IMG/VR virus record: IMGVR_UViG_3300013233_000246
Span: 29,126 to 93,125 of that record
DNA length: 64,000 bases
Source: a virus
Reading direction: 5' to 3' (one strand)
Shown here: positions 1 through 64,000 of the stretch, piece after piece
Layout of the letters: each line of letters begins with the position of its first letter
Position numbering within the stretch: position 1 is the first letter of the stretch
Program-made: the position numbers and the translations under genes
Notes under the pieces: generated by a model
Seen by the model: only the letters and a program-made list of their open reading frames with translations
The model's database searches: none
What the model was told of the DNA's origin: nothing

Positions 1-1050
1 CAACAAGTAGCCGATGGCGTTTCTGCTATTCTTGGTGGTTTAGGTAATGCTTATACTACTATACAAGGTGACATTGGCACTGCTGTAGCAGGAAGTACAA
101 CAGATACATTAGCGTTTATTGGTGCTGTTAATGGTGGTATAGTAACGGTGGCAACGGATAGTGCGCCAGATACTGTTACTTTTGCATTTGATTTGCCAGA
201 TCTCGCTGGTGGTGTAGGAACAGTAGCATTGACCGATACGATTGCTGTTGGTGAAGGATTAAATACTGTAACTTATACATTCCAGGATATGGTTACTGAT
301 TTGGGCATTCCTAGTGGTGTTGGATCATTAACTGGAATTATTGTTGGAGATGGAGCAGGTAATTACATTGTTCGTTCCATAGCGGTTGATGGAGCAGGTG
401 CTTTGGATGGTATTGCTATCACCAATTCCACTGGTGTTGCTGCCAATCCAACGATAGGATTAGATATAAACGGTAATGTTGCAGCAGCAGAAGATTTGGC
501 GGCAACAGATAAAGTTATTGGATATAATACATCCGCAAATGCGAATCAGACATTTACTGGTCAAGAGGTTGCTAATGGCGTTTCTACCATGTTAGGTCTT
601 GGTGGATTGGCAGTTACTACAATAAATGCAAGTGTAGGTACACAGGATGTATTAACATTGGTTGATACATCAAGAGGTAATAAAATATTATCTATTGGTG
701 ATACTTCTGTCACATGGGCAGAAAACCGAGTTGGTAATAATGACTGGCTACAGATTGGATCTGCCGTAGATGCAAAATCAGGATATATAGTTCCACTCAA
801 TGCTACTATTGTAAAAGTAACAGCACACACTGAAAATAATAAAGGTCATACTAAACCTATATTATTGTATGTAAATGGTGCACTTAACAGTACAATAGGT
901 ACATTTAACGGAGTCGCAGGTGAAGATACTTTTGAAGATGTAACGGTAGATATTAATGTTGCTGCTGGTGATAAATTGCGTTTGCGTGGTGGAACAGGTG
1001 GGCGTATTGAAGATACTGTCATCACACTTTGGATCAAATGGCGAGGATAA
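1..1050 (+). CDS. Fibre/appendage structural protein, C-terminal part (5' end outside window)
   Basis: The frame is open from the first base, so this is the last ~349 residues of a longer protein. It is rich in Gly, Ala, Thr, Asn and Asp, has no cysteine, and contains two related segments (Q-Q-V-A-D-G-V-S near the edge and Q-E-V-A-N-G-V-S about 185 residues later), typical of repetitive phage fibres. The C-terminal ~100 residues look like a beta-rich cap domain. It heads a same-strand run of fibre-like genes. Assignment as a virion fibre or adhesin is inferred from composition and context; no named family is recognised. Confidence 0.6.
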   Translation, partial: QQVADGVSAILGGLGNAYTTIQGDIGTAVAGSTTDTLAFIGAVNGGIVTVATDSAPDTVTFAFDLPDLAGGVGTVALTDTIAVGEGLNTVTYTFQDMVTDLGIPSGVGSLTGIIVGDGAGNYIVRSIAVDGAGALDGIAITNSTGVAANPTIGLDINGNVAAAEDLAATDKVIGYNTSANANQTFTGQEVANGVSTMLGLGGLAVTTINASVGTQDVLTLVDTSRGNKILSIGDTSVTWAENRVGNNDWLQIGSAVDAKSGYIVPLNATIVKVTAHTENNKGHTKPILLYVNGALNSTIGTFNGVAGEDTFEDVTVDINVAAGDKLRLRGGTGGRIEDTVITLWIKWRG

Positions 1051-1089
1051 AGTTTGTGGGGAATAATACCCCCACAAAATTAAATAATA

Positions 1090-1593
1090 ATGAGTTTTAT
1101 AATACGCAATATTTCTGGTGCGCCAATAGAAGTTGATGATATTGGTATACGTTTAGAGATTGGAGAAGATGTAAGTCTTGTTGAGGAAGCATCCAAAGAT
1201 ATTGCGGTATCCGATGATTTAATATTAGCGATACAGAATTCTGAAATTATTGTTTTGGATCCTCTTGATGGATTGACGCCATTAACACAAGCCCAAAGTA
1301 TTGAAGCGATTCGGGTTGCAAATGATCCTCATTTTAGGATTCATGGTGGTGAATTATCACAATTAGATGATGTGTCTAACACAGTACCACCTGATGGTTA
1401 TGTATTGACGTATAATCAAATATTACAATTGTGGGAACCACAGGCAGGAGGGGGAAGTGGTGGACCAGCTGCATCATGTTTCCCATTTTTTAAATCTGAT
1501 GGTACGGAAGATGATATTAAAGTAACAGGCGGCCAATTTCCATTTTTTAAATCTGATGGTACACAAGATAATATAATAATACAAATTTGTTAA
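1090..1593 (+). CDS. Small appendage protein with duplicated C-terminal motif
   Basis: A 167-residue protein. The N-terminal half is acidic and beta-rich. The middle (L-D-D-V-S-N-T-V-P-P-D-G-Y-V-L-T-Y-N) is a segment common in phage fibre proteins. After a Gly/Ser linker the C-terminus carries a near-perfect duplication of F-P-F-F-K-S-D-G-T-x-D-x-I, visible also as a DNA repeat around 1482-1580. It lies between two fibre-type genes. Role in the fibre or as a fibre accessory is inferred. Confidence 0.55.
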   Translation: MSFIIRNISGAPIEVDDIGIRLEIGEDVSLVEEASKDIAVSDDLILAIQNSEIIVLDPLDGLTPLTQAQSIEAIRVANDPHFRIHGGELSQLDDVSNTVPPDGYVLTYNQILQLWEPQAGGGSGGPAASCFPFFKSDGTEDDIKVTGGQFPFFKSDGTQDNIIIQIC

Positions 1594-1602
1594 GGAATAA
1601 GA

Positions 1603-2499
1603 ATGGCAGATAAAATACCAGTACGGGCAAGATTTATAGGTACAGATGTAACCGCCTTGCAAGAATTTGAACCTACAGATACAATTGCACTGTCAATTAT
1701 ATCTGGTTTCGCAGCTGGTGTAACTATAGAACTTGGCAATAATAGCATTGCTGCTTTGGCGGATGTTAATACACCTACACCAGCAAATAACGAAGTGTTG
1801 ACTTTTAATAGTGGTACTGGTAAATGGGAAGCACAAGTATCTCCAGGAAATAGTGCTGCTATTTGGGGAAATATCACAGGCACGTTATCAAATCAATTAG
1901 ATTTACAATCAGTATTGGATACAAAGATTGAAACAGCTTCTAATGTTGGAACTGGTGATGGTGTATTTGCACAAAAAGTAGCACAGGATTTAGAATTAAA
2001 AACATTGGTAGCAGGTGAGAGTATCCAGATAACACCATCTGCAACAGAATTGTTGATTGATAGTAGAAGGGATAAATTTTTTGCACATAACGGAGGAATT
2101 ACCCAAACCTTTGGGAGTGGTCGTATAACTGTTTTGTTTCCAACAGTAGCTAGGAGTGATGCTGCATATACATATAATTCTGGTGAAGTTACAATCAACA
2201 CCGCCGGGTGGTATTTTATAGAATATCAAGTATCTGCTGATAACACAGGAAATTCAAGATCGACATCGGAGATAGGTGTTACGATAAATTCACTAACAAC
2301 TTTCCAACCAGGGTCATTTGGATACGGATATCATAGAAATTCATCTGATGGCAAAGGTTCATTTACTGGTAGAATATTAGTACAATTATCAGTCAATGAT
2401 ATAATTCGTATTAGAATTCGTAGAGATGGTAGTGGATCTACATTAGAAACATTACCAGATGCTTGTAGATTGACAATAATTAGTACGGGAGCACCATAA
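1603..2499 (+). CDS. Fibre-like protein with C-terminal C1q/TNF-like jelly-roll domain
   Basis: 298 residues. The N-terminal part holds the same L-A-D-V-N-T-P-T-P-A-N-N-E-V-L-T-F linker type as its neighbours. The last ~140 residues resemble the C1q/TNF-like beta-sandwich often found at phage fibre tips (pattern V-T-I-N-T-A-G-W-Y-F-I-E-Y followed by a series of short beta strands). The stop codon overlaps the next start (TAATG), so the genes are translationally coupled. Receptor binding is a plausible but unproven role. Confidence 0.6.
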   Translation: MADKIPVRARFIGTDVTALQEFEPTDTIALSIISGFAAGVTIELGNNSIAALADVNTPTPANNEVLTFNSGTGKWEAQVSPGNSAAIWGNITGTLSNQLDLQSVLDTKIETASNVGTGDGVFAQKVAQDLELKTLVAGESIQITPSATELLIDSRRDKFFAHNGGITQTFGSGRITVLFPTVARSDAAYTYNSGEVTINTAGWYFIEYQVSADNTGNSRSTSEIGVTINSLTTFQPGSFGYGYHRNSSDGKGSFTGRILVQLSVNDIIRIRIRRDGSGSTLETLPDACRLTIISTGAP

Positions 2500-3314
2500 T
2501 GTCAGTAGAAGTAATTAAAACATTTACCACCACATGTTATGGAGCAGTGCACGATGCAATAAATAATGATGCAGCTTTTTCTGCTGTAACATTAGAACAA
2601 GTTGTAGCATCAGGTGGAACAACCACATCATTTTTCTTTAGCACTGTATTAACTGGACCGGAAGATATAGCGCTAGACAATTTATTGGCTGTGTGGGTAT
2701 GCCCCCCTACTGTGTCACCGGACAGCCCTAATGGAACATTAGTATCCACAGAACTTGATACGGTAGATGTATCAGCAATAACAGAAGATTCATATATTAT
2801 ATATGATTTTTCCGCGAGTAAATGGGATATAATTCCAACTCCAACCAGTGGATCTTCTGGAAAACTATTACAGGTTAAAATGGGGGATATTCCTGCACAA
2901 TCAGGCACCACCAAAATACCAAAAGATTCCTCAGTGCCATTAATAACAGAGGGGTCTGAAATATGGTCGCAAACTTTCACGCCAACAAATACCGCAAGCG
3001 TAATACGAATAAATACTAACGTGACTGCATCCTTCTCTGAAGATAAAAAGAATATAGTTTTTGCAGTTTTTCGGGATAATGTGTGCATCGGAACAGCATT
3101 GCAAAATATAACTAAAAAGAAATCTGGATTTGTTGTATCATTATCTGTTACAGACTTACCTAATACTATAACTTCGGTTACGTATTCAGTAAGAGTGGGT
3201 AGAACTGGAAACAATGATGTGTGGTATATAAACGATATTCATAATACTCCAAATGCATTTGGTGGTACATTAATTAATAATGGATATTCTGTTGAAGAGT
3301 TGGAGATAATATAA
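2499..3314 (+). CDS. Probable appendage structural protein
   Basis: 271 residues, start overlapping the preceding stop. Beta-rich, with low-charge stretches and the D-S-Y-I-I-Y-D-F-S-A-S-K-W-D segment typical of fibre-associated repeats. The C-terminal half (W-S-Q-T-F-T-P-T-N onward) looks like a carbohydrate-binding-type beta-sandwich by pattern, and is shared in style with the next gene. No named family recognised. Context in a coupled appendage operon is the main evidence. Confidence 0.55.
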   Translation: MSVEVIKTFTTTCYGAVHDAINNDAAFSAVTLEQVVASGGTTTSFFFSTVLTGPEDIALDNLLAVWVCPPTVSPDSPNGTLVSTELDTVDVSAITEDSYIIYDFSASKWDIIPTPTSGSSGKLLQVKMGDIPAQSGTTKIPKDSSVPLITEGSEIWSQTFTPTNTASVIRINTNVTASFSEDKKNIVFAVFRDNVCIGTALQNITKKKSGFVVSLSVTDLPNTITSVTYSVRVGRTGNNDVWYINDIHNTPNAFGGTLINNGYSVEELEII

Positions 3315-3925
3315 TGCCAAACTATATAGAAATCATAGGTAGATGTTTTGATAGCGTAGAAGCTTCAGTTGTTCAAGGTGGTGATCCAACAATATATACG
3401 GATATTGTTTGGTCAAGTACACCAATCCCCCAAGCAACATTAGATGCTGGGGATTGTACTGGTTCGTTGGTAACAACATCTGTCAATTTGGAATCTGGTG
3501 AGGGAATTATATTACCACTAACCTTTAATCATGAATCTACTGCTAAAAATAAATGGCTCTCTCATGAGGGGGATACAGGACTATCAAGTGATGAAACACC
3601 AGCAATAATACCTTTTTCGTGTAAACTTGTTGGTATGACATTTAGCAATTCTAAAAATAGTGTTGAAACAGACGTTGAGGTATATCAAACACCGAAGAAT
3701 AGTAGTACACGAACACTGGATTCGACTTGGCAAATAAGAGCGTCCAGGTCGGGATACAAAACGAATGTCGTAGAAACTATCTTCGAAGCTGGATCAAAAA
3801 TAGGAATATATCTTAGGGATAAGGGAACGGATCCGAAGAGAGTAGTGGTAATTTTATATGTTCAAATATTACAACTACTACCAGAAGAAAATACAGAAGA
3901 TTATACAACTTCTGATGATGATTAA
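3314..3925 (+). CDS. Probable appendage structural protein
   Basis: 203 residues, start codon overlapping the previous stop, so translation is coupled. It contains a beta-sandwich-like region (P-F-S-C-K-L-V-G-M-T-F-S-N-S) and ends in an acidic tail. It probably belongs to the same particle structure as its neighbours. No catalytic motif is visible. Confidence 0.5.
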   Translation: MPNYIEIIGRCFDSVEASVVQGGDPTIYTDIVWSSTPIPQATLDAGDCTGSLVTTSVNLESGEGIILPLTFNHESTAKNKWLSHEGDTGLSSDETPAIIPFSCKLVGMTFSNSKNSVETDVEVYQTPKNSSTRTLDSTWQIRASRSGYKTNVVETIFEAGSKIGIYLRDKGTDPKRVVVILYVQILQLLPEENTEDYTTSDDD

Positions 3926-3936
3926 GAGGAAAAATA

Positions 3937-4890
3937 ATGTCACAAATAGTACGAATAAAGAACAACACTATCATTGATAAAAAATGGGCGGGTCAGTCGG
4001 TGTTAGCTGGTACATATTATGATATACCAGAATCGGAAATATCGGCTTGGAAAGATGATGATATGGTATTCACCGCTATAGCGAATGGAGACGTTATTGT
4101 TAACAAAGGCTCGGATATAACGGATGACATATTAGACATAACAGAAGCATGGAAATGGATGCTTGGCGATACATTACCAATATCTTCACTTGGCAAACAA
4201 CTATCAGTTCATTCTTCTACTAAACCGGAAGTTAACGGAAAAGAATTTTTCTTACAATGGACCGGAGCTGGTGATGATGTAACTAATGGAATAATTGGGG
4301 AAGGAGAATTGCTTTCGTTTTCACTAACTCCCACCGATGCTTCAATAAGTAAAGAGATAAGATTTGATCCACAGTTTGGTGATACCTACATACATGAAGG
4401 ATATGCAAAGTGGTATCATGATTTGAATGTATCTAATGGTGCAGGAGATTATATGTCAGCCATGATAGTTTCGGATCCAACACAATTACAAACGGTTGCC
4501 AGTTTAGATTGTGTGATTGTAAATGATTGGGTTAAATATGCACCTGGTGGTGCGGGTACTGGTACACATGGTTTCGCCGCAACCCCCATATTAGTTCCTA
4601 GAGGATTTAGTAAAGATGGGGATTGGGATTATGATGGAACAAACCTCACACCAAATTTGTTAGGTACTGGTGGTTATAATATATCTAGTGTTGAGAGAAT
4701 TGTTCATAGATATATTAATAAAATACCTATGTGCTTTACTAGTAATTCATTCAACAGACTAACATCAGATGAAACAGCATACTTACCACCAGGATATTTT
4801 ATACGCGTAACAGCATTTAATGTATCTGCTTCCAATTGGAATTGTGCGTTTATGTTTGAAGTTTATAGGGAAAGAACAGCAGTACCATAA
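3937..4890 (+). CDS. Probable appendage/fibre protein
   Basis: 317 residues, preceded by an AGAGG ribosome site. The N-terminus (S-Q-I-V-R-I-K-N-N-T) resembles that of the 1090 gene product (S-F-I-I-R-N-I-S-G), suggesting a shared attachment module. The rest is beta-rich with an aromatic C-terminal domain. Structural role inferred from position between fibre genes and the peptidase. Confidence 0.5.
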   Translation: MSQIVRIKNNTIIDKKWAGQSVLAGTYYDIPESEISAWKDDDMVFTAIANGDVIVNKGSDITDDILDITEAWKWMLGDTLPISSLGKQLSVHSSTKPEVNGKEFFLQWTGAGDDVTNGIIGEGELLSFSLTPTDASISKEIRFDPQFGDTYIHEGYAKWYHDLNVSNGAGDYMSAMIVSDPTQLQTVASLDCVIVNDWVKYAPGGAGTGTHGFAATPILVPRGFSKDGDWDYDGTNLTPNLLGTGGYNISSVERIVHRYINKIPMCFTSNSFNRLTSDETAYLPPGYFIRVTAFNVSASNWNCAFMFEVYRERTAVP

Positions 4891-4900
4891 GGAGAAATAT

Positions 4901-5323
4901 ATGTATAAATGTAAACATTTTATAATACAAGAACTAGTATCACCAGGAACTTTTCAAAAGCGTGGTGAAAAAGCATGGCAATTATTGGACGACGGGATGC
5001 TGATGACATTAGATCGTTTGCGCGACAAATATGGCAAAATGACCGTCAATAATTGGAAATGGGGTGGTGATCGTGAATGGTCGTGTCTACGAACAGCAGA
5101 TAGTCCATGGTTTAGCACATACAGCCAGCATTCTTTTGGTAGGGCAGCTGATATAATATTTGCTGATGTAACAGCAGAATCCGTACGGCAGGATATATTG
5201 GCAAATCCAGACGAATTTGCCTTTGAATTTATCAACAGTTTTGAAGAAAATACATCTTGGTTGCATTTTGACGTTAGAAATTGTGATAGAGTTCTTACAT
5301 ATCCAATACCTATGAAAAAATAG
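4901..5323 (+). CDS. M15-family peptidase (D-Ala-D-Ala carboxypeptidase/endolysin-like)
   Basis: 140 residues; the start follows a good GGAGA ribosome site, so an in-frame extension overlapping the upstream gene is not used. The zinc-ligand pattern of peptidase family M15 is visible: S-x-H77-S-F-G-R-A-A-D84 and W-L-H122-F-D124. In this family these residues hold Zn2+ and cut D-Ala-containing peptidoglycan cross-links. It has no signal peptide. Embedded in the fibre operon, it may be a virion-associated wall-degrading enzyme used at entry, or a soluble endolysin; the sequence does not decide. Confidence 0.75.
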   Translation: MYKCKHFIIQELVSPGTFQKRGEKAWQLLDDGMLMTLDRLRDKYGKMTVNNWKWGGDREWSCLRTADSPWFSTYSQHSFGRAADIIFADVTAESVRQDILANPDEFAFEFINSFEENTSWLHFDVRNCDRVLTYPIPMKK

Positions 5324-5377
5324 TCTGTATACCACATGTGATAAATACATGAAAGATATGTATTTAGGATAAATCGC

Positions 5378-7933
5378 ATGATAGTAAACTTTCAACAAGG
5401 TATTGTAAGCCACCAAGATGGTGGATTTTTGCAGGTTAATGGGGCTGTTGTTGGCATATTGGCCACCAACCGTCCTACCACCATTACAGTAGCGCACAGG
5501 CAGACAAATTATACACATTCAGAAGATTTGGCGCTGCCTGCTGCATGGATTGGACCATTCACGGAAATCAATTATTGGCTGTACTGGGATTTTAACCCAT
5601 TAGATTTCACTAGGACTTTTGGTAAAACAAGCCTAGAACCTGTAGCACAATCCATACCACCTGGTTCTGGAAATACGGATATTTTTGATGTCGTTGATGG
5701 TGCCGCAGGTATTGGTAAATTTATTGTTGAAGGGAAATTCGTTCTACCCATCAATAAGCCATTTGCGGTTTTAAACTCTACGGGCAATAATGGTTCATAT
5801 ACTGTTTTGGGAACCATTTATGATGCAAATACTGGACGAACCACAATAACAGTAAATGAAACAGTTCCTGATCCCGTGGCTGACGGTGAAGTAACCTTAG
5901 ATATTGATTCTTCAGGCAATCCATTGTTTGTTGATGGACGCCATTGGTTTGATACGTCTACAAATAAGCATTATATTCTCAATGGAACGCTGTGGCAGGA
6001 AGTAATACGTGTATTTGCTGCACAATTAATTAATGGTGTAACTTTAATAAGCTTTAGTCAGAATTCTGCCCTTGGTGATTTCACGGGAACGCAAATAGGT
6101 AGTAACGTACAAGTCCCTTCTGGAAGGATTTTGTTTGGCGAAGCAAGCAATCCAATACGTAGAGATAATGGAACATTTTTCACAACAGAAGATCAGTTTT
6201 TCACAAATCAATCTCGCGTTGATGCGTTGCGTTTAGAATCTAATGTTACGCGGGCACAATCTATAGAAGGTACGATACTTTCCCAATTTAGCATTGTGGC
6301 GTGGACAAATGATGGTCAAGTAACATCTGCGCAATATGATGATACGGGAAATACCGTTCTTGGTATTCTCACAGAAACAATACAAAATTTAGAAGTTGGA
6401 GCAATAATAACACAAGGATCTGTTACCAATCCTGATTGGAATTGGACTGGTGGAATAGATCCTATTCCTGTTGGTAGTCAATTGTGGGTACAGAATGGAC
6501 AATTAGTAACATCAAATCCAAACTTGAGTGACCCAATAACATACCCTGTACCCCATGTGCCAGTAGCACGGGTGTTGGATAAAGATACTATTATTTTTGA
6601 ACAAGGTCTTGGAGGAGTTGGTCCACGAGGTCCAATAGGTAGTATTAGTAATTTACCAATTGCAGATACTACGGATGCGGGCGCTGTAACATTATTAACA
6701 CCTTCATCCAATTCATTGCGTGGCATTGTAATTAGTGATACAGATTTTAGGTTGACCAATGCTCGACAACCATTGTCACATTCACATCAAGCATCCGATA
6801 TAGGATTTATTCCTGGTAGTGGTATTATATCTTCCGATGTTCAGAATGGTATGTTGGAGTTGGGAGCTGGTAAATTGGATTTGATTGGTGGTACTATGAC
6901 AGGACCACTTACATTATTTGCTAATCCATCCAATCCATTAGAAGCTGCAAATAAACAATATGTAGATAATTTAGTATCTGGTCTTATTTGGTTAGAACCT
7001 GTAGATTTAATTGACATGGTTTCGGATGCAGTAACTACACCGCCAACAAGTCCACAGCTGGGAGAAGCATATATAATTCCGTCTGGTGCAACGGGTGCAT
7101 GGTCAGCAATAGCACAAGGAAACGTAACATCGTGGGATGGCACGGCATGGCAGGATTTGGGTGCAGTTTCTACTTTTGACGCTTCGCCAAGATTTGGTAT
7201 TGCATTTTTTGTTTCTGCGACTCCATCGGGTTCTTTTGCTGGTAGAAAAAATGATATAGTAACATATTCTGGTTCTACCTTAAGTGGGTTTGAAACCCCA
7301 ATATCAAACAATGCCATATTTGTTCGTTCATCATTGTCTTCAAATGCGTTTAAACGATATGCGTTTAATGGAACTTCTTGGATATTGTTTAGTAGTGGTC
7401 AAAATTTAACAGCCGACGGAACTACAATAGAATTCAATACTAATGTGGTGAGTGTTAAGCCATTTGGCGCTGGCGGTACTGTTGATGCAGAATTGTGGCA
7501 AGGGTTACAACCAACGGATCTTGCTACAGTATATGCCCCTATTGTACATACACACACAATACCATATGATTTTGGTTTCTTTATAACAGGTCCCATACAA
7601 CCGAGCGTTCTTGTCGGTTCATTTATGGTTACAAGACCAATATCGGTTAAGTCACCAGCCGCTGAAAGTATAGCATATGCTAAAGTTGCTTCTACGGCTT
7701 CTTACACACTTGATATAGTACATGAAATACCAACTGTTAGTACAACAACCGTTGGTACAATTAATTTTCAAGCAGGTATTAATTATGGTATAATAACATG
7801 GGGATTTGATACTTCATTCTCCGCAGGTGATTTATTGCAAATAGCAACTCCATCGGGTACACCAGACAGTACTTTAGGAGAAATAACAATCACAATAGTT
7901 GGTTGTGCGTTGGCTTCAACCTGTACATTATAA
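5378..7933 (+). CDS. Large tail-fibre protein (paralogue of the 12.5 kb gene)
   Basis: 851 residues. The N-terminal ~110 residues (N-F-Q-Q-G-I-V-S-H ... Y-W-L-Y-W-D ... R-T-F-G) match the N-terminus of the protein starting at 12553, suggesting a shared virion attachment domain. Further on are classic fibre elements: S-H-S-H-Q-A-S-D-I and the M-T-G-P-L-T-L ... A-A-N-K-Q-Y-V-D repeat seen in many phage fibres. A second beta-rich domain follows to the C-terminus. The gene stands ~55 bp after the peptidase gene; a late-type element (GATAAATAC) lies around 5340. Confidence 0.75.
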   Translation: MIVNFQQGIVSHQDGGFLQVNGAVVGILATNRPTTITVAHRQTNYTHSEDLALPAAWIGPFTEINYWLYWDFNPLDFTRTFGKTSLEPVAQSIPPGSGNTDIFDVVDGAAGIGKFIVEGKFVLPINKPFAVLNSTGNNGSYTVLGTIYDANTGRTTITVNETVPDPVADGEVTLDIDSSGNPLFVDGRHWFDTSTNKHYILNGTLWQEVIRVFAAQLINGVTLISFSQNSALGDFTGTQIGSNVQVPSGRILFGEASNPIRRDNGTFFTTEDQFFTNQSRVDALRLESNVTRAQSIEGTILSQFSIVAWTNDGQVTSAQYDDTGNTVLGILTETIQNLEVGAIITQGSVTNPDWNWTGGIDPIPVGSQLWVQNGQLVTSNPNLSDPITYPVPHVPVARVLDKDTIIFEQGLGGVGPRGPIGSISNLPIADTTDAGAVTLLTPSSNSLRGIVISDTDFRLTNARQPLSHSHQASDIGFIPGSGIISSDVQNGMLELGAGKLDLIGGTMTGPLTLFANPSNPLEAANKQYVDNLVSGLIWLEPVDLIDMVSDAVTTPPTSPQLGEAYIIPSGATGAWSAIAQGNVTSWDGTAWQDLGAVSTFDASPRFGIAFFVSATPSGSFAGRKNDIVTYSGSTLSGFETPISNNAIFVRSSLSSNAFKRYAFNGTSWILFSSGQNLTADGTTIEFNTNVVSVKPFGAGGTVDAELWQGLQPTDLATVYAPIVHTHTIPYDFGFFITGPIQPSVLVGSFMVTRPISVKSPAAESIAYAKVASTASYTLDIVHEIPTVSTTTVGTINFQAGINYGIITWGFDTSFSAGDLLQIATPSGTPDSTLGEITITIVGCALASTCTL

Positions 7934-7943
7934 GGATATATAA

Positions 7944-8894
7944 ATGCCAATACAGGTAATTACAACATATAAGAGAATACCACCATCACCAGTCACATTA
8001 AAAAGTGCTGGTGATGATATATTCCCTATTTGTGATGTAACCATATTTCTTACTGCCATAGTGGATAATATACCTAATTTAAATCAAGGACATACTATAT
8101 TGTGGGAGCAATTGAGTGGCACACCCGTAACCTTGATAAATCCAGATCAGCAAGTTGCATCATATTTACAAATACCACTAGATGAGACAGATAAGGAATT
8201 TCGCGTAACAATAGATAAATTTTTTCCTGAAGAACAAAGTTCTACGGTTACTGTTTATGCAACGCCAACATCTATAGCCACAACTAAATTTTGGGTAGAT
8301 TCAAAAAATTTCACACCAGCAACGCCTGTGGATTTTAACACAATTAATGTGACTACATCTGCACAAATACCTGAACCACTGGGGGTAAGAAATAATAACG
8401 TTACACCCATAGAAATATTTAAGATATTTTGGGATATTCCACCAGATATAATATTGCAACCATTTTTGACACAAATGACATTGTTTGAGAATGATATTCC
8501 AGTGGCTACATATTTACCTACTGATTTATTGGAATATTTAGGTGGACCAAACGTATACAATGTTTCGTCTGACTATATCGTTAATGGCCAACCATCTACG
8601 GCAAATAGTAGAAAGAAAGATTTTTTTGGAACAGTTGTTCCAAAAACTAAAGCAATAGATGACATATTTGATGGCATTGCATTTACATCGGATACTATAT
8701 TGACAATTTTTACAAATAATATACAATCCCAAGAATCCATTATGCCAACATCAAGTTTGCCACCAAATGATACAAATGTAGTAAGATTCATAAATAATAG
8801 TAGACAACTTGACCAATCACCAGTATATTCTTCATTTACTACTGGATCGTCAACAATATTTCGTTCTGACCCTGGTGGTATAGGCGGAGGATAA
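7944..8894 (+). CDS. Fibre-associated protein with PKD/REJ-like domain
   Basis: 316 residues. Residues ~15-105 look like an Ig-like PKD/REJ module (I-L-W-E-Q-L-S-G-T-P-V-T-L-I-N-P and later F-R-V-T-I). The C-terminal half is Asn/Thr/Ser-rich with a Gly-rich tail. Ig-like modules are common accessory domains on phage surface proteins. Assignment rests on pattern and context. Confidence 0.5.
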   Translation: MPIQVITTYKRIPPSPVTLKSAGDDIFPICDVTIFLTAIVDNIPNLNQGHTILWEQLSGTPVTLINPDQQVASYLQIPLDETDKEFRVTIDKFFPEEQSSTVTVYATPTSIATTKFWVDSKNFTPATPVDFNTINVTTSAQIPEPLGVRNNNVTPIEIFKIFWDIPPDIILQPFLTQMTLFENDIPVATYLPTDLLEYLGGPNVYNVSSDYIVNGQPSTANSRKKDFFGTVVPKTKAIDDIFDGIAFTSDTILTIFTNNIQSQESIMPTSSLPPNDTNVVRFINNSRQLDQSPVYSSFTTGSSTIFRSDPGGIGGG

Positions 8895-8901
8895 AGGAAA
8901 A

Positions 8902-11900
8902 ATGAAAATTGAAGGAATTGTAACATTAGTATTTCGAGATATTGATACTGGTGAAATAACAAAAACTGTTAAACAAGACAATAATATAACTACCAATTGG
9001 ATTGAAACTTCTATGGTTACTAATAGCACGAGTAGTTCTGTCAACCAAGGAAAATTTGGCTCAAAGATATTTATTAGTGGTTATCTTATTGCTTTTACCG
9101 ATCCGGATGTATATAAAATTCCACTAGTGCATGGCATTGGATTCATAGAAACAGGAGTTACATCACCAACAATAGTAAATTCCACAAGCACAACCCATGG
9201 ATATGGGCAACATCAACAAAGATTCGCTCCTCCTGCAAATACTATTAATATCAATATCATTGGATTGACTTATCAAACTTCTATAAGTGCTGATACCACC
9301 GTTATAGCACAAGCTTATGTTAAGCTCGCCAGCACATGTACACAAACCCCAACAGAAACATTGGATATTTTTTATAGAGTTCAATTTCCATACGATTATT
9401 TTAAGTTACCAGCACCACCAGATAGGAATACATCAGGTATAAGTTCACTACAAGCGGATATTATGTTAGATCGTTTTTTTATAACACCAACCAATCAAGA
9501 TTATTTTAATAATGTATCTTCTGATTGGAATGGTACAATGGATTACACTAGGCTCGCATATAAATCTACAAGAAATACAGGTCATGATTTGGGAAATGTT
9601 TTTTCAGGAACTAAAACAATATCTGGTGATTCTACATTACACAAAATGAAAGTAGATACTTTAATAACCATTGATAAGAGTGTGGGAAATGTTATTGGAT
9701 TCTTATCATTTGGCCAAGGCTCAACCACTGGTATAAATCCATGGTCGCGGGGCGTTACGGATCTGGGTGTAGATGTTATTCAAAATATATTTGGTCATTC
9801 CTCAACCGCAACTAAACCATTTTTTGATTCAACACAACAAAATTCTGGTGATGGTACGATAGCTTTGAATGGTTCTTCGTGGACAAATCCAAATTTTCCA
9901 AAACAATATAGATTGAATATTACAGGTTCTGGAGCATTGGGTATCGGAACATATCAATTTCAGGTCCGCAATCATTTTGGTTTTTTGAACAATTCATATG
10001 AAGATATGATTCGATCTATGTCTGGTATGATGGAACAAAATAAACATATGCATGATGGATTTTTGTTTACGATAGGAACAAATGTGGGAACAACTGCGGA
10101 TGTTAGAGAAAGACCTAAAATAATAAGATATGATATAGATACAACAAATACTAATGTTTTGTGTATAAACAAAACAGAAGTCTATGTATTTAATTTATTG
10201 ACACAAACCGGCGTTCTTTATAATGTAACAAATAATCCTACATTTACGCCCACTAATATAACACAAGTAACGTATGATTCCGCAGGCACTATATATGTTG
10301 CATGTAGGGACACAGGAATATATAAAATCTCTACACCATTAGGAATCCCAACAATAACACATATAGATAATACTACTACAGGTCTGACTGGTTTATTGGT
10401 GAGTAAATGTTATGGTATTGCTATTGGTAGTGGTGGTTTTTTATGGGCTGCATTTGATGGTGGTTTATTTTCATCTATAGATGGTGGTGTAACATGGACA
10501 CAGGCTACGTTCACAAATGCTACAATAATTAGTGATTGGAACAGGGTAAAATTTATACAAGTAGACCCATCACATGCAGATCAGCGTATGGCATTAGTAT
10601 ATGAATCGAGCACACCAGCAACCGGAACTTATTTACAATTGAGCATCCTTTGGTGGAATAACAATACTTCTACTGATGTTCAAGGTGTACAATTCAAATC
10701 ATTCGATAGAAATATTCAAAGTTCTTATATTGCAAATACTAGATTTTTAGCAGAAGAGCCATGGACATACTTTGATTCTTTGAAACCATCACCAACACAA
10801 AATAAATGGGGTGGTGCTATGGGTACTACTCCAACTACACAGGATTCTGATGCATATCCTACTTATTTTACATTTAATACTAATACGTTTATACAAGATA
10901 TAAATTCTCAACTGCGAACATTTCAAGAACATATAGATTGGGAACTTCATTCTAGTGGAAGCCAAAGCATAATATCAATTTCGTCTGTGTCTACTTCGGA
11001 TGCTAGAATATCATTATATAAAGATGATAATACCTTTACATTTAACAAATATAAGAATGTAAATTCTACGAGCATAGGGGATGTTGATTCTATTGAAAAG
11101 GGGCCGGTGTGTTATTTGGGAAATTTGGTAGTGTTGGGTTGGCAGCCTACTGCAACATTACAATACTATACGATTATGACATGTGGTGATAAAACGGCAT
11201 CAGGCGGTGCACTCAACTATCTATTATATGATAGTTATGGTTGGAATGGTTCAAATTGGGTATTAGACAACCCTGGTTCAAAAACCATACACGGCACCGC
11301 CGAAGTCTTGAGTGATGGTGTAACTATAGCATTTGATGATAATCTTGGAACACAAACGTTCGTAGCTAACGATTATTATACTTTTGGTGTTTTACAAGGC
11401 ATATGGTTGGATGGCTCTACACAAATAACACACAAAACAGGATTATATTTTAAAAATATTTTACAAAACCAAACAACTTTAGAGGTAGGAACTTTATCTG
11501 CTATTCCAAGATCACCTGAAATATTTGAACGAAAACCAAATATTTCAGCAACACAAATGACATGGCAAGACCAATTTGGTGTGACAACATCCACAATAGA
11601 TACTGTTCGCACTAATCCCTCTACTGCACTTTATGACGCTGGTGCAAGATCCATAGAAAAAATAACAGGTTTGGGATTAACAAATAAATCCCCCTCTGAC
11701 ACAATTTACGGAACTTTTACGTTTGGTTTGTATACTAATATGGGCGGCACCGCTGCATCTGAGGCTATAGCTTGTGGTTTATCACCAGCTTCAGTGTTAA
11801 CAACACCAATAGATAGGGCATCTGTGCATTATGGTTTCGAACTTGTAAATGTTGGTACTGGTGTAGACAACGGACTAATGGCAGATATTAGTATAATTGA

Positions 11901-12501
11901 GCAGGGTAGCATAGTAGCTTCTAATATTAGAAGAATTGACACCACTGCTTCCGCTTCTTTTGAGTTTGAAGTAGAAATATTAAATGATGGTACTGTAAAT
12001 TATTACTTATTGAATTCAACATCCACGACACAATCAACAGCAAATTACGTTCCATTGACTAAAGATTTATTGTATACGTCTGCCGCTCCCGCACCCATAG
12101 TGGATTATTATGCTGATCTTGCAATGAATGGTGGAAGTGTAGGAATAAATACATCATTGACTTCAAGTCCTGGAAGTACTTTAAAACCACGCCCTGATAA
12201 TTATCCAGTCGGCGGTCGTAGATTGGTTAATAGAGTACCAGATGGTCTATATTTGTCTATTGGTGACTTCACGACTTCTAAAGGACGGTATGAACCACAA
12301 TTTTTGGCTATTGATTATTCACAAAATGTAGATATTTTAATAGATGGTACATTAGTTATATTGATTTTAGAAAACGATATAGATACATTATTGAACGCTG
12401 GCGAAATATCAATATTTGCAAGAGAAGGATTTATCCGCTACAGCGCGGCTGATATAGGCAAAACAATTACCGCCACATACAATGTAATACTTAAACAATA
12501 G
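8902..12501 (+). CDS. Very large adhesin with BNR/Asp-box segment
   Basis: 1199 residues. The N-terminus (K-I-E-G-I-V-T-L-V-F-R-D) is beta-rich. Around residues 410-540 is a beta-propeller-like stretch, including S-S-I-D-G-G-V-T-W, an Asp-box (SxDxGxTW) found in sialidase/BNR proteins. The C-terminal third resembles a concanavalin-like beta-sandwich by composition. It probably forms a host-binding appendage; sialidase activity cannot be claimed because only one clear Asp-box is seen. Confidence 0.6.
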   Translation: MKIEGIVTLVFRDIDTGEITKTVKQDNNITTNWIETSMVTNSTSSSVNQGKFGSKIFISGYLIAFTDPDVYKIPLVHGIGFIETGVTSPTIVNSTSTTHGYGQHQQRFAPPANTININIIGLTYQTSISADTTVIAQAYVKLASTCTQTPTETLDIFYRVQFPYDYFKLPAPPDRNTSGISSLQADIMLDRFFITPTNQDYFNNVSSDWNGTMDYTRLAYKSTRNTGHDLGNVFSGTKTISGDSTLHKMKVDTLITIDKSVGNVIGFLSFGQGSTTGINPWSRGVTDLGVDVIQNIFGHSSTATKPFFDSTQQNSGDGTIALNGSSWTNPNFPKQYRLNITGSGALGIGTYQFQVRNHFGFLNNSYEDMIRSMSGMMEQNKHMHDGFLFTIGTNVGTTADVRERPKIIRYDIDTTNTNVLCINKTEVYVFNLLTQTGVLYNVTNNPTFTPTNITQVTYDSAGTIYVACRDTGIYKISTPLGIPTITHIDNTTTGLTGLLVSKCYGIAIGSGGFLWAAFDGGLFSSIDGGVTWTQATFTNATIISDWNRVKFIQVDPSHADQRMALVYESSTPATGTYLQLSILWWNNNTSTDVQGVQFKSFDRNIQSSYIANTRFLAEEPWTYFDSLKPSPTQNKWGGAMGTTPTTQDSDAYPTYFTFNTNTFIQDINSQLRTFQEHIDWELHSSGSQSIISISSVSTSDARISLYKDDNTFTFNKYKNVNSTSIGDVDSIEKGPVCYLGNLVVLGWQPTATLQYYTIMTCGDKTASGGALNYLLYDSYGWNGSNWVLDNPGSKTIHGTAEVLSDGVTIAFDDNLGTQTFVANDYYTFGVLQGIWLDGSTQITHKTGLYFKNILQNQTTLEVGTLSAIPRSPEIFERKPNISATQMTWQDQFGVTTSTIDTVRTNPSTALYDAGARSIEKITGLGLTNKSPSDTIYGTFTFGLYTNMGGTAASEAIACGLSPASVLTTPIDRASVHYGFELVNVGTGVDNGLMADISIIEQGSIVASNIRRIDTTASASFEFEVEILNDGTVNYYLLNSTSTTQSTANYVPLTKDLLYTSAAPAPIVDYYADLAMNGGSVGINTSLTSSPGSTLKPRPDNYPVGGRRLVNRVPDGLYLSIGDFTTSKGRYEPQFLAIDYSQNVDILIDGTLVILILENDIDTLLNAGEISIFAREGFIRYSAADIGKTITATYNVILKQ

Positions 12502-12552
12502 CCAATATATCATAAATAAGAATAAGTAAAAAAATTCTTATTGGAGATAATA

Positions 12553-15500
12553 GTGGCTCGTATTAATTTTAGACAAGGCATAGTAAGACACGGAAAAACG
12601 CCCAATCAACCATTCTTTCTACAGCAAAATGGAAATGATGTTGATTTATTAATTTCGCCCGAATTAACCACCATCGCCTTTGAAGATGGCGATAAAGACT
12701 ATTTATTCACCGAATCTACCTCAATTTCCAATGCATGGTTGAATTTATCAATTCCGTCGCAAGATTATTGGCTTTATTGGGAACTTGATCGTATTACTGG
12801 TGTGCGCACTTTTGGCACTACAACTTTTGAACCTATTTATTCCCCAACAGCCCCAGTTACCCCAGCGGTTAATCAAATGTGGTTTGATACTAGTATTGGA
12901 AATATTAGTAGTTCCCGTATGCATTACTGGAATGGTAGTGTGTGGATTCACGTATTACGTGTTATAGCATCTAAAGTTAACAATTTTCAGTTCTTTTCCC
13001 CAATAGATGGTTTTTCAGTAGAAAGCAATTATATAGGCACGCAAATAGGTATTACTGGAAACGTCATTTCCAATGTTGGTTCACTTGCGTATGATAAAAA
13101 CGGAAAGCCAATAGTAAATCAAGATGGAAGATTTTTTACAACAGAAGACGTATTCACTACTGGTGTACCGGATGGGGCATCCATAAAAGTAAATAATACC
13201 TTAACTCGCGCTAGAGCTACCGAACCTCTTGGCGCATATCAAGTTGTAGTTTTTGATGATTTTGAGAAAGTTTCCCTTGCGACCACGTTTTTTACTATTG
13301 ATAAAATATATGGCTTGGTGGATGTTCCTGCAATAATAAATCAGACAGTAAATATTATTACAAAAGGTTCTATATTTAACGAAGCGTGGGATTTTTCATC
13401 CACTGGTGCCACGCCACCAATGGAAGGTAGCATCAATTCACCAATATACATTACACCATTGGGTGAGCTTACAACCGATACAGGTTTTGCTATGCCCGGA
13501 CAAATCCCAGTGGGTGCTATTATTGGCAAACAGACAATCTTATTTAGTCCTGGAATTTATGGTACTATAAATGTACCACCTACAACATCACATAGTGGCT
13601 TGGCAAATCTTAATGCTGATGACCATTTACAATATCATAATGATGCAAGGGGAGACATGCGATATTATGAACAGACGGTAGCAGATAGTGTTTTTGCCCC
13701 AATTATACATACACACACAAAGACTGATATCACCGATTTTGCGCATACTCATCTTGAAGCAGACATCACAAATTTAGACAAATATACACAAGCTGAAGTT
13801 GATACATTTGTTAACAATCTCGATGCTATTAAGGTTAATATTTCTGGTTCTACTATGACAGGACCATTAATATTACCTGCTGATCCAACTACATCATTAC
13901 AAGCCGCAACAAAACAGTACGTTGATGCATTGGCTTCTGGTATAGACGCCAAAGAGTCAGTAGTTGTTAGTACAACAGCAGATATTGGTGGAACATATAC
14001 ATCTATAGGTGGTACATCAGGCTCGGGAAGTTTTATTGGTGTAAACATAACTGCATTAGATGGCACTTATTTGACTGATTATGATTTTACTACAAATAAC
14101 AGGGTGTTGGTTAAAGATCAGACTGATCCAAAACAAAACGGCATATATATAGTTACAAACTTTACAACACCGATATCGTCAGATTTAGAACGTGCTCCAG
14201 ATCATGATGGTAGCCCCATTTTTGAAGTTTCTCCCGGCAATTTTGTTTTTGTAACTGATGGTATATCTCTAGCAGGTTCGGGATGGACAATTTTGGGTGG
14301 AACTGCCACAGGACCTAATGGTACAATAGTTTTAAACACAGATAATATTAATTGGGGTCAGGTAGCAGCATCAACACTGTATGAACCAGGGACAAATATA
14401 TCTATAGATGCTAGTAATAATATAAGTGTTATAGATGCATTATCGGGTGGTACAGTAGATGCACTCAAATGGAATAATAATACATTAACTTTGACATTAC
14501 CAGCTACGGGTCAGCCTATAATTTATAATGCTACAACTCCTACATTTGAAAATGCTAGTTTTTCTTTACCATCAAATGTTGGTTTGGGTGATCAAGTTTT
14601 AGTTACTGACGGATTGGGTTCTACTTCATGGACAAATCCGCAAGTTACAAATCCAATGACTTCTAGCTTGGATGTAGCTGGTTTTTCATTAAATAATTCT
14701 TTAGGAACGTTTGTATTACCTACTGATAACGGAACTAATGGATTTATATTATCAACTGATGGCGCAGGTCTAACCTCTTGGATTTCCCCACCAGCTGGTG
14801 GAAATCAAACGCCATGGACATCAAATATAGATGCCGCCGGTTTTAGCTTAATAACATTGGACACCGTAGAAGCTGATGCAAATGCGATAACATTGAATCC
14901 TGGTGATAGCACTGGCGGTGGAATAAACACTGCCGGTGGTGGCGATATAAATTTGCTTGCAGGAAATAATACATATAGTTCTGGATCTGGTGGTGCTATA
15001 AACATAACGGGCGGTAGTCAGCAATACGATTTAAGTGGTAATGGTGGCGATGTTAACATAACAGCTGGCAACACCTCACACACAGGATTTTCACAACCAG
15101 GATCTGTTTTAATTAAAGGTGGCGATACCGCAGCCGCACAAGGCGGTGCTGTATCCCTTTTTGGCGGTGATAGTACAAGTGCATTTGGTCATACTGGACA
15201 AATATTCATATCAACATTAAATTCAACGGCTGGATATGCAGGAAATATATCCATACTTTCTGGAAATACTGGTTATGATGATGGTACAGGCGGTTCTGTT
15301 AATATAGATAGTGGTAATGGATATTATGGTGGAAAAATAACTTTATCACATGGTGCAGGTTCGGGTGGTACTGGAAGTTATTATCAGGGTGCTGTTATAA
15401 TATCATCAAAAAATTCAACATCTGGATTACTGCGAATAAGTTCTGGTGGTACGTATCATGCGGAAATAAATGTTCCTGTTACCTTGGGTTCATATACAAA

Positions 15501-16353
15501 TTTCACATTACCACCAAATAATGGTACTGTTGGACAAGTATTAACTACAGATGGAACAGGAATAACAACTTGGACATCCTCTTCAGGTCTTCAAAATATA
15601 GTAGAGGATTTAACACCTCAATTGGGGGGTGATTTAGATGTTGGATTGTTTAGTATCAAGGGTCCTGATGGTAACACTGTTCCCGGTGGTATTTTAAATT
15701 TACATGGTGGTGATGGACTAATAGATCAACCCGGTGGAGCAGTAAATATAACAGGTGGAACTGGTCAAGGTATTGCATTTGCTGGTAGTGTTAATATAAC
15801 TGGTGGTGCTTGTACTGGCTCTGCTTATGGTGGTGACGTATTATTGCGCCCAGGAGATTCGGCGACAGGAACCGATGGAAGAATTAGAATAGAAGGTCCA
15901 ACATTAACTTCAGAGGGTGAGATAAGATTGGTTCGCCGACAAAATAGTTTATTTGTTGGATTGTCCACACCACCCACCTTATCGGCATCCGTAATTTATA
16001 AGCTTCCCACATCCGACGGTTCAAGTGGAGATGTTTTACAAACAGATGGCTCTGCAAATTTGAGTTTTGTAACACCTTCTGCGCCAGCATCAAAACCATC
16101 ATATGAAAAGATTGCTGTAACAGCTTCACCACCGAGTGACGTAGTAAATACCACAGTTTCTATCATAGCAACTACAGGAAGTCCCCTACAAGCGAGCTTA
16201 CAAGTATTTAGAAATGGTATGTTGCAAGAAGAAGATTTAGATGGAGCCATCCCAATAGTGGGAGACTTTATAGTTTCTGGAGCAAACCAATTGACTTTTG
16301 CACCAGGCACACTATTAAATGGTGACACAATAATAATTTATGTATTTAATTAA
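12553..16353 (+). CDS. Very large tail fibre with Gly-rich repeats
   Basis: 1266 residues from a GTG start preceded by TTGGAGA. The N-terminal domain is paralogous to the 5378 gene product (N-F-R-Q-G-I-V-R-H ... Y-W-L-Y-W-E). Middle elements include H-T-H-T-K-T-D-I-T-D and T-M-T-G-P-L-I-L-P-A-D-P fibre repeats. Residues ~770-980 are a long array of Gly/Asn-rich turns (I-N-I-T-G-G, V-N-I-T-A-G, V-L-I-K-G-G) expected to form a beta-helix. A short C-terminal domain (from about residue 1180) probably caps the fibre. Confidence 0.75.
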   Translation: MARINFRQGIVRHGKTPNQPFFLQQNGNDVDLLISPELTTIAFEDGDKDYLFTESTSISNAWLNLSIPSQDYWLYWELDRITGVRTFGTTTFEPIYSPTAPVTPAVNQMWFDTSIGNISSSRMHYWNGSVWIHVLRVIASKVNNFQFFSPIDGFSVESNYIGTQIGITGNVISNVGSLAYDKNGKPIVNQDGRFFTTEDVFTTGVPDGASIKVNNTLTRARATEPLGAYQVVVFDDFEKVSLATTFFTIDKIYGLVDVPAIINQTVNIITKGSIFNEAWDFSSTGATPPMEGSINSPIYITPLGELTTDTGFAMPGQIPVGAIIGKQTILFSPGIYGTINVPPTTSHSGLANLNADDHLQYHNDARGDMRYYEQTVADSVFAPIIHTHTKTDITDFAHTHLEADITNLDKYTQAEVDTFVNNLDAIKVNISGSTMTGPLILPADPTTSLQAATKQYVDALASGIDAKESVVVSTTADIGGTYTSIGGTSGSGSFIGVNITALDGTYLTDYDFTTNNRVLVKDQTDPKQNGIYIVTNFTTPISSDLERAPDHDGSPIFEVSPGNFVFVTDGISLAGSGWTILGGTATGPNGTIVLNTDNINWGQVAASTLYEPGTNISIDASNNISVIDALSGGTVDALKWNNNTLTLTLPATGQPIIYNATTPTFENASFSLPSNVGLGDQVLVTDGLGSTSWTNPQVTNPMTSSLDVAGFSLNNSLGTFVLPTDNGTNGFILSTDGAGLTSWISPPAGGNQTPWTSNIDAAGFSLITLDTVEADANAITLNPGDSTGGGINTAGGGDINLLAGNNTYSSGSGGAINITGGSQQYDLSGNGGDVNITAGNTSHTGFSQPGSVLIKGGDTAAAQGGAVSLFGGDSTSAFGHTGQIFISTLNSTAGYAGNISILSGNTGYDDGTGGSVNIDSGNGYYGGKITLSHGAGSGGTGSYYQGAVIISSKNSTSGLLRISSGGTYHAEINVPVTLGSYTNFTLPPNNGTVGQVLTTDGTGITTWTSSSGLQNIVEDLTPQLGGDLDVGLFSIKGPDGNTVPGGILNLHGGDGLIDQPGGAVNITGGTGQGIAFAGSVNITGGACTGSAYGGDVLLRPGDSATGTDGRIRIEGPTLTSEGEIRLVRRQNSLFVGLSTPPTLSASVIYKLPTSDGSSGDVLQTDGSANLSFVTPSAPASKPSYEKIAVTASPPSDVVNTTVSIIATTGSPLQASLQVFRNGMLQEEDLDGAIPIVGDFIVSGANQLTFAPGTLLNGDTIIIYVFN

Positions 16354-16365
16354 GGATAATTAAGA

Positions 16366-18702
16366 ATGGCTAAAATACGCGGCAATCAAACAGAAATAGA
16401 AGAAATCTTAAACGATCCATTAGCAGCGGCGTCAAATATAAAATCTGGTTCTCTTAGGATAGCAACACAAATAGAAGTAGATGCTGGCACCGATACTTTG
16501 ACAGCAGTAACACCAAATACTTTGTCAAATTTTTCTGGGCTTGGATCAATAACACTTAGTGGTTTGACAGATGTTACGATAACAACACCGGTATTGAATG
16601 AAGTATTGACGTATAATGGTTCTACATGGGTAAATCAGGCACCATCTGGCGCAGCCGCAAACAATTGGTTGATAGCTAATAATGGTGTAGATTTCACAAC
16701 ATCACCAACAGCAGCTGGTAGTAATTCTATTTCTATTGGTGATAATGCCCGGAATGTAAATGGTATAAATTCAATAACGCTGGGTACTACCGCCTATGCA
16801 TATAGAACGGGCTGTGTTGCTATTGGTAATGCATCACGAGCAAACCGCGACGGAGCTATTGCTATTGGTGACGGAGCAAATACGAATGGAACAACAAGTA
16901 ATAATGCGGCAAACATTGCCATAGGAACTGGTGCACAAGCCACCGATGGTGGTCCTAATATAGCATTGGGTAAAAATGCATATGCAGCATCAACAGGAAC
17001 TATAGCTATTGGTAGTTCTGCCAACGTTTCTGCTGTTGCATCCTTCGCGACTGTAATTGGCAATCTTTCGTCGTCCTCTTTTGATAGTTGTACTATCATT
17101 GGCGCAGGCTGCGTGTCTTCAACATTCAATCAAACGATTATCGGCAAGGATATTACTTCTGCGGATGTGCCAGTAGATGTTTCATACAGTGTTAAAATTG
17201 GTACTGGTGTTGCTGGCCAACTTAATATGTTACACTTACATACAAAAGGATTATTAGAATTGGTTGGTGACAACGCACAATTTATATTTCCCAATTATAT
17301 TACAGCTTCTATTCCGGCTACAACGACTGAAGGTGGTGCTATATGGGATGCAACAACCAAAGAACTTAAGATTTATAATGGAACTGCATTTACTGCAATT
17401 GGTGGCGGGGGTGGACTCGCCAACATTGTTGAGGATACTACACCACAATTGGGTGGTAATTTAGATGTAAATGGTTTTGATATTATTACTCCATCGAGTT
17501 CAACCGCAACATCACCATCACATATACAAATACGTGGTGGTGACAAAACATATGTTGGTGGTGGATATGCTGCTGATAGTGTACATTTGTATGGTGGATC
17601 TGCGACCAATAATAACCAGGCGGGTGCTGTTTTTTTGCAAGCTGGTAATGCTTCAGGAACAAGCGATGGTGGTGGTATAACAATAGAATCGGGTTCGGCA
17701 ACAGGAACTGGTGCATGTGGTACAGTGAATATACGTGGGGTTGATACATCAGGTGCAACTGTTACTAGCGCAGGCTCTATGGTTTTGCGTGGTGGTAATG
17801 CTTTTGGTAGCGCTACTTCCACTGCTGGTGGTGATATATCTATGTATGGTGGTAGTGCAGTCGGCGGCACTGCTGGTGTAATTACTATAAGGGGTGGCCT
17901 GCCATCTGGTTCAGGAGTATCTTCTACGGTGCCTGGTGCAGTCAACATTACAGCTGGCGGGCATCTTACTACATATGGTAGTGGTTCAGATTTAAACCTT
18001 AAAGCTGGTGCTGGTTTTTTCGGGGCGGGTTTTATTGGTGGTGATGTTAACATTGATGGTGGCCCCGGTAATTCTAATGCTGACGGTGGTCATGTAAATA
18101 TAACAGGTGGCAATACCACATATTTTAGTACACAGAGAACCCCTGGTAATGTAGTAATCGCGGGTGGAACAGGCACAACACTTGCAGATGGTGGTAATAT
18201 ATCTATTGTTGGTGGTGCTGCGACGGGAGCTGCCTATGGCGGCAATGTCACTATTAAAGGAGGTGCTGATGTAGCAGGTAATGGTATTGTTGCTATTGGT
18301 AATAGTACGGACGGTGCTAAATTAGTATTTAATAACGGAACTAAGATTACAATGTCTGGTACTTTGGATGCCACCAACAATGACATTGATAATATTAAGA
18401 CTATTACATTTAACGGTGAAGTTGCTAATACTACAACAACACAGACAGTGGATTGGACTGTTGGTCAAAAACAAAAGACTACTATTACGGCAGCAACCAC
18501 AATCACATTTACTGCTCCAATAGGTCTTGCTAATTTAACACTCAAGATTATTAATGGAGGACTTGGTATAATTACTTGGCCTGTTAGCATTAAATGGCCT
18601 GGCGGTACGGAACCAACATGGACTAGTTCTGGTACTGATATAGTAACGTTCTATTATGATGGGACGGATTATTTTGGCAGCGCAAGTTTGGCATTTGCAT
18701 AA
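16366..18702 (+). CDS. Tail fibre/adhesin with YadA-head-like and Gly-rich repeats
   Basis: 778 residues. The N-terminus has the fibre segment A-T-Q-I-E-V-D-A-G-T-D-T-L-T-A-V-T. Residues ~125-230 carry repeats of the type (S/C)-x-A-I-G-x-x-A, as in trimeric autotransporter (YadA) heads. Residues ~370-600 repeat the Gly-rich beta-helix motif of the preceding gene (V-N-I-T-G-G, I-S-M-Y-G-G). It is the last gene before a terminator. The shared repeat suggests the two proteins arose by duplication or exchange of modules. Confidence 0.7.
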   Translation: MAKIRGNQTEIEEILNDPLAAASNIKSGSLRIATQIEVDAGTDTLTAVTPNTLSNFSGLGSITLSGLTDVTITTPVLNEVLTYNGSTWVNQAPSGAAANNWLIANNGVDFTTSPTAAGSNSISIGDNARNVNGINSITLGTTAYAYRTGCVAIGNASRANRDGAIAIGDGANTNGTTSNNAANIAIGTGAQATDGGPNIALGKNAYAASTGTIAIGSSANVSAVASFATVIGNLSSSSFDSCTIIGAGCVSSTFNQTIIGKDITSADVPVDVSYSVKIGTGVAGQLNMLHLHTKGLLELVGDNAQFIFPNYITASIPATTTEGGAIWDATTKELKIYNGTAFTAIGGGGGLANIVEDTTPQLGGNLDVNGFDIITPSSSTATSPSHIQIRGGDKTYVGGGYAADSVHLYGGSATNNNQAGAVFLQAGNASGTSDGGGITIESGSATGTGACGTVNIRGVDTSGATVTSAGSMVLRGGNAFGSATSTAGGDISMYGGSAVGGTAGVITIRGGLPSGSGVSSTVPGAVNITAGGHLTTYGSGSDLNLKAGAGFFGAGFIGGDVNIDGGPGNSNADGGHVNITGGNTTYFSTQRTPGNVVIAGGTGTTLADGGNISIVGGAATGAAYGGNVTIKGGADVAGNGIVAIGNSTDGAKLVFNNGTKITMSGTLDATNNDIDNIKTITFNGEVANTTTTQTVDWTVGQKQKTTITAATTITFTAPIGLANLTLKIINGGLGIITWPVSIKWPGGTEPTWTSSGTDIVTFYYDGTDYFGSASLAFA

Positions 18703-18742
18703 TAAAATTGGGTTACTGAATATTCAGTAACCCAATTTTATT
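18701..18742. terminator. Bidirectional rho-independent terminator
   Basis: A perfect 20-bp inverted repeat with a TA loop, starting AATAAAATTGGG and ending in a T-rich tract, directly after the last fibre gene stop. It works on paper in both directions. Confidence 0.9.
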
Positions 18743-18774
18743 GCAACTATTTTAAAATAAATGATAAATAAGTA

Positions 18775-18802
18775 TTGACAAGTAATATTTATATGGTATA
18801 AT
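18775..18802 (+). promoter_or_regulatory. Sigma70-type promoter for the ssDNA-binding protein gene
   Basis: TTGACA, 16-bp spacer, TATAAT; the start codon lies ~82 bp downstream. A perfect host-type promoter suggests early/middle expression of replication genes. Confidence 0.85.
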
Positions 18803-18884
18803 TTGTCGCATTGATAGGCAATGCTTAAATAACCTATTGATAAGAAAAGCCAATTTAGATAATAAGAAATGAAGGAGAAATGAA

Positions 18885-19808
18885 ATGGCACTCACTATAG
18901 AACAGCTCCAAGCTGTATTCACCAAAAGCGATAACACCGAATCACGTCCAAGCAACTATTACAGGTTCTGGGATATGAAATTTGGCGAAACCGCAACCGT
19001 ACGTTTTTTACCAGACGCTAATGAAAATAACCCATTAGGATTCATGGTTGAAAAACTTATGCACAACCTTACAATTAACGGCGAACGTCGTTCAGTACCT
19101 TGTCGCAAGATGGTCAATGAAGATTGCCCTATTTGTAGTGTATCAACTGCTTTCTATAAAGAAGAAGGTGATGGTTCGCAAAACGGAAAAAATTACTGGC
19201 GTAAAAAGCAACATCTTGTTCAAGCGTTAATCATCGAAGATCCACTGGCTCCAGATGCAACCACGGGCGAAAATTCTGAAGGAAAAGTTTGCTACCTTAA
19301 TTTAGGTTACCAACTTTACAGTGTTATCAAAGAATCACTTACAAGTGGCGACCTTGATGCAATACCATTTGATTATGAAAATGGTTATGATTTTATCATC
19401 AAGAAGACAGAAGGTCAAGGTGGTAATCCAAAATATGATGTTGGTTCAAAATTCTCGCGTCGTAGCACATCCTTAACCGAAGATGAAATTGCGTTTGTAA
19501 AAGATGAAATGATTGACTTGTCAACATTAATTCCTAGTGCAATGGATCTTGATAAAATGGAAGCTATGTTAACAGCTTCACTTACAGGTGAACATTATGA
19601 AGATGGTAATTCATCTGGCGGTAATGCAACCACAGCATCAACAACTACAGAATCTACACCAGTAGTATCTGCCGTTGAATCTACACCAATTGTTGAAGTT
19701 GAATCTACACCAGTAGAAACTCAAACTGAAACATCGGCTGAATATTCTGAAAAGGGTGACGCTGTTTTGGAAATGATTCGGAAACGTCAACAAAAATCCG
19801 CAGAATAA
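18885..19808 (+). CDS. T4 gp32-like single-stranded DNA-binding protein
   Basis: 307 residues (T4 gp32 has 301). The gp32 zinc-binding signature is present: H60-x12-C73-x7-C81-x2-C84 (M-H-N ... P-C-R-K ... D-C-P-I-C). The region Y-N-L-G-Y-Q-L-Y-S-V-type core follows and the C-terminal ~80 residues are Thr/Glu-rich repeats (E-S-T-P-V/I-V) leading to a short basic end, unlike the strongly acidic tail of T4. It coats replication/recombination intermediates and works with the adjacent recombinase. An upstream ATG five bases earlier (18880) opens only a six-codon frame. Confidence 0.9.
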   Translation: MALTIEQLQAVFTKSDNTESRPSNYYRFWDMKFGETATVRFLPDANENNPLGFMVEKLMHNLTINGERRSVPCRKMVNEDCPICSVSTAFYKEEGDGSQNGKNYWRKKQHLVQALIIEDPLAPDATTGENSEGKVCYLNLGYQLYSVIKESLTSGDLDAIPFDYENGYDFIIKKTEGQGGNPKYDVGSKFSRRSTSLTEDEIAFVKDEMIDLSTLIPSAMDLDKMEAMLTASLTGEHYEDGNSSGGNATTASTTTESTPVVSAVESTPIVEVESTPVETQTETSAEYSEKGDAVLEMIRKRQQKSAE

Positions 19809-19819
19809 GGTAACTTGTT

Positions 19820-20902
19820 ATGGCTGATTTTCTCAAAGGTATAAACAAAAAACTTGAGAAATCTGGATTCGATGTGGGTGAAGCACTTCCCCCACGTTGG
19901 TGGATTTCAACTGGTAATTTTGTTTTAAATAAGATTACATCAAAACAATTTAAACGTGGTATTCCACAGGGACGTTTGACTGGGTTGACAGGGCCATCAG
20001 GAGCAGGTAAGTCATATGTACTTTGTAATATTATGCGTGAAGCACAAAAAGAAGGATGTGTTGTTGTGGCGATTGATTCTGAAAATGCATTAGACGATGA
20101 TTTTGTTAGTGCGATTGGAGTTGATATAAGTGACGATAAATATTCACATATTCACGTCGATACTATTGCTGATGTTATTAGTGTAACGTCTACTATCATA
20201 CAAGGTTATAAAGCAGATTACGGTGAAGATGTAAATGCACCAAAAGTTTTTATTGGTTGTGACAGTCTTGATATGTTGATAACAGATACAGAAATGGATA
20301 ATTATACCAAGAAGGGTATTGTTAAAGGCGACCAAGGACAAAAGAATAAGCAGTTGAAGGCTATGCTCCGTCCATTAGTACATGCTATAAAAAAACTTAA
20401 CGTGGCGATGGTTGTTACGGATCAAGTTTACAAAAATCAAGATACAATGAATGGTGAAGGTACTTGGATAATTAAAGATGCAGTTCAATATTCATTGTCC
20501 CAAATAATATTGATAACTAAACTTAAGCTAAAAAATGATAAAGCTGATAAACAACACATTACTGGTATTAAGATGAAGTGCTTGGCGTATAAGACACGCT
20601 TTGCACAACCATTTCAATCAGTTACTATCGAAGTCCCATATGAAACTGGAATGGACCCATATAATGGATTATTAGAAGTTGCTAAAGAACTTGGTGTTAT
20701 CACACAGGCTGGATCTTGGTATGCATTTAATGGAAAAAAATTCCAATCCAAAAATTTTGATGAAATAGCTGAAGAAGTGTTGGGAGAATGCGACAAATTA
20801 AATGTTGATTTCCTTGAAGCTGCAATGGAAGATTTAGAAGAAGTTGGTGTTCCTAAGCCAATATCACGGGAAGATAAAATCTCCAATAAGCTTGATAATT
20901 GA
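19820..20902 (+). CDS. uvsX: UvsX/RecA-type recombinase
   Basis: 360 residues. Walker A is G58-P-S-G-A-G-K64-S; the Walker B region is K-V-F-I-G-C-D-S-L-D (about residues 130-140), and V-V-T-D-Q-V-Y follows, as in RecA/UvsX cores. The C-terminal end is acidic. The gene lies 11 bp after the ssDNA-binding protein gene, the partner on which UvsX filaments load. Function: strand exchange in recombination-dependent replication and repair. Confidence 0.9.
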   Translation: MADFLKGINKKLEKSGFDVGEALPPRWWISTGNFVLNKITSKQFKRGIPQGRLTGLTGPSGAGKSYVLCNIMREAQKEGCVVVAIDSENALDDDFVSAIGVDISDDKYSHIHVDTIADVISVTSTIIQGYKADYGEDVNAPKVFIGCDSLDMLITDTEMDNYTKKGIVKGDQGQKNKQLKAMLRPLVHAIKKLNVAMVVTDQVYKNQDTMNGEGTWIIKDAVQYSLSQIILITKLKLKNDKADKQHITGIKMKCLAYKTRFAQPFQSVTIEVPYETGMDPYNGLLEVAKELGVITQAGSWYAFNGKKFQSKNFDEIAEEVLGECDKLNVDFLEAAMEDLEEVGVPKPISREDKISNKLDN

Positions 20903-20915
20903 TACAAAATATCCC

Positions 20916-20944
20916 TTGACTTTTGTAACCATATAGTGTATACT
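20916..20944 (+). promoter_or_regulatory. Sigma70-type promoter
   Basis: TTGACT, 17-bp spacer, TATACT, about 40 bp before the nucleotidyltransferase start. It sits inside an 11-bp inverted repeat (see next entry). Confidence 0.75.
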
Positions 20945-20960
20945 GTGCGCTATATGGTTA
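20926..20960. repeat. Inverted repeat around the -10 box (possible operator)
   Basis: Perfect 11-bp arms TAACCATATAG and CTATATGGTTA separated by 13 bp; the -10 element falls in the centre. Position fits an operator for a dimeric regulator. Confidence 0.6.
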
Positions 20961-20981
20961 TTTTAGTTTTAAGAGAATATA

Positions 20982-21554
20982 ATGTTTACCCACCAAATTA
21001 AATCAGTTAGACGCCCAGCGGAACTAATGAAAGACAATATGATTGTTAAGCATTACGCCGGTTCTATTTCGTATGGCACAAATCTACCAACGTCCGACGT
21101 GGACTTTCGTGGTGTATTTTGTGCCGACCCAATTAATATCCTCGCACCTTTTCACGTTATTAAAGAATGTAAAGATCAAGATGAAGAAGATACTAAGTTG
21201 TTTGAATTAAGACACTTCTTTAAACTGTGTGTGGATTGTAACCCAAATATTATTGAAACATTATGGGTTGATGATTCAGATATCGTCTTTCACACTCAGG
21301 TATATGATTATATTCGTAGTTATCGAAATGATTTATTATCGCAAAAGATTGCCTATACAACTTCAGGGTATGCGATAGCTCAATTAAAGCGGCTGAAAAG
21401 TGCTAAGAAACATGTTAATTATTTACCAGATTTAATACAGTTGTGTAAATTATTATCGAACGCTGTTATAGATGGCATTATAGATGAAGAGTTTATAGAT
21501 ATTAATTGTGGAAACAAAGTACTTACTTTTATGCGGGAAAATAAATACATATGA
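20982..21554 (+). CDS. Nucleotidyltransferase, N-terminal part (gene split by endonuclease insertion)
   Basis: 190 residues. It has the nucleotidyltransferase fold signature: G-S-I-S-Y-G-T (G27-S28) followed by S-D39-V-D41-F-R-G, the two metal-binding aspartates. Phage proteins of this type are usually ~330-350 residues; the missing C-terminal part is encoded at 22600-23298 after an intervening homing endonuclease gene. Reaction target (RNA, nucleotide or protein) is unknown. Confidence 0.7.
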   Translation: MFTHQIKSVRRPAELMKDNMIVKHYAGSISYGTNLPTSDVDFRGVFCADPINILAPFHVIKECKDQDEEDTKLFELRHFFKLCVDCNPNIIETLWVDDSDIVFHTQVYDYIRSYRNDLLSQKIAYTTSGYAIAQLKRLKSAKKHVNYLPDLIQLCKLLSNAVIDGIIDEEFIDINCGNKVLTFMRENKYI

Positions 21555-21593
21555 TAAATACTTACACACAATTGGCGTGTATAAGGAGTCATA

Positions 21594-22628
21594 ATGTATA
21601 CAGCAGAAAAATTAAAGAACAAAATAGAAAAAAAACTGATACGCAAAGATGGTAGACTCAATTCACCATTTTTACAAAACGAAGAAGCCAAAAAATTAAT
21701 AAAGGCAGCAAGGGAAATAACTAAAGATTTTTTAGATGATACTGCAACATTTTCACAAGTTTGGTGGCATATAAAAAACGATATTATGTATATACCATTA
21801 TGTGTTGGATGTAATAAAACGGTACCATGGAATAGTAAATATTCAAGATTTTGCACTCAACATTGTGCGGTCACTTCGGAAGAAGCTTCACACAGGATGA
21901 GTAAACAATTTGGGGGAAAGAAACGATCCCAAAAGGATATTTTAGCCGCAGTTGAAGGAAGAAAAGCTTGGACAAAAAAACGTGGTTATTATCATAGTAA
22001 GGAAACAAGGAAAAAATTAAGTTTCGTTAAAATGGGAAAAGATAATCCTATGTTTGGAAAACCTGCGTGGAATCGTGGATTAATTGGAATAGATAACCCT
22101 ACATTTGGTAAAACGAGACCATGTACAGGGATGAAAGGTAAAGACAATCCTCAATATGGTCGGTCCCCATCGCCGAGAGCTGGTAGAGGTATTAGTGGAC
22201 ACTTTAATGGAAATTATTTTAGAAGTAGTTTAGAATTATTGTACTTAATTTATTGGTATGTTAATAATATTGAGATTATTAATGCAGAAACGAAAAGATT
22301 TAGGGTAGAATATATTGGTACGGATGATACTCATCATACTTATTCGCCGGATTTTTACCTATGCGAACAAAACACATTGGTAGAATTAAAACCAGAAAAG
22401 TTGCATACTAATACTGAAGTTATACTTAAATTTAATGCTTTAAAAAATCATCATTCAGATATCAATTGTGAACTAAGAGGATTTAAAGGGATTGCTGGTT
22501 TTATAAGAGATATCATAGAGATGAATAAAATTGAAGATTATAAACAAAATGGTTTATTAAAAATTACAGATAAACAATATGAAAGGTTGAAACGAAATTA
22601 TGGTGACATCATTAGAGCAACTCTTTGA
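21594..22628 (+). CDS. Homing endonuclease: NUMOD3 repeats plus PD-(D/E)XK-like nuclease
   Basis: 344 residues, AAGGAG ribosome site. A Cys-rich N-terminal finger (C-V-G-C ... C-T-Q-H-C), then three NUMOD3 DNA-binding repeats (G-K-D-N-P-M-F-G-K, G-I-D-N-P-T-F-G-K, G-K-D-N-P-Q-Y-G-R), then a nuclease-like core R-S-S-L-E ... S-P-D-F-Y-L ... V-E-L-K-P, the PD-(D/E)XK/Vsr pattern. It sits exactly between the two halves of a nucleotidyltransferase gene and overlaps the second half by 29 bp, as expected for a mobile endonuclease that invaded it. A GATAAATA late-like element lies just upstream. Confidence 0.85.
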   Translation: MYTAEKLKNKIEKKLIRKDGRLNSPFLQNEEAKKLIKAAREITKDFLDDTATFSQVWWHIKNDIMYIPLCVGCNKTVPWNSKYSRFCTQHCAVTSEEASHRMSKQFGGKKRSQKDILAAVEGRKAWTKKRGYYHSKETRKKLSFVKMGKDNPMFGKPAWNRGLIGIDNPTFGKTRPCTGMKGKDNPQYGRSPSPRAGRGISGHFNGNYFRSSLELLYLIYWYVNNIEIINAETKRFRVEYIGTDDTHHTYSPDFYLCEQNTLVELKPEKLHTNTEVILKFNALKNHHSDINCELRGFKGIAGFIRDIIEMNKIEDYKQNGLLKITDKQYERLKRNYGDIIRATL

Positions 22629-23298
22629 ACATTATTCTATAAATGATGAAGATAAAAATCGCATGGCTCATGTATATATGCCAAAACAAAAGGATTTTGT
22701 TTCGTTGGTGCAATATTTTGGCAATGCGAAAATGTTGAAATTAAATTTAAATGAATGGAATAAAAATCATAGATTGATACCATATGGTAATAATATTTAT
22801 GGAATATATGAACAAGCCGGATATGATTTATATGATTCTAGAGGAAACCTAAATAGTACGTTTGAAGGCAATCGCGAAGATTGTGGAAATCCTATCATGA
22901 TTGTTAAATTTAATGTTGAAGTATACAAACAAACAAAGGAAGAGTATAATAGGTTTTGGGAATGGAGGAATAATAGAAATCCAATTAGAATGGCAATGGA
23001 AGAAGAATTTAATTTTGATGGTAAACATGCTATGCATTTAGTTCGGCTGTTAAGAATGGGTGAAGAAGTTCTAACAACCGGTCAGATTATTGTTAAACGT
23101 CCAGATGCAGATGAACTACTTGGTATCCGCAATGGTTCTATGACGTATGAAGAAATTGTTGAATATGCCGAAGACATGGATAATAATATCAAGAAAAATT
23201 TATTGAAAAATACAGATCTTCCAAAAAATGTGAATTTGATTAAAGCATCCAACATTCTAATGAACGCACAAGAAATGGTTTGGAGTAATGATGCCTAA
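22600..23298 (+). CDS. Nucleotidyltransferase, C-terminal part
   Basis: 232 residues. The segment G-K-H-A-M-H-L-V-R-L-L-R-M-G-E-E-V-L ... R-P-D-A-D-E-L-L-x-I-R-N-G is characteristic of the C-terminal half of the phage nucleotidyltransferase whose N-terminal half is at 20982-21554. It overlaps the end of the inserted endonuclease gene. The two halves could act as a split enzyme, as known for NrdA in phage Aeh1, or be non-functional. Confidence 0.65.
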   Translation: MVTSLEQLFEHYSINDEDKNRMAHVYMPKQKDFVSLVQYFGNAKMLKLNLNEWNKNHRLIPYGNNIYGIYEQAGYDLYDSRGNLNSTFEGNREDCGNPIMIVKFNVEVYKQTKEEYNRFWEWRNNRNPIRMAMEEEFNFDGKHAMHLVRLLRMGEEVLTTGQIIVKRPDADELLGIRNGSMTYEEIVEYAEDMDNNIKKNLLKNTDLPKNVNLIKASNILMNAQEMVWSNDA

Positions 23299-23827
23299 AA
23301 CAAACTCGGATGAGTCAGTACTGAATTTTGGAACTGACAGTCCGTTGTTTACCAAAAAGAAAACCATCAAAAAGAAGGCACCCAAGAAAAAGATCGCAGT
23401 ACCAAAAAAGGCAAGGCGTAAAGTTGACCCATTGGAAAACAGCAGTCCATTGTTTGTGGAAAAGGAACCCCCAAAGAAGCGCGGTCCAAAATCACATGCG
23501 CAGATTGAAGAAGAAGCGATTATTACTGAAAATAAACGTGTTGCTAAAAAGGCAACTGCACGCGCAAAGAAATTACCAAAAAAGAAAGCTAGGGTTTATC
23601 CTAAAGTTACTTCACCAAAAAATTGCAAACACATTCTTCCAGCTTTTAAAAAACAGTTATTGGCACAATGGAAATTATTGGAAGATGGGACATTGGCAGA
23701 ATCTTCTGCTGTTGCTAGTTACATTAATGGTGTAATGGTTGTATGTAAAGAAAAACATCCAAAAGAATATGAAGAATTATATATATTAAAAGCAATAGCA
23801 AAGAAGGTTTATATTGAACGAAGCTGA
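23288..23827 (+). CDS. Lys-rich basic protein of unknown function
   Basis: 179 residues; overlaps the preceding stop. The N-terminal 110 residues are extremely Lys/Pro/Ala-rich with a duplicated S-P-L-F element and an R-G-P-K (AT-hook-like) motif; the C-terminal ~70 residues are a compact helical domain (L-L-A-Q-W-K-L-L-E-D-G). Nucleic-acid binding is inferred from charge. Confidence 0.6.
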   Translation: MMPKTNSDESVLNFGTDSPLFTKKKTIKKKAPKKKIAVPKKARRKVDPLENSSPLFVEKEPPKKRGPKSHAQIEEEAIITENKRVAKKATARAKKLPKKKARVYPKVTSPKNCKHILPAFKKQLLAQWKLLEDGTLAESSAVASYINGVMVVCKEKHPKEYEELYILKAIAKKVYIERS

Positions 23828-24500
23828 AATCAATAATTTAAGAGAATTATATATTCAAGATTTGAGTAAGATAGTCAATTGCGGTGGCAATGATAGACCA
23901 CGAGTACGACATCCTGGAAAATGGGCAAAGTTGGATTCTGTTGTTAATTTGAAAGAAAGTGCAATAACATTGGATGGAAGAAAAGTTTGGTGTTGGTCGG
24001 ATTTGCATTTCTGGCATTGGAACATTCTTGAATTTAGTGAACGTCCATATCCTGATATGTATACAATGCATGAACACTTACTCGCAAATCACAATGAACT
24101 TGTGGGTAAAGATGATATTGTTATTTGGGGTGGTGATATTGGCTTTAAAGGTACAACTATTCTCAATGAAATGTTGTCCGAATATAATGGTTACAAAATC
24201 CTTATTGTTGGTAACCATGATTTTAATGGTAAGAAACTTCGCAAATTGGATTTTGATGAAACACATTTAATTTATACAATTGAAACGCCAGAAATTGGGA
24301 TGGTATTTACACATTATCCGATGTATAATGTACCAGAGGATTGGGTTAACGTACATGGACATTTACATGTGTTCCCCAACCCATTTTCTGATCATCCACG
24401 ACACATCAACATTAATTGTGAAGTGCAAGGATATAAACCAAGACCTTTGGATGAAATAAAAGAACAGGCAAGAATTAAACTTATAGCAGATAATATATAG
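23814..24500 (+). CDS. Calcineurin-like metallophosphoesterase
   Basis: Up to 228 residues with a TTG start overlapping the previous gene. All signature blocks are present: W-S-D63-L-H65-F-W-H, G-G-D108-I-G, G-N-H-D (133-136), T-H-Y-P and H-G-H-L-H. Such enzymes hydrolyse phosphodiesters or phosphomonoesters with two metals; phage versions are widespread, substrate unknown. A later start is possible because the first ~50 residues precede the domain. Confidence 0.8.
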   Translation: MNEAEINNLRELYIQDLSKIVNCGGNDRPRVRHPGKWAKLDSVVNLKESAITLDGRKVWCWSDLHFWHWNILEFSERPYPDMYTMHEHLLANHNELVGKDDIVIWGGDIGFKGTTILNEMLSEYNGYKILIVGNHDFNGKKLRKLDFDETHLIYTIETPEIGMVFTHYPMYNVPEDWVNVHGHLHVFPNPFSDHPRHININCEVQGYKPRPLDEIKEQARIKLIADNI

Positions 24501-24512
24501 GAATGAATAGAC

Positions 24513-25460
24513 ATGGGTAGAAATAATAATATTACCGAATGTGTAGAACAACCGAGTTGTCAATCAGATCGCGAAGAATTTGATGAAGATAAACATACGA
24601 TGTGGATGGCAGCAGACGGCGGACAAAGATTTTATTCTTGTGAGGTATCAATACCACAGATACCAGCTGGTCAATATGATATGGAATATGATCATAGTCG
24701 TGGCGAACCGTATTTTGAAATTAAAGAACCACTCACAGACGACCTTATCATATTACCAGATTCTGCATCAGAAGAAGTCATTGCAGCAGTTGAAGATTTT
24801 TGGACAAAGAAAGATTTGTTCCACAAGTATGGATTTTAACACAAACGCGGCGTTTTGTTATGGGGACCACCAGGTTCAGGCAAAACTTGTACAGTGGAAA
24901 TCATTGCACAGAATATTGTAAATGATGGTGGGGTTGCCATGTATATGAAAGAACCAAGCTTCGCATCTTTTGCACTTGACTCTTTTCGTGAAGTAGAACC
25001 AGAACGACCAATGGTTGTGATGATGGAAGATGTTGATTCTATTATTCATAACTTCGGTGACGCTGCAATATTGAATCTTTTGGATGGTGCCGATCAGATA
25101 GAAAACGTCCTTTTTATTGCTACTACAAACTATCCAGAGAAGTTGGATAAGCGGATTCGTAATAGGCCAAGCAGGTTTGATATTGTAAAGCTTATAGATA
25201 TGCCTTCGGCAGCTGCACGCGAAGAATTCTTGTTGGTTAAAGACTACCATAGATTTGGTGACGGAAATAATTCGCTGGAATTAAAGAAGTGGGTAAAAGA
25301 GACAGAAGGTTTTTCTGTTGCACATCTGAAAGAAGTCATCATTTCTGTTGAAGTGTTCGGCGTATCGTTTGATGCTACGTTAAGACGCTTGAGATTGATG
25401 ATGGATAACACTCCATCTTCAGAAGAGATTTCTAAAGAATTGGGAATGGTAGATAGATAA
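24513..25460 (+). pseudogene. AAA+ ATPase interrupted by an in-frame TAA
   Basis: The first 108 codons (from ATG 24513) end K-Y-G-F, then TAA at 24837-24839, then the same frame continues H-K-R-G-V-L-L-W with Walker A G-P-P-G-S-G-K-T (codons 118-125), Walker B V-V-M-M-E-D (about codon 172) and a sensor region A-T-T-N-Y-P. The join reads exactly like an intact AAA+ protein of 315 residues, so a single base change created the stop. The downstream part could restart at the in-frame TTG 24855, right before Walker A. No suppressor tRNA is recognised in the window. Role unknown. Confidence 0.8.
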
Positions 25461-25481
25461 ATAATATTATGGTAACAAAAA

Positions 25482-25727
25482 ATGAGTAAGCACGATCGTG
25501 GCGCGGTTGCACAAGATGTAGCATATACAGTACATCAAGTGAACACTTTGCCAGAAGATGAAGTAAAGTCCTTGTATGGTATTGAAATTCTTAAAGATGG
25601 TAAAGTGTTTGACCCAACATATAATCAGGAATTTGGTTCAGTTGGTGAATGGGCAGAATTTTGTGCAAACGAAGATATGACGGAATATGATGAACATTTT
25701 TCGTATGATGATGCAGGATATGACTAA
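25482..25727 (+). CDS. Small acidic protein, unknown
   Basis: 81 residues, acidic C-terminus rich in Asp/Glu/Tyr. No motif recognised. Its stop overlaps the next start. Confidence 0.6.
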   Translation: MSKHDRGAVAQDVAYTVHQVNTLPEDEVKSLYGIEILKDGKVFDPTYNQEFGSVGEWAEFCANEDMTEYDEHFSYDDAGYD

Positions 25728-26257
25728 TGTTAATGGAAGAACTACAACCAGAAGAAAAGAAGCAATATAAAATTTACGTCGATATGGATGGGGTTTTGGC
25801 TGATTTTGAAGCTGGTGTGGACAAAATTTTGGATGGCGGGTATAATGATGATAAGTATCATTCAGATCCTGATTTCAGAAGTAAGATGTGGCGTGCGGTT
25901 GCTAAATATTCTAAAGAAGGTGGTCAACTTTGGTCAGAATTGCCAGCAATGAAAGACGCTAAAGAACTTTGGAGTTATGTCGAAAAATATAATCCGCAGA
26001 TTCTAACAGCAACTGGTGACCCTTTATATGGTGCCGAAGAACAAAAGCGAGTATGGGTTCCATGGATGGTGGGTTCTGACATTGTTGTAAATGTTGTCCG
26101 CCGTTCTGCTGAAAAAGCACAATATGCAACACCAGAAAGTATATTAATAGATGACCAACCAAAATCTATTGAACCTTGGAAAGCCGCTGGTGGTATAGGA
26201 ATACTACACACATCCGCCGCCGATACAATTAATAAATTAAAAGAATTAGGATTATAA
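25727..26257 (+). CDS. HAD-family 5'-nucleotidase-like protein
   Basis: 176 residues. The HAD motif I D19-M-D21-G-V-L-A-D-F is clear, followed by an I-L-T-A-T-G motif II and I-L-I-D-D-Q-P motif IV, the pattern of 5'(3')-deoxyribonucleotidases (NT5C type). Likely role: dephosphorylating nucleotides in phage nucleotide metabolism. The start may be ATG 25727 or 25733. Confidence 0.75.
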   Translation: MLMEELQPEEKKQYKIYVDMDGVLADFEAGVDKILDGGYNDDKYHSDPDFRSKMWRAVAKYSKEGGQLWSELPAMKDAKELWSYVEKYNPQILTATGDPLYGAEEQKRVWVPWMVGSDIVVNVVRRSAEKAQYATPESILIDDQPKSIEPWKAAGGIGILHTSAADTINKLKELGL

Positions 26258-26258
26258 A

Positions 26259-26630
26259 ATGTATATAGCATATGTTCTTACAGAAGCATCAAAAAATGAA
26301 CTTTTAGAACGTTTTCCACCAAAATATAGTAAAGTAGTAGCACATCATGTGACTATTCAGTTTGGTGTTCCAGAGGGTACAGAACCACCAGAAATGGCTG
26401 ATTTGCGTGTGATTGGTGAAGCGGATAGTGGCGATGGATTACAAGCCCTTGTTGTGTCGGTTAATGGTAGCTATCGTCGTGAAGACGGTAGTACATATCA
26501 CATCACATGGTCTTTGGAACCAGACAAATACAAGCCAGTAGATTCTAATAAATTAGTTAATAATTACGAAAAGCGATGGAAAGTAGTATTGCCCGTGGAT
26601 ATAGAAACTGTCCCAGAGGTTTTAAGTTAA
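26259..26630 (+). CDS. 2H phosphoesterase-like protein
   Basis: 123 residues. Two H-x-T motifs typical of the 2H phosphoesterase (LigT) superfamily: H30-V-T32 and H81-I-T83. Members act on cyclic phosphodiesters or 2',5'/3',5' RNA bonds; the T4 anti-CBASS protein Acb1 belongs to this fold, and others repair RNA ends. Here the motif spacing (51) differs from Acb1, so function is open. Its end converges with the endonuclease gene on the other strand. Confidence 0.65.
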   Translation: MYIAYVLTEASKNELLERFPPKYSKVVAHHVTIQFGVPEGTEPPEMADLRVIGEADSGDGLQALVVSVNGSYRREDGSTYHITWSLEPDKYKPVDSNKLVNNYEKRWKVVLPVDIETVPEVLS

Positions 26631-27499
26631 GATTTGTTGTGTTGGGTTTTTATAATTTGCCAACCTTTCCATTTCCCCCGCTGAAGTTTTTTACCATGTC
26701 TTTGTGCCCTTAGAAATGTATCAAATGGTGCTTTTAACTCAGCACAGACATCTCTCAGATATCCATTACCAACAAGTTCATTTTCAGGATTAAATACTTT
26801 ACAAAATACTGCTAATGGATTTTTTGCACCAACATTTCTGCTCATTTCCTGCCATGTCTTTTTTCTTTTTTTCATTAATGTGGGGTCTTGAAATGGATGC
26901 TTTCTTTGTTTAAATAAATCTCGTAAATTTTGTTTATGTGCTTCGGTATGAATATGTCCACCAGTTCTAGTTATCCCAGACCTCTTCATTGCTTCTTTGG
27001 ATGGTCTTGGTGGTCTGGTATTGTTTTTAATTGCCAGTTGTCTAAAATATTCGCGTAATTCTGGATGATTTTTATATCTTAGATTCATCCCATCACTTAT
27101 TTTCTTTTTGTGTTCTTCAGATAATGTTTTCCCTGTTCTTTGTGCAGACCACATCAATCTAGTTTTTTCGCAAGGAATCCATCCATAATTACCTTCACCA
27201 CCTTTTGTTAGATTGTATCCACTTTCAGTGATATGCGTGTTGTATTCTTCGATAAAATAATTCTCCATAATATTTAAAGTATGTGCTGCATCCATTGAAC
27301 AATAAATTACTTCAAAACTAAAATTTTCAATACCATATTTTCGTAAAGCTCTGTATATAGGTCTATGTTTTGTTTCTGTAGAATGGATATCTACTATATG
27401 TTTCTCCCAGCGTTTTTCTGGAGGGTTTTGGGATGTATATCCCACATATTGTTTGTTGTTAACCCTATTGACAATTCGGTAAATATAGTGTATAATCAT
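26627..27499 (-). CDS. GIY-YIG homing endonuclease
   Basis: 290 residues. N-terminal GIY-YIG domain: H-Y-I-Y-R-I ... K-Q-Y-V-G-Y-T ... a conserved R (K-R-W) and E (M-E-N-Y-F-I-E); a NUMOD3-like H-K-K-K-I-S region and a C-terminal DNA-binding helix region follow (about residues 120-285). It is on the opposite strand to its neighbours, and a plus-strand promoter overlaps its start, which marks it as an insertion between the 2H gene and the RNA ligase gene. Confidence 0.85.
   Translation of the reverse strand: MIIHYIYRIVNRVNNKQYVGYTSQNPPEKRWEKHIVDIHSTETKHRPIYRALRKYGIENFSFEVIYCSMDAAHTLNIMENYFIEEYNTHITESGYNLTKGGEGNYGWIPCEKTRLMWSAQRTGKTLSEEHKKKISDGMNLRYKNHPELREYFRQLAIKNNTRPPRPSKEAMKRSGITRTGGHIHTEAHKQNLRDLFKQRKHPFQDPTLMKKRKKTWQEMSRNVGAKNPLAVFCKVFNPENELVGNGYLRDVCAELKAPFDTFLRAQRHGKKLQRGKWKGWQIIKTQHNKS
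27468..27496 (+). promoter_or_regulatory. Sigma70-type promoter for RNA ligase 1
   Basis: TTGACA, 17-bp spacer, TATAAT, 43 bp upstream of the ligase start. It lies within the first codons of the opposite-strand endonuclease gene. Confidence 0.85.
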
Positions 27500-27538
27500 G
27501 GTACTTTCACTATTAATCGTATCGTTATTACTTTATTT

Positions 27539-28693
27539 ATGAATATTACAACAAACGACTACCAAAAAACCTTATATAGCAATTTGATGAATCTTGTTGA
27601 AGGAAATGAAGCGTTCTTCTTTAATGATTGGGAATTGGGTGGTAATTGGTACAGAAACTTCAATTATTGCTTGGCTTCATATACAGATTTCTGCGCTACG
27701 GACGCGCTAGAATGTCGTGGTATTATGTTTGAAATATCCGAAGGGGGGGGAAATGCTACAATGGTTCGTTTGGCATCTATTGGATTTCCGAAGTTTTTCA
27801 ATGCAGGCGAGAACCCATTTACCATGGATATAGATTTGTCCACTGTAGTTGAACTCGCAGATAAAGCAGATGGAAGTCTCATAACCACTTATATGGACGA
27901 TGGTGTTCTACGAGTTAAGACAAAAGGTTCATTGACTTCCGACCAAGCAATAAATGCTAACGCATTTCTTCGTCTTGATGAAAACGCACAGTTCCGTGCC
28001 GAATTAATTAAAGGCGAACAATTGGGATTTACTATTATTTGTGAATGGGTATCGAGCGCTCATCGCATAGTACTCCCATATTTTAAGCCAGAACTGCGGG
28101 TTCTTGGTGTGCGTTCTCGAGAAGATGGGTCGTTTATTCATTTTGATGATATAGATTGCGAACATTTCCCTGAAACGTTGGATCGTTGGACTAAGATAAT
28201 TGAAACTGATGATACGGAAGCATATATTAAATCTGTTTCTGATATGCAACACATAGAAGGTGTGGTAGCTCGCTTACCATCAGGTCAATATTTCAAAGTT
28301 AAAAGTTTGTGGTATCTCGCTCTCCATCGTACCAAAGATTCTATCACCATCCCACGTCGTTTATTTGAATGTGTGCTGGAAGAAGCATCCGACGACTTAC
28401 GTACATTGTTCCATGATGATGAACTTGCTATCAAGATGATCGAAGACATGGAAGCATTTGTTGAACAGAAGTACAATCACATGGTTGATTCTGTTGAACG
28501 TTTCTATGAACGCAACAAGCATATGGAACGCAAAGAATTTGCTATCCTTGGTCAAGAAGAACTGAACCGTATGTACTTCGGGTTGGCTATGCAACGTTAT
28601 GTAGGTAAGGACGTTGACTATAAAACTTTCTTGAAAGGTAAATGGAAACAACTTGGACTCACGGATGAGAAAACTGATTTTGAAAACGAGTAA
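27539..28693 (+). CDS. rnlA: T4 RNA ligase 1-type tRNA-repair ligase
   Basis: 384 residues (T4 Rnl1 374). The start is the first ATG after a perfect promoter. Nucleotidyltransferase motif I is K109-A-D-G; upstream E-C-R-G-I-M-F-E and downstream E-G-V-V-A-R ... F-K-V-K-S match T4 gp63 blocks, and the C-terminal ~130 residues correspond to the Rnl1 tRNA-binding domain. In T4 this enzyme, with Pnkp, reseals tRNA cut by host anticodon nucleases. No Pnkp is seen in this window. Confidence 0.92.
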   Translation: MNITTNDYQKTLYSNLMNLVEGNEAFFFNDWELGGNWYRNFNYCLASYTDFCATDALECRGIMFEISEGGGNATMVRLASIGFPKFFNAGENPFTMDIDLSTVVELADKADGSLITTYMDDGVLRVKTKGSLTSDQAINANAFLRLDENAQFRAELIKGEQLGFTIICEWVSSAHRIVLPYFKPELRVLGVRSREDGSFIHFDDIDCEHFPETLDRWTKIIETDDTEAYIKSVSDMQHIEGVVARLPSGQYFKVKSLWYLALHRTKDSITIPRRLFECVLEEASDDLRTLFHDDELAIKMIEDMEAFVEQKYNHMVDSVERFYERNKHMERKEFAILGQEELNRMYFGLAMQRYVGKDVDYKTFLKGKWKQLGLTDEKTDFENE

Positions 28694-28699
28694 TAAATT

Positions 28700-28990
28700 A
28701 TGAGTATGTCAACATATGTTTACGGGATTGTTCCCGCCGATGAACACTTTAAGAAAATGAAAGACCTCTATGATAAGTGCAAAGAAATGGGTGTTAGTCA
28801 ACCAAAAGAAGTCATGGACTTTTTTGGTGATGACGAGCCGCCCGATGATAGTGGACTTCTTGTTTGGATGGAAGAAGGACAAGACCTTGCGGTAGTTGAA
28901 TATTTTAGTGATGGTCAATCTGGTTTTGAAATTGACATTGCAAAGCTTGATCCAAAGATTAAGAGGCTTCGCTTTGTAAATAGTTGGTGA
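28700..28990 (+). CDS. Conserved-looking small protein, unknown
   Basis: 96 residues, mixed alpha/beta composition with G-I-V-P-A-D-E near the N-terminus. Follows the ligase gene by 6 bp. No family recognised. Confidence 0.6.
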   Translation: MSMSTYVYGIVPADEHFKKMKDLYDKCKEMGVSQPKEVMDFFGDDEPPDDSGLLVWMEEGQDLAVVEYFSDGQSGFEIDIAKLDPKIKRLRFVNSW

Positions 28991-28996
28991 TTTAAT

Positions 28997-29143
28997 ATGA
29001 ATATGAAAGTAAAACTGCGTGCAGCAGATGAAACAATAATCGAATTGAAGCGTTCAAGACTAATGTGGAAAAACCTTGCAATTATTTTTGGTTGTGGTAT
29101 AATCGCATTATCAGTAGTATTTTTTGGTAGGTATACATCATGA
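28997..29143 (+). CDS. Small single-pass membrane protein
   Basis: 48 residues from ATG 28997. A basic N-terminal half is followed by one membrane segment (about residues 26-44, W-K-N-L-A-I-I-F-G-C-G onward). Its stop overlaps the next start (ATGA). Confidence 0.6.
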   Translation: MNMKVKLRAADETIIELKRSRLMWKNLAIIFGCGIIALSVVFFGRYTS

Positions 29144-29382
29144 GTAGAATAGTAGTGACAGTCAGTGGTTTTGCAAATACAGGTAAATCTACAATAGCAT
29201 CTATAATTGTGGATGCACTGGCGAAACATGATATACGTTCATTGTATATCAATCCAGAAGGTGAACCCAAATTACCAAATGAAGTATTGACCGCAGTTCG
29301 ATTAGAAGCTCTTAAGGATAAAGGGTTACAAGTTATTGTTGATGAAAAACAAACACATAGAATGAGTATTAAAGATGAATAA
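29140..29382 (+). CDS. Short P-loop NTPase-like protein
   Basis: 80 residues with a Walker A motif G-F-A-N-T-G-K-S-T and little else of a kinase fold; a V-I-V-D-E (possible Walker B) lies near the C-terminus. Too short for a normal nucleoside kinase. Start and stop overlap both neighbours. Confidence 0.6.
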   Translation: MSRIVVTVSGFANTGKSTIASIIVDALAKHDIRSLYINPEGEPKLPNEVLTAVRLEALKDKGLQVIVDEKQTHRMSIKDE

Positions 29383-29743
29383 ATTAATAGATGATTACTT
29401 TGCATTACAAAAGAAAGTACACGAAGCATTTGGTTATGTTGAAGATTGGGTTAAGATTCCAATGGAAGATTCCCGTGAATATTTTTGGTTTATAGAGGGT
29501 GATGACGATAACGGTGATGACGATAACGGTGAAGTTTTATTTGCTGAAACTAAGGAAGCCCTTGATGATATTGATTCTGATGATATTGATTCTGGTGACT
29601 ATTATTTAAATGAAATATACACACAGCGATTCCTTTCAAAATGGGTTTATCGTACTGAAGATTTTACTATGATATGCGTTGACACGCATTGTGACGGAAA
29701 CAAATATTTACAAATATTTGACAATGAAAAAGAAATAAAATAA
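29375..29743 (+). CDS. Acidic protein with short tandem repeats, unknown
   Basis: 122 residues. Contains tandem D-D-D-N-G and D-D-I-D-S repeats in the middle. No known domain. Confidence 0.55.
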   Translation: MNKLIDDYFALQKKVHEAFGYVEDWVKIPMEDSREYFWFIEGDDDNGDDDNGEVLFAETKEALDDIDSDDIDSGDYYLNEIYTQRFLSKWVYRTEDFTMICVDTHCDGNKYLQIFDNEKEIK

Positions 29744-29752
29744 ATAAAATAA

Positions 29753-30751
29753 ATGAACAGAATAATCACACGTGCACTAATGCGTCACCACAATGATTTC
29801 TTTAAGATGTCAGAAGATGAACAGGACGCATTCAAATTGCAAGATCATGACGAGCTTGATGAAAAAATTTCTGAGTTTGTGAACGAAGAAATTGGTTTTG
29901 ATGAAAAGAAGGATGAATATAATCATAAGAAACTTCTTGAGCGCAATAAAATTATGTTGCATTATCTGGGTATAGGGTCAAATTATTTCATGCTCAATGA
30001 ATTTGGTTGGCGTGAAGAAGTCCTCAAATATAAAAACTTCTACGAATATAATGAAGCTAATCACATCTTCCAAGAAACTTCTTGGGCTGAAGAGTCTTCA
30101 GACTATAAACAAAAAGAATTATTTAATAGACTTTCTGAATGGGCACGCGTAGAAATCGACGGAAAGTTTAATTATCTTAACATCAACAGTTATCAAATTT
30201 GGATTTACTATGCCATAGAAGAATTTGAGATGGATTGGATTGATGATCATATCCCCAATGAATATGTACCTGGGCCAAATAATGGTAAGAAAGCAAAAGG
30301 TGGAACTATTTGGGATATGCGTCCTGATGCCCAAGGCAAAGAAGGTTGGCTTGAACAGATGAGAGACTTTTCACGTAAATGGATTAGTGCATGGTATGAT
30401 AAAGCCATCTATGAACATAAATGGAATGTAGTATTCATCAACGATACATCTGGTAAAGATTTTGATGGCGACCCAAACAAAGAATACATTTTTGGTTCCT
30501 TGGATATTCTAAAGAACGTTGGGTTTAAGACTTTCGTGGATGATTGTGAAAAATTGAAAGGTGATTCTGAGTTGGCATATCAATATAGAGATGGAATCAT
30601 AAAAGAATTGCGAATCGCTCTCGAAGAAAAGTTCATTGAAGTGCAGAAGACTCCACCCAATGTAGTTAAGCTGCGTAAAAAAATGAAAGTATCTGTGGCT
30701 GATGGTGCATTTGATAGTTTAATAGACACTGGTGATGAAGATGGGGATTAG
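29753..30751 (+). CDS. Hypothetical phage protein
   Basis: 332 residues, charged, Trp/Tyr-rich, probably helical (N-terminal E-D-E-Q-D-A-F-K-L). No family recognised. Its end overlaps the start of the next gene (30741). Confidence 0.6.
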   Translation: MNRIITRALMRHHNDFFKMSEDEQDAFKLQDHDELDEKISEFVNEEIGFDEKKDEYNHKKLLERNKIMLHYLGIGSNYFMLNEFGWREEVLKYKNFYEYNEANHIFQETSWAEESSDYKQKELFNRLSEWARVEIDGKFNYLNINSYQIWIYYAIEEFEMDWIDDHIPNEYVPGPNNGKKAKGGTIWDMRPDAQGKEGWLEQMRDFSRKWISAWYDKAIYEHKWNVVFINDTSGKDFDGDPNKEYIFGSLDILKNVGFKTFVDDCEKLKGDSELAYQYRDGIIKELRIALEEKFIEVQKTPPNVVKLRKKMKVSVADGAFDSLIDTGDEDGD

Positions 30752-31459
30752 GATTAATCGTGTATTGGATTATGGTTTAACCAATGTTGTGGCAAATAAG
30801 GAACGCTGGATTACGGCGATGATCCGCGTTTCAATAAAAATAGTTATCTATTCAATGAATTTGATGAAAAGTATTCTATTGGGGGCTTCATTGAATATTT
30901 GCAGGCACAATTGGAGAAACTCGATGAAGGTGACACGCCTCGTTTTGATTTGCGACTTCTTATACGTGAATTAGAAGACGAGGAAACAAAATACGACTTC
31001 TATAATTCGCTTGTATATGATATGGAAATGGGACTCGACAATGTTATGTGTTTTGTCCCACCGTCACAGGTTCGTGTATGGCACCGATATGACGATACTA
31101 TTGATTATTATGATCCTACAAATCGTTCAGAAGATGGTGGCATGCGGACTTTCATCATGGTAGATAGCGCTTTATATCCATATGACTCATATACAAATAT
31201 TAAAAAAATACCACCTACTACTTTGACTGGTGTTCAACTTTCACATTATTATTCGTTAAAAAATCATGGATTTGATAGGCTGGTTGATCCAGAATCGGCA
31301 TTTAAACACCTTGGGGTTGATAATCTTAATGAATTGAAAAATATGATAATCCCAACAATACCATTAGAACTTGTTGAATTGTTAAAATATCTTGAGATTT
31401 TTGTTGATGAAAGTTGGATTTATCAACTAAGACCCATGATTTACGGTTATTGGGCATAG
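30741..31459 (+). pseudogene. Hypothetical protein gene with a likely frameshift near 30804
   Basis: ATG 30741 opens M-G-I-R-I-N-R-V-L-D-Y-G-L-T-N-V-V-A-N-K-E-R in one frame; the next frame then reads L-D-Y-G-D-D-P-R-F-N-K-N-S-Y-L-F onward to 31459. The peptides join naturally if one base is restored at about 30804, giving ~239 residues. Alternatively translation starts at the internal TTG 30899. Either a real mutation or an assembly error. Confidence 0.6.
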
Positions 31460-31489
31460 ATTCTTTTTGCTTAGTTCATTGCAAACTCT

Positions 31490-31497
31490 TATAAATA
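31490..31497 (+). promoter_or_regulatory. T4-type late promoter (TATAAATA)
   Basis: TATAAATAC 32 bp before the start of the leader-gene cluster; matches the T4 late consensus. Confidence 0.7.
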
Positions 31498-31528
31498 CAA
31501 GGAAATATGTATAATACGGAGTTCATAG

Positions 31529-32722
31529 ATGAAACCTTTAAATAAATTACGTATAAACGCTGGTCTTCCAATGGATCTTACCATTGAAACTGCACCAGAT
31601 GTTGAAGGTAAGCAAATCACAGAAGCACGCGAAGCCCCAAGAATGTCCCGTGACTTAGCCACAACGGATAAGCGCAGTCTTGGTTCAAAAGTACGTGGTG
31701 TTGAACGTGCGATGGATCACATCAGACAGGCAATTGGTGTTTTAGAAAAAATCCCCGCAACTGATTATAGTGGTGAAATCCCTCACTTTATAAGCGAGCT
31801 TGAAGATTTGTTGGATGGTGATACCCGTAGTGGTATGACTGGTTATCTTGATACTATATCTGGCGAGCGCGATAATTTTGGCAAAGAACCAGAACTAGAA
31901 GCAGATCCTGAAGAAATGGATGCGGACATGGAAATGTCGGATGATCCAGAGATGGCTGTTGATGATGAAATGGGTGCAATGGATGATATGCCACCAGAAG
32001 AAGATGAAGTTATGCCCGAAGCTGATGATTTCATGAAAAATCTTACACCAAAGCAACAAGAACAACTAGCAGCTGCTATTGCCACGCTTAGTATTCTTAC
32101 CAATGGAAGCATGATTAAAGAAACTATGATGCGCGTTGCTAAGATAACAGGCAAAACTCTTGAAGAAGCGGCTGGTTATTATAATGTGAATTATGATAGT
32201 TGGGAAGATTCTTCGCGACCTGTTAATGTTTCCAATGGTTCTGCAAATGATGAACAAGTAATGGATACTATGTCTGATCCTAAGAAAGAAGGTCCAGAAC
32301 AAACAAAAACAATGGATCAGCAAGATAATTCACCTGTTGATAAATCTGGAGATGACTTATCTAACACAATCAAAATTCCTAAATATGTAACAAAGGGTTT
32401 GAAAGATGCTATTGCAGACTTTCGTAAATCTGAAAAGGATGAACAAAAACGAAACAAAGGATTTGCAAAAGACGCAGAATACCTTTATAGGGATTCTGCC
32501 CGTGCGTTTGAAGAATTATTGGAATTGCTCAATGGTAGTGTTTACGATTTTAAGCTTGCTCAAGTTAAAATGTCATCTTTGATGGGACCTATGCTTCATA
32601 AGATTCCACCCAAAATAGTTAAATTTATTGCATCCGGCGGTGAACCACAATCATTGAAAAGTTATATGACTGAGGTACCTAAGAAGTACCCAATCACTGG
32701 ACCACGGAATACAATGAAATGA
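31529..32722 (+). CDS. Acidic probable head/structural protein
   Basis: 397 residues. An N-terminal basic segment M-K-P-L-N-K-L-R-I-N-A-G is followed at residue ~35 by Q-I-T-E-A-R, which fits a T4 gp21 prohead-protease site (I-x-E before a small residue). The middle (about 120-170) is a long Asp/Glu/Met-rich stretch; the C-terminal ~130 residues are helical and basic. The next gene overlaps its stop (ATGA). A head internal or scaffold-like role is inferred from the site, the late promoter and the neighbours. Confidence 0.6.
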   Translation: MKPLNKLRINAGLPMDLTIETAPDVEGKQITEAREAPRMSRDLATTDKRSLGSKVRGVERAMDHIRQAIGVLEKIPATDYSGEIPHFISELEDLLDGDTRSGMTGYLDTISGERDNFGKEPELEADPEEMDADMEMSDDPEMAVDDEMGAMDDMPPEEDEVMPEADDFMKNLTPKQQEQLAAAIATLSILTNGSMIKETMMRVAKITGKTLEEAAGYYNVNYDSWEDSSRPVNVSNGSANDEQVMDTMSDPKKEGPEQTKTMDQQDNSPVDKSGDDLSNTIKIPKYVTKGLKDAIADFRKSEKDEQKRNKGFAKDAEYLYRDSARAFEELLELLNGSVYDFKLAQVKMSSLMGPMLHKIPPKIVKFIASGGEPQSLKSYMTEVPKKYPITGPRNTMK

Positions 32723-33189
32723 AAGTAAAAGATATTATAAGTGAAACATTCGGACAAGGATTCTCCAGTGGCGAAGACAATGGGTATGGTGAAAACTATG
32801 CTTCCGAAATGGAACAGGAAACTATTAATTCAGAAATGGCTGCCGATTATAAAAAGGATAGGACGCCTGTAAGTGAATTTGATATTGAAGAAATAAAACG
32901 TTTGGTCAGCCCTGCTGCTAGAAACAGCCGGGATGTTAAAAAGCAAGTTGATGGTGTTATTGCCGACTGGCAAGAAATGATGGATGAAGATTCATATATA
33001 GAAGATGATCTTTTCAATAAAACATATGCACAGTATAAAGCATTAAAAGATTCCAAAGATGAACCACTTATTAAATTTAATAAAATGCACGCAATAACAA
33101 AGGAAGTTAAGGATGCCGCAGATAAATTTGAAGAATATTCAAATAGTGATAAAGCGGATCAGTGGAAAGACGAAAAAGGTTATTTCTAA
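32719..33189 (+). CDS. Leader-bearing (MKVKDI) predicted head-packaged protein
   Basis: 156 residues, starting M-K-V-K-D-I-I-S-E-T; I-S-E|T fits prohead-protease cleavage after Glu, as in the T4 internal-protein leader M-K-T-Y-Q-E-F-I-A-E. The body is acidic and helical. No other domain. Confidence 0.65.
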   Translation: MKVKDIISETFGQGFSSGEDNGYGENYASEMEQETINSEMAADYKKDRTPVSEFDIEEIKRLVSPAARNSRDVKKQVDGVIADWQEMMDEDSYIEDDLFNKTYAQYKALKDSKDEPLIKFNKMHAITKEVKDAADKFEEYSNSDKADQWKDEKGYF

Positions 33190-33194
33190 AAATA

Positions 33195-33383
33195 ATGAAA
33201 CTTAAAGAAGTGGCAAATAAGCCACTACAATATGGTGACCGAGTGGTACATGTGGACGAAGATTCAAAGTACGCAGGTCTTATTGGAAAGATAGTGGAAA
33301 TGAACCCTTCTATGGCGATGGTAAAATGGGAATTTCAAAATAAGCCAATAGCAATGACATTAAATGGATTGAAACGAGCATGA
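33195..33383 (+). CDS. Small KOW-like protein
   Basis: 62 residues beginning M-K-L-K-E-V-A. The core L-Q-Y-G-D-R-V ... Y-A-G-L-I-G-K-I-V-E resembles a KOW/SH3-like fold. The start is chosen after a weak A-rich site; an upstream in-frame extension overlaps the previous gene. It may be a diverged member of the leader family. Confidence 0.55.
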   Translation: MKLKEVANKPLQYGDRVVHVDEDSKYAGLIGKIVEMNPSMAMVKWEFQNKPIAMTLNGLKRA

Positions 33384-34000
33384 AAGTAAAGGACATAGTA
33401 GAAGGTAGGCATCCGCACGATCAATATTATCGTCCAAAGCCAAAAAGCCAATTTAAAACTAAGCCCCGCCCAAAGAAAACCCTCCATTATACGAAGGATA
33501 TGTTTGATAATTGGGCAACTGACATTCGTACGCGATTTTCTGATGCTACTGCGTATTACGACGAAGAAAATGAAGAGGTTATAGCAACTTCACCCGATAA
33601 GAAACACACATATGGTAAATGGTCTAAGAATCGTAAAGGGGATTACAAAGGCGTATCCTTTTACAATAAAAGACCATTAAACACTGTTACGCGTTCAAAG
33701 CGGTTGACACCAACAGCAGAAGGATTGGATGTGAAAATATTAAAAGATTTGTTATTTGAAAATGAAACGGTAGAAGATCTTCCTGATGATTTAGTTAATC
33801 AACTAGAACAGCGGGCACAGGATGAAAGGTCGGCAGGCGGATCTGTTGAAATTAATTATGGTTTGCCTTATGTTGCCGTAACCATGTCAGATGGCGCAGA
33901 ATATTTTTTCCAGGGTGAAGAAGCTGATGATTTGTTGTCGGAAGTACCAGACAACATACACCCAGAAGATTTTATATTGATGATAGCACAGAATTGGTAA
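33380..34000 (+). CDS. Leader-bearing (MKVKDI) predicted head-packaged protein
   Basis: 206 residues starting M-K-V-K-D-I-V-E-G; cleavage after I-V-E is predicted. The next ~80 residues are strongly basic (K-P-K-S-Q-F-K-T-K-P-R-P-K-K), like T4 internal proteins; the C-terminal half is acidic. Start overlaps the previous stop (ATGA). Confidence 0.65.
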   Translation: MKVKDIVEGRHPHDQYYRPKPKSQFKTKPRPKKTLHYTKDMFDNWATDIRTRFSDATAYYDEENEEVIATSPDKKHTYGKWSKNRKGDYKGVSFYNKRPLNTVTRSKRLTPTAEGLDVKILKDLLFENETVEDLPDDLVNQLEQRAQDERSAGGSVEINYGLPYVAVTMSDGAEYFFQGEEADDLLSEVPDNIHPEDFILMIAQNW

Positions 34001-34006
34001 TATGAT

Positions 34007-34432
34007 ATGAAAATGATACAAGCTTTATTAGAAATGTCACAACAAAATATAGTTCTTAGAACTAATGATATTGATGAATATAATGCCTTTATTGATAAGG
34101 CATCAAGACCAGACAACGATTACCATTATGAAGAAGTCCCAGACAAAAATGGTACTGGTCTTTATGATATTATCGTAGAAGTATTTGATTATGCGAGATC
34201 ACCTCAAACTAGACACGATCCAGAAAGTGTTGATATAGATTGGGATGTAGTATATTATGGTTCTGGGGATTTTGATAATGAACGCGATTTTTATATTGTC
34301 AAAGGGAGTATAGAATTGCCAGATAACGTAGAACAAGATATTGAACAACGTCTTATGGAAGATCAGGATGATCAAAAAGCTAACGAATATGATGATCGTG
34401 GTGATTACGAATACGATAGGAATATGAATTAA
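34007..34432 (+). CDS. Acidic protein, possible leader family member
   Basis: 141 residues, starting M-K-M-I-Q-A-L-L-E-M (a looser version of the leader). Asp/Glu/Tyr-rich C-terminus. Function unknown. Confidence 0.55.
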   Translation: MKMIQALLEMSQQNIVLRTNDIDEYNAFIDKASRPDNDYHYEEVPDKNGTGLYDIIVEVFDYARSPQTRHDPESVDIDWDVVYYGSGDFDNERDFYIVKGSIELPDNVEQDIEQRLMEDQDDQKANEYDDRGDYEYDRNMN

Positions 34433-34434
34433 TT

Positions 34435-35049
34435 GTGAAAGTTAATGATATTCTTTGCGAAGCCAATCGTAACAAAATAATTTTAGTAGACTTTCAACCA
34501 GTATATCTAAATGGTGGTTATGGTCACGACGAAGCCCTAGAAAATGTAATAGAATCCCTCAATAAAATGAACCCTACGGATATTTTAGTATTTTATAATG
34601 GCGAAGAAGTTAGTATTGAAGATACATCTGATGAAGTTTTACAAATGTACATTGAACGTGGTTTAGATGAAAACATCGCAAGTAATATGAAATTTCGTGA
34701 AAAGTCTTATGCATGGCTTCGTAATTTTATGGACGCTGGTATGGACGCTTCGTTGATAATTGCTATAATAAGATACATGGCAATGAACAGAATAAATGAT
34801 TCGCGAGATATAGATCCAGAAACGATGTCTAGTATAATAGGTAAAGAAAACTACGAAGAATGGGAAGATCTTATTGAAGGTGGTGGTATGATTAATATAC
34901 CAGACATAGCAATTGATGAATTGAAGGCAATGTCCGGTGCGTTAATTGGCGGTGGTGGTGAACATGAATGTCTTAAAGAAATTCAATTGCTTATGAACGC
35001 ATTCAATATAAAATACAAAGAAGTTCAAGATTGGATTTACGGTGGTTGA
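34435..35049 (+). CDS. Leader-bearing protein of unknown function (GTG start)
   Basis: 204 residues from a GTG codon: M-K-V-N-D-I-L-C-E-A, with predicted cleavage after L-C-E. The mature part begins N-R-N-K-I-I-L-V-D-F-Q-P, a beta-strand that could belong to an alpha/beta fold; the rest is helical. Last gene of the late cluster. Confidence 0.62.
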   Translation: MKVNDILCEANRNKIILVDFQPVYLNGGYGHDEALENVIESLNKMNPTDILVFYNGEEVSIEDTSDEVLQMYIERGLDENIASNMKFREKSYAWLRNFMDAGMDASLIIAIIRYMAMNRINDSRDIDPETMSSIIGKENYEEWEDLIEGGGMINIPDIAIDELKAMSGALIGGGGEHECLKEIQLLMNAFNIKYKEVQDWIYGG

Positions 35050-35081
35050 TAAATTATTTTTAAAAATAATTAAAAAAAGAG

Positions 35082-35110
35082 TTGACAAATGAAAAAAGGT
35101 GGTGTATAGT
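35082..35110 (+). promoter_or_regulatory. Sigma70-type promoter
   Basis: TTGACA, 17-bp spacer, TATAGT. Opens the small-gene and RNA region. Confidence 0.85.
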
Positions 35111-35216
35111 CCACACCATACCTGCAAAGACAAATGAAAAGTTTTTTGCAACAAGCATATATAGTATTAAGAGACAAATAAATTTTAACGCGGAAACGCA
35201 TACAAAAGAGAACGTA

Positions 35217-35372
35217 ATGACTTCAACAATAAGACAATATACAAACTGGTTATTTATGCAACCCTTACATCAAGGGCAGAGTTCATTGCGTCCATGTTCT
35301 ATAGATATGGAACTACGAGGTTATGAACCTAGTAAGCCTTTTGTGGCGGATTCAAAGGAGAAAACATACTGA
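35217..35372 (+). CDS. Small protein, unknown
   Basis: 51 residues from ATG 35217 (M-T-S-T-I-R-Q-Y-T-N-W). It sits between a perfect promoter and a terminator, so it is likely expressed early as a one-gene unit. No motif. Confidence 0.5.
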   Translation: MTSTIRQYTNWLFMQPLHQGQSSLRPCSIDMELRGYEPSKPFVADSKEKTY

Positions 35373-35401
35373 TAAAGTAGCAATCTCGAAAAGAATTTCA
35401 C

Positions 35402-35433
35402 AAAAGGCTTACCCAAAAAGGTAAGCCTTTTTT
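35402..35433 (+). terminator. Rho-independent terminator
   Basis: AAAAGGCTTACC, short A-rich loop, GGTAAGCCTTTTTT: a 12-bp stem with a T run. Confidence 0.88.
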
Positions 35434-35446
35434 GCGTTTGGAGGAT

Positions 35447-35590
35447 ATGAAAATGTTACATAAGTTTTTAAAAGTTTTCATTATCAAAGTAGAACGACAA
35501 GTGAAAGCTAAAGTGGCTCTAACACCACTACAACGAAAGTTGTTAATGTTAGAAATGAAGAAACGAAGAGAACTTAAGAATCAGAGGTAA
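35447..35590 (+). CDS. Small basic protein
   Basis: 47 residues with a strong GGAGG ribosome site. Composition: Lys/Arg/Leu-rich amphipathic helices. Unknown function. Confidence 0.6.
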   Translation: MKMLHKFLKVFIIKVERQVKAKVALTPLQRKLLMLEMKKRRELKNQR

Positions 35591-35632
35591 TTAGCGGAAC
35601 GCTTAGATACTAATTACTTTGTAGAAAAACGG

Positions 35633-35677
35633 TTTACGTGCCACCGGTAGGGTTGAAATTCCCCCCGATCACGTAAA
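35633..35677 (+). ncRNA. Stem with T-arm-like hairpin (tRNA-like remnant or small RNA)
   Basis: TTTACGTG pairs with CACGTAAA, enclosing a G-G-G/C-C-C hairpin with a TTGAAAT loop resembling a T-arm. No D-arm or anticodon arm. The rest of 35591-35808 holds further short hairpins and no gene. Confidence 0.3.
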
Positions 35678-35808
35678 GGAACTTATCCTATATTTAGCGA
35701 GATAGGGTACCCACCATCGCGGAAATTGAACTGTAAAACCAGTCCCGTCAAAGTTAATTATCGTGTCGTATCGCACGTAAAAAATGGATACATGATTTTA
35801 ATATTAAA

Positions 35809-35884
35809 CTCTCTGTAGTGTAGCCTGGCAACACGGTCCGTTTGGGGCGGAGCATCGTAGGTTCAAATCCTACCAGAGAGACCA
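35809..35884 (+). tRNA. tRNA-Pro(UGG)
   Basis: Acceptor CTCTCTG/CAGAGAG, T-arm GTAGG-TTCAAAT-CCTAC, anticodon loop TTTGGGG, encoded CCA. Confidence 0.88.
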
Positions 35885-35889
35885 AACAT

Positions 35890-35965
35890 CGGAGTGTATT
35901 GTCAGCTTGGTCAGACGGCCGGTTTTGGATACCGGAGGCCGTGGGTTCGAATCCCACCACTCATT
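35890..35965 (+). tRNA. tRNA with UGG anticodon, imperfect acceptor, no CCA
   Basis: Good anticodon stem CCGGT/ACCGG with loop TTTGGAT and T-arm GTGGG/CCCAC, but only five acceptor pairs form (GAGTG/CACTC). A second UGG tRNA or a decaying copy. Confidence 0.5.
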
Positions 35966-36018
35966 ATAAGTTCAGGTATTGTACTTTGAACTTACTTAAA
36001 TATATAGAAGAATAACAG

Positions 36019-36885
36019 CTATAAAGGCACTTTATTGTATTTTTCGTTCCACTTAACTATACGGATTTTTAGTTCTTCTAATGTTATAGAACTATTTCCA
36101 TTTTTACTATTATTACCACATTTTCCGTTATGTAACATTATTTTACAGTTTGTGGGATGTGCTAATATTTTTGGATTGATTTGTTTAGAAAATCCTTCAC
36201 TAACGGAATATAAATGGTCACGCGAAACACCAGTCAAGTTTGGTTTTGGATTTTTGCTTTTATAACCATTTGGTGAATACCACCCATATTTTTCTATAAG
36301 AGCGATATCAAATTCTTCTGGATATTGATATACATTAAAATTAAAATTGCATCTAGTTCTATAATGGCGAATATTCGGTGAACAAGATTGACAATACTTT
36401 TGATAAGTTTTTGTGGCAAATTGAATACCACAACATTTACAAGTGTTTGTAACTATTATAGAATGATCTTTACCCTTGCATTCAATGCAAATATTATTTC
36501 TTTTCTTTATATTTCTATGATGTCTTACATAATAATCATTGTGACACAGATTGCATTTGGTAAATTGTATTTTGCTGAATTTTGGTTCTGAATTTCCATA
36601 TCTTCCTGTCTTTTTACGATTGGGATATATCCTGTTTCGTAGGGTGTTACCTATTTCTATATTAGTTTCGGCGGATCTTTCGCGTCTAGTGTTGTGGTGG
36701 CTTGCTGCACAAGAGCTAGAACAAAATATCTTGTAGCTACGATACGGCAATACTTCACCACAATGTTTACAATAATCAGGATTTAATAAATATTTCTTTT
36801 TATTGGCGATGGCTTTAGCACGACTGGCTGCACCTGCTCTTTTACCAAAGTTTTTATTTTGTGGTCTATTTGCTAAATTAGTCAT
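36019..36885 (-). CDS. HNH homing endonuclease with zinc fingers
   Basis: 288 residues. Several Cys-x2-Cys pairs (C-K-H-C, C-N-L-C, C-K-C-C, C-Q-S-C) precede a C-terminal HNH-type region V-S-R-D-H-L-Y-S-V ... H-P-T-N-C-K-I-M ... N-S-K-N-G-N-S, as in phage HNH endonucleases. Opposite strand to the tRNAs, and a CATAAATA late-like element lies upstream. It lies between two tRNA genes. Confidence 0.82.
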   Translation of the reverse strand: MTNLANRPQNKNFGKRAGAASRAKAIANKKKYLLNPDYCKHCGEVLPYRSYKIFCSSSCAASHHNTRRERSAETNIEIGNTLRNRIYPNRKKTGRYGNSEPKFSKIQFTKCNLCHNDYYVRHHRNIKKRNNICIECKGKDHSIIVTNTCKCCGIQFATKTYQKYCQSCSPNIRHYRTRCNFNFNVYQYPEEFDIALIEKYGWYSPNGYKSKNPKPNLTGVSRDHLYSVSEGFSKQINPKILAHPTNCKIMLHNGKCGNNSKNGNSSITLEELKIRIVKWNEKYNKVPL

Positions 36886-36957
36886 ACGTAGTGTTACCTT
36901 ACTATGTATTTATGGTTCAAGTCCTACGACATACACTTAAAAATATTAAAAATTAAC

Positions 36958-37047
36958 GGAGAATGCAATAAGGTTAGCAGGTGCTGACATTGAGCTGTAA
37001 CCTCAATCCCTATGGGCATGGCGTTCGATACGACCCTTTCTCCACCA
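36958..37047 (+). tRNA. tRNA-Tyr(GUA)
   Basis: Anticodon stem TTGAG/CTCAA, loop CTGTAAC, long variable arm (class II as expected for bacterial Tyr), acceptor GGAGAA/TTCTCC, encoded CCA. Confidence 0.85.
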
Positions 37048-37049
37048 AA

Positions 37050-37682
37050 TTAAGTATAGTATTGTTTAATGACTTTTGAACTTCCACCGATATCGATTAT
37101 AGCTGGACGGTTTTGGTAGATTCCCCAATTTGCCAATCTTCTTAAATCTCCATGAGCAATATCATAGTTACCAATAAGGTCAACAAGACTATCAAGATAA
37201 TCATTCTCTTCAATTAATTGTTGGTATCTTTCGGTTTCTTCTGGACTTACATTAATTTTGCCTGAACCATATTCAGCAACTCGTATTGCTTCATCTGGTG
37301 TCAAACCACTAAAGAATTTTTTGAATTGTGTTGGCTTCATTTTGTCAGCCTTTTCCATATGAATCCAAACTGGTGATTCATTTTCCTCATCATAATCAAT
37401 CATGGGGATGTTAAGACCAAGACCAGTGAAATAATAGTCATCAAGCATCTGTGATTCATAATCATTTTGTGCAATGCCTTTTTTATTCTTTGCAACTTTT
37501 AAAACAGTCGGACGACCTTCATATTCAATTTCGAAGGCAACACGCGAAGATCCTGTGCCAAGTTTTTGTGCACGTTCAACAGCGTAACGGATTCTTGATG
37601 CAAACGAAGTGTTTGATTTATAAGCGGATTTATCCCAATCATCTGGTAACGGGGCTTCTTTTAAGATGTCTTTAACTTTCAT
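37050..37682 (-). CDS. Protein-kinase-like enzyme with capsid-targeting-like leader
   Basis: 210 residues. The start is the ATG of the M-K-V-K-D-I-L-K-E-A leader; an in-frame extension runs through the opposite-strand tRNA and is not used. Kinase-fold elements in order: glycine loop L-G42-T-G44-S-S-R-V, Lys V-L-K62-V-A-K, catalytic loop H177-G-D179-L-R-R-L-A-N185, metal motif I-I-D197-I-G. The leader predicts head packaging with cleavage after L-K-E (residue 9). An injected kinase is inferred. The tRNA-Tyr gene on the plus strand ends two bases past its stop. Confidence 0.72.
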   Translation of the reverse strand: MKVKDILKEAPLPDDWDKSAYKSNTSFASRIRYAVERAQKLGTGSSRVAFEIEYEGRPTVLKVAKNKKGIAQNDYESQMLDDYYFTGLGLNIPMIDYDEENESPVWIHMEKADKMKPTQFKKFFSGLTPDEAIRVAEYGSGKINVSPEETERYQQLIEENDYLDSLVDLIGNYDIAHGDLRRLANWGIYQNRPAIIDIGGSSKVIKQYYT

Positions 37683-37705
37683 TACTTTATTTATCAAAAT
37701 ACAAT

Positions 37706-37780
37706 GCCCTTGTGAGTCAATTGGAAACGGTCGGCCTTCTAAGCCTAACAATGCGGGTTCGAATCCTGCCAAGGGTGCCA
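37706..37780 (+). tRNA. tRNA-Arg(UCU)
   Basis: Acceptor GCCCTTG/CAAGGGT, discriminator G, anticodon loop CTTCTAA, T-arm GCGGG-TTCGAAT-CCTGC, encoded CCA. Confidence 0.85.
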
Positions 37781-37841
37781 AATTATGGACTGGTCTACAG
37801 TGAATGTCATGACATAGTGAAATAGAAGGCTCATCCCTTCG

Positions 37842-38321
37842 TCAGTCCCCCTTAATAATTTTAGTTTTATTTTTCCCCCTATATGTTGGGGTTTGTGCAT
37901 GACAGTTAGGGCACAAAAGCCGTAGGTTTGACAATTCGTTGTTGGTATTATCACCGTTAATGTGGTCTAATTCCATCGGAGCTTTTTCACCCTGCCATTC
38001 AGTGATACCACAACAAGAACATTTATGTTCAAACACACTAGCATCAATTAAATATTGTCTTAATTTGCTGGATTGTATGTTAGACGTTTTTGTAAGATAT
38101 TCTTTTATATCTTTTCTTCTGTTTGTTAACCTTTTACCAGCTGTCCACGCTTGCCCAGAAAAATGAGAAGTATCTATATTGAAGTATTTTACTGCCTTTT
38201 AAAATACTTGATAATTTCCTCCGTACGCAGCCACTTCTAATTTTAATAACGCTTGACGTATTGATATTGATGTTTTAACGGATTCTTTTAGTTCTTCTAA
38301 TGTGTATTTGTGTAACTTCAT
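37842..38321 (-). pseudogene. HNH endonuclease gene with in-frame TAA
   Basis: From ATG 38321 the frame reads 40 codons (M-K-L-H-K-Y-T-L-E-E ... G-G-N-Y-Q-V-F), meets TAA at 38201-38199, then continues in frame K-A-V-K-Y-F-N-I-D to an HNH core C-S-C-C ... M-E-L-D-H-I-N-G-D ... L-C-P-N-C-H-A-Q-T. It aligns throughout with the intact endonuclease at 57101-57823, where a Lys stands at the stop position. So the coding sequence is one mutation from intact. Confidence 0.8.
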
Positions 38322-38371
38322 AAACTATAACCTAAAATGGTAATGATGATTGGTAGAAAATCGCTTTACTG

Positions 38372-38379
38372 TATTTATA
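38372..38379 (-). promoter_or_regulatory. T4-type late promoter (TATAAATA)
   Basis: TATTTATA on the plus strand, about 50 bp upstream of the broken HNH gene on the minus strand. Confidence 0.6.
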
Positions 38380-38388
38380 ATTAAATTT

Positions 38389-38470
38389 GCCTCGCTACGC
38401 AATTTGGTATCGCGGCGGGATTTAAAATCCCGTGTTATGTCTCCCGGTTCGAATCCGGGGCGAGGCACCA
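38389..38470 (+). tRNA. tRNA-Leu(UAA)
   Basis: Class II; acceptor GCCTCGC/GCGAGGC, anticodon CGGGA-TTTAAAA-TCCCG, encoded CCA. Confidence 0.9.
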
Positions 38471-38478
38471 AATTAGAA

Positions 38479-38655
38479 GTGTTGGGGAAAGTTGCTGCAA
38501 CAATATAACTCAACACATCGGGGATGGAATGAATTGCAATTCTGAACATCCTTAACTTGCTAGAGGTCAGGCGGCGAATCGTGTACGAGCCTGAATGGTG
38601 CAGCGTGGAGTTGTAACCAACGAATGATTACTTAGGTTGGTGGTAGGTTAAAAAT
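38479..38655 (+). ncRNA. Array of hairpins, possible small structured RNA
   Basis: Successive helices: GTGTTG/CAACAC (38479-38516), GGATG/CATCC, CAGGC/GCCTG with TCGTG/TACGA inside, and ACCAAC/GTTGGT. No open frame of note. Possible RNA of the kind found between T4 tRNAs; no family recognised. Confidence 0.3.
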
Positions 38656-38659
38656 AAAT

Positions 38660-38733
38660 GACTTGTTGGTATAATGGTATTATGGGAAGCTGCAACCTTC
38701 CAGACGCGTGTTCGATTCACGCACAAGTCTCCA
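38660..38733 (+). tRNA. tRNA-Cys(GCA)
   Basis: Acceptor GACTTGT/ACAAGTC, anticodon GGAAG-CTGCAAC-CTTCC, encoded CCA. Confidence 0.9.
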
Positions 38734-38734
38734 A

Positions 38735-39004
38735 TTATAAATCTTTCTGGGAACCTTCTTCTGAAAGATTTAAATCACTATGCAGATATAAATTTTCATA
38801 TTGTTTTTTACTAAATTTAAGGATTGAAGATGTTTTAATTACCCAATGATTTTCAATATCATCGTGTACATTTTCTTCAATCCATTTATCGCCATCTTCT
38901 TTTGTAATCAAATCGGTTTGCATGAAGATATATTTCTGGTCTGGTGTAAAGAATGCGTGTTGTTTAGATTTAATCACTTCTGGCATGTGAATAACTGAAT
39001 ACAT
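38735..39004 (-). CDS. Hypothetical protein, late-type expression
   Basis: 89 residues; AGGAG ribosome site 6 bp from ATG and a TATAAATA element upstream, both duplicated (see repeat). Contains Y-I-F-M-Q-T-D and helical C-terminus. No family recognised. Confidence 0.6.
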   Translation of the reverse strand: MYSVIHMPEVIKSKQHAFFTPDQKYIFMQTDLITKEDGDKWIEENVHDDIENHWVIKTSSILKFSKKQYENLYLHSDLNLSEEGSQKDL

Positions 39005-39068
39005 ATTAATTCTCCTAAAACCATATTTATAACTGAATACATATTAATTCTCCTAAAACCATATTTAT
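38993..39068. repeat. 38-bp tandem duplication of a start-codon/RBS/late-promoter segment
   Basis: 38993-39030 and 39031-39068 are identical; each copy carries the start codon, AGGAG and TATAAATA for the minus-strand gene at 38735-39004. Confidence 0.95.
39024..39031 (-). promoter_or_regulatory. T4-type late promoter, first copy
   Basis: TATAAATA read on the minus strand; the second copy is at 39062-39069. Confidence 0.6.
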
Positions 39069-39081
39069 AAAAAGAATCTAT

Positions 39082-39159
39082 TGCCCTGTAGCATAATTGG
39101 AATAATGTCCAACGCTTTGAACGTTGTTGATATCGGTTCGAGTCCGATCAGGGTTGCCA
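39082..39159 (+). tRNA. tRNA-Gln(UUG)
   Basis: Anticodon CAACG-CTTTGAA-CGTTG, T-arm ATCGG-TTCGAGT-CCGAT, weak first pair and G discriminator as usual for Gln, encoded CCA. Confidence 0.85.
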
Positions 39160-39166
39160 AACTATA

Positions 39167-39242
39167 GCAAGGTTCGGGACGGTTTCATGAGCCGTTTTGG
39201 GTAGCGCACCCCCCGAAGGTTAATAGCCTTCCCTTGCGACCA
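39167..39242 (+). ncRNA. tRNA-like structured RNA ending ACCA
   Basis: Closing stem GCAAGG/CCTTGC then GACCA; inside are TTCGGG/CCCGAA, an anticodon-like hairpin with loop TTCATGA, GGG/CCC, and AGG/CCT. No D-arm and no TTC T-loop, so not a normal tRNA. Confidence 0.4.
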
Positions 39243-39249
39243 ATACTAT

Positions 39250-39287
39250 GTGGGATGATACACGGTTTTATCGCCGTGCCCACTCCA
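39250..39287 (+). ncRNA. Minihelix-like element ending TCCA
   Basis: GTGGG/CCCAC followed by T-C-C-A, enclosing one hairpin CACGG/CCGTG. Looks like an acceptor stem with a single arm. Could be a tRNA relic. Confidence 0.35.
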
Positions 39288-39297
39288 AACATGTAGA

Positions 39298-39353
39298 CGC
39301 TACCACGGTAATGCATTCTGTGGAAAGCGAAGCGGGTGGAATCCCCGCTGCCA
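39298..39353 (+). ncRNA. tRNA-like hairpins ending GCCA
   Basis: CGCT/AGCG enclosing CCAC/GTGG, then AGCGGG/CCCGCT followed by GCCA. No complete cloverleaf. Confidence 0.3.
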
Positions 39354-39374
39354 AATTTAAATGAGGAAAATGTT

Positions 39375-39557
39375 ATGAAAGTTGAACAGGATTTAGATGG
39401 GTTTTGGACAGTATATAGTAGTATGTTTGATTATATGGCGTATGGAAATACACAAGAAGAAGCATTGGAAAATTTTGAAAAAGGATTACATGCTACTATC
39501 ATAGAAAGGGAAAAGGCGGGGCTGTATCCTGTTTCTAATATGGATCAATATCTATAA
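39375..39557 (+). CDS. HicB-like small protein
   Basis: 60 residues, GAGGAAA ribosome site. The pattern K-V-E-Q-D-L-D-G-F-W-T-V ... D-Y-M-A-Y-G-N-T-Q-E-E-A-L-E-N-F-E resembles the HicB antitoxin N-terminal fold. No HicA toxin is adjacent, so it may be an orphan antitoxin-like protein. Confidence 0.65.
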   Translation: MKVEQDLDGFWTVYSSMFDYMAYGNTQEEALENFEKGLHATIIEREKAGLYPVSNMDQYL

Positions 39558-39589
39558 CATAAATACATAATCATATTGAGGAATTGGTT

Positions 39590-39796
39590 ATGTTATTGAA
39601 TGAAATCGCAAAAGTTATAAATTTTCCAACTAAAAAGAAGAAAAAGAAATCAGAAGACATAAAAATACCAGACACGATTGGTGCACCTGCATCAGATTCT
39701 GTCAGTAATAAGCGACGTGCAAAATTATCCCCATCTGATCAGCTTAGAGATGTTGCACGTCAATTAAGAAATAAAATAAATGCTCCGGACGACTAA
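39590..39796 (+). CDS. Small Lys-rich protein, overlaps tRNA
   Basis: 68 residues, M-L-L-N-E-I-A-K-V-I start after TGAGGA, then a run of six Lys. The last five codons lie inside the next tRNA gene. A relation to the leader family (M-L-L-N-E) is possible but weak. Confidence 0.55.
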   Translation: MLLNEIAKVINFPTKKKKKKSEDIKIPDTIGAPASDSVSNKRRAKLSPSDQLRDVARQLRNKINAPDD

Positions 39797-39869
39797 TTGG
39801 CGGGTCACCAGACTTTCAATCTGGCGGTGGTAAAACACTAAGTGGGTTCGAATCCCATTCGGAGCACCA
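39782..39869 (+). tRNA. tRNA with UUC (Glu) anticodon but long variable region
   Basis: Acceptor GCTCCGG/TCGGAGC, anticodon CCAGA-CTTTCAA-TCTGG, 17-nt variable region, T-arm GTGGG-TTCGAAT-CCCAT, encoded CCA. Glu tRNAs normally have a short variable loop. Confidence 0.75.
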
Positions 39870-39875
39870 AACAAT

Positions 39876-39952
39876 AGCGCTGTGGAGAAGTCTGGTCTAT
39901 CTCATATGGCTCATAACCATAAGGTCGCAGTGTTCGAATCCTGCCAGCGCTA
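39876..39952 (+). tRNA. tRNA-Met(CAU), no encoded CCA
   Basis: Acceptor AGCGCTG/CAGCGCT, anticodon TATGG-CTCATAA-CCATA. Could be elongator Met or Ile2 (lysidine-modified). Confidence 0.8.
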
Positions 39953-39970
39953 CAGAATATAAAAATAATA

Positions 39971-40056
39971 GCGGGGTATACAAGTGGTCAAAGTGCTGAG
40001 TCTCATAAGCTCAGACCGAAAGGTTTCGCTGGTTCGAATCCAGTCTCCCGCCTCCA
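39971..40056 (+). tRNA. tRNA with CAU anticodon and long variable arm
   Basis: Anticodon TGAGT-CTCATAA-GCTCA, variable arm with ACC/GGT helix, T-arm GCTGG-TTCGAAT-CCAGT; acceptor GCGGGG/CTCCCGC imperfect at the inner end. A long variable arm with CAU is unusual. Confidence 0.7.
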
Positions 40057-40061
40057 GTAAT

Positions 40062-40135
40062 GGTAACAGGTCTACGGCGACCAACAATCTTTCATACGGA
40101 ATGTTAGCTGAGTTCGAATCTCAGTGTTACCACCA
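40062..40135 (+). tRNA. tRNA-Met(CAU)
   Basis: Acceptor GGTAACA/TGTTACC, D-arm GGTC/GACC, anticodon loop TTCATAC, T-arm CTGAG-TTCGAAT-CTCAG, encoded CCA. Confidence 0.82.
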
Positions 40136-40139
40136 AATA

Positions 40140-40214
40140 GTATATCACAGTGTAGTTGGTCGTACGCCTTGGTTTGGACAAGGAAGCACGGGTTCGATCC
40201 CCCGTTGGTATGCA
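40140..40214 (+). tRNA. tRNA, anticodon UUG (Gln) or possibly UGG (Pro)
   Basis: Acceptor GTATATC/GGTATGC with G-U pairs, anticodon stem CCTTG/CAAGG, loop GTTTGGA (read strictly UUG), no CCA. Overall sequence resembles the Pro tRNA at 35809, so the call is uncertain. Confidence 0.55.
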
Positions 40215-40215
40215 A

Positions 40216-40300
40216 GATAAAGCAAACCCGTTGGCAGACGGTTCAAACTTTATCGGAAACCATCACACATAATGTGTACTTGTTGCCTGCCAGCTTCATT
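40216..40300 (+). ncRNA. Hairpin element between tRNAs
   Basis: GATAAAG/CTTTATC (40216-40254) and a following helix GGCAG/CTGCC enclosing ACACAT/ATGTGT. No gene. Confidence 0.3.
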
Positions 40301-40330
40301 CTATGTTTTGTATGTGGTGTAACTTATTAT

Positions 40331-40403
40331 GGTAGTATTAGCTTAATGTAAAGCCCCTCCCTGTGAAGGAGGAAAATATCGGTTCGTTCCCGATATACTA
40401 CCC
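40331..40403 (+). tRNA. tRNA-His(GUG)
   Basis: Acceptor GGTAGTA/TACTACC, C discriminator as in His, anticodon CCTCC-CTGTGAA-GGAGG. No encoded CCA. Confidence 0.85.
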
Positions 40404-40453
40404 CGCGTGAAACTATTGTTCCTCTTTGATAAATACGTCAAAGAGGAACAATT

Positions 40454-41362
40454 ATGATAAAGAAATATCATTACATTTATAAGACTACCAATATTTTGAA
40501 CAACAAATTTTATATTGGTATGCATTCAACCGATAATTTAGATGATGGTTATATTGGTTCGGGTACATTATTGCGGCGTTCAATAAAGAAATACGGAAGA
40601 GATAAGCATAAAAAGGAAATATTGGAATATTTGGATAGTAGGGAATCACTCCACATACGCGAAAAGGAGATAGTCAATGAAAAATTATTGAATGATGTAT
40701 TAAGTATGAACCTTGCTGTTGGTGGTCAGGGTGAAGGTAGTTGGCAAAAAATAAATCAAAATAGTGAATTACAACGCCAGAAAAATAAAAAGGGGCAAAT
40801 TAAACAAGAGTGGTTACGCAAAAACGACCCTGAATGGGTAAAGCACAAGTCGGAGAAAATTAGTGCTGGCAATAAACTAGCCTTTTTAGAGGGAAGAAAA
40901 GTTAACACATTACCAGATTGGACAGGCAAAAAACATACAGAAGAGTCAAAACGAAAAATGTCTGCATCTCAAAAAGGAAAACATGTTGGTGAAAAGAATT
41001 CACAATATGGCACTAAATGGTCGTGGATTCACAAAGATGGAATCGTTAGAAAAGTTAAATACGAAGATAGAGAATCATACTTAGAAAATGGTTGGAAAAA
41101 TGGCATAAAAGAAAAATGTGATATAATCAATACTTGTAAAAAATGTAATATTGAATTTAATGCTAAGAAAAAAACCACAAAATATTGCTCTTTGGCATGT
41201 AGAAATGCCGCAAACTCTAATGAAATAGTGGATAATTTTGAAAAGCTTGAGGAAGAATATATAGAACATGGTACTTTATGTAAGGCATTTAAAATCTGCG
41301 GAATAACTAGATCTAAATCAAGATATGATATATTTTATAAATTATTAAATAGTAAAATTTGA
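40454..41362 (+). CDS. GIY-YIG homing endonuclease
   Basis: 302 residues. N-terminal GIY-YIG: Y-H-Y-I-Y-K-T ... F-Y-I-G-M-H-S, then conserved R (I-R-E-K-E) region; NUMOD3-like H-T-E-E-S-K-R-K-M-S; C-terminal zinc finger C-K-K-C ... C-S-L-A-C. Intact paralogue of the broken gene at 45592. GATAAATA late-like element upstream. Sits between tRNA-His and a capsid gene. Confidence 0.85.
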   Translation: MIKKYHYIYKTTNILNNKFYIGMHSTDNLDDGYIGSGTLLRRSIKKYGRDKHKKEILEYLDSRESLHIREKEIVNEKLLNDVLSMNLAVGGQGEGSWQKINQNSELQRQKNKKGQIKQEWLRKNDPEWVKHKSEKISAGNKLAFLEGRKVNTLPDWTGKKHTEESKRKMSASQKGKHVGEKNSQYGTKWSWIHKDGIVRKVKYEDRESYLENGWKNGIKEKCDIINTCKKCNIEFNAKKKTTKYCSLACRNAANSNEIVDNFEKLEEEYIEHGTLCKAFKICGITRSKSRYDIFYKLLNSKI

Positions 41363-41425
41363 TTGGTATGTCAATATTTTTCAAGTGTAAATACATGTAA
41401 CTATTACAGAATTTACGAGATTAAT

Positions 41426-42547
41426 ATGAAATACGAAAAGCATATATCAAAACTTCGTCATCTTATGGTGAAGATTCAGGGAACAGATTTACAACAAGTA
41501 CTGTTACGCGCAGCAGCAAAAAGATCAGAAGAAATTGCTGATAAATTGTACACATCTGATGAAATCTTTGCAGAAGTCAAACCTAAAATTTTAAAAAACA
41601 CTAATAAACTATCATGGAATGAAAGTTTTGAATTGGTTTCAGATGCTGAAAGTTTGGCAATACTTAAACAGGAACTAATAGAAGATAACGTAGAAAGTTT
41701 CCAGTGGGAAGAAACATTATCTTCATTGTTGGAAGGGTTAACACCAACCCAACAAACAATCCTCGCGCCATTGTTAAGAAACCAACATTCATATATTCAA
41801 TCAGAAAGGGCGATGATGCCGAACCGCACCCTTGCCTCACAACATAGTTTAATGCCTGAAAGTGTATATCTTGGCATAACCAGAAGAATATTTGCAGGAA
41901 ATTTTGAAGCATCACAAGGTCTTAAAGCATTTCATGGATTAAATATTGAATTAGAAATGATACAAGCGTTTGCATCTGAGATACAGACTAAAATATCATA
42001 CGAGATAATTAGTGATCTTAAGGCACTTGCCAACAAACAAAATATAGATACAGTAAAATGTAAATCAAATGCCACAATGGAACAAAATGCAAAGAGTATA
42101 GGCATCCATATCAACATGGCAGCAAATAATATAGCATGTACCACCCGTCGTGGGGCTGGTAACTGGATTGTTGTTTCACCAACAATGCTTTCGGTATTGC
42201 AAGAGTCTAATAGTTATAAACAATCAGACGCAGAAGAATTTGGATTGTTTGGTGAGTTGATGGAAGTGGGAACGTTAAATAAGATAATCAAAGTCTTTTC
42301 GGCACCACACTTTGCTGATGATGAAATATTAGTAGGTTATAAAGGTGGTAATGGTGAAATTGATACTGGATACATCTATTGTCCATATGTGGCACTGATG
42401 ACAGATGGCTTGGCTATGCATCCAATGACATATGAACAATCAATGCGTTTTATGACAAGATATGGTAAATTTATTACAGAAAAAGCGGAAGCGTATTACC
42501 GTAATATTAAAGTAGGAAGTGATTTACTTATTACCAAAAAAGAATAA
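41426..42547 (+). CDS. T4 gp23/gp24-type capsid protein paralogue
   Basis: 373 residues. The C-terminal ~170 residues carry gp23-like blocks T-T-R-R-G-A-G-N-W-I-V-V-S ... V-G-Y-K-G-G-N-G-E ... Y-C-P-Y-V-A-L-M ... M-R-F-M-T-R-Y-G-K. It is shorter than T4 gp23 (521) and gp24 (427), with no visible protease-cleaved propeptide. It stands alone between an endonuclease gene and tRNA-Phe, so it may be a vertex or minor capsid form rather than the main one. The ATG chosen is the first one giving a capsid-like start. Confidence 0.78.
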   Translation: MKYEKHISKLRHLMVKIQGTDLQQVLLRAAAKRSEEIADKLYTSDEIFAEVKPKILKNTNKLSWNESFELVSDAESLAILKQELIEDNVESFQWEETLSSLLEGLTPTQQTILAPLLRNQHSYIQSERAMMPNRTLASQHSLMPESVYLGITRRIFAGNFEASQGLKAFHGLNIELEMIQAFASEIQTKISYEIISDLKALANKQNIDTVKCKSNATMEQNAKSIGIHINMAANNIACTTRRGAGNWIVVSPTMLSVLQESNSYKQSDAEEFGLFGELMEVGTLNKIIKVFSAPHFADDEILVGYKGGNGEIDTGYIYCPYVALMTDGLAMHPMTYEQSMRFMTRYGKFITEKAEAYYRNIKVGSDLLITKKE

Positions 42548-42549
42548 TT

Positions 42550-42625
42550 GGAACTCTGGCAGTGATGGTTCATGCGCCCGGTTGAAGCCCGGTATATCAC
42601 GGTTCGATCCCGTGGGGTTCCACCA
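42550..42625 (+). tRNA. tRNA-Phe(GAA)
   Basis: Acceptor GGAACTC/GGGTTCC, anticodon loop TTGAAGC, T-arm CACGG-TTCGATC-CCGTG, encoded CCA. Confidence 0.88.
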
Positions 42626-42641
42626 TTTTTAACCCAATTGA

Positions 42642-42649
42642 TATAAATA
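42642..42649 (+). promoter_or_regulatory. T4-type late promoter (TATAAATA)
   Basis: 21 bp before ATG 42670 of the membrane protein gene. Confidence 0.65.
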
Positions 42650-42669
42650 CCTTCAAAATGGAGGATATT

Positions 42670-43026
42670 ATGTGGTTAGGTGAATTTGTAAAAAATAATC
42701 CGTTTAAAACGGTAACAGGTATATTAGCTATAATTTCAGCATTAAGTACTGGTGTATATCAATTATATTCAACAGGTAATGAAATATTGGACAATTATGC
42801 CACGAAAGAAGATGTATTTAATTCCAAGCGTTCTACGTCATTAGAAATTTTAGATGTATCTATCATGAATTATGAAGATAATTTGATGATTTTAGACTTT
42901 AAGATTGAAGATGGTGTTGCAACCAACACAGATAAAGCAGATAAAAGAAATATTGTGCGTAGGTTACAAGATTTAAAACAAAAGCGCACTTTATTGGAGA
43001 ATAAAAAATATGGTGAACATAATTAA
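42670..43026 (+). CDS. Small membrane protein
   Basis: 118 residues; the start follows GGAGG. One N-terminal membrane segment (about residues 15-33, T-V-T-G-I-L-A-I-I-S) then a charged, probably coiled-coil tail. Overlaps the next gene. Confidence 0.65.
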   Translation: MWLGEFVKNNPFKTVTGILAIISALSTGVYQLYSTGNEILDNYATKEDVFNSKRSTSLEILDVSIMNYEDNLMILDFKIEDGVATNTDKADKRNIVRRLQDLKQKRTLLENKKYGEHN

Positions 43027-43291
43027 AAGATTTGTTATTATTTTGATAGTATGTTTCATATTGGCACCATTATCCGCTATTGGTTCTGATAGTAAGATCG
43101 ATGCCTTTTATACAGAAGCGTATGAAGTGTATGAAGGCGAACTGGAATATAGAATACAAGAAATTGAAGATCGTGAAAAGGAAAGAAAACTTTCTGATTA
43201 TGATAAAAGGTATAAAAGATATCTTCAACAACGTCTTCAAAAGATAAATAGTCGAGATTATCAGCGCGAACAACAAAGATACGACTATTAG
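43010..43291 (+). CDS. Small protein with signal peptide
   Basis: 93 residues. N-terminal hydrophobic segment (I-I-L-I-V-C-F-I-L-A-P-L-S-A) with a possible cleavage site, then a highly charged helical tail rich in Glu/Arg/Tyr. Overlaps the preceding membrane protein. The pair recalls spanins in layout, but there is no lipobox. Confidence 0.6.
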   Translation: MVNIIKRFVIILIVCFILAPLSAIGSDSKIDAFYTEAYEVYEGELEYRIQEIEDREKERKLSDYDKRYKRYLQQRLQKINSRDYQREQQRYDY

Positions 43292-43306
43292 CCGTATATC
43301 AAATTA

Positions 43307-43362
43307 GGAAGATAACCGCTCACACCACGCATATTGCAAGCGGAAATGTCATGTTGTTTTCC
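43307..43362. ncRNA. Long stem-loop
   Basis: 10-bp helix GGAAGATAAC/GTTGTTTTCC enclosing CCGCT/AGCGG, just before the next tRNA. Could be a terminator or RNA element; the T run is short. Confidence 0.4.
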
Positions 43363-43374
43363 TTTCTAAACAAT

Positions 43375-43454
43375 GCCCTTGTATACCCTCACGCTACGAA
43401 CGTGTTGAAAGGTTAACTGGACACATGCAGGTTCGAACCCTGCCAAGGGTGCCA
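43375..43454 (+). tRNA. tRNA-Arg(ACG), atypical shape
   Basis: Acceptor GCCCTTG/CAAGGGT identical to tRNA-Arg(UCU), anticodon CACG-CTACGAA-CGTG, T-arm GCAGG-TTCGAAC-CCTGC, CCA. Only eight bases replace the D-arm, and ~22 bases lie between anticodon and T arms. Confidence 0.6.
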
Positions 43455-43497
43455 AATAACTGTCTGGACAAAACTGTAGGTTTGGATTTGTGAAAAC

Positions 43498-43505
43498 TAT
43501 AAATA
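43498..43505 (+). promoter_or_regulatory. T4-type late promoter (TATAAATA)
   Basis: TATAAATAC a few bases before the HNH gene start. Confidence 0.6.
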
Positions 43506-43511
43506 CATTAT

Positions 43512-44024
43512 ATGAATTACAATAACCACTATAACAAATTAATAACTCGTGCGAAATCACAAAATAGGAAAAAGGGTTATGGTGTGTATTATGAACAGCA
43601 CCACATATTACCTGAATGTATGGGTGGTACAAACAACCAAAATAATTTGGTGCTTCTTACATCAAGGGAACACTTTATAGCTCATATACTTCTTATAAAA
43701 ATGCACCCAAACCAACATGGTCTTATATATGCAGTTAATAAAATGTGTAGGTTTAACAAACATCAACGCAGATCAAAAAATAGAATGTATGGTTGGTTGA
43801 AGGAGAAATTTTCAAGAGAAGTTTCCCATAGGCAATCGGGAAATAATAATTCCCAATATGGAACGTGCTGGATATTTAATGAAGAATTAGAAATATCCAA
43901 GAAAGTGGTGAAGCGTGAACTTGAAGAATATCTGATTGATGGATGGCAATCTGGTAGGGTTGTAGACTTTTTGAAATATAAAGAAAATATTTTAAAAAAG
44001 ATAAGATTGAAAAAGATAAAATGA
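43512..44024 (+). CDS. HNH homing endonuclease
   Basis: 170 residues. HNH core Y-E-Q-H-H-I-L-P-E-C-M-G-G-T-N-N ... L-V-L-L-T-S-R-E-H-F-I-A-H. Paralogue of 51592-52383. The C-terminus carries a short N-N-S-Q-Y-G-T-C-W repeat also seen in the GIY-YIG enzymes here, a shared DNA-binding tail. Confidence 0.85.
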   Translation: MNYNNHYNKLITRAKSQNRKKGYGVYYEQHHILPECMGGTNNQNNLVLLTSREHFIAHILLIKMHPNQHGLIYAVNKMCRFNKHQRRSKNRMYGWLKEKFSREVSHRQSGNNNSQYGTCWIFNEELEISKKVVKRELEEYLIDGWQSGRVVDFLKYKENILKKIRLKKIK

Positions 44025-44218
44025 TTAAAAAAACTCTTAAACGTGAGTATTATATTGGGCTTTATAATGATTTTATGAAAAGTGATTGTACGTCAATTCG
44101 TGAATTTCAGCGCAATAACGACCTAAAAATACAAAGTTTGATAGATAATTGGAGAAAATATATTAAAGATTTTTCACCAAGAAGAAGTATAGAATATAAA
44201 AAAACATTGGAGCCATAG
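44021..44218 (+). CDS. Small basic protein, overlaps tRNA-Asp
   Basis: 65 residues, coupled to the HNH gene (ATGA overlap) and ending inside the next tRNA. Looks like a helix-turn-helix-type DNA-binding tail (S-I-R-E-F-Q-R-N-N). It may assist the endonuclease. Confidence 0.5.
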   Translation: MIKKTLKREYYIGLYNDFMKSDCTSIREFQRNNDLKIQSLIDNWRKYIKDFSPRRSIEYKKTLEP

Positions 44219-44284
44219 CATAACTGGTAGTGCACTTCCCTGTCACGGAAGAGGGTGCGAGTTCGAACCTCGTTGGTTTCGCCA
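44209..44284 (+). tRNA. tRNA-Asp(GUC)
   Basis: Acceptor GGAGCCA/TGGTTTC, anticodon CTTCC-CTGTCAC-GGAAG, G discriminator, CCA. Confidence 0.88.
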
Positions 44285-44290
44285 AATTAT

Positions 44291-44344
44291 AATGTATCAT
44301 ATAGTATACATTTTACCCCCTTAATGTATACTATATGATACATT
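44291..44344. repeat. Perfect 22-bp inverted repeat, 10-nt loop
   Basis: Arms 44291-44312 and 44323-44344 (AATGTATCATATAGTATACATT is not repeated here in full); loop TTACCCCCTT. No T run follows, so not a typical terminator. The remaining 44345-44432 has another long-range stem TGAATGCT/AGCATTCA and no gene. Confidence 0.9.
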
Positions 44345-44432
44345 GCAAATAGCTTGATCGTGAATGCTAACACATACAACTTAGACCTGTGATTATAGAA
44401 TAGTTAAAAGCATTCATAGAACTATTTATCAT

Positions 44433-44510
44433 ACCCTCGTAACCCAATTGGCAGAGGTGGCTGGTTTAGACCCAGTTTATGTGTCGGTTCGACTCCGACC
44501 GAGGGTACCA
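44433..44510 (+). tRNA. tRNA with UAG (Leu) anticodon and short variable loop
   Basis: Acceptor ACCCTCG/CGAGGGT, anticodon GCTGG-TTTAGAC-CCAGT, 6-nt variable region, T-arm GTCGG-TTCGACT-CCGAC, CCA. Bacterial Leu tRNAs are class II, so this shape is unexpected. Confidence 0.75.
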
Positions 44511-44513
44511 ATA

Positions 44514-44632
44514 GTAAAGTGGCGGAACTGGTATACGCTACAGCACGCCAAGTGTCTGTTTGTCAGATGATGTAATCTGGCTGCTAATAAGTGGGAAATC
44601 CATTGCAGGTTCGAGTCCTGTCTTTGCGCCAA
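44514..44632 (+). tRNA. Interrupted class II tRNA-like gene
   Basis: Leu/Ser-type D-arm (GCG...CGC), long variable arm (GTGG/TCCAT), T-arm GCAGG-TTCGAGT-CCTGT and GCCA are present, but the region where the anticodon arm should be is ~30 nt too long. CAGC/GCTG could close it with a 35-nt loop holding its own hairpin CAGAT/ATCTG. No anticodon can be assigned. Confidence 0.45.
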
Positions 44633-44640
44633 ATAAAGTG

Positions 44641-44669
44641 TTGCTTTAATGTTATAGTTATGTTATAAT
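44641..44669 (+). promoter_or_regulatory. Sigma70-type promoter
   Basis: TTGCTT, 17-bp spacer, TATAAT, 35 bp before the membrane protein gene. Confidence 0.7.
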
Positions 44670-44703
44670 CACATTTCAATTAACTTTTAAAGAGTAAGAA
44701 ATT

Positions 44704-45222
44704 ATGGAATTTGCATTAGGAATGTTCGCAGGCTTGATCTTGTGGCCGTGGTGGGGATTGGGTATTTTCATATTATTGTGTATTGTCGATTCCGTTTTGG
44801 TCGAAAATGAAAATGCTTCATTTGGTACTGGCATGATGGTTGTAGGTACCGCAATGCTTGTTTGGTTGGCTGGTGATATGAACCCATTTGTCCTTGCATG
44901 GGACAATTTTGGTAATATACTTAAGTTTTTCGTTGTATATTTTGCTGTTGGTGGATTATGGTCAATTGCCAAATGGTATCTTTATCTTATTGGCGTGCGT
45001 GATGATATGCGCCAACGTGGTGAAAAGAAACGTCCATGTAGAACATATGCAAGAAACAATCAGGCAAGAATATACGCATGGATTGGTCATTGGCCGTTCA
45101 GTATGATTGGTTCTTTGTTTGGTGACTTCTTAGGTCGTATTGTTAAAATGATTTATCGTTCTTTGACAAACTTATATGACAGAATGGCGAATAACATATT
45201 TAAAGATTTTGAATCTGAATAA
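44704..45222 (+). CDS. Integral membrane protein
   Basis: 172 residues with about three membrane segments in the first 100 residues (A-L-G-M-F-A-G-L-I-L; W-G-L-G-I-F-I-L-L-C; F-F-V-V-Y-F-A-V-G-G) and a basic then amphipathic C-terminal half. Own promoter. Role unknown. Confidence 0.7.
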   Translation: MEFALGMFAGLILWPWWGLGIFILLCIVDSVLVENENASFGTGMMVVGTAMLVWLAGDMNPFVLAWDNFGNILKFFVVYFAVGGLWSIAKWYLYLIGVRDDMRQRGEKKRPCRTYARNNQARIYAWIGHWPFSMIGSLFGDFLGRIVKMIYRSLTNLYDRMANNIFKDFESE

Positions 45223-45282
45223 TATATAAGTAGTACAATGTTAAAAATAAATGCCACTGACTTTGTTAGTGACATTTTTAAT

Positions 45283-45355
45283 GCGGGTTTGGTGTTTAAT
45301 GGTAGCATGGGAGTTTTCCAAACTTTTGGTATGGGTTCGAATCCCGTAACCCGCT
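45283..45355 (+). tRNA. tRNA-Gly(UCC), no CCA
   Basis: Acceptor GCGGGTT/AACCCGC, anticodon GGAGT-TTTCCAA-ACTTT, T discriminator. Confidence 0.8.
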
Positions 45356-45364
45356 CAAAAAGAC

Positions 45365-45393
45365 TTGACAAATAGGTTATGATGTGTTATAGT
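45365..45393 (+). promoter_or_regulatory. Sigma70-type promoter, twin of 46289
   Basis: TTGACA, 17-bp spacer, TATAGT; 25 of the 29 bases equal those at 46289-46317. Confidence 0.85.
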
Positions 45394-45404
45394 TGTACGC
45401 ATAT

Positions 45405-45554
45405 TCTCCGTGTAGCTCAGTTGATAGAGCGCTGCCGCTGAAGTTTCGAAACTTGGCAGAGGTCGTGTAGGAAGGTAAAGGCTTATTATTGTGTGGTGAT
45501 ATCCACATAACCGGTGCTAATACTAACCGATGGTTTGAGTCCCGCCACGGAGAC
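45405..45554 (+). ncRNA. tRNA-framed structured RNA (RNA A)
   Basis: The ends look like a tRNA: acceptor TCTCCGT/ACGGAGA, D-arm GCTC/GAGC, anticodon stem CTGCC/GGCAG with an 18-nt loop, and T-loop TTTGAGT. About 75 nt are inserted before the T-loop. The insert carries GCTGAAG and CGTGTAGGAAGGTA elements shared with RNA B at 46329. It lies just upstream of the broken GIY-YIG gene. Confidence 0.55.
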
Positions 45555-45591
45555 TGAGGACGTTTTATTAATACTTCAAAGAGGAATAAAT

Positions 45592-46281
45592 ATGCCAAGA
45601 AAGCAAAAGAAATACCATTACATTTATAAAACTACCAATATATTAAATTATAAGTTTTATATTGGAATGCATTCAACTGATGACTTAGATGATGGGTATG
45701 TTGGTTCTGGTAAAAGACTTTGATATTCAATAAACAAACATGGAAAAGAAAATCACAAGACTGAAATATTAGAATATCTTCCAGATAGGGAATCACTCAG
45801 GAATAGAGAAGAAGAAATAGTCAATGATGAATTGTTAAATGAAGAGTTGTGTATGAATTTAATTGTTGGTGGTAATGAACATTGTGAGCAATTTAATACT
45901 CCAGAAGGCATTGAACGCCGCAGGGATTCAATTAATAAATGGATGAAATCAAAACAACAAGGCTGGCACAAAAAATATCATAACGACGAAGAATTTAGGA
46001 ATAATTGGAAATTGCATTTAAACAAAATGTTAGAGAAACGATTGGCAATGCCACGTTCCACATTTCAGACTTTTCTTGGAAAGCATCATACACAAGAAAC
46101 AAAAGATAAGATGTCTAAAGCAAAAAAGGGCATAGATAAGTATTGCGGTAAAAATCATTCACAATATGGTACTTGTTGGATTTATTCGCTACAACAGGTG
46201 AAAAGCATCAAGATTAAAAATAACCAATTGAATGAATATATTAATAATGGTTGGATTAAAGGCAGAAAGATGAAATTTTAA
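45592..46281 (+). pseudogene. GIY-YIG endonuclease gene with in-frame TGA
   Basis: ATG 45592 after GAGGAAT gives Y-H-Y-I-Y-K-T ... F-Y-I-G-M-H-S ... V-G-S-G-K-R-L, then TGA at 45721-45723, then Y-S-I-N-K-H-G in frame to the end (229 codons). The intact paralogue at 40454 has Arg at the stop position (CGA to TGA would explain it). All later motifs are kept. Confidence 0.82.
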
Positions 46282-46288
46282 TATTTTG

Positions 46289-46317
46289 TTGACAAATGGG
46301 TTACGTTGTGTTATAGT
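46289..46317 (+). promoter_or_regulatory. Sigma70-type promoter, twin of 45365
   Basis: TTGACA, 17-bp spacer, TATAGT, directly before RNA B. Confidence 0.88.
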
Positions 46318-46328
46318 TTATCTTAACA

Positions 46329-46480
46329 AAGAGTGCTTACGGTGTGTGGCTGAAGCCACTGCAACGTGTAGGAAGGTAGTAATAGGGCAGACGTGTCTTA
46401 TCATTTATTATCATGCAGCCTTGCTTGTGAGTTGATTGCCCCACAAGGGAAAACATTAACCGCACACCGCAAGCACTCTT
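46329..46480 (+). ncRNA. Structured leader or small RNA (RNA B)
   Basis: About 150 nt closed by AAGAGTGCTT/AAGCACTCTT and CGGTGTG/CACACCG, with hairpin GTGGC-TGAA-GCCAC, AGAC/GTCT, GGGCA/TGCCC and CTTGTG/CACAAG. It shares GCTGAAG and CGTGTAGGAAGGTA with RNA A. It ends ~20 nt before the ATG at 46502, so it may be a regulatory leader. No known riboswitch class is recognised. Confidence 0.6.
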
Positions 46481-46501
46481 ATTTTAACTTAGGAAAATAT
46501 T

Positions 46502-46915
46502 ATGAAATTCACATAGAACGAAAAGCTTGGTTTAAAAGAAGATCCTTATCTGACCCGTTGGGTTATTGATTTAGGATTCATATCATTTAGGTTACATCAT
46601 TGGAAACACTCTGATGATTTGCGCCATCCACATGACCATCCTTGGTCGTTCATCACATTTATCCTTTGGGGTAAATATGAAGATGTTTCACCAGCAGGAA
46701 ACGACATCTGTTCTACTGGTAGTATAAAATTTAGAAAAGCGGAACACCAACATAGTGTCAAGGTATTGACTAAACATTGTTGGACGTTACTCATCACTGG
46801 TCCAGAACGAAGACTTTGGGGTTTTTGGGTAAACGGTAAGTTTCGCAAACGCAATAAATACTTTTACGAATATGGACATCATCTTCCAGATGGTACCAGT
46901 AAACGAAGAGATTAA
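46502..46915 (+). pseudogene. Conserved-looking gene with TAG at codon 5
   Basis: ATG 46502 follows TTAGGA; codons read M-K-F-T, TAG (46514-46516), N-E-K-L-G-L-K-E-D-P and on for 137 codons. The protein is His-rich (H-H-W-K-H ... H-P-H-D-H-P-W-S-F ... E-H-Q-H-S-V), cupin-like in style. CAG to TAG would account for the stop. Without readthrough, only a weak TTG at 46619 could restart. Confidence 0.65.
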
Positions 46916-46972
46916 TATGAAAATATATCACAATTATGATTCACGCTCGTATATTTTACGAGGAGAATCAAA

Positions 46973-47290
46973 ATGTCCAGAACATACAGAAGAAAGAATG
47001 CGCACGAAGAATATAGTTGCACTTACGAAGACGATTTAGTATCTTTAGAAGGCGGTGGCTATGATTGGCATCGCCGTTTTTTGAAAGGCAAAGAACTTAA
47101 ACAAGCATTAGCAGATTACCATTCCGATACTTCGCAGTGGAACTGGAACGTTCCTAAAGATTTTATACGTGCTAAAAACGTAGAAGTTCGTAGAAAAAAT
47201 AAAGCTATCTTTGATCGTTCCATTCGCGACGATAATGACGAACCCGTGTTCATCCCTTATATTCACAATGCTGCATATGATTATTGGTAA
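46973..47290 (+). CDS. Hypothetical phage protein
   Basis: 105 residues, basic N-terminus M-S-R-T-Y-R-R-K-N and aromatic-rich C-terminus; CGAGGAG ribosome site. Followed by a promoter for the next gene. No family recognised. Confidence 0.65.
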   Translation: MSRTYRRKNAHEEYSCTYEDDLVSLEGGGYDWHRRFLKGKELKQALADYHSDTSQWNWNVPKDFIRAKNVEVRRKNKAIFDRSIRDDNDEPVFIPYIHNAAYDYW

Positions 47291-47297
47291 AAATTGT

Positions 47298-47326
47298 TTG
47301 ACATATAATTGTCTATTTGCTAAAGT
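47298..47326 (+). promoter_or_regulatory. Sigma70-type promoter
   Basis: TTGACA, 17-bp spacer, TAAAGT. Confidence 0.75.
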
Positions 47327-47355
47327 ATCGTCTAAATTAAACAAAGGAAAAAGAA

Positions 47356-47550
47356 ATGCCCAAAAGTAAAAAAGTTACAAAAGTGGATGGACATACAGTC
47401 CGTTCTAAGAATCCAATGAGGCTTCGTATTGGAACACGTAAAACTGGTAAATCGGCAGTACAGATGTCAACGCCAGAATTGCAAGCAGTGCTAGAAGAAA
47501 ACGATAAACGAAAGGGCTGTGCAATGCAAACAGAATTAGATAAACCCTAG
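47356..47550 (+). CDS. Small basic protein
   Basis: 64 residues, Lys/Arg-rich N-terminal half (K-S-K-K-V-T-K-V), AAAGGA ribosome site, own promoter. The region 47551-47627 after it has no gene and no clear structure. Confidence 0.6.
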   Translation: MPKSKKVTKVDGHTVRSKNPMRLRIGTRKTGKSAVQMSTPELQAVLEENDKRKGCAMQTELDKP

Positions 47551-47627
47551 TCTATTATATTCGGGTCGCTGCCAATAGATGAATGGTTACCGTTATACAG
47601 AATCCTGGCTACTGAAGTGATAATCTT

Positions 47628-47710
47628 GCCCCGCTACGCAAATTGGCAAAGCGGCTTCATTCAAAATGAAGTGATGTTGTTTCTCGGTTCGACTCCGAGG
47701 TGGGGCACCA
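47628..47710 (+). tRNA. tRNA-Leu(CAA)
   Basis: Class II; GCCCCGC/GTGGGGC, anticodon CTTCA-TTCAAAA-TGAAG, CCA. Confidence 0.9.
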
Positions 47711-47728
47711 ATCATCATAAATAGAATC

Positions 47729-48112
47729 ATGGATATTATATTAGTCAATGATTTTATTAGTGATTTAAGGGTTGAATCTGTTAAGCTTCATCTTCAATTA
47801 TCGTCACCATCAGACATTTCCCAAAGTAACGATGTTTTGGGAATGCTTATTGATGGGGAATTGGATCCATCGTATACTATGACCGTTATCCGCGATGCTA
47901 TGGTAGAACTGCGCGAAGTGAAAGATTTAAAAGGACTACATAAAATCTATGATTTGTGGAATAAAACACGAATTAAGATACAATACGATGGTTATGGTTT
48001 TGCGCGTGAAGGCGCAAAACGCCGTGGACAGGCATATGCATATATTTTCATGATTCGGGTTTTAAAACAGCGCCACAAAAGGCTATACAATTTCATGAAA
48101 ATAGAACATTAG
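47729..48112 (+). CDS. Hypothetical protein
   Basis: 127 residues, helical, basic C-terminus (V-L-K-Q-R-H-K-R-L). Preceded by CATAAATAG, a late-like element. Unknown function. Confidence 0.6.
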   Translation: MDIILVNDFISDLRVESVKLHLQLSSPSDISQSNDVLGMLIDGELDPSYTMTVIRDAMVELREVKDLKGLHKIYDLWNKTRIKIQYDGYGFAREGAKRRGQAYAYIFMIRVLKQRHKRLYNFMKIEH

Positions 48113-48114
48113 AT

Positions 48115-48122
48115 TATAAATA
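48115..48122 (+). promoter_or_regulatory. T4-type late promoter (TATAAATA)
   Basis: TATAAATAG just before tRNA-Gly(GCC); may drive the tRNAs late. Confidence 0.5.
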
Positions 48123-48129
48123 GTTACAT

Positions 48130-48203
48130 GCGAGTATAGTACAACGGTAGTACATGGCGTTGCCAACGCTAAGATGAGGGTCCGATTCCCTTTACTCGCT
48201 CCA
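48130..48203 (+). tRNA. tRNA-Gly(GCC)
   Basis: GCGAGTA/TACTCGC, anticodon loop TTGCCAA, T-loop TCCGATT (C at position 55 is unusual), CCA. Confidence 0.85.
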
Positions 48204-48204
48204 C

Positions 48205-48297
48205 GGAGAGTTGACAGAGCTGGCTTATTGTGGCACTTTGCTAAAGTGTTGGGGAGCGAAAGCTTCCCCATGGGTTCGAATCCCATACTCTCCTCCA
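48205..48297 (+). tRNA. tRNA-Ser(GCU)
   Basis: Class II; GGAGAGT/ACTCTCC, anticodon loop TTGCTAA, GGGGA/TCCCC variable arm, CCA. Confidence 0.9.
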
Positions 48298-48304
48298 AAA
48301 TAAT

Positions 48305-48374
48305 ACCCCTATCAGCGGCTGGCTTCGAGGTTTCGACCCTTGATTGAAACGTTCAACTCGTTTTGGGGGTGCCA
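48305..48374 (+). tRNA. tRNA-Arg(UCG), short
   Basis: ACCCCTA/TGGGGGT, anticodon CGAGG-TTTCGAC-CCTTG, T-arm AAACG-TTCAACT-CGTTT, CCA. D-arm shortened (70 nt in all). Confidence 0.75.
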
Positions 48375-48386
48375 ATTAACTTTTGG

Positions 48387-48394
48387 TATAAATA
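48387..48394 (+). promoter_or_regulatory. T4-type late promoter (TATAAATA)
   Basis: 24 bp before ATG 48418. Confidence 0.7.
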
Positions 48395-48417
48395 CAATAA
48401 AACAATGGAGATTATAA

Positions 48418-48837
48418 ATGTTATTAGAACAAATTAAAAACATTGAAGAAAAAGATGAAGAATTTGAAAGTGAGTATAATAACTTAGTAGAAAGTATTTC
48501 GGTGCTTTTAGAAGATCTTGGAATGTCCACCTCCGGTGGTAGAATGAAACCACCAGGGATGGTAGATGATAAAATACGTAGGCAGGGTATGCCAGATGAT
48601 GATAAAGAACTCGAAAATGCATTAAATGACATCGTAAAGCAATTACAAGCAGCAAAAAAAGCAATGGGGATGTTGAATAAAATGGCAGATAGCCCTTTCA
48701 GAACTAAACATCGTTCACGTGTTATGAGTAATTTAAATAGAATACGTGGATCATATCAAAGAATTATGAAAATGGTGCCAGATACTTCTGATCGTGGAAA
48801 TTATGATGATGTGCATAGTCATCCATCAGATGTATAA
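48418..48837 (+). CDS. Hypothetical protein, late-expressed
   Basis: 139 residues, TGGAG ribosome site. Starts M-L-L-E-Q-I-K-N-I-E-E-K, an acidic helical half, then a basic helical half (R-S-R-V-M-S-N-L-N-R-I-R-G). Possible head-internal protein by company with the next gene. Confidence 0.55.
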   Translation: MLLEQIKNIEEKDEEFESEYNNLVESISVLLEDLGMSTSGGRMKPPGMVDDKIRRQGMPDDDKELENALNDIVKQLQAAKKAMGMLNKMADSPFRTKHRSRVMSNLNRIRGSYQRIMKMVPDTSDRGNYDDVHSHPSDV

Positions 48838-48868
48838 ATAATAAGTAATAATTAATAAGGAACTAAAA

Positions 48869-49237
48869 ATGAAATTAGAAGATATACTTAAAGAAGCACC
48901 AAACATGCCGGAAATGATTGGTATGCCATCTGACATGGAACACCGTGTACATATGCGTGATGCATTATCAGACATGGGTGCACAAGAACTTCAGAAGATT
49001 GCTGATGATCCACAGGCTTATTATCAGGGTGAAGTATCACCAGAACAAGCACAAGAAATTACACGTGTAATTAATGGTGTCGATCAGAAAACATTTGATT
49101 TAATGGCACAAAGTCAATACATTATTCAAAACCTTGAGCAGAATGTTCAAGATAGTGGTGAATTTGGTACTGAATCACGAATTGATTTAGAGACATTAAT
49201 GATGGTTCTTGACCGCGCTAAAGCAAAAATGGGTTAA
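48869..49237 (+). CDS. Leader-bearing predicted head-packaged protein
   Basis: 122 residues, starting M-K-L-E-D-I-L-K-E-A; L-K-E|A is the predicted protease site, identical to the kinase-like protein's. Helical, acidic body, Met/Gln-rich. AAGGAAC ribosome site. Confidence 0.65.
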   Translation: MKLEDILKEAPNMPEMIGMPSDMEHRVHMRDALSDMGAQELQKIADDPQAYYQGEVSPEQAQEITRVINGVDQKTFDLMAQSQYIIQNLEQNVQDSGEFGTESRIDLETLMMVLDRAKAKMG

Positions 49238-49294
49238 ATAATTTGGAAGTCAGTATATTATACTGATAAGTATTATTAAACTATAGGAGAATAT

Positions 49295-49687
49295 ATGTTT
49301 AATAATACATCTACTACCAGAGGTCAAGGTGATATAGGATTGACCTTTGCTATATATAAATTGTCTGAGATGGGATATACCGTATCTTTGCCAATAACAG
49401 ATAACAATATATACGATTTGATTGTTGATATTGCTGGTAAATTAAAATCAGTTCAAGTAAAAACATCTTCGGTAATTAGAGATTCTGGAAATTATGAAGT
49501 ACAATTGCGCCGTATTCGCACAAATACATCACAAACAAAAATACACAAGTTCGATAATACCGAAGTAGATATTTTGTTTGTAGTTTTGGAAAATGGTGAA
49601 AGTTATATGATACCATCTATAGAACTTACAGTAAAAAATACATTAACAATTTGTGAAAAGTATAAAAAATATAAAATGGAGAGGTAA
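49295..49687 (+). CDS. PD-(D/E)XK nuclease, probable homing endonuclease
   Basis: 130 residues. N-terminal T-R-G-Q-G-D-I-G ... L-S-E-M-G-Y-T-V, then Y-D-L-I-V-D-I ... V-Q-V-K-T-S: the D-x(n)-(E/Q)-x-K core of the family that includes the tRNA-intron endonuclease I-Ssp6803I. Its last codons lie inside tRNA-Ser(UGA), fitting a tRNA-linked homing enzyme. Confidence 0.72.
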   Translation: MFNNTSTTRGQGDIGLTFAIYKLSEMGYTVSLPITDNNIYDLIVDIAGKLKSVQVKTSSVIRDSGNYEVQLRRIRTNTSQTKIHKFDNTEVDILFVVLENGESYMIPSIELTVKNTLTICEKYKKYKMER

Positions 49688-49778
49688 GTCAAAAGATTCT
49701 GGGTAATGACAGCACTCTTGAAAAGTGATTATGTATAGTGATATATGTGTCAGGGTTCGAATCCCTGTCTCTCCTCCA
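49678..49778 (+). tRNA. tRNA-Ser(UGA), long D-arm
   Basis: GGAGAGG/TCTCTCC, anticodon GCACT-CTTGAAA-AGTGA, class II variable arm, CCA. The D-arm is longer than usual (GTCA...TGAC with 15-nt loop). Confidence 0.82.
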
Positions 49779-49877
49779 ATTGTAGCTAAGTCATAGACTT
49801 CCTTCTATAATTTTCACTTGATATGAAAATTAGCTTAATCGCTAATTAAAATAGTCCTGACAATTCCTACAATTTTT
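49779..49877 (+). repeat. Flank-pair element, copy 1 (no tRNA inside)
   Basis: Left part ATTGTAGCTAAGT...TTCTA (49779-49807) and right part ATAGTCCTGACAATTCC...TTTTT (49851-49877) recur around the permuted tRNA at 50446-50597. The outer ends pair (ATTGTAG/CTACAAT). The 43-bp middle here folds into AATTTTCA/TGAAAATT and TTAGC/GCTAA hairpins. Confidence 0.85.
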
Positions 49878-49880
49878 AAT

Positions 49881-49909
49881 TTGACAATATTGTCCAACCC
49901 TGTTAGAAT
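49881..49909 (+). promoter_or_regulatory. Sigma70-type promoter
   Basis: TTGACA, 17-bp spacer, TAGAAT, ~24 bp before the next gene. Confidence 0.75.
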
Positions 49910-49932
49910 GTTAATTTTGGCAGGGTTTTCTT

Positions 49933-50226
49933 ATGGATGTTGTATTTAATTTACCAGACTTCATCGAAAGTGAAGTTCCACCAGTAACTATAAAGGTGTT
50001 GAAATCGCGACCAAAAAAAGATGATTTTGAGTTAGTCCCTTGGAGTCACATTACAATGCAGATTGTTAAAGATCCAGTCTGTCCTGATGTTATATTTGAA
50101 ATAACAAAAACTGAAATCGAACCTATATCTCATAAACTTAAAGATGGTTATTATCTTAAAGATGGGTTCCCTGTAAAGATTGAAGAAACTGGTTCACGGG
50201 AGTTAAATTTAGGTGAAGATAGTTAG
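49933..50226 (+). CDS. Hypothetical small protein
   Basis: 97 residues with a beta-rich centre; own promoter. No family recognised. Confidence 0.55.
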   Translation: MDVVFNLPDFIESEVPPVTIKVLKSRPKKDDFELVPWSHITMQIVKDPVCPDVIFEITKTEIEPISHKLKDGYYLKDGFPVKIEETGSRELNLGEDS

Positions 50227-50344
50227 TGTATGTCCAAAAGAATTACGAAAAGGCGATGTTAAAGATTACCACAAAGCAGTTGCCGTAATGATATTAGCTT
50301 ATCGTAAAGGCAACTATACAGATATAACAAACGAAAAATTATAA
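50213..50344 (+). CDS. Small protein with GTG start
   Basis: 43 residues (M-K-I-V-S-V-C-P-K-E-L-R) overlapping the previous gene, AGGTGAAG context. Ends just before tRNA-Ser(GGA). Unknown. Confidence 0.45.
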   Translation: MKIVSVCPKELRKGDVKDYHKAVAVMILAYRKGNYTDITNEKL

Positions 50345-50348
50345 AATT

Positions 50349-50444
50349 GGTGGGTTGACAGAGAGGCTTATTGTGCTTCGTTGGAAACGAAGTGTGTAGT
50401 GTAAAAGCACTGCACCATGGGTTCAAATCCCATACCCACCTCCA
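50349..50444 (+). tRNA. tRNA-Ser(GGA)
   Basis: Class II; GGTGGGT/ACCCACC, anticodon CTTCG-TTGGAAA-CGAAG, CCA. Confidence 0.9.
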
Positions 50445-50445
50445 A

Positions 50446-50597
50446 ATTGTAGCTAAGTTATAGACTTCCTTCTAAAACTTTGTAAAACTGGGAATGCAGC
50501 GTTCGACTCCTGCCATCCCCACCGATAAGATTATTGGGGGTGTAGCCAAATGGTAAGGCACCAGTCCGTGATAGTCCTGACAATTCCTACAATTTTT
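50446..50597 (+). tRNA. Circularly permuted tRNA-His(GUG)-like gene with flank-pair element, copy 2
   Basis: Order: left flank (50446-50474), 3' half (ACTGG, T-loop TTCGACT, acceptor CATCCCC then ACCG), 13-nt spacer, 5' half (GGGGGTG, D-arm GCC/GGC, CCAGT, CCGTGAT), right flank (from 50571). Acceptor GGGGGTG/CATCCCC (one G-U) and anticodon stem CCAGT/ACTGG pair between the halves. Joined, the anticodon loop is CCGTGAT (GUG). The same flanks occur at 49779-49877 without a tRNA. Confidence 0.72.
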
Positions 50598-50678
50598 GCC
50601 CCGCTACGCAAATTGGTAAAGCGGCAGTGCTAAGAACGCTGTGATAGTCTCCCGGTTCGACTCCGGGGTGGGGCACCA
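50598..50678 (+). tRNA. tRNA-Leu(AAG)
   Basis: Class II; GCCCCGC/GTGGGGC, anticodon CAGTG-CTAAGAA-CGCTG, CCA. Closely related to tRNA-Leu(CAA) at 47628. Confidence 0.85.
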
Positions 50679-50684
50679 ATTTGA

Positions 50685-50713
50685 TTGACTTTTTGTTATA
50701 AATGGCGTATAAT
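50685..50713 (+). promoter_or_regulatory. Sigma70-type promoter
   Basis: TTGACT, 17-bp spacer, TATAAT, 6 bp before an ATG. Confidence 0.7.
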
Positions 50714-50718
50714 GCCAT

Positions 50719-51232
50719 ATGTCTTATAATATCCCACAATTTGATAAATTATTGTCACGAAATGATTTCCGCGAAGCAGTTTTCGAGCGCGATAATCAAT
50801 TGGGTTAAAAATTTCTGGTCAAACTTTAATTTTGAAATTCCAAAAGACTGGCGTGTTTGTGGTGAAAATGTGTTTGCCGAACATTCTATCAAATACAATG
50901 AACTGGATTCTTACTTCTATGGATTTTCTATCTGGAATGATAAGAATGAATGTTTGTCTTGGGATGATACATTGGAATGGTTTAGTATTCTTCACCCCGA
51001 TATGAAGACTGTACCAGTTCTATATGACGGAATATTTGATGTTGATATTATCCAAGATTTGTGGGATGATTCAATGTACGATGAACACGAAGGCTATGTA
51101 CTTCGTTTGGCTGATAGTTTTCCAATGAGTAATTTTAGAACTTCCGCTGGAAAATTTGTCAGAAAGAATCATGTCAATACAGTCAAGCATTGGATGCATG
51201 GAAGACGAATGGTGGTTAACAAATTAAAATAG
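50719..51232 (+). pseudogene. RNA ligase gene with internal deletion and frameshift
   Basis: ATG 50719 gives 29 codons M-S-Y-N-I-P-Q-F-D-K ... F-R-E-A-V-F-E-R-D-N, the start of an HNH-like module often fused to phage RNA ligases, then stops. Another frame continues N-W-V-K-N-F-W ... V-C-G-E-N-V-F-A-E-H-S-I ... S-Y-F-Y-G-F-S-I-W-N ... E-G-Y-V-L-R-L ... F-V-R-K-N, the later ligase motifs. The KxDG lysine motif is missing, so the enzyme is inactive. A second ligase besides the intact one at 27539. Confidence 0.7.
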
Positions 51233-51304
51233 ACCGTTGGTATAATGGTATTGCAGGGTTCTCCAAAAGCTCTGATGGGGGTTCGATTCCCTCACGGTCT
51301 GCCA
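51231..51304 (+). tRNA. tRNA-Trp(CCA)
   Basis: AGACCGT/ACGGTCT, anticodon GGGTT-CTCCAAA-AGCTC, G discriminator, CCA. Confidence 0.9.
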
Positions 51305-51312
51305 AATAAAAT

Positions 51313-51405
51313 GCCCCTATAGTGTAACGGTAGCACCCGAAGTTTATACCTTCGTTTCCAGCAGATTACTGGGTAGTACAGGTTCGAATCCTGTTAGGGG
51401 TACCA
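51313..51405 (+). tRNA. tRNA with UAU (Ile) anticodon and long variable arm
   Basis: GCCCCTA/TAGGGGT, anticodon CGAAG-TTTATAC-CTTCG, 23-nt variable region with CCAG/CTGG hairpin, T-arm ACAGG-TTCGAAT-CCTGT, CCA. Ile tRNAs are normally class I. The following 51406-51591 has no gene; it contains a long imperfect hairpin. Confidence 0.78.
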
Positions 51406-51591
51406 AGAAAATGAAAAATAACATATTACAATACAAGTACATACTCAACAGTTGTATTCCAAAAAAGCGGAGTATGGTATTGTGTTATGCACGATCCATC
51501 TGAAGAATTAAAGCCGTCTGGCAGAAGTTCTTAAAATGATGTACGCAAAGACTTATTAGTAAGTATAAATTTATAATTCATAAATATTACC

Positions 51592-52383
51592 ATGAATTAT
51601 AAAAAACAATACGAATTGTTGATATCCACAAGACTTAAATTGCATCAAGAAAGAATCTACAATAAAAAACAAGGCGCATATTACGAAAAACACCACATTC
51701 TTCCCAAATGTATTGGTGGTGATAATAGCCCAACCAATTTATTATTACTAACTTCTCGTGAACATTTTATTGCACATTTGTTGTTGTGGAAAATACATGG
51801 TGGTAAATTATTCTATGCTATTTGGCTAATGATGCAACGCAACACCTCCTGTTGTAAAGATGTAACGATAACCAGTAGAAGATTTGCATATCTCCGCGAG
51901 GAACAAAAAAGATTGAATCGTAAAACTGGTAAAGATCATTGGAATTATGGAAAGCATCATACTATTAAATCTAAGCAAAAAATGCGTGAAGCTAAACTTG
52001 GAAAACCCAGTTCAAGAAAAGGCATAAGGTTAACAGAAAAAACGAAGGAAAAAATAAGAATAGCAAATGTAAATAAGAAGTTATCTGCTGCTCATAAGCA
52101 AAATATTTCAAATGCACTCAGGGTAAGTAAGCATCCAATGATGACAAATACGCAGCCATTTCAACATATGAAAGTAAAATCAAATAAAAATCTCCAAATG
52201 AAATGGATGAATGCCATGGAAATATACGATGTGTGGATAAATAACAATAAGCCAGGATATGTTAATATGCAAAAAATAACTAAAATATCTTCACTCAGAG
52301 CCATGATAAAGTGGTTTGATAAGTGGGGCAATCCTTCAAAAAATGATACGTGGATAGACTGGCGCAAAAATCACACACAATAA
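51592..52383 (+). CDS. HNH homing endonuclease with NUMOD3-type repeats
   Basis: 263 residues. N-terminal HNH Y-E-K-H-H-I-L-P-K-C-I-G-G-D-N ... L-L-T-S-R-E-H-F-I-A-H; then H-T-I-K-S-K-Q-K-M-R-E-A and T-E-K-T-K-E-K-I-R NUMOD3-like repeats and a basic tail. Paralogue of the 43512 gene with an extended DNA-binding part. Confidence 0.86.
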   Translation: MNYKKQYELLISTRLKLHQERIYNKKQGAYYEKHHILPKCIGGDNSPTNLLLLTSREHFIAHLLLWKIHGGKLFYAIWLMMQRNTSCCKDVTITSRRFAYLREEQKRLNRKTGKDHWNYGKHHTIKSKQKMREAKLGKPSSRKGIRLTEKTKEKIRIANVNKKLSAAHKQNISNALRVSKHPMMTNTQPFQHMKVKSNKNLQMKWMNAMEIYDVWINNNKPGYVNMQKITKISSLRAMIKWFDKWGNPSKNDTWIDWRKNHTQ

Positions 52384-52397
52384 GGAGAAAAAATGAA

Positions 52398-53432
52398 ATG
52401 AAAAGGAAAGCATTAATTTGTGGTATAAATTATCCAGGAACATCATACCCACTTAAAGGTTGTGTTAATGATGTAAATCTTATTGCAGATATGTTAACAA
52501 ATAATTTTGGATTTACTGATGCAAAAAATCGTAGGATGTTGACTGACGCTTCTGCAACAGCCGCTGCCATAAGAGAAAGACTTGAATGGTTGGTGGCAGA
52601 TGCACAACCTGGTGATATTCTTTGGTTTTCTTATTCTGGTCATGGTTCACAATTAATAAATCAAAAATATGATGATGCTGACTTTGAACCAGACAATAAA
52701 GATGAGATAATTTGTCCAATTGATTTGAATTGGCGAGATAAAATTATTCGCGATGATGAACTAAAAAGAATTTTTGACAAGGTCCCCAATGGCGTTAATC
52801 TTACAGTTTTGTTGGATTGTTGTAATTCTGGATCTGGTCTTGATCAACTTAACCAATATCAATCACTAGGACTGGGCGAAACCCGCGCATTAAAACAACC
52901 GAATTCAATAGTAGAAGGTTCGCGATGGTTGCCTATGCCAGATGATATTGCTAATCGTGGTAGAGGATTAGATTTGTCAATCCGTCCACGTTCAGTACAA
53001 TCAAGAAATGTTAATAATACTGGATTGTTGATTAGTGGTTGCCAAGCGCAACAGACCAGTGCCGACGCATGGATTGGCGGAAAATATATGGGGGCTGCTA
53101 CATATCATCTTGTTGACGCGCTTAAAAATTCTAACTATGATATGAGTTATAAAGATTTAATTGATACTATGAATAAATCTATGGTAACAAAAGGATTTTC
53201 ACAACGACCACAACTCGATGGTTCTGCTGATTTATTCCAAGCAAAATTCCTTGAACCGCTTCTTATTGGTACTGGATTGGAAGAACCAGTTACGGCACCA
53301 GTTGTAGTACCACCTGATGTTGAACTTACTTCTGAAGTTAAAGAACCAGAACCTAAAAAGAATTGGATGAAGATAGCAGCCATCACAGCAGGTTCAATAG
53401 CTATTGGTGTAGTCATATTCCTTTCTTTATAA
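52398..53432 (+). CDS. Metacaspase (peptidase C14-like) with C-terminal membrane anchor
   Basis: 344 residues. Type I metacaspase core: A-L-I-C-G-I-N-Y ... L-K-G-C-V-N-D-V, catalytic His in F-S-Y-S-G-H82-G-S-Q, catalytic Cys in L-L-D-C-C142-N-S-G-S-G, an acidic D-E-I-I-C-P-I-D loop and I-I-R-D-D-E-L as in Ca-dependent metacaspases. The N-terminus has no signal peptide; residues ~322-344 are hydrophobic after K-K-N-W-M-K, a tail anchor. The start is the second of two overlapping ATGs; the first (52393) opens only ATG-AAA-TGA. Follows the HNH gene by 14 bp. Confidence 0.88.
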   Translation: MKRKALICGINYPGTSYPLKGCVNDVNLIADMLTNNFGFTDAKNRRMLTDASATAAAIRERLEWLVADAQPGDILWFSYSGHGSQLINQKYDDADFEPDNKDEIICPIDLNWRDKIIRDDELKRIFDKVPNGVNLTVLLDCCNSGSGLDQLNQYQSLGLGETRALKQPNSIVEGSRWLPMPDDIANRGRGLDLSIRPRSVQSRNVNNTGLLISGCQAQQTSADAWIGGKYMGAATYHLVDALKNSNYDMSYKDLIDTMNKSMVTKGFSQRPQLDGSADLFQAKFLEPLLIGTGLEEPVTAPVVVPPDVELTSEVKEPEPKKNWMKIAAITAGSIAIGVVIFLSL

Positions 53433-53440
53433 GAAATAAT

Positions 53441-53511
53441 TGGTGTATGGGGTAATGGTAGCCCACGATCTTCTGACGTTCGTAACCTTGGTTCGATTCC
53501 AAGTACACCAG
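53441..53511 (+). tRNA. tRNA-Gln(CUG), no CCA
   Basis: TGGTGTA/TACACCA, U1-A72 and G discriminator as for Gln, anticodon loop TTCTGAC, one T-T mismatch in the anticodon stem; followed by CTA. Confidence 0.75.
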
Positions 53512-53530
53512 CTAATTCATATATACACAT

Positions 53531-53791
53531 ATGGATATGGTTATTGTTGGTTGGATTGGTTCGATTCTTCTGGCATTTTCTGCGCTTCCCCAAGCGATAA
53601 AATGTCATCGTGAAGGTCATGCCCATGGATTGTCCATACTTTTTATAGCCATGTGGTTCTTTGGTGAAGTGTTTACTTTGATGTACATTTTTCCAGAAGC
53701 ACAGTATCCCCTCATCGCAAACTATACCGCCAACATAATTATAATCAGTGTTATCATTTGGTATAAGTTTTTTCCTACTAAAACCCCCTAA
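53531..53791 (+). CDS. PQ-loop (SemiSWEET-like) membrane protein
   Basis: 86 residues, three membrane helices. G-W-I-G-S-I-L-L-A-F-S-A-L-P-Q matches the PQ-loop motif of SemiSWEET-type small transporters, and the half-protein length fits a homodimer. Substrate unknown. Confidence 0.75.
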   Translation: MDMVIVGWIGSILLAFSALPQAIKCHREGHAHGLSILFIAMWFFGEVFTLMYIFPEAQYPLIANYTANIIIISVIIWYKFFPTKTP

Positions 53792-53833
53792 TTTTACCCC
53801 TTTTACAGCTTTTGATGAACTTTTGATATCAGG

Positions 53834-53862
53834 TTGACATATCGTATTAGTTATGTTAATAT
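53834..53862 (+). promoter_or_regulatory. Sigma70-like promoter
   Basis: TTGACA, 17-bp spacer, TAATAT (weak -10). A T4-type late promoter TATAAATA is at 53904-53911. Confidence 0.6.
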
Positions 53863-53903
53863 ACTTAAACCATGGCAATATATGTGCCTTTTTGTTGTGT
53901 ACT

Positions 53904-53911
53904 TATAAATA
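53904..53911 (+). promoter_or_regulatory. T4-type late promoter (TATAAATA)
   Basis: 28 bp before the small gene at 53939. Confidence 0.6.
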
Positions 53912-53938
53912 TCTTAATGGTAACTATATAGGAACATT

Positions 53939-54040
53939 ATGAAAAGCACAAAATATAAAAAGGGTTATAAAACCGAAGGTGGATTGGAAGTAATATGCCC
54001 CATTTACACAAATAATAAAATAACACACTTTCACATATGA
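53939..54040 (+). CDS. Tiny protein coupled to the GMP-reductase fragment
   Basis: 33 residues after AGGAAC; its stop overlaps the next start (ATGA). Could be a leader peptide or remnant. Not recognised. Confidence 0.4.
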
Positions 54041-54291
54041 AATTTTATGGCATGAGTTCTAAACAAGCCATGGCAAAATGTGCAGGCGGTGTTGCAGAAT
54101 ATCGTGCAAGCGAAGGAAAAGAAGTATTGGTACCATATCGTGGCAATGTTAGTGACACCATACGCGAAGTTTTGGGTGGTATCAGAAGCGCCTGCACCTA
54201 CACTGGTAGTAAGACGTTAAAAGAATTGCCAAAACGTACTACGTTTGTTAAAGTTCATCGCACACATAATACTGTTTTCGGTGACAAATGA
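54037..54291 (+). CDS. C-terminal fragment of GMP reductase/IMPDH-type enzyme
   Basis: 84 residues matching the end of GMP reductase: [10 protein letters not shown] ... [12 protein letters not shown] ... V-P-Y-R-G-N-V ... [14 protein letters not shown]. The ~260-residue barrel with the catalytic Cys is absent, so it cannot be an active enzyme alone. It may be an acquired host-gene fragment or a partner that binds nucleotide. Start and stop overlap neighbours, so it is translated as part of a coupled set. Confidence 0.75.
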
Positions 54292-54782
54292 AGTTAGTAA
54301 AGCAAAAACGAGATGCTTGTGTACCAACATCAATTTTTATGTTGAATGACAATAAAGATTTTCGTAAGATAAAGAATATGTGCAAGAAAAGATTTGGTTA
54401 CAGCCATTCAAGAGGAAATGGATGTTTCACAAAAGAAGATGCTATGTTGACATTGTTGAACCAATTGGGAATGCAAGCATCTTCTATTGACGAAGGTATT
54501 ACCTATAGAACTTTTTGTGAATTGTCTGGGTATTCACGTGGGTTAATTATGATACAACATAAGGAAAGTAGTGTAGGACACTGTGTTGCATGGAATGGCT
54601 ATAAGGCATTCGATCCTATATTGGATAATCCAATATCCGATGCTCACGTATTTAAGATTTATGGGGATGATATTATATGTTCTTTTTATAAAGTAAAGAC
54701 ATCATTGTGTATAAGATTGATGAACATTATAAGAAAACCATTTTTTGAATTGAGGTATAATTGTGCAAAAATTATTGGATGA
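54288..54782 (+). CDS. C39/papain-like cysteine protease fold protein
   Basis: 164 residues. K-Q-K-R-D-A-C11-V-P-T-S-I-F and later V-G-H98-C-V-A-W-N-G ... A-F-D109-P-I form a Cys-His-Asp triad arrangement of the peptidase C39-like family. No signal or membrane segment. Coupled to the fragment upstream and to the next gene. Substrate unknown. Confidence 0.68.
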
Positions 54783-54999
54783 TACAGAACTTACATTTGG
54801 TAAGTATAAAGGTGAAACTCCAAATGAGATAGCGGAAGAAGATCCACAATATTTAATGTGGATGTATGATACGTTAAACACTAAATTTTGTACTAAAAAG
54901 CTTCGTGATCAATGCGAAGATTGTTCCCTTGAAAGTTGGGAAGCCGACAAAGAGGCGGATGAATTTCATGGATTTGATGGATTTGATGGTTTGAGTTAA
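54763..54999 (+). CDS. Small protein with exonuclease-associated-like motif
   Basis: 78 residues from GTG 54763, overlapping the previous gene. L-T-F-G-K-Y-K-G-E-T-P-N-E-I-A-E-E-D-P-Q-Y-L-M-W matches short phage/bacterial proteins of the DUF3820 type, often near exonuclease-like genes. The first ~25 and last 20 residues are less regular; the C-terminus repeats F-D-G. Confidence 0.55.
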   Translation: MQKLLDDTELTFGKYKGETPNEIAEEDPQYLMWMYDTLNTKFCTKKLRDQCEDCSLESWEADKEADEFHGFDGFDGLS

Positions 55000-55001
55000 A
55001 T

Positions 55002-55919
55002 ATGGGTAGTTGGAATCATACATGTGCGGTAACGTATTTGCCAATTGTTGTAGGCGAAGAAGTCGAAGTTATTATGCTTCAGGATGTTAATACTATTGCA
55101 GGTTCATCACTATGCTATCCGTATGCATATCATGTACCATTGCCAGTAATATTTCATGGAAATTATAATGACTATGGTGCAGTGGAAGATTGTGAAGGCA
55201 TTGCATTGGATATAGTTGTTGGGAGTATTCGTGATAAGCTTTATGAAATGGAAGTAGGTGAAAATGAATATCATGATATTGCCGTAAAGAAGGAAGGCTT
55301 TGATGTTAACGCTATGTTTGAAGCAGATCACGAAGACCGATTGAATATTGTGAATATTTACCGTGGATACGAAAACGAAAAAGATAAAACAAGACTAAAG
55401 CATATCGTAGTAAAAAAGAAAGTTTACGATACAGTTATTTCTGAAATGACAATTTATAATTGGGATGGTGAAGCAGGCAAATCGTCCGAAGTAGGTATGG
55501 ATTTTTTATTAGATGGAAAAGAAAAAATAACTTCCGATATTGATAGAATTATTTCGTTGGATGATGATTCTTTTGAAAAATTATCTTGGATGATGAGAGA
55601 TTCTATAGGTAGAGATACTTTAGCAGGACAATTTTTACAGCCATCTGGCGAGTACCGTGGCAGCGACAATCCAATACGAATTATGGAAGTGTTGATGGAA
55701 CTTAGGGAAAACAAAGATGAAAAGTACGACGGTGTTTTAGAAAATGCGTTACGGTTTGGTATGTTCAGACATTTTATGATGAAATCAAGAAGATCTTGGG
55801 TAATACCGTCGGGTCTTGGTCCACAAGATGAAGATACATTTGCACAACGATTGTGTGCAAAATTAACTTTAGAATCTGCCGAAATTATTGATAAGAGGTG
55901 GGACGAATACGAGGATTGA
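55002..55919 (+). CDS. Conserved-looking phage protein, unknown
   Basis: 305 residues starting M-G-S-W-N-H-T-C-A-V-T-Y-L-P-I. Mixed alpha/beta, acidic. The N-terminal C-A-V-T-x-L-P-I is common in large phage genomes, but no function is known to me. Confidence 0.6.
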   Translation: MGSWNHTCAVTYLPIVVGEEVEVIMLQDVNTIAGSSLCYPYAYHVPLPVIFHGNYNDYGAVEDCEGIALDIVVGSIRDKLYEMEVGENEYHDIAVKKEGFDVNAMFEADHEDRLNIVNIYRGYENEKDKTRLKHIVVKKKVYDTVISEMTIYNWDGEAGKSSEVGMDFLLDGKEKITSDIDRIISLDDDSFEKLSWMMRDSIGRDTLAGQFLQPSGEYRGSDNPIRIMEVLMELRENKDEKYDGVLENALRFGMFRHFMMKSRRSWVIPSGLGPQDEDTFAQRLCAKLTLESAEIIDKRWDEYED

Positions 55920-55923
55920 TACA

Positions 55924-56343
55924 ATGTGGCACACTGGTTACGGTTATATTAAATATGATCCATATCGTGGCAGTATGAAAAAGCGTACAAGCTGGTGGGC
56001 AGTTGTAGAAATTGACTGTGAGATTACGCGCTACTTCCGATGGTGGGTTAAGAAAGAATTTTGGATAGATTTAAAGCAACCTTCTTGGGATGCACACATC
56101 TCTATTATTCGTGGTGAAAGACCTCCAGAAGATTTGCAACACCTTTGGAAGAAGTATGATGGTCAAAGGGTTGAATTTAAATATAAGCATCACGTAAGAC
56201 AATCTGGTGATACTACTGGTAGTGATCGTCCAGACTACTACTGGTTTGTTGAAGTTGACTGTCCATTGTTGAAACAGATTCGTGATGAGTTTGGTTTTCC
56301 ATCTGATTGGAAGCAGCATATAACAATCGGTAGAACATATTGA
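55924..56343 (+). CDS. 2H phosphoesterase-like protein
   Basis: 139 residues; the start is ATG 55924. Two 2H motifs: H58-I-S60 and H132-I-T134 (spacing 74, close to the 69 of T4 Acb1). Aromatic-rich centre. Could cut cyclic nucleotides or RNA 2',3'-ends. Second 2H protein of the window. Confidence 0.65.
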   Translation: MWHTGYGYIKYDPYRGSMKKRTSWWAVVEIDCEITRYFRWWVKKEFWIDLKQPSWDAHISIIRGERPPEDLQHLWKKYDGQRVEFKYKHHVRQSGDTTGSDRPDYYWFVEVDCPLLKQIRDEFGFPSDWKQHITIGRTY

Positions 56344-56344
56344 T

Positions 56345-56600
56345 ATTATGATACAAAATATGAAAAGAAAGATCTTGATTTAGTTTATTGGTTGTATTAC
56401 AATAAATTATGCGATGGTGACGGTACATTAATCCTACTAATGTATTCGTGACGCATAAGAAGTCGTAGGACACATAGGTGAGGGGGGAACCCGTAGAACC
56501 GATAATCGTGGGCGTTGTTTCCTGATGCAACTGAAAATAGAAAGGTCATATTGGGGTGGTTAGAGATCGGTAGGCTGTGCCCAATTAAACAGCCAACCAT
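56345..56600 (+). ncRNA. Non-coding region with stem-loops
   Basis: TTATGCG/CGCATAA (56407-56458) enclosing TACATTA/TAATGTA, then TGGTT/AACCA enclosing GGCTGT/ACAGCC. No open frame; possible small RNA. Not matched to a family. Confidence 0.35.
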
Positions 56601-56658
56601 TTAATTGTTATGAATAGATATCCTAAAAGTCGGTGAAGAAGTTGAAATTATTATTCCT

Positions 56659-56796
56659 ATGGCACCAAGCCTAAAAGGTGATAATATTGGGGTTGTCATA
56701 AAGCGCGATGGTGAATACATTTATATTAAATTGAATAAATCGGGTGTAGTTGTTGAAAACTATCCCTGTGAACTGAACAGTACGGAATTAAGTTGA
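56659..56796 (+). CDS. Short KOW-like protein, possibly truncated
   Basis: 45 residues from ATG 56659. The frame extends upstream (V-G-E-E-V-E-I-I-I-P) without a start codon, so the gene looks 5'-damaged. N-I-G-V-V-I-K-R-D-G-E-Y-I-Y-I-K resembles the KOW-like protein at 33195. Confidence 0.45.
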   Translation: MAPSLKGDNIGVVIKRDGEYIYIKLNKSGVVVENYPCELNSTELS

Positions 56797-56955
56797 CAAA
56801 TTTTCGTGGAGGAACAAGCCTGCTGTGCTTGGTAAAGCCCCTTTAAGGCATAGGATGAAACCAGTACAAACTGATTAGGCTGGCGGAGGTCTACGACCTA
56901 TGAAGCGGAAAGAAGTTATAAGTAATCAGTTGCTTATAACTTGAACTTAGTTCTT
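56797..56955 (+). ncRNA. Structured non-coding region before tRNA-Gln
   Basis: Hairpins AGGTC/GACCT, CAGT/ACTG and AGTTATAAG/CTTATAACT (56914-56941). No gene. May be another small RNA of the tRNA array. Confidence 0.35.
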
Positions 56956-56965
56956 AATAAACAAA

Positions 56966-57039
56966 TGGGGTGTAGCCAAGAGGTCTAAGGCAACGGATTT
57001 TGATTCCGTCATTCGGTGGTTCGAATCCACCCTCCCCAG
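56966..57039 (+). tRNA. tRNA-Gln(UUG), no full CCA
   Basis: TGGGGTG/CTCCCCA with G discriminator, anticodon ACGGA-TTTTGAT-TCCGT, T-arm GTGG-TTCGAAT-CCAC. Confidence 0.85.
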
Positions 57040-57100
57040 CAAGGATTTGTACTTTAATGTATGTCACATAAATACAGGTACCAACAGTGCGGAATAATTT

Positions 57101-57823
57101 ATGTGTAAAATTGATTGGAATGATAAAGAAAAAATTGAGATGGCAGTAAAAACATCTTATAGTTATGCAGAAACATTGAGATTTCTTGGTATTTCACATA
57201 GGGGCGGTAACAATAAAACATTAAAGAAATATATCAAAAAATTTAATATTTCAATAACACATTTCAATCCAAATTATTATAAAATATCCCACATGGGGGA
57301 AGATTCCACTATTCCACTGTATGAAATTTTGGATGGGAAGCATCCACAGTATCAAACTACTAAATTAAAATCCCGACTATTGAAAGAGGGATTAGTTGAA
57401 AATATATGCGACGAATGTGGACAGTGTGATACGTGGAATGATAAACCATTGGTTATACAACTTGACCATATTGATGGTAATAGTATGAATCACAAAAAGG
57501 ATAACTTGCAGATGCTATGCCCAAATTGTCATACACAAACTACTACGTATGCTGGAAGGAAAAACCAAACCAAGGTTAAAAAATATAAGGATAGGGATGA
57601 TTATATGGCAACAAGAAAGGAAAATTATATCATTTCGCAGCAAAAGTATGTGCATGACGTATTGACATCTGGTATTAATTTTGATAGTATTGGTTGGGTA
57701 GCAAAAGTTGCACAAATTATAAATCAAAAACCACAAAAGGTTGGAAATTGGATGAACACCATGATGCCAGAATTTTATAAAAATTGTTATAAGAGGAAAT
57801 ATATATGCAAGCACCACTTATAA
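57101..57823 (+). CDS. HNH homing endonuclease
   Basis: 240 residues. N-terminal helix-turn-helix-like part (S-Y-A-E-T-L-R-F-L-G-I), HNH core C-D-E-C ... I-Q-L-D-H-I-D-G-N-S ... L-C-P-N-C-H-T-Q-T. Intact relative of the broken gene at 37842. Its end overlaps the next gene by 19 bp. CATAAATAC lies upstream. Confidence 0.85.
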   Translation: MCKIDWNDKEKIEMAVKTSYSYAETLRFLGISHRGGNNKTLKKYIKKFNISITHFNPNYYKISHMGEDSTIPLYEILDGKHPQYQTTKLKSRLLKEGLVENICDECGQCDTWNDKPLVIQLDHIDGNSMNHKKDNLQMLCPNCHTQTTTYAGRKNQTKVKKYKDRDDYMATRKENYIISQQKYVHDVLTSGINFDSIGWVAKVAQIINQKPQKVGNWMNTMMPEFYKNCYKRKYICKHHL

Positions 57824-58083
57824 TTGAAGATGTTATTTTGGGAACACCTCAGAAGACAGCTAGAGTTGAAGAAAATTTAGCATTCTTCGCACCGAGCTGT
57901 TTGAATGACTTGTACAATTGTGGTAATGAAGAATTGCATGAAGCTTTGCAGTTAGAACATGAAACAGTAACATCAATCCAACGCCTGCACGCAGTATTGC
58001 CATATGTTGCAATATATTATGATTTAGACAAGACAGATCTGTTGAAGTCTTGGGTTGACAACCATGGAATATACGTATTATGA
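57805..58083 (+). CDS. Hypothetical protein
   Basis: 92 residues, GAGGAAAT ribosome site inside the endonuclease gene. Helical. Stop overlaps the next start. Confidence 0.55.
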   Translation: MQAPLIIEDVILGTPQKTARVEENLAFFAPSCLNDLYNCGNEELHEALQLEHETVTSIQRLHAVLPYVAIYYDLDKTDLLKSWVDNHGIYVL

Positions 58084-58397
58084 CAATTGAAGAAGAATTT
58101 ACAAAATGGTTTGATGAACAAATCGAAAATGGCTTGGTTGATTTCAAATTGGATGTCCGTAGTGCGCTTGAAGGTTCAACTAAAGAAGAAGTAATGGCGG
58201 AAATCCTTGAATGTGAAAGATTGATTACTGCTGGTGAAGTGGAAGAATTTCTACCAGAACCAGACTTAGAGTGCCATCAAGGTGCACAGTATATTATTGG
58301 TTCATGTCTTTTTGGTACCACAGTAGACCAAGAACATCTTGACCATCTTATGAAAATGGAAAAGCTTGGTTACACTAAAGAATACTGCGATTATTAA
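58080..58397 (+). CDS. Hypothetical acidic protein
   Basis: 105 residues, helical and acidic, translationally coupled to the previous gene (ATGA). No motif. Confidence 0.55.
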   Translation: MTIEEEFTKWFDEQIENGLVDFKLDVRSALEGSTKEEVMAEILECERLITAGEVEEFLPEPDLECHQGAQYIIGSCLFGTTVDQEHLDHLMKMEKLGYTKEYCDY

Positions 58398-58403
58398 AAC
58401 ATG

Positions 58404-58479
58404 GGGCCTCTAGCTAATCAGGTAATAGCACACCGCTCATAACGGTGAGGACGGGGTTCGAGTCCCTGGAGGCCCACCA
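58404..58479 (+). tRNA. tRNA-Met/Ile2(CAU)
   Basis: GGGCCTC/GAGGCCC, anticodon CACCG-CTCATAA-CGGTG, T-arm CGGGG-TTCGAGT-CCCTG, CCA. Confidence 0.88.
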
Positions 58480-58530
58480 AATAATTCCCAAATTGGGTAC
58501 GATAACATAGAGATAATATAGAGGTGCAAT

Positions 58531-58839
58531 ATGATTTTGAATTTGGGTGTACAACTTGATGCAGAAGGTTTTTTGGTTAATCGTGATGATTGGTCAAAAG
58601 AAATAATGTCTGCCATTGCAGAAGACGTTGGTATTGATTTGACTGATGAAATTGTTGATTATGTTTTTAAGGCACGTGAAATGTTTGAAGCAGACCAAAC
58701 AGTCCCACCTATTCACACATTTAGTAAAGCAACGGACGGTGATCGTAAAGGTACCCACCTTAATAAAATTTTTAATGGTGCATCGATGAAGAAAATTGCA
58801 TGTCTTGGTGAATTACCAAAACCAACAGGATGCGTGTAA
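58531..58839 (+). CDS. TusE/DsrC-family sulfur carrier
   Basis: 102 residues. The whole length follows TusE/DsrC: D-A-E-G-F-L ... D-W-S ... I-A-E-D-V-G-I-D-L-T-D-E ... V-P-P-I-H ... L-N-K-I-F ... K-I-A-C-L-G-E-L-P-K-P-T-G-C101-V. The penultimate Cys is the sulfur-transfer residue. TusE passes persulfide to MnmA, which makes s2U34 in Gln, Glu and Lys tRNAs. It follows the last tRNA, with GAGGTGC as ribosome site. Confidence 0.85.
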   Translation: MILNLGVQLDAEGFLVNRDDWSKEIMSAIAEDVGIDLTDEIVDYVFKAREMFEADQTVPPIHTFSKATDGDRKGTHLNKIFNGASMKKIACLGELPKPTGCV

Positions 58840-58859
58840 CCTATTGGTAAGCTAAAAGT

Positions 58860-58889
58860 TTGACATGATATATATTATTGTGGTATAAT
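58860..58889 (+). promoter_or_regulatory. Sigma70-type promoter
   Basis: TTGACA, 18-bp spacer, TATAAT, for the VWA gene. Confidence 0.8.
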
Positions 58890-58927
58890 TATCATGCTAA
58901 TAATAACAACAATAAGGAGAAAATCCA

Positions 58928-59629
58928 ATGTCAGAAGATCTATTCGCTGATGCTAAAGAAAAAATTAAAGCCAAAATTGAAGCAGCCAAATCGGACGGTA
59001 CAGACGAAATCGTATGTATTATTGACCGTTCTGGTTCTATGTGGAGCATTAAAGAAGATGCCGCCGGAAGTTTAAATTCGTTTGTCTCTGATCAGGCAGC
59101 AGTAGGTGACGCCAATTTAACAATTGTTGAATTTGATAACAACATTGAAACTGTTTGTGATCGAGTAAATATTAACGAAGCAAAAGAATATAAACTTGAA
59201 CCAGGGGGTTCTACGGCATTATTAGATGCTATCGGTTCCGTTGTTGCAAATAATCTCAAATATAATGCACTAGATGGTAAAACTGTCGTAGTTATTATTA
59301 CTGACGGTGGTGAAAATGCTAGTCAAGAATGGTCACGCGATGATGTATTTTCGTTGATAGAAGAACGAAAAGCCGATGGTTGGGAATTTTTATTCCTTGC
59401 TTCTAATCAAGATGCTATCACCACGGGCATGAAGTATGGTTTTGATATGGATCAAACTGTAAGCTTTGCTAATGATGCTAGAGGTATTCAAGCAGCAAAT
59501 GCTATGGCTTCTGCATATACAACGACAACCCGTGCTTATTCCAAGGGCGAAGCAATGGCTATTAAGAAACAATATGTAGATATGAATGTGTCAGACCTAT
59601 CAGATACTGGTGCCGTCGATAATAAATAA
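58928..59629 (+). CDS. von Willebrand factor A domain protein
   Basis: 233 residues. VWA fold with MIDAS motif D33-R-S35-G-S37 and downstream G-G-S-T and V-I-I-T-D-G-G; AAGGAG ribosome site. It forms a single-gene unit between a perfect promoter and a terminator. Such domains bind protein partners through a metal ion; often paired with AAA+ ATPases, and an (interrupted) AAA+ gene is at 24513. Confidence 0.82.
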   Translation: MSEDLFADAKEKIKAKIEAAKSDGTDEIVCIIDRSGSMWSIKEDAAGSLNSFVSDQAAVGDANLTIVEFDNNIETVCDRVNINEAKEYKLEPGGSTALLDAIGSVVANNLKYNALDGKTVVVIITDGGENASQEWSRDDVFSLIEERKADGWEFLFLASNQDAITTGMKYGFDMDQTVSFANDARGIQAANAMASAYTTTTRAYSKGEAMAIKKQYVDMNVSDLSDTGAVDNK

Positions 59630-59640
59630 GTAGGAGTCTA

Positions 59641-59663
59641 AAAAGGGGCGAAAGCCCCTTTTT
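59641..59663 (+). terminator. Rho-independent terminator
   Basis: AAAAGGGGC-GAAA-GCCCCTTTTT directly after the VWA gene; it also faces the converging minus-strand block. Confidence 0.9.
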
Positions 59664-59686
59664 ATCCAAATATATATTGTGAAATT

Positions 59687-60094
59687 TCATTCACCCAAAA
59701 ATTCAACCTTTCTTCCATCGTCTATAACACAAAAATCGTATTTATCTGGCGGTTCAAAAATTTGGTTTGTATCATAAAATCTTCCTTCCTTAATCCGATC
59801 TACCCATATAACAAATGCCTCATCTGCACCAAACGCTACGCGGGTTTCTTTGGTGGGGCATACAAAATCTACAATACACATATTGCCAGATTCAACTACC
59901 TTATCCGATAACCACTTCATTGTCTTGGCTTGTTTTATTCTGTCCTCGTGCGAAAACGTTAGGTGTGAATTTATTGAATGACGAACTTCATTCGCATTCC
60001 AATAGACAGCAGTGTCGATTATTAATTTGAGTTCATTAGCTAACGTGGTCTTGCCGGAACCCGGTAAGCCCATTATCAAAATTTTTATTTTCAT
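59687..60094 (-). CDS. APS-kinase-like P-loop kinase
   Basis: 135 residues. Walker A G9-L-P-G-S-G-K-T-T; W-N-A-N-E-V-R-x-x-x-N and F-V-C-P-T-K-E-T-R ... I-W-V-D-R-I follow, as in adenylylsulfate kinase-like proteins. Phage relatives probably phosphorylate nucleotides or nucleic acid; APS activity is not certain. Confidence 0.75.
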   Translation of the reverse strand: MKIKILIMGLPGSGKTTLANELKLIIDTAVYWNANEVRHSINSHLTFSHEDRIKQAKTMKWLSDKVVESGNMCIVDFVCPTKETRVAFGADEAFVIWVDRIKEGRFYDTNQIFEPPDKYDFCVIDDGRKVEFLGE

Positions 60095-60106
60095 AGCAAA
60101 ATTAGG

Positions 60107-60445
60107 TTAAATTTTACCCATTAATCGTGCGTTTAATTTTTGTAGCATCTTACTAATGCCTTTCTTTTTAGTTATTTGTGATTTGCGTTGAATTACTCTT
60201 TTTTTAGAACGCATTACTCTTTTGCCAACACGTTTCTTTTTAGGATCCTTTCTTATACCACACGCACCTGGTTTTGAAACTAATCTTCCCTTCTTTGGAC
60301 CAGACATACAACGATATTTCATCACTCGCTTCTTGCCCGACATTTTCCATTGTCGCACAGCTGCTTCTTCTAGAATGTTATCTTCTTCATCTGCCCATGT
60401 AGATTCATAACATTCTGTTTCGTATAAAATATCTTTTACTTTCAT
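60107..60445 (-). CDS. Basic leader-bearing protein, T4 internal-protein-like
   Basis: 112 residues, starting M-K-V-K-D-I-L-Y-E-T and with a second site I-L-E-E-A at about residue 25. After that the sequence is extremely Lys/Arg-rich (K-K-K-R-V-G-K-R, S-K-K-R-V-I). The layout, a short leader, prohead-protease sites and a basic mature part, is that of T4 internal proteins that are packed with DNA and injected. Its start overlaps the previous stop (TAATG). Confidence 0.7.
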   Translation of the reverse strand: MKVKDILYETECYESTWADEEDNILEEAAVRQWKMSGKKRVMKYRCMSGPKKGRLVSKPGACGIRKDPKKKRVGKRVMRSKKRVIQRKSQITKKKGISKMLQKLNARLMGKI

Positions 60446-61134
60446 TACATCATTCCCGTTCCAGGTCTTTCACCTGTATCGCCTTGAATGCCTTGTGCTT
60501 GTTCAGAATTTTTATCCTTTTGTTCAAGCTTCTTCTGCTGCATAGCTGCTTGTTTCTTAAGATTTAAAAGCCTTAATTTTTCAGATTTGTTTGTTGCATC
60601 AGGGTCTTTTTGTATTTCTCTTGAAACTTCTATATTTTTCCGCAAATTTTCTTTATCTGCACGTTCAGGATTTTTGTTGTGCATTTGTACAGAACGCATT
60701 TGATCTTGTGCGGACATTGTATCATCTACTTCAAATTCAAATAAATAATCTTTAAATGTGCATTCTTTAATAGGTTTTTTCATATCTTCCTCGTCATATG
60801 GTTCATCAAATGGATTATCTGAATTTTGTTTAAATGGATTTATGTGATTATTTTTTGTAATCTCAAACTCATCACTATCGTCTTCGTGTCTTGCGCTTCC
60901 TTCGTGTCTTGCATATTCAACACCAATTCTTAAAGTTTTTAATGCTTTAGTTCCCACCTTGTCCCTTACTGTATATGTTTTAATATTAGATTTGTCTTTG
61001 CTGTTGTTGACAACATTCATTATTCTTTCAACTTGTTCCTCGTGGAGACTAAAGACAACAGTAAGTATTTCCTTAAAGAACCCTATGCTTTGATCATCTT
61101 TTACTGCACCGTGATGTTTTTCCTTAGATGCCAT
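60445..61134 (-). CDS. Hypothetical helical protein
   Basis: 229 residues; charged, Lys/Glu/Gln-rich coiled-coil-like C-terminal half. It lies between two head-type genes. No family recognised. Confidence 0.6.
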   Translation of the reverse strand: MASKEKHHGAVKDDQSIGFFKEILTVVFSLHEEQVERIMNVVNNSKDKSNIKTYTVRDKVGTKALKTLRIGVEYARHEGSARHEDDSDEFEITKNNHINPFKQNSDNPFDEPYDEEDMKKPIKECTFKDYLFEFEVDDTMSAQDQMRSVQMHNKNPERADKENLRKNIEVSREIQKDPDATNKSEKLRLLNLKKQAAMQQKKLEQKDKNSEQAQGIQGDTGERPGTGMM

Positions 61135-61140
61135 GAGTTA

Positions 61141-62232
61141 TTATCCCTGATGGCGCAAATTTTTAAGTATGAGGTTTGTTAATTCTGTGAGAGTGATTTC
61201 CTTTTCATCATCATCGTCATCATCAACACTTTCCATAGAAAGCGATGCTTCTCGATCTTGGGCTTTGGAATGTTGATATCTGGCTAATTTTGCTTGTTCT
61301 TCAGCAGATTTTTTTAATTCTTTTTGTTCTTTATCTGCCGCTTCCATATCAAACACTTGTTCTTCACGCTTAACACGTGCACTTGCTGCCTGACCAGTAT
61401 ATTCTGCTTCTTTGGCACGTGCTTCTGCTGTTCTCGCTTCGGCATCTGCTAACCTTGCTTCGGCATCTGCCTTCATCACATCAATAACGTCCTGAAGTGC
61501 TGATTTGGCATCATCATTGGCTGTCATATCACCCTCAACACCAAGATCTAATTCACCACCTTCCACATCATCAAGTCCCAATTCATCACCCTTACCAGCA
61601 GTGTCACCACCTTCAAGATCTAAACCATCACCTTTAGGATTACCACCAGCAGCACCAGCATCTCCAACTACTACTTGTTCTTCTTCCTCATCACCATTAA
61701 TACCAGGCCATTCTACATCTACTAAATCGTACTTATCTTTCAATTTAAATAGTACTTCTGCTATTTCTGGAGCGGTGTTTTCTTGTTCGTTATTTTCGAG
61801 TTCACCAGCTAACATAGCGGCTAATGATTTTTCAAATTCTTCGGCTTGATCATTTTGTACGTATACTTTGACTAAGTTTCCTTGGTCATCTTCTAATCCA
61901 AATGCGGTAGTATCGTCGTTCTGAATTTCTCGTTTTTGTGCTGCATCAACTTTAGATAGTACATCAGAAGCATCAAAGTCTGTACTCCCATGATCAACAC
62001 CCAAAGATTCAATAACTGATTCTAAATTGGTTTGCTTTTTATGTGCCATATTAATAACACGACGTAACACATTTCGTGGTTTGCCATTTACTACCCCACC
62101 ACCCCACAATGTACCATCCTTCTTTTTATTTTGGATATCGGTTGTGGTTTCGTGTCCACCGCCTGTGGCAATTGCATGAGCACCAGTGGCACCATCTGCC
62201 ATTTCGCTTACTAAAGTTTTTAATAAAGACAT
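61141..62232 (-). CDS. Acidic coiled-coil protein, probable head-internal/scaffold-type
   Basis: 363 residues. N-terminus M-S-L-L-K-T-L-V-S-E-M (a looser leader-like start with L-V-S-E). Residues ~170-235 are Gly/Asp-rich repeats; ~245-330 a strong coiled coil (A-D-A-E-A-R-x-A-D-A-E-A-R); C-terminal D-D-D-D-D-D-E. Late promoter upstream. Role as head core or internal protein is inferred. Confidence 0.55.
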   Translation of the reverse strand: MSLLKTLVSEMADGATGAHAIATGGGHETTTDIQNKKKDGTLWGGGVVNGKPRNVLRRVINMAHKKQTNLESVIESLGVDHGSTDFDASDVLSKVDAAQKREIQNDDTTAFGLEDDQGNLVKVYVQNDQAEEFEKSLAAMLAGELENNEQENTAPEIAEVLFKLKDKYDLVDVEWPGINGDEEEEQVVVGDAGAAGGNPKGDGLDLEGGDTAGKGDELGLDDVEGGELDLGVEGDMTANDDAKSALQDVIDVMKADAEARLADAEARTAEARAKEAEYTGQAASARVKREEQVFDMEAADKEQKELKKSAEEQAKLARYQHSKAQDREASLSMESVDDDDDDEKEITLTELTNLILKNLRHQG

Positions 62233-62262
62233 ATTTTCTTCCTAAAATTGAACATTCTCTAC

Positions 62263-62270
62263 TATTTATA
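62263..62270 (-). promoter_or_regulatory. T4-type late promoter (TATAAATA)
   Basis: TATTTATA on the plus strand, ~31 bp before the minus-strand start at 62232. Confidence 0.72.
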
Positions 62271-62301
62271 CTTTATAGATTATGTATTTGTTTTTTCAAG
62301 A

Positions 62302-62331
62302 TAAAAAAAATCCCCTATATTGGGGATTTTT
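62302..62331 (-). terminator. Rho-independent terminator for the minus-strand gene at 62350
   Basis: AAAATCCCC, TATATT loop, GGGGATTTT, with an eight-base T run on the minus strand. Confidence 0.85.
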
Positions 62332-62349
62332 AAACGTTGTGGATGAAAA

Positions 62350-62634
62350 TTAACCTTCGTCTGGAACTTCAGTAGCATCTGTATCATCAGGCGCTTCCGT
62401 TGTGTTAACTTCCGCTTCTTCGGGTGCATTATCAGCGCGAATCTTAGCAATGATTTGCGTAGATAGTGTTTGTTTGGCAGCTTGGAATCGGGTCAATTCG
62501 TCACGAACTTCCGCTTCTTTTTTATTCCAATCGTTATAAATGTCTACTAAAGCACGGGCTTCTTCAGAAAGGTCTTCAACCTTGTAAGTAACCTCGTCGA
62601 TATTAATAGTTTCAATGTTGTTTACTGTTGGCAT
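62350..62634 (-). CDS. Small acidic protein
   Basis: 94 residues: a beta-hairpin start (I-N-I-D-E-V-T-Y-K-V), a helical middle, and an acidic Thr/Glu/Asp-rich tail. AGGAGA ribosome site. Similar short proteins occur in many large phages; function unknown. Confidence 0.6.
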   Translation of the reverse strand: MPTVNNIETINIDEVTYKVEDLSEEARALVDIYNDWNKKEAEVRDELTRFQAAKQTLSTQIIAKIRADNAPEEAEVNTTEAPDDTDATEVPDEG

Positions 62635-62681
62635 GTTAATCTCCTATTTTTATTGTTATATCATGCAGTTTATTATATTTA

Positions 62682-64000
62682 TCAAAGAGTAAAGCTGGTG
62701 AGCATATCAGTCAGCTTGTCGCCCGTTGGTTTATTATCATCCAATAAATCATTGGTTTTATCCTCTAATTTGTTGGACTTATCCACTTTAGACCTTAAAT
62801 CATTGAGTGGTTTTGCTATACTGTTGTCGTCTTCGTCAACAATTCGCAAATTTTTTGGAACCCATTTGAGATGAATTTGCTTACCAAGTCCATCACTGTT
62901 CCTTGTTTTTTGTAATATGAATATAACCTTATTCATAGCACGCTTCTGTTCTGTAAAGATAATTGACCAATATACATCAGAAACGTTTATTTTACTTATA
63001 CCACCAGCAATTTGGCTGTGGTTATGGTCGGTTGCACCAACCGCGCTTCTATTTAGCTGTGAAGCAGTAGCAATATACATGTTGTAATCAACACCTATCT
63101 GCCGCAATTGTTCAGAACTTCTTTTGTCTTTTTCAAATACGTTATCCGCAGATACCTTTTCATTTGGTGACATATTATCAAGGTAATCCAAAATCAACAT
63201 ATCTGGCATCATGCCATAGTGAAGATTGAATTCTTTCAAATATGCACGTATTTGATATGAAGTGGTACCAGATGGCATTTGTATAATATCCAATATACCA
63301 TTATTTTCACCTTCAGCAGTAATTCTTGTGGTAATTTCATCAGTATGGTCTTTCCAAACCTTACGACTAATGCCCGTGAATATAGTGTCAAATCTTTGTG
63401 CTACAACATCCTCAGACAGTTCCAATGATATGTATAATACATTCAAACCTCTATTTATAAAATTGAATCCAAGATTGGCAAGCACCAAAGATTTACCACC
63501 ACCAGAGTTGGCAGATACTAACAATAATTCTTTTCTGGATATTCCACCAAAAAGAGCATCGTCTATATCCCGCCAACCTGTTGGTGCTGTTGGGTTTTCG
63601 TTGAGCATTCTTTGTATACGTGCTTCCACGTCTTCAAAATATCTCAATCCTAGTTCATTTGTCAATGATACCATTACGGCATCTTTCACTATCTGTTCTG
63701 CTTCTGCATATTTACCTTCTTTAATGAGTGCTGGTAAAGAATTTGATGCTTTCCTCATAGCAGAATGTTTACAGAACTTTTCTATTTCAATAGAGCAATA
63801 TTTTATTTCATCTGGCATAATTTTGTATGTGTCAAATACTTGCCCAGCTTCAGCTTCTATTTGTTTTGGGTTTGGTGTAGCACTATATTCATCGTAATAT
63901 TGTTTTATAAATGACACAGATTGTCTAAATTCTGGGTCAAAATAATCTGCCTCTACTATATTTTGGCAGAGGGCGAAAGTATCAGTAGAAGATATTAAAT
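62682..64000 (-). CDS. DnaB/gp41-type replicative helicase (5' end outside window)
   Basis: At least 438 codons; the frame stays open to the window edge, so the GTG at 63917 is not the true start. Walker A S-A-N-S-G-G-G-K-S, Walker B D-M-L-I-L-D-Y-L-D, and a Q-L-N-R-S-A motif define the RecA-like DnaB core. It drives the replication fork and pairs with primase in T4-type phages. Acidic/Lys-rich C-terminus. Confidence 0.88.
   Translation of the reverse strand, partial: LISSTDTFALCQNIVEADYFDPEFRQSVSFIKQYYDEYSATPNPKQIEAEAGQVFDTYKIMPDEIKYCSIEIEKFCKHSAMRKASNSLPALIKEGKYAEAEQIVKDAVMVSLTNELGLRYFEDVEARIQRMLNENPTAPTGWRDIDDALFGGISRKELLLVSANSGGGKSLVLANLGFNFINRGLNVLYISLELSEDVVAQRFDTIFTGISRKVWKDHTDEITTRITAEGENNGILDIIQMPSGTTSYQIRAYLKEFNLHYGMMPDMLILDYLDNMSPNEKVSADNVFEKDKRSSEQLRQIGVDYNMYIATASQLNRSAVGATDHNHSQIAGGISKINVSDVYWSIIFTEQKRAMNKVIFILQKTRNSDGLGKQIHLKWVPKNLRIVDEDDNSIAKPLNDLRSKVDKSNKLEDKTNDLLDDNKPTGDKLTDMLTSFTL

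What the first reader, a model, noticed from the sequence alone, without database searches (positions are those of the whole stretch)
50446..50597. Circularly permuted tRNA-His gene with recurring flanks
The 3' half of a tRNA precedes its 5' half. Acceptor (GGGGGTG/CATCCCC) and anticodon (CCAGT/ACTGG) stems pair only between the two halves, and joined they give a normal-sized tRNA with loop CCGTGAT (GUG). The flanks recur at 49779-49877 around a different middle, so this looks like an element able to carry cargo. Permuted tRNAs are known in some algae and archaea; I know of none from phages. A tandem duplication followed by two partial deletions could also give this layout.
Basis: partly seen in the sequence, partly recalled or inferred. 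Interest (0 to 1): 0.92.

Follow-up and report, generated by a model that had tools for sequence, protein, structure and literature searches.

The report
Phage tRNA-mimic Y-like RNA
What looks like a tRNA gene with its halves swapped is most likely a phage small RNA of the Y RNA type, in which a tRNA look-alike is held on a hairpin stem for a Ro60-like protein; it matters because the same design turns up, unannotated, beside a Ro60-like protein family in many phages.

Summary
At 50445-50597 a tRNA 3' half precedes a 5' half; the acceptor (7/7) and anticodon (5/5) stems pair only between halves, and the flanks recur at 49778-49877. The tRNA-His reading is not supported. The supposed anticodon loop is the junction to a second stem: the exact ends of the RNA pair, and the unit fits between a tRNA-Ser end and a tRNA-Leu start. 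A covariance model of ordinary tRNAs with halves swapped finds the same layout in phage YrlA-type Y RNAs near Ro60 genes and beside DUF2828, whose predicted fold's best PDB match is Ro60. A relative found through the downstream ligase gene has RNA ligase, a Y RNA array (three permuted-tRNA units) and Ro60 within about 5 kb. Best reading: a divergent YrlA-like tRNA-mimic Y RNA with a tRNA-less sibling, probably partnered by a Ro60-like protein. Weak point: neither TROVE, Ro60-vWA nor DUF2828 is on the 93-kb fragment, and the flanks lack the sequence signatures of both groups. By-product: an apparently undescribed DUF2828-linked Y-like RNA family with strong covariation.

The parts
50445..50597 (+). 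Y-like RNA with tRNA-mimic module (copy 2, YrlA-like)
   Evidence: Fits between tRNA-Ser (50349-50444) and tRNA-Leu (50598-50678); R1 hit 50487-50565, 32.8 bits
50445..50452 (+). P1 5' strand AATTGTAG, pairs with 50587-50594 CTACAATT
   Evidence: same pairing in the MFE fold
50587..50594 (+). P1 3' strand CTACAATT, followed by TTT
50457..50466 (+). P2 5' strands GTTA and GACT, pair with 50578-50581 TGAC and 50573-50576 AGTC
   Evidence: formed in the MFE fold of copy 1; the C/T change between copies keeps pairing (G-C to G-U)
50573..50581 (+). P2 3' strands AGTC and TGAC
50487..50491 (+). anticodon-stem position, 3' strand ACTGG (pairs with 50561-50565)
50496..50513 (+). T-arm (one bulged C)
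   Evidence: sub-threshold Rfam tmRNA_permuted 17.7 bits over 50496-50544
50514..50542 (+). acceptor hairpin CATCCCC - 15 nt - GGGGGTG
   Evidence: 7/7 pairs
50545..50559 (+). D-arm GCC-AAATGGTAA-GGC
50561..50565 (+). anticodon-stem position, 5' strand CCAGT
49778..49877 (+). sibling RNA without tRNA module (copy 1, YrlB-like): same P1/P2 handle, hairpin middle
   Evidence: fold -17.2 kcal/mol, z -3.1 against 300 mononucleotide shuffles
49682..49777 (+). tRNA-Ser(UGA)-like gene abutting copy 1
   Evidence: sequence; Rfam tRNA-Sec 29.1 bits, below gathering
50349..50444 (+). tRNA-Ser(GGA), gives the 5' boundary of copy 2
50598..50678 (+). tRNA-Leu, gives the 3' boundary of copy 2
50702..51232 (+). 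remnant of an HNH + RNA ligase gene (PF09414), internal part incl. ligase motif I missing; intact relatives lie near Y RNA/Ro60 or DUF2828 modules

Best explanation
Window 50445-50597 most likely encodes a phage Y RNA of the YrlA type: a stable RNA whose ends pair (P1), followed by a bulged region and P2, and capped by a tRNA-mimic domain (T-arm, acceptor hairpin and D-arm, in the only order that lets the anticodon-stem position open into the handle). It is probably released from a tRNA transcript by the enzymes that trim the tRNA-Ser 3' end and the tRNA-Leu 5' end. The handle would bind a Ro60-like ring protein (TROVE or DUF2828 type) and the tRNA domain would act as decoy, gate or tether for tRNA-recognising factors during RNA repair or decay. 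Copy 1 at 49778-49877 would be the tRNA-less sibling (YrlB-like). Shown: order, pairings, boundaries, sibling, and the same architecture beside Ro60 and DUF2828 in other phages. Inferred: processing, protein partner, function.
For: R1, made only from rotated ordinary tRNAs, gives 41-59 bit hits outside ordinary tRNAs in 7 of 10 phage Ro60 loci fetched (L027-L032, L034); six of the seven also match Rfam YrlA below its gathering score. Relative L007, found through the gene just downstream of the window element, has within about 5 kb the RNA ligase gene, seven elements with Y RNA-like stems, three carrying permuted tRNAs, and a TROVE + vWA_Ro60 protein. CcrColossus and CcrPW have several R1 hits just upstream of a TROVE gene. 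G001, LR756508 and J2-1 lack TROVE but have permuted elements plus DUF2828; the model of G001's DUF2828 protein has Ro60 (1yvr, E 3e-6) as its only PDB match below 0.001. In 80 DUF2828 loci, 34 of the 61 best R1 hits examined overlap no ordinary tRNA and 25 of those lie within 700 nt upstream of DUF2828; P1 and the tRNA stems covary. Like G001 and several DUF2828 loci, the window unit abuts tRNA genes. It has a tRNA-less sibling with the same handle, as do L007 and G001.
Against: No TROVE, vWA_Ro60 or DUF2828 on the 93-kb fragment. The window flanks lack both the TROVE-type motif (YCGRAG...GTTAYC) and the DUF2828-type motif (TAGGNNNN...CAGCAA...CCTG). Rfam YrlA gives only 13.5 bits here. The R1 score (32.8) is lower than in most relatives and the T-stem has a bulge, so the module could be decaying. 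The neighbouring ligase gene is a deletion remnant, so this region does lose sequence. Only two copies exist, so P1/P2 of the window itself cannot be tested by covariation; no close relative was found.
Confidence: 0.74

Rival explanations
1. A genuine circularly permuted tRNA gene: the flanks bring the ends together, the transcript is cut there, circularised (for example by phage RNA ligase 1, present at 27365-28693), and RNase P and 3' trimming in the linker give a functional tRNA.
For: Full cloverleaf potential with 7 bp acceptor, 5 bp anticodon and 3 bp D stems; linker of 15 nt; the phage encodes a T4 Rnl1-like ligase.
Against: No U33 in the loop position; encoded ACCG instead of CCA; intact tRNA-His elsewhere; closing stem and loop sequences are poor or variable in relatives, which sit next to Ro60-like genes; no bulge-helix-bulge was recognised at the junction.
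Confidence: 0.06
2. A relic: tandem tRNA duplication followed by partial deletions left a 3' half before a 5' half, without function.
For: T-stem bulge; adjacent RNA ligase gene is an internal-deletion remnant; tandem tRNA junctions mimic the layout.
Against: Breakpoints fall at the anticodon-loop position and are enclosed by a paired handle shared with copy 1; the same design recurs with covarying stems in other phages.
Confidence: 0.1
3. A structured RNA with a tRNA-mimic cap that does not bind a Ro60-like protein, for example an anticodon-nuclease decoy or a handle for another phage protein.
For: No Ro60-like gene on the fragment; handle sequence differs from both handle types seen in relatives.
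Against: The other phages examined here with a clearly permuted element encode TROVE or DUF2828, except RcXuper, whose neighbouring protein was not identified.
Confidence: 0.1

Closest known systems
YrlA / bacterial Y RNA (Rfam RF02553; Ro60/Rsr partner)
   Same: Ends paired into a stem with a bulged region; tRNA-like domain with T-arm, acceptor hairpin and D-arm in permuted order; tRNA-less sibling as in yrlBA; in relatives linked to Ro60 and RNA ligase genes
   Different: Below the Rfam score (13.5 bits, gathering 69); full 7-bp acceptor stem and 15-nt linker; Ro60-site sequence not recognisable; no Ro60 gene on the fragment
DUF2828-linked permuted-tRNA RNAs of phages
   Same: P1 at the ends, unpaired 5' strand, permuted tRNA, tRNA genes abutting on one or both sides in several loci
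   Different: They have P1 TAGGNNNN/NNNNCCTG and the motif CAGCAA; the window has neither
Circularly permuted tRNA genes of algae and archaea (PMC3978253, PMC3218864)
   Same: Order of halves; breakpoint at the anticodon loop here
   Different: Those are processed through a circular intermediate by splicing endonuclease at a bulge-helix-bulge motif; here no such motif recognised, no U33, no CCA, Y-like handle instead
Permuted tmRNA (RF04321)
   Same: 3' acceptor strand and T-arm before 5' acceptor strand
   Different: 17.7 bits only (gathering 47); D-stem and anticodon-stem present, no mRNA-like part

Membership tests
YrlA-type bacterial Y RNA | tRNA-like domain: T-arm, acceptor hairpin, D-arm in permuted order | tested here: met
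   R1 32.8 bits
YrlA-type bacterial Y RNA | 5' and 3' ends paired into a lower stem with bulges | tested here: met
   P1 8 bp, bulged/internal loop, P2 4+4 bp
YrlA-type bacterial Y RNA | Ro60-binding site sequence (bulged C, conserved residues on both strands; in phage Y RNAs seen here YCGRAG and GTTAYC) | tested here: inconclusive
   C-TAAG and AATTC at the right places, but GTTAYC absent
YrlA-type bacterial Y RNA | Ro60 (TROVE) or Ro60-like gene in the same genome | tested here: inconclusive
   absent from the 93-kb fragment; genome incomplete
YrlA-type bacterial Y RNA | Match to Rfam RF02553 at gathering score | tested here: not met
   13.5 bits vs 69; the phage YrlA-like RNAs beside Ro60 tested here also score below 69
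YrlA-type bacterial Y RNA | Physical binding to Ro60 | not testable with these tools
   needs co-purification
Circularly permuted tRNA gene | 3' half before 5' half, complete cloverleaf on joining | tested here: met
   (one bulge in the T-stem)
Circularly permuted tRNA gene | Decodable anticodon loop (U33, 7 nt) | tested here: not met
   loop CCGTGAT has C33; junction undefined
Circularly permuted tRNA gene | Splicing signal (BHB) and splicing endonuclease | tested here: inconclusive
   no BHB seen by inspection; endonuclease not searched
Circularly permuted tRNA gene | Mature joined RNA and circular intermediate | not testable with these tools
   needs RNA sequencing

The most novel reading that the evidence does not exclude
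The RNA is both: a phage permuted tRNA that is cut from its handle, circularised by the phage's own RNA ligase and matured into a working tRNA. This would be the first permuted tRNA gene of a virus known to me.
Probability: 0.05. Interest if true: 0.9.

Novelty: new variant of a known kind. Interest (0 to 1): 0.58.

Why it matters
It turns an apparent 'first viral permuted tRNA' into a Y RNA problem: phages carry a modular RNA that displays a tRNA look-alike. It also shows that a permuted-tRNA search is a practical detector for such RNAs, which annotation misses: none of the permuted elements checked reached any Rfam cut-off. The search uncovered a family beside DUF2828, a Ro60-like protein, in many phages. 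If confirmed, this extends the Ro60/Y RNA system to a second protein family and ties it to phage RNA repair and tRNA defence.

Tried and rejected
Exact search of the 3' flank in IMG/VR: none. blastn of the window element in phages: no convincing relative. Search by the ORF between the copies: no relative. Group I/II intron, known ribozyme or tmRNA: Rfam gave nothing relevant at this place. Anticodon read as Tyr (TTGTAAA from the 3' side) instead of His: considered, but meaningless if no loop forms. R1 score alone as proof: rejected, because tandem tRNA junctions reach 45 bits; overlap with ordinary tRNAs was used as filter. Window vWA protein 58928-59629 as Ro60: only generic vWA matches. The neighbouring 'RNA ligase' as a working part: rejected, it is a deletion remnant.

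Full report
Observation. The sequence at 50445-50597 was read directly. A T-arm and the acceptor strand CATCCCC precede GGGGGTG, a D-arm and CCAGT. The acceptor pairs 7/7 and the anticodon-stem position 5/5, only across the halves. The 5' flank (30 nt, one C/T difference) and 3' flank (27 nt, identical) recur at 49778-49807 and 49851-49877 around another middle; shuffled sequence gives no match. ARAGORN and Rfam call ordinary tRNAs on both sides, but nothing here above threshold. The unit runs from the base after tRNA-Ser (50444) to the base before tRNA-Leu (50598). Its ends pair: AATTGTAG (50445-50452) with CTACAATT (50587-50594). Two 4-bp helices follow (GTTA/TGAC and GACT/AGTC). Copy 1 folds with the same handle.

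Corrections to the finding. The T-stem has a bulged C. The supposed anticodon loop CCGTGAT lacks U33. The 3' end is ACCG. The phage has an intact tRNA-His at 40332-40404. So 'tRNA-His' is not supported.

A neutral detector. A covariance model (R1) was built from 14 ordinary tRNAs of this and other phages with their halves swapped and a random linker. It hits the window at 50487-50565 with 32.8 bits. Junctions of neighbouring ordinary tRNAs score up to 45 bits, so hits were filtered for overlap with ordinary tRNAs; the window hit overlaps none.

Relatives through the next gene. The ORF directly downstream (50702-51232) is an RNA ligase fragment (PF09414). Its relatives in IMG/VR led to L007. 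There, between the ligase gene (2693-3097) and a TROVE + vWA_Ro60 protein (5679-7349; it also matches solved Ro60 and Rsr), lie seven elements of the form GGGYCGAA...TTATCA...AACTTRCC or close to it. Three carry permuted tRNAs. Rfam matches the permuted middles to YrlA (29.7 and 29.4 bits) and the stems to nematode sbRNA/Y RNA, all below gathering. This is the organisation of bacterial Y RNAs, in which YrlA carries a tRNA-like domain (PMC7790460, which describes the rsr-yrlBA-rtcBA operon; Ro60 site described in PMC4726728).

Test on known Ro60 phages. 351 phage records encode a relative of the L007 Ro60. Of ten loci fetched (L027-L036), seven have R1 hits of 41-59 bits outside ordinary tRNAs (L027-L032, L034); six of these also match YrlA below the gathering score. 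CcrColossus and CcrPW have several R1 hits, the best 58.8 and 57.6 bits, just upstream of a TROVE gene. So a rotated-tRNA model recovers phage Y RNAs; the 'permuted tRNA' layout is a signature of YrlA-type RNAs.

Phages without TROVE. G001 (an IMG/VR relative), the huge phage LR756508 and Pseudoalteromonas J2-1 have permuted elements (62.0, 57.5 and 58.5 bits) but no TROVE. All three encode DUF2828. In G001 it lies about 1.4 kb after the intact RNA ligase gene. A model of the G001 protein (24-sequence alignment, mean pLDDT 75.7) has Ro autoantigen 1yvr as its only PDB match below 0.001 (E 3e-6, probability 1.00; TM about 0.4, so fold-level only). A search for this protein gave 80 IMG/VR loci. 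Of the 61 best R1 hits examined there, 34 overlap no ordinary tRNA, and 25 of those lie within 700 nt upstream of DUF2828; the weakest of them may be chance, and some contigs are near-identical pairs. Most share TAGGNNNN-NTNCAGCAA...permuted tRNA...AAAAGT-NNNNCCTG. On 19 sequences, 96.9% of cells pair against 71% in shuffles, and 20 of 24 pairs change on both sides, five of eight in P1. None of the permuted elements in the 12 loci scanned reaches a Rfam cut-off. G001 has four siblings with covarying P1, three without the tRNA.

Fit of the window. It shares the architecture, the boundaries set by tRNA genes, the pair of RNAs with and without the tRNA module, and the linkage to the RNA ligase family. 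It differs in handle sequence: neither GTTAYC of TROVE-type RNAs nor CAGCAA of DUF2828-type RNAs is present, although C-TAAG and AATTC stand where CGAAG and AACTT stand in L007. The fragment (93 kb of an unknown whole) has no TROVE, vWA_Ro60 or DUF2828. Therefore the claim is 'works like a YrlA RNA, probably a divergent member', not a settled membership.

Mechanism. Shown: order, pairings, boundaries, sibling, recurrence in relatives. Inferred: release by tRNA 3' and 5' processing; binding to a Ro60-like ring; the tRNA mimic acting as decoy, gate or tether for tRNA-recognising enzymes. PMC7790460 proposes the YrlA tRNA-like domain as a possible competitive inhibitor of an anticodon nuclease, which would make sense in a phage with RNA ligase and many tRNAs.

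Novelty. Phage Y RNAs are known: PMC12282133 states that they have been identified in mycobacteriophages, citing Chen et al. 2014 (that paper was not held), and PMC7824862 notes a TROVE protein with a tRNA-like partner in some jumbo phages. No held paper found reports a permuted tRNA in a phage or links DUF2828 with TROVE. The window RNA is a new variant; the DUF2828-linked family appears undescribed in this library, which lacks most subscription papers.

Noticed in passing
window 50702-51232 and 50722-50808: The RNA ligase gene is an internal-deletion remnant: relatives have about 340-368 aa (HNH + ligase); here the first codons (KLLSRNDFREAVFERDNQLG, other frame) join the ligase C-terminal part, without the ligase motif I.
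   Followed up: yes
L098-L177, L004:7847-9271: DUF2828 proteins of phages look Ro60-like (best PDB match 1yvr) and have unannotated permuted-tRNA RNAs with covarying P1 upstream in many contigs.
   Followed up: partly
window 52350-53432: A caspase-fold (Peptidase_C14, E 6e-34) protein encoded inside the phage tRNA cluster.
   Followed up: no
window 27365-28693: T4 RNA ligase 1-like protein (phrog_562, E 1e-97).
   Followed up: no
L007 2510-3121: The RNA ligase frame begins with an intein-like C-terminal end (NGILVHN/C) just before the ligase part.
   Followed up: no
L007 4993-5063 and 5180-5230: Y RNA elements contain TCACTTTTAATGA, resembling a tRNA-Lys(UUU) anticodon stem-loop.
   Followed up: no
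L031 5452-5508: Pistol ribozyme (56.8 bits) in the tRNA/Ro60 region of Gordonia phage GMA2.
   Followed up: no
L080 1505-1574: Rhodobacter phage RcXuper has a 66-bit permuted-tRNA element after a permuted tmRNA and before an unidentified 720-aa protein; no TROVE or DUF2828 found.
   Followed up: partly
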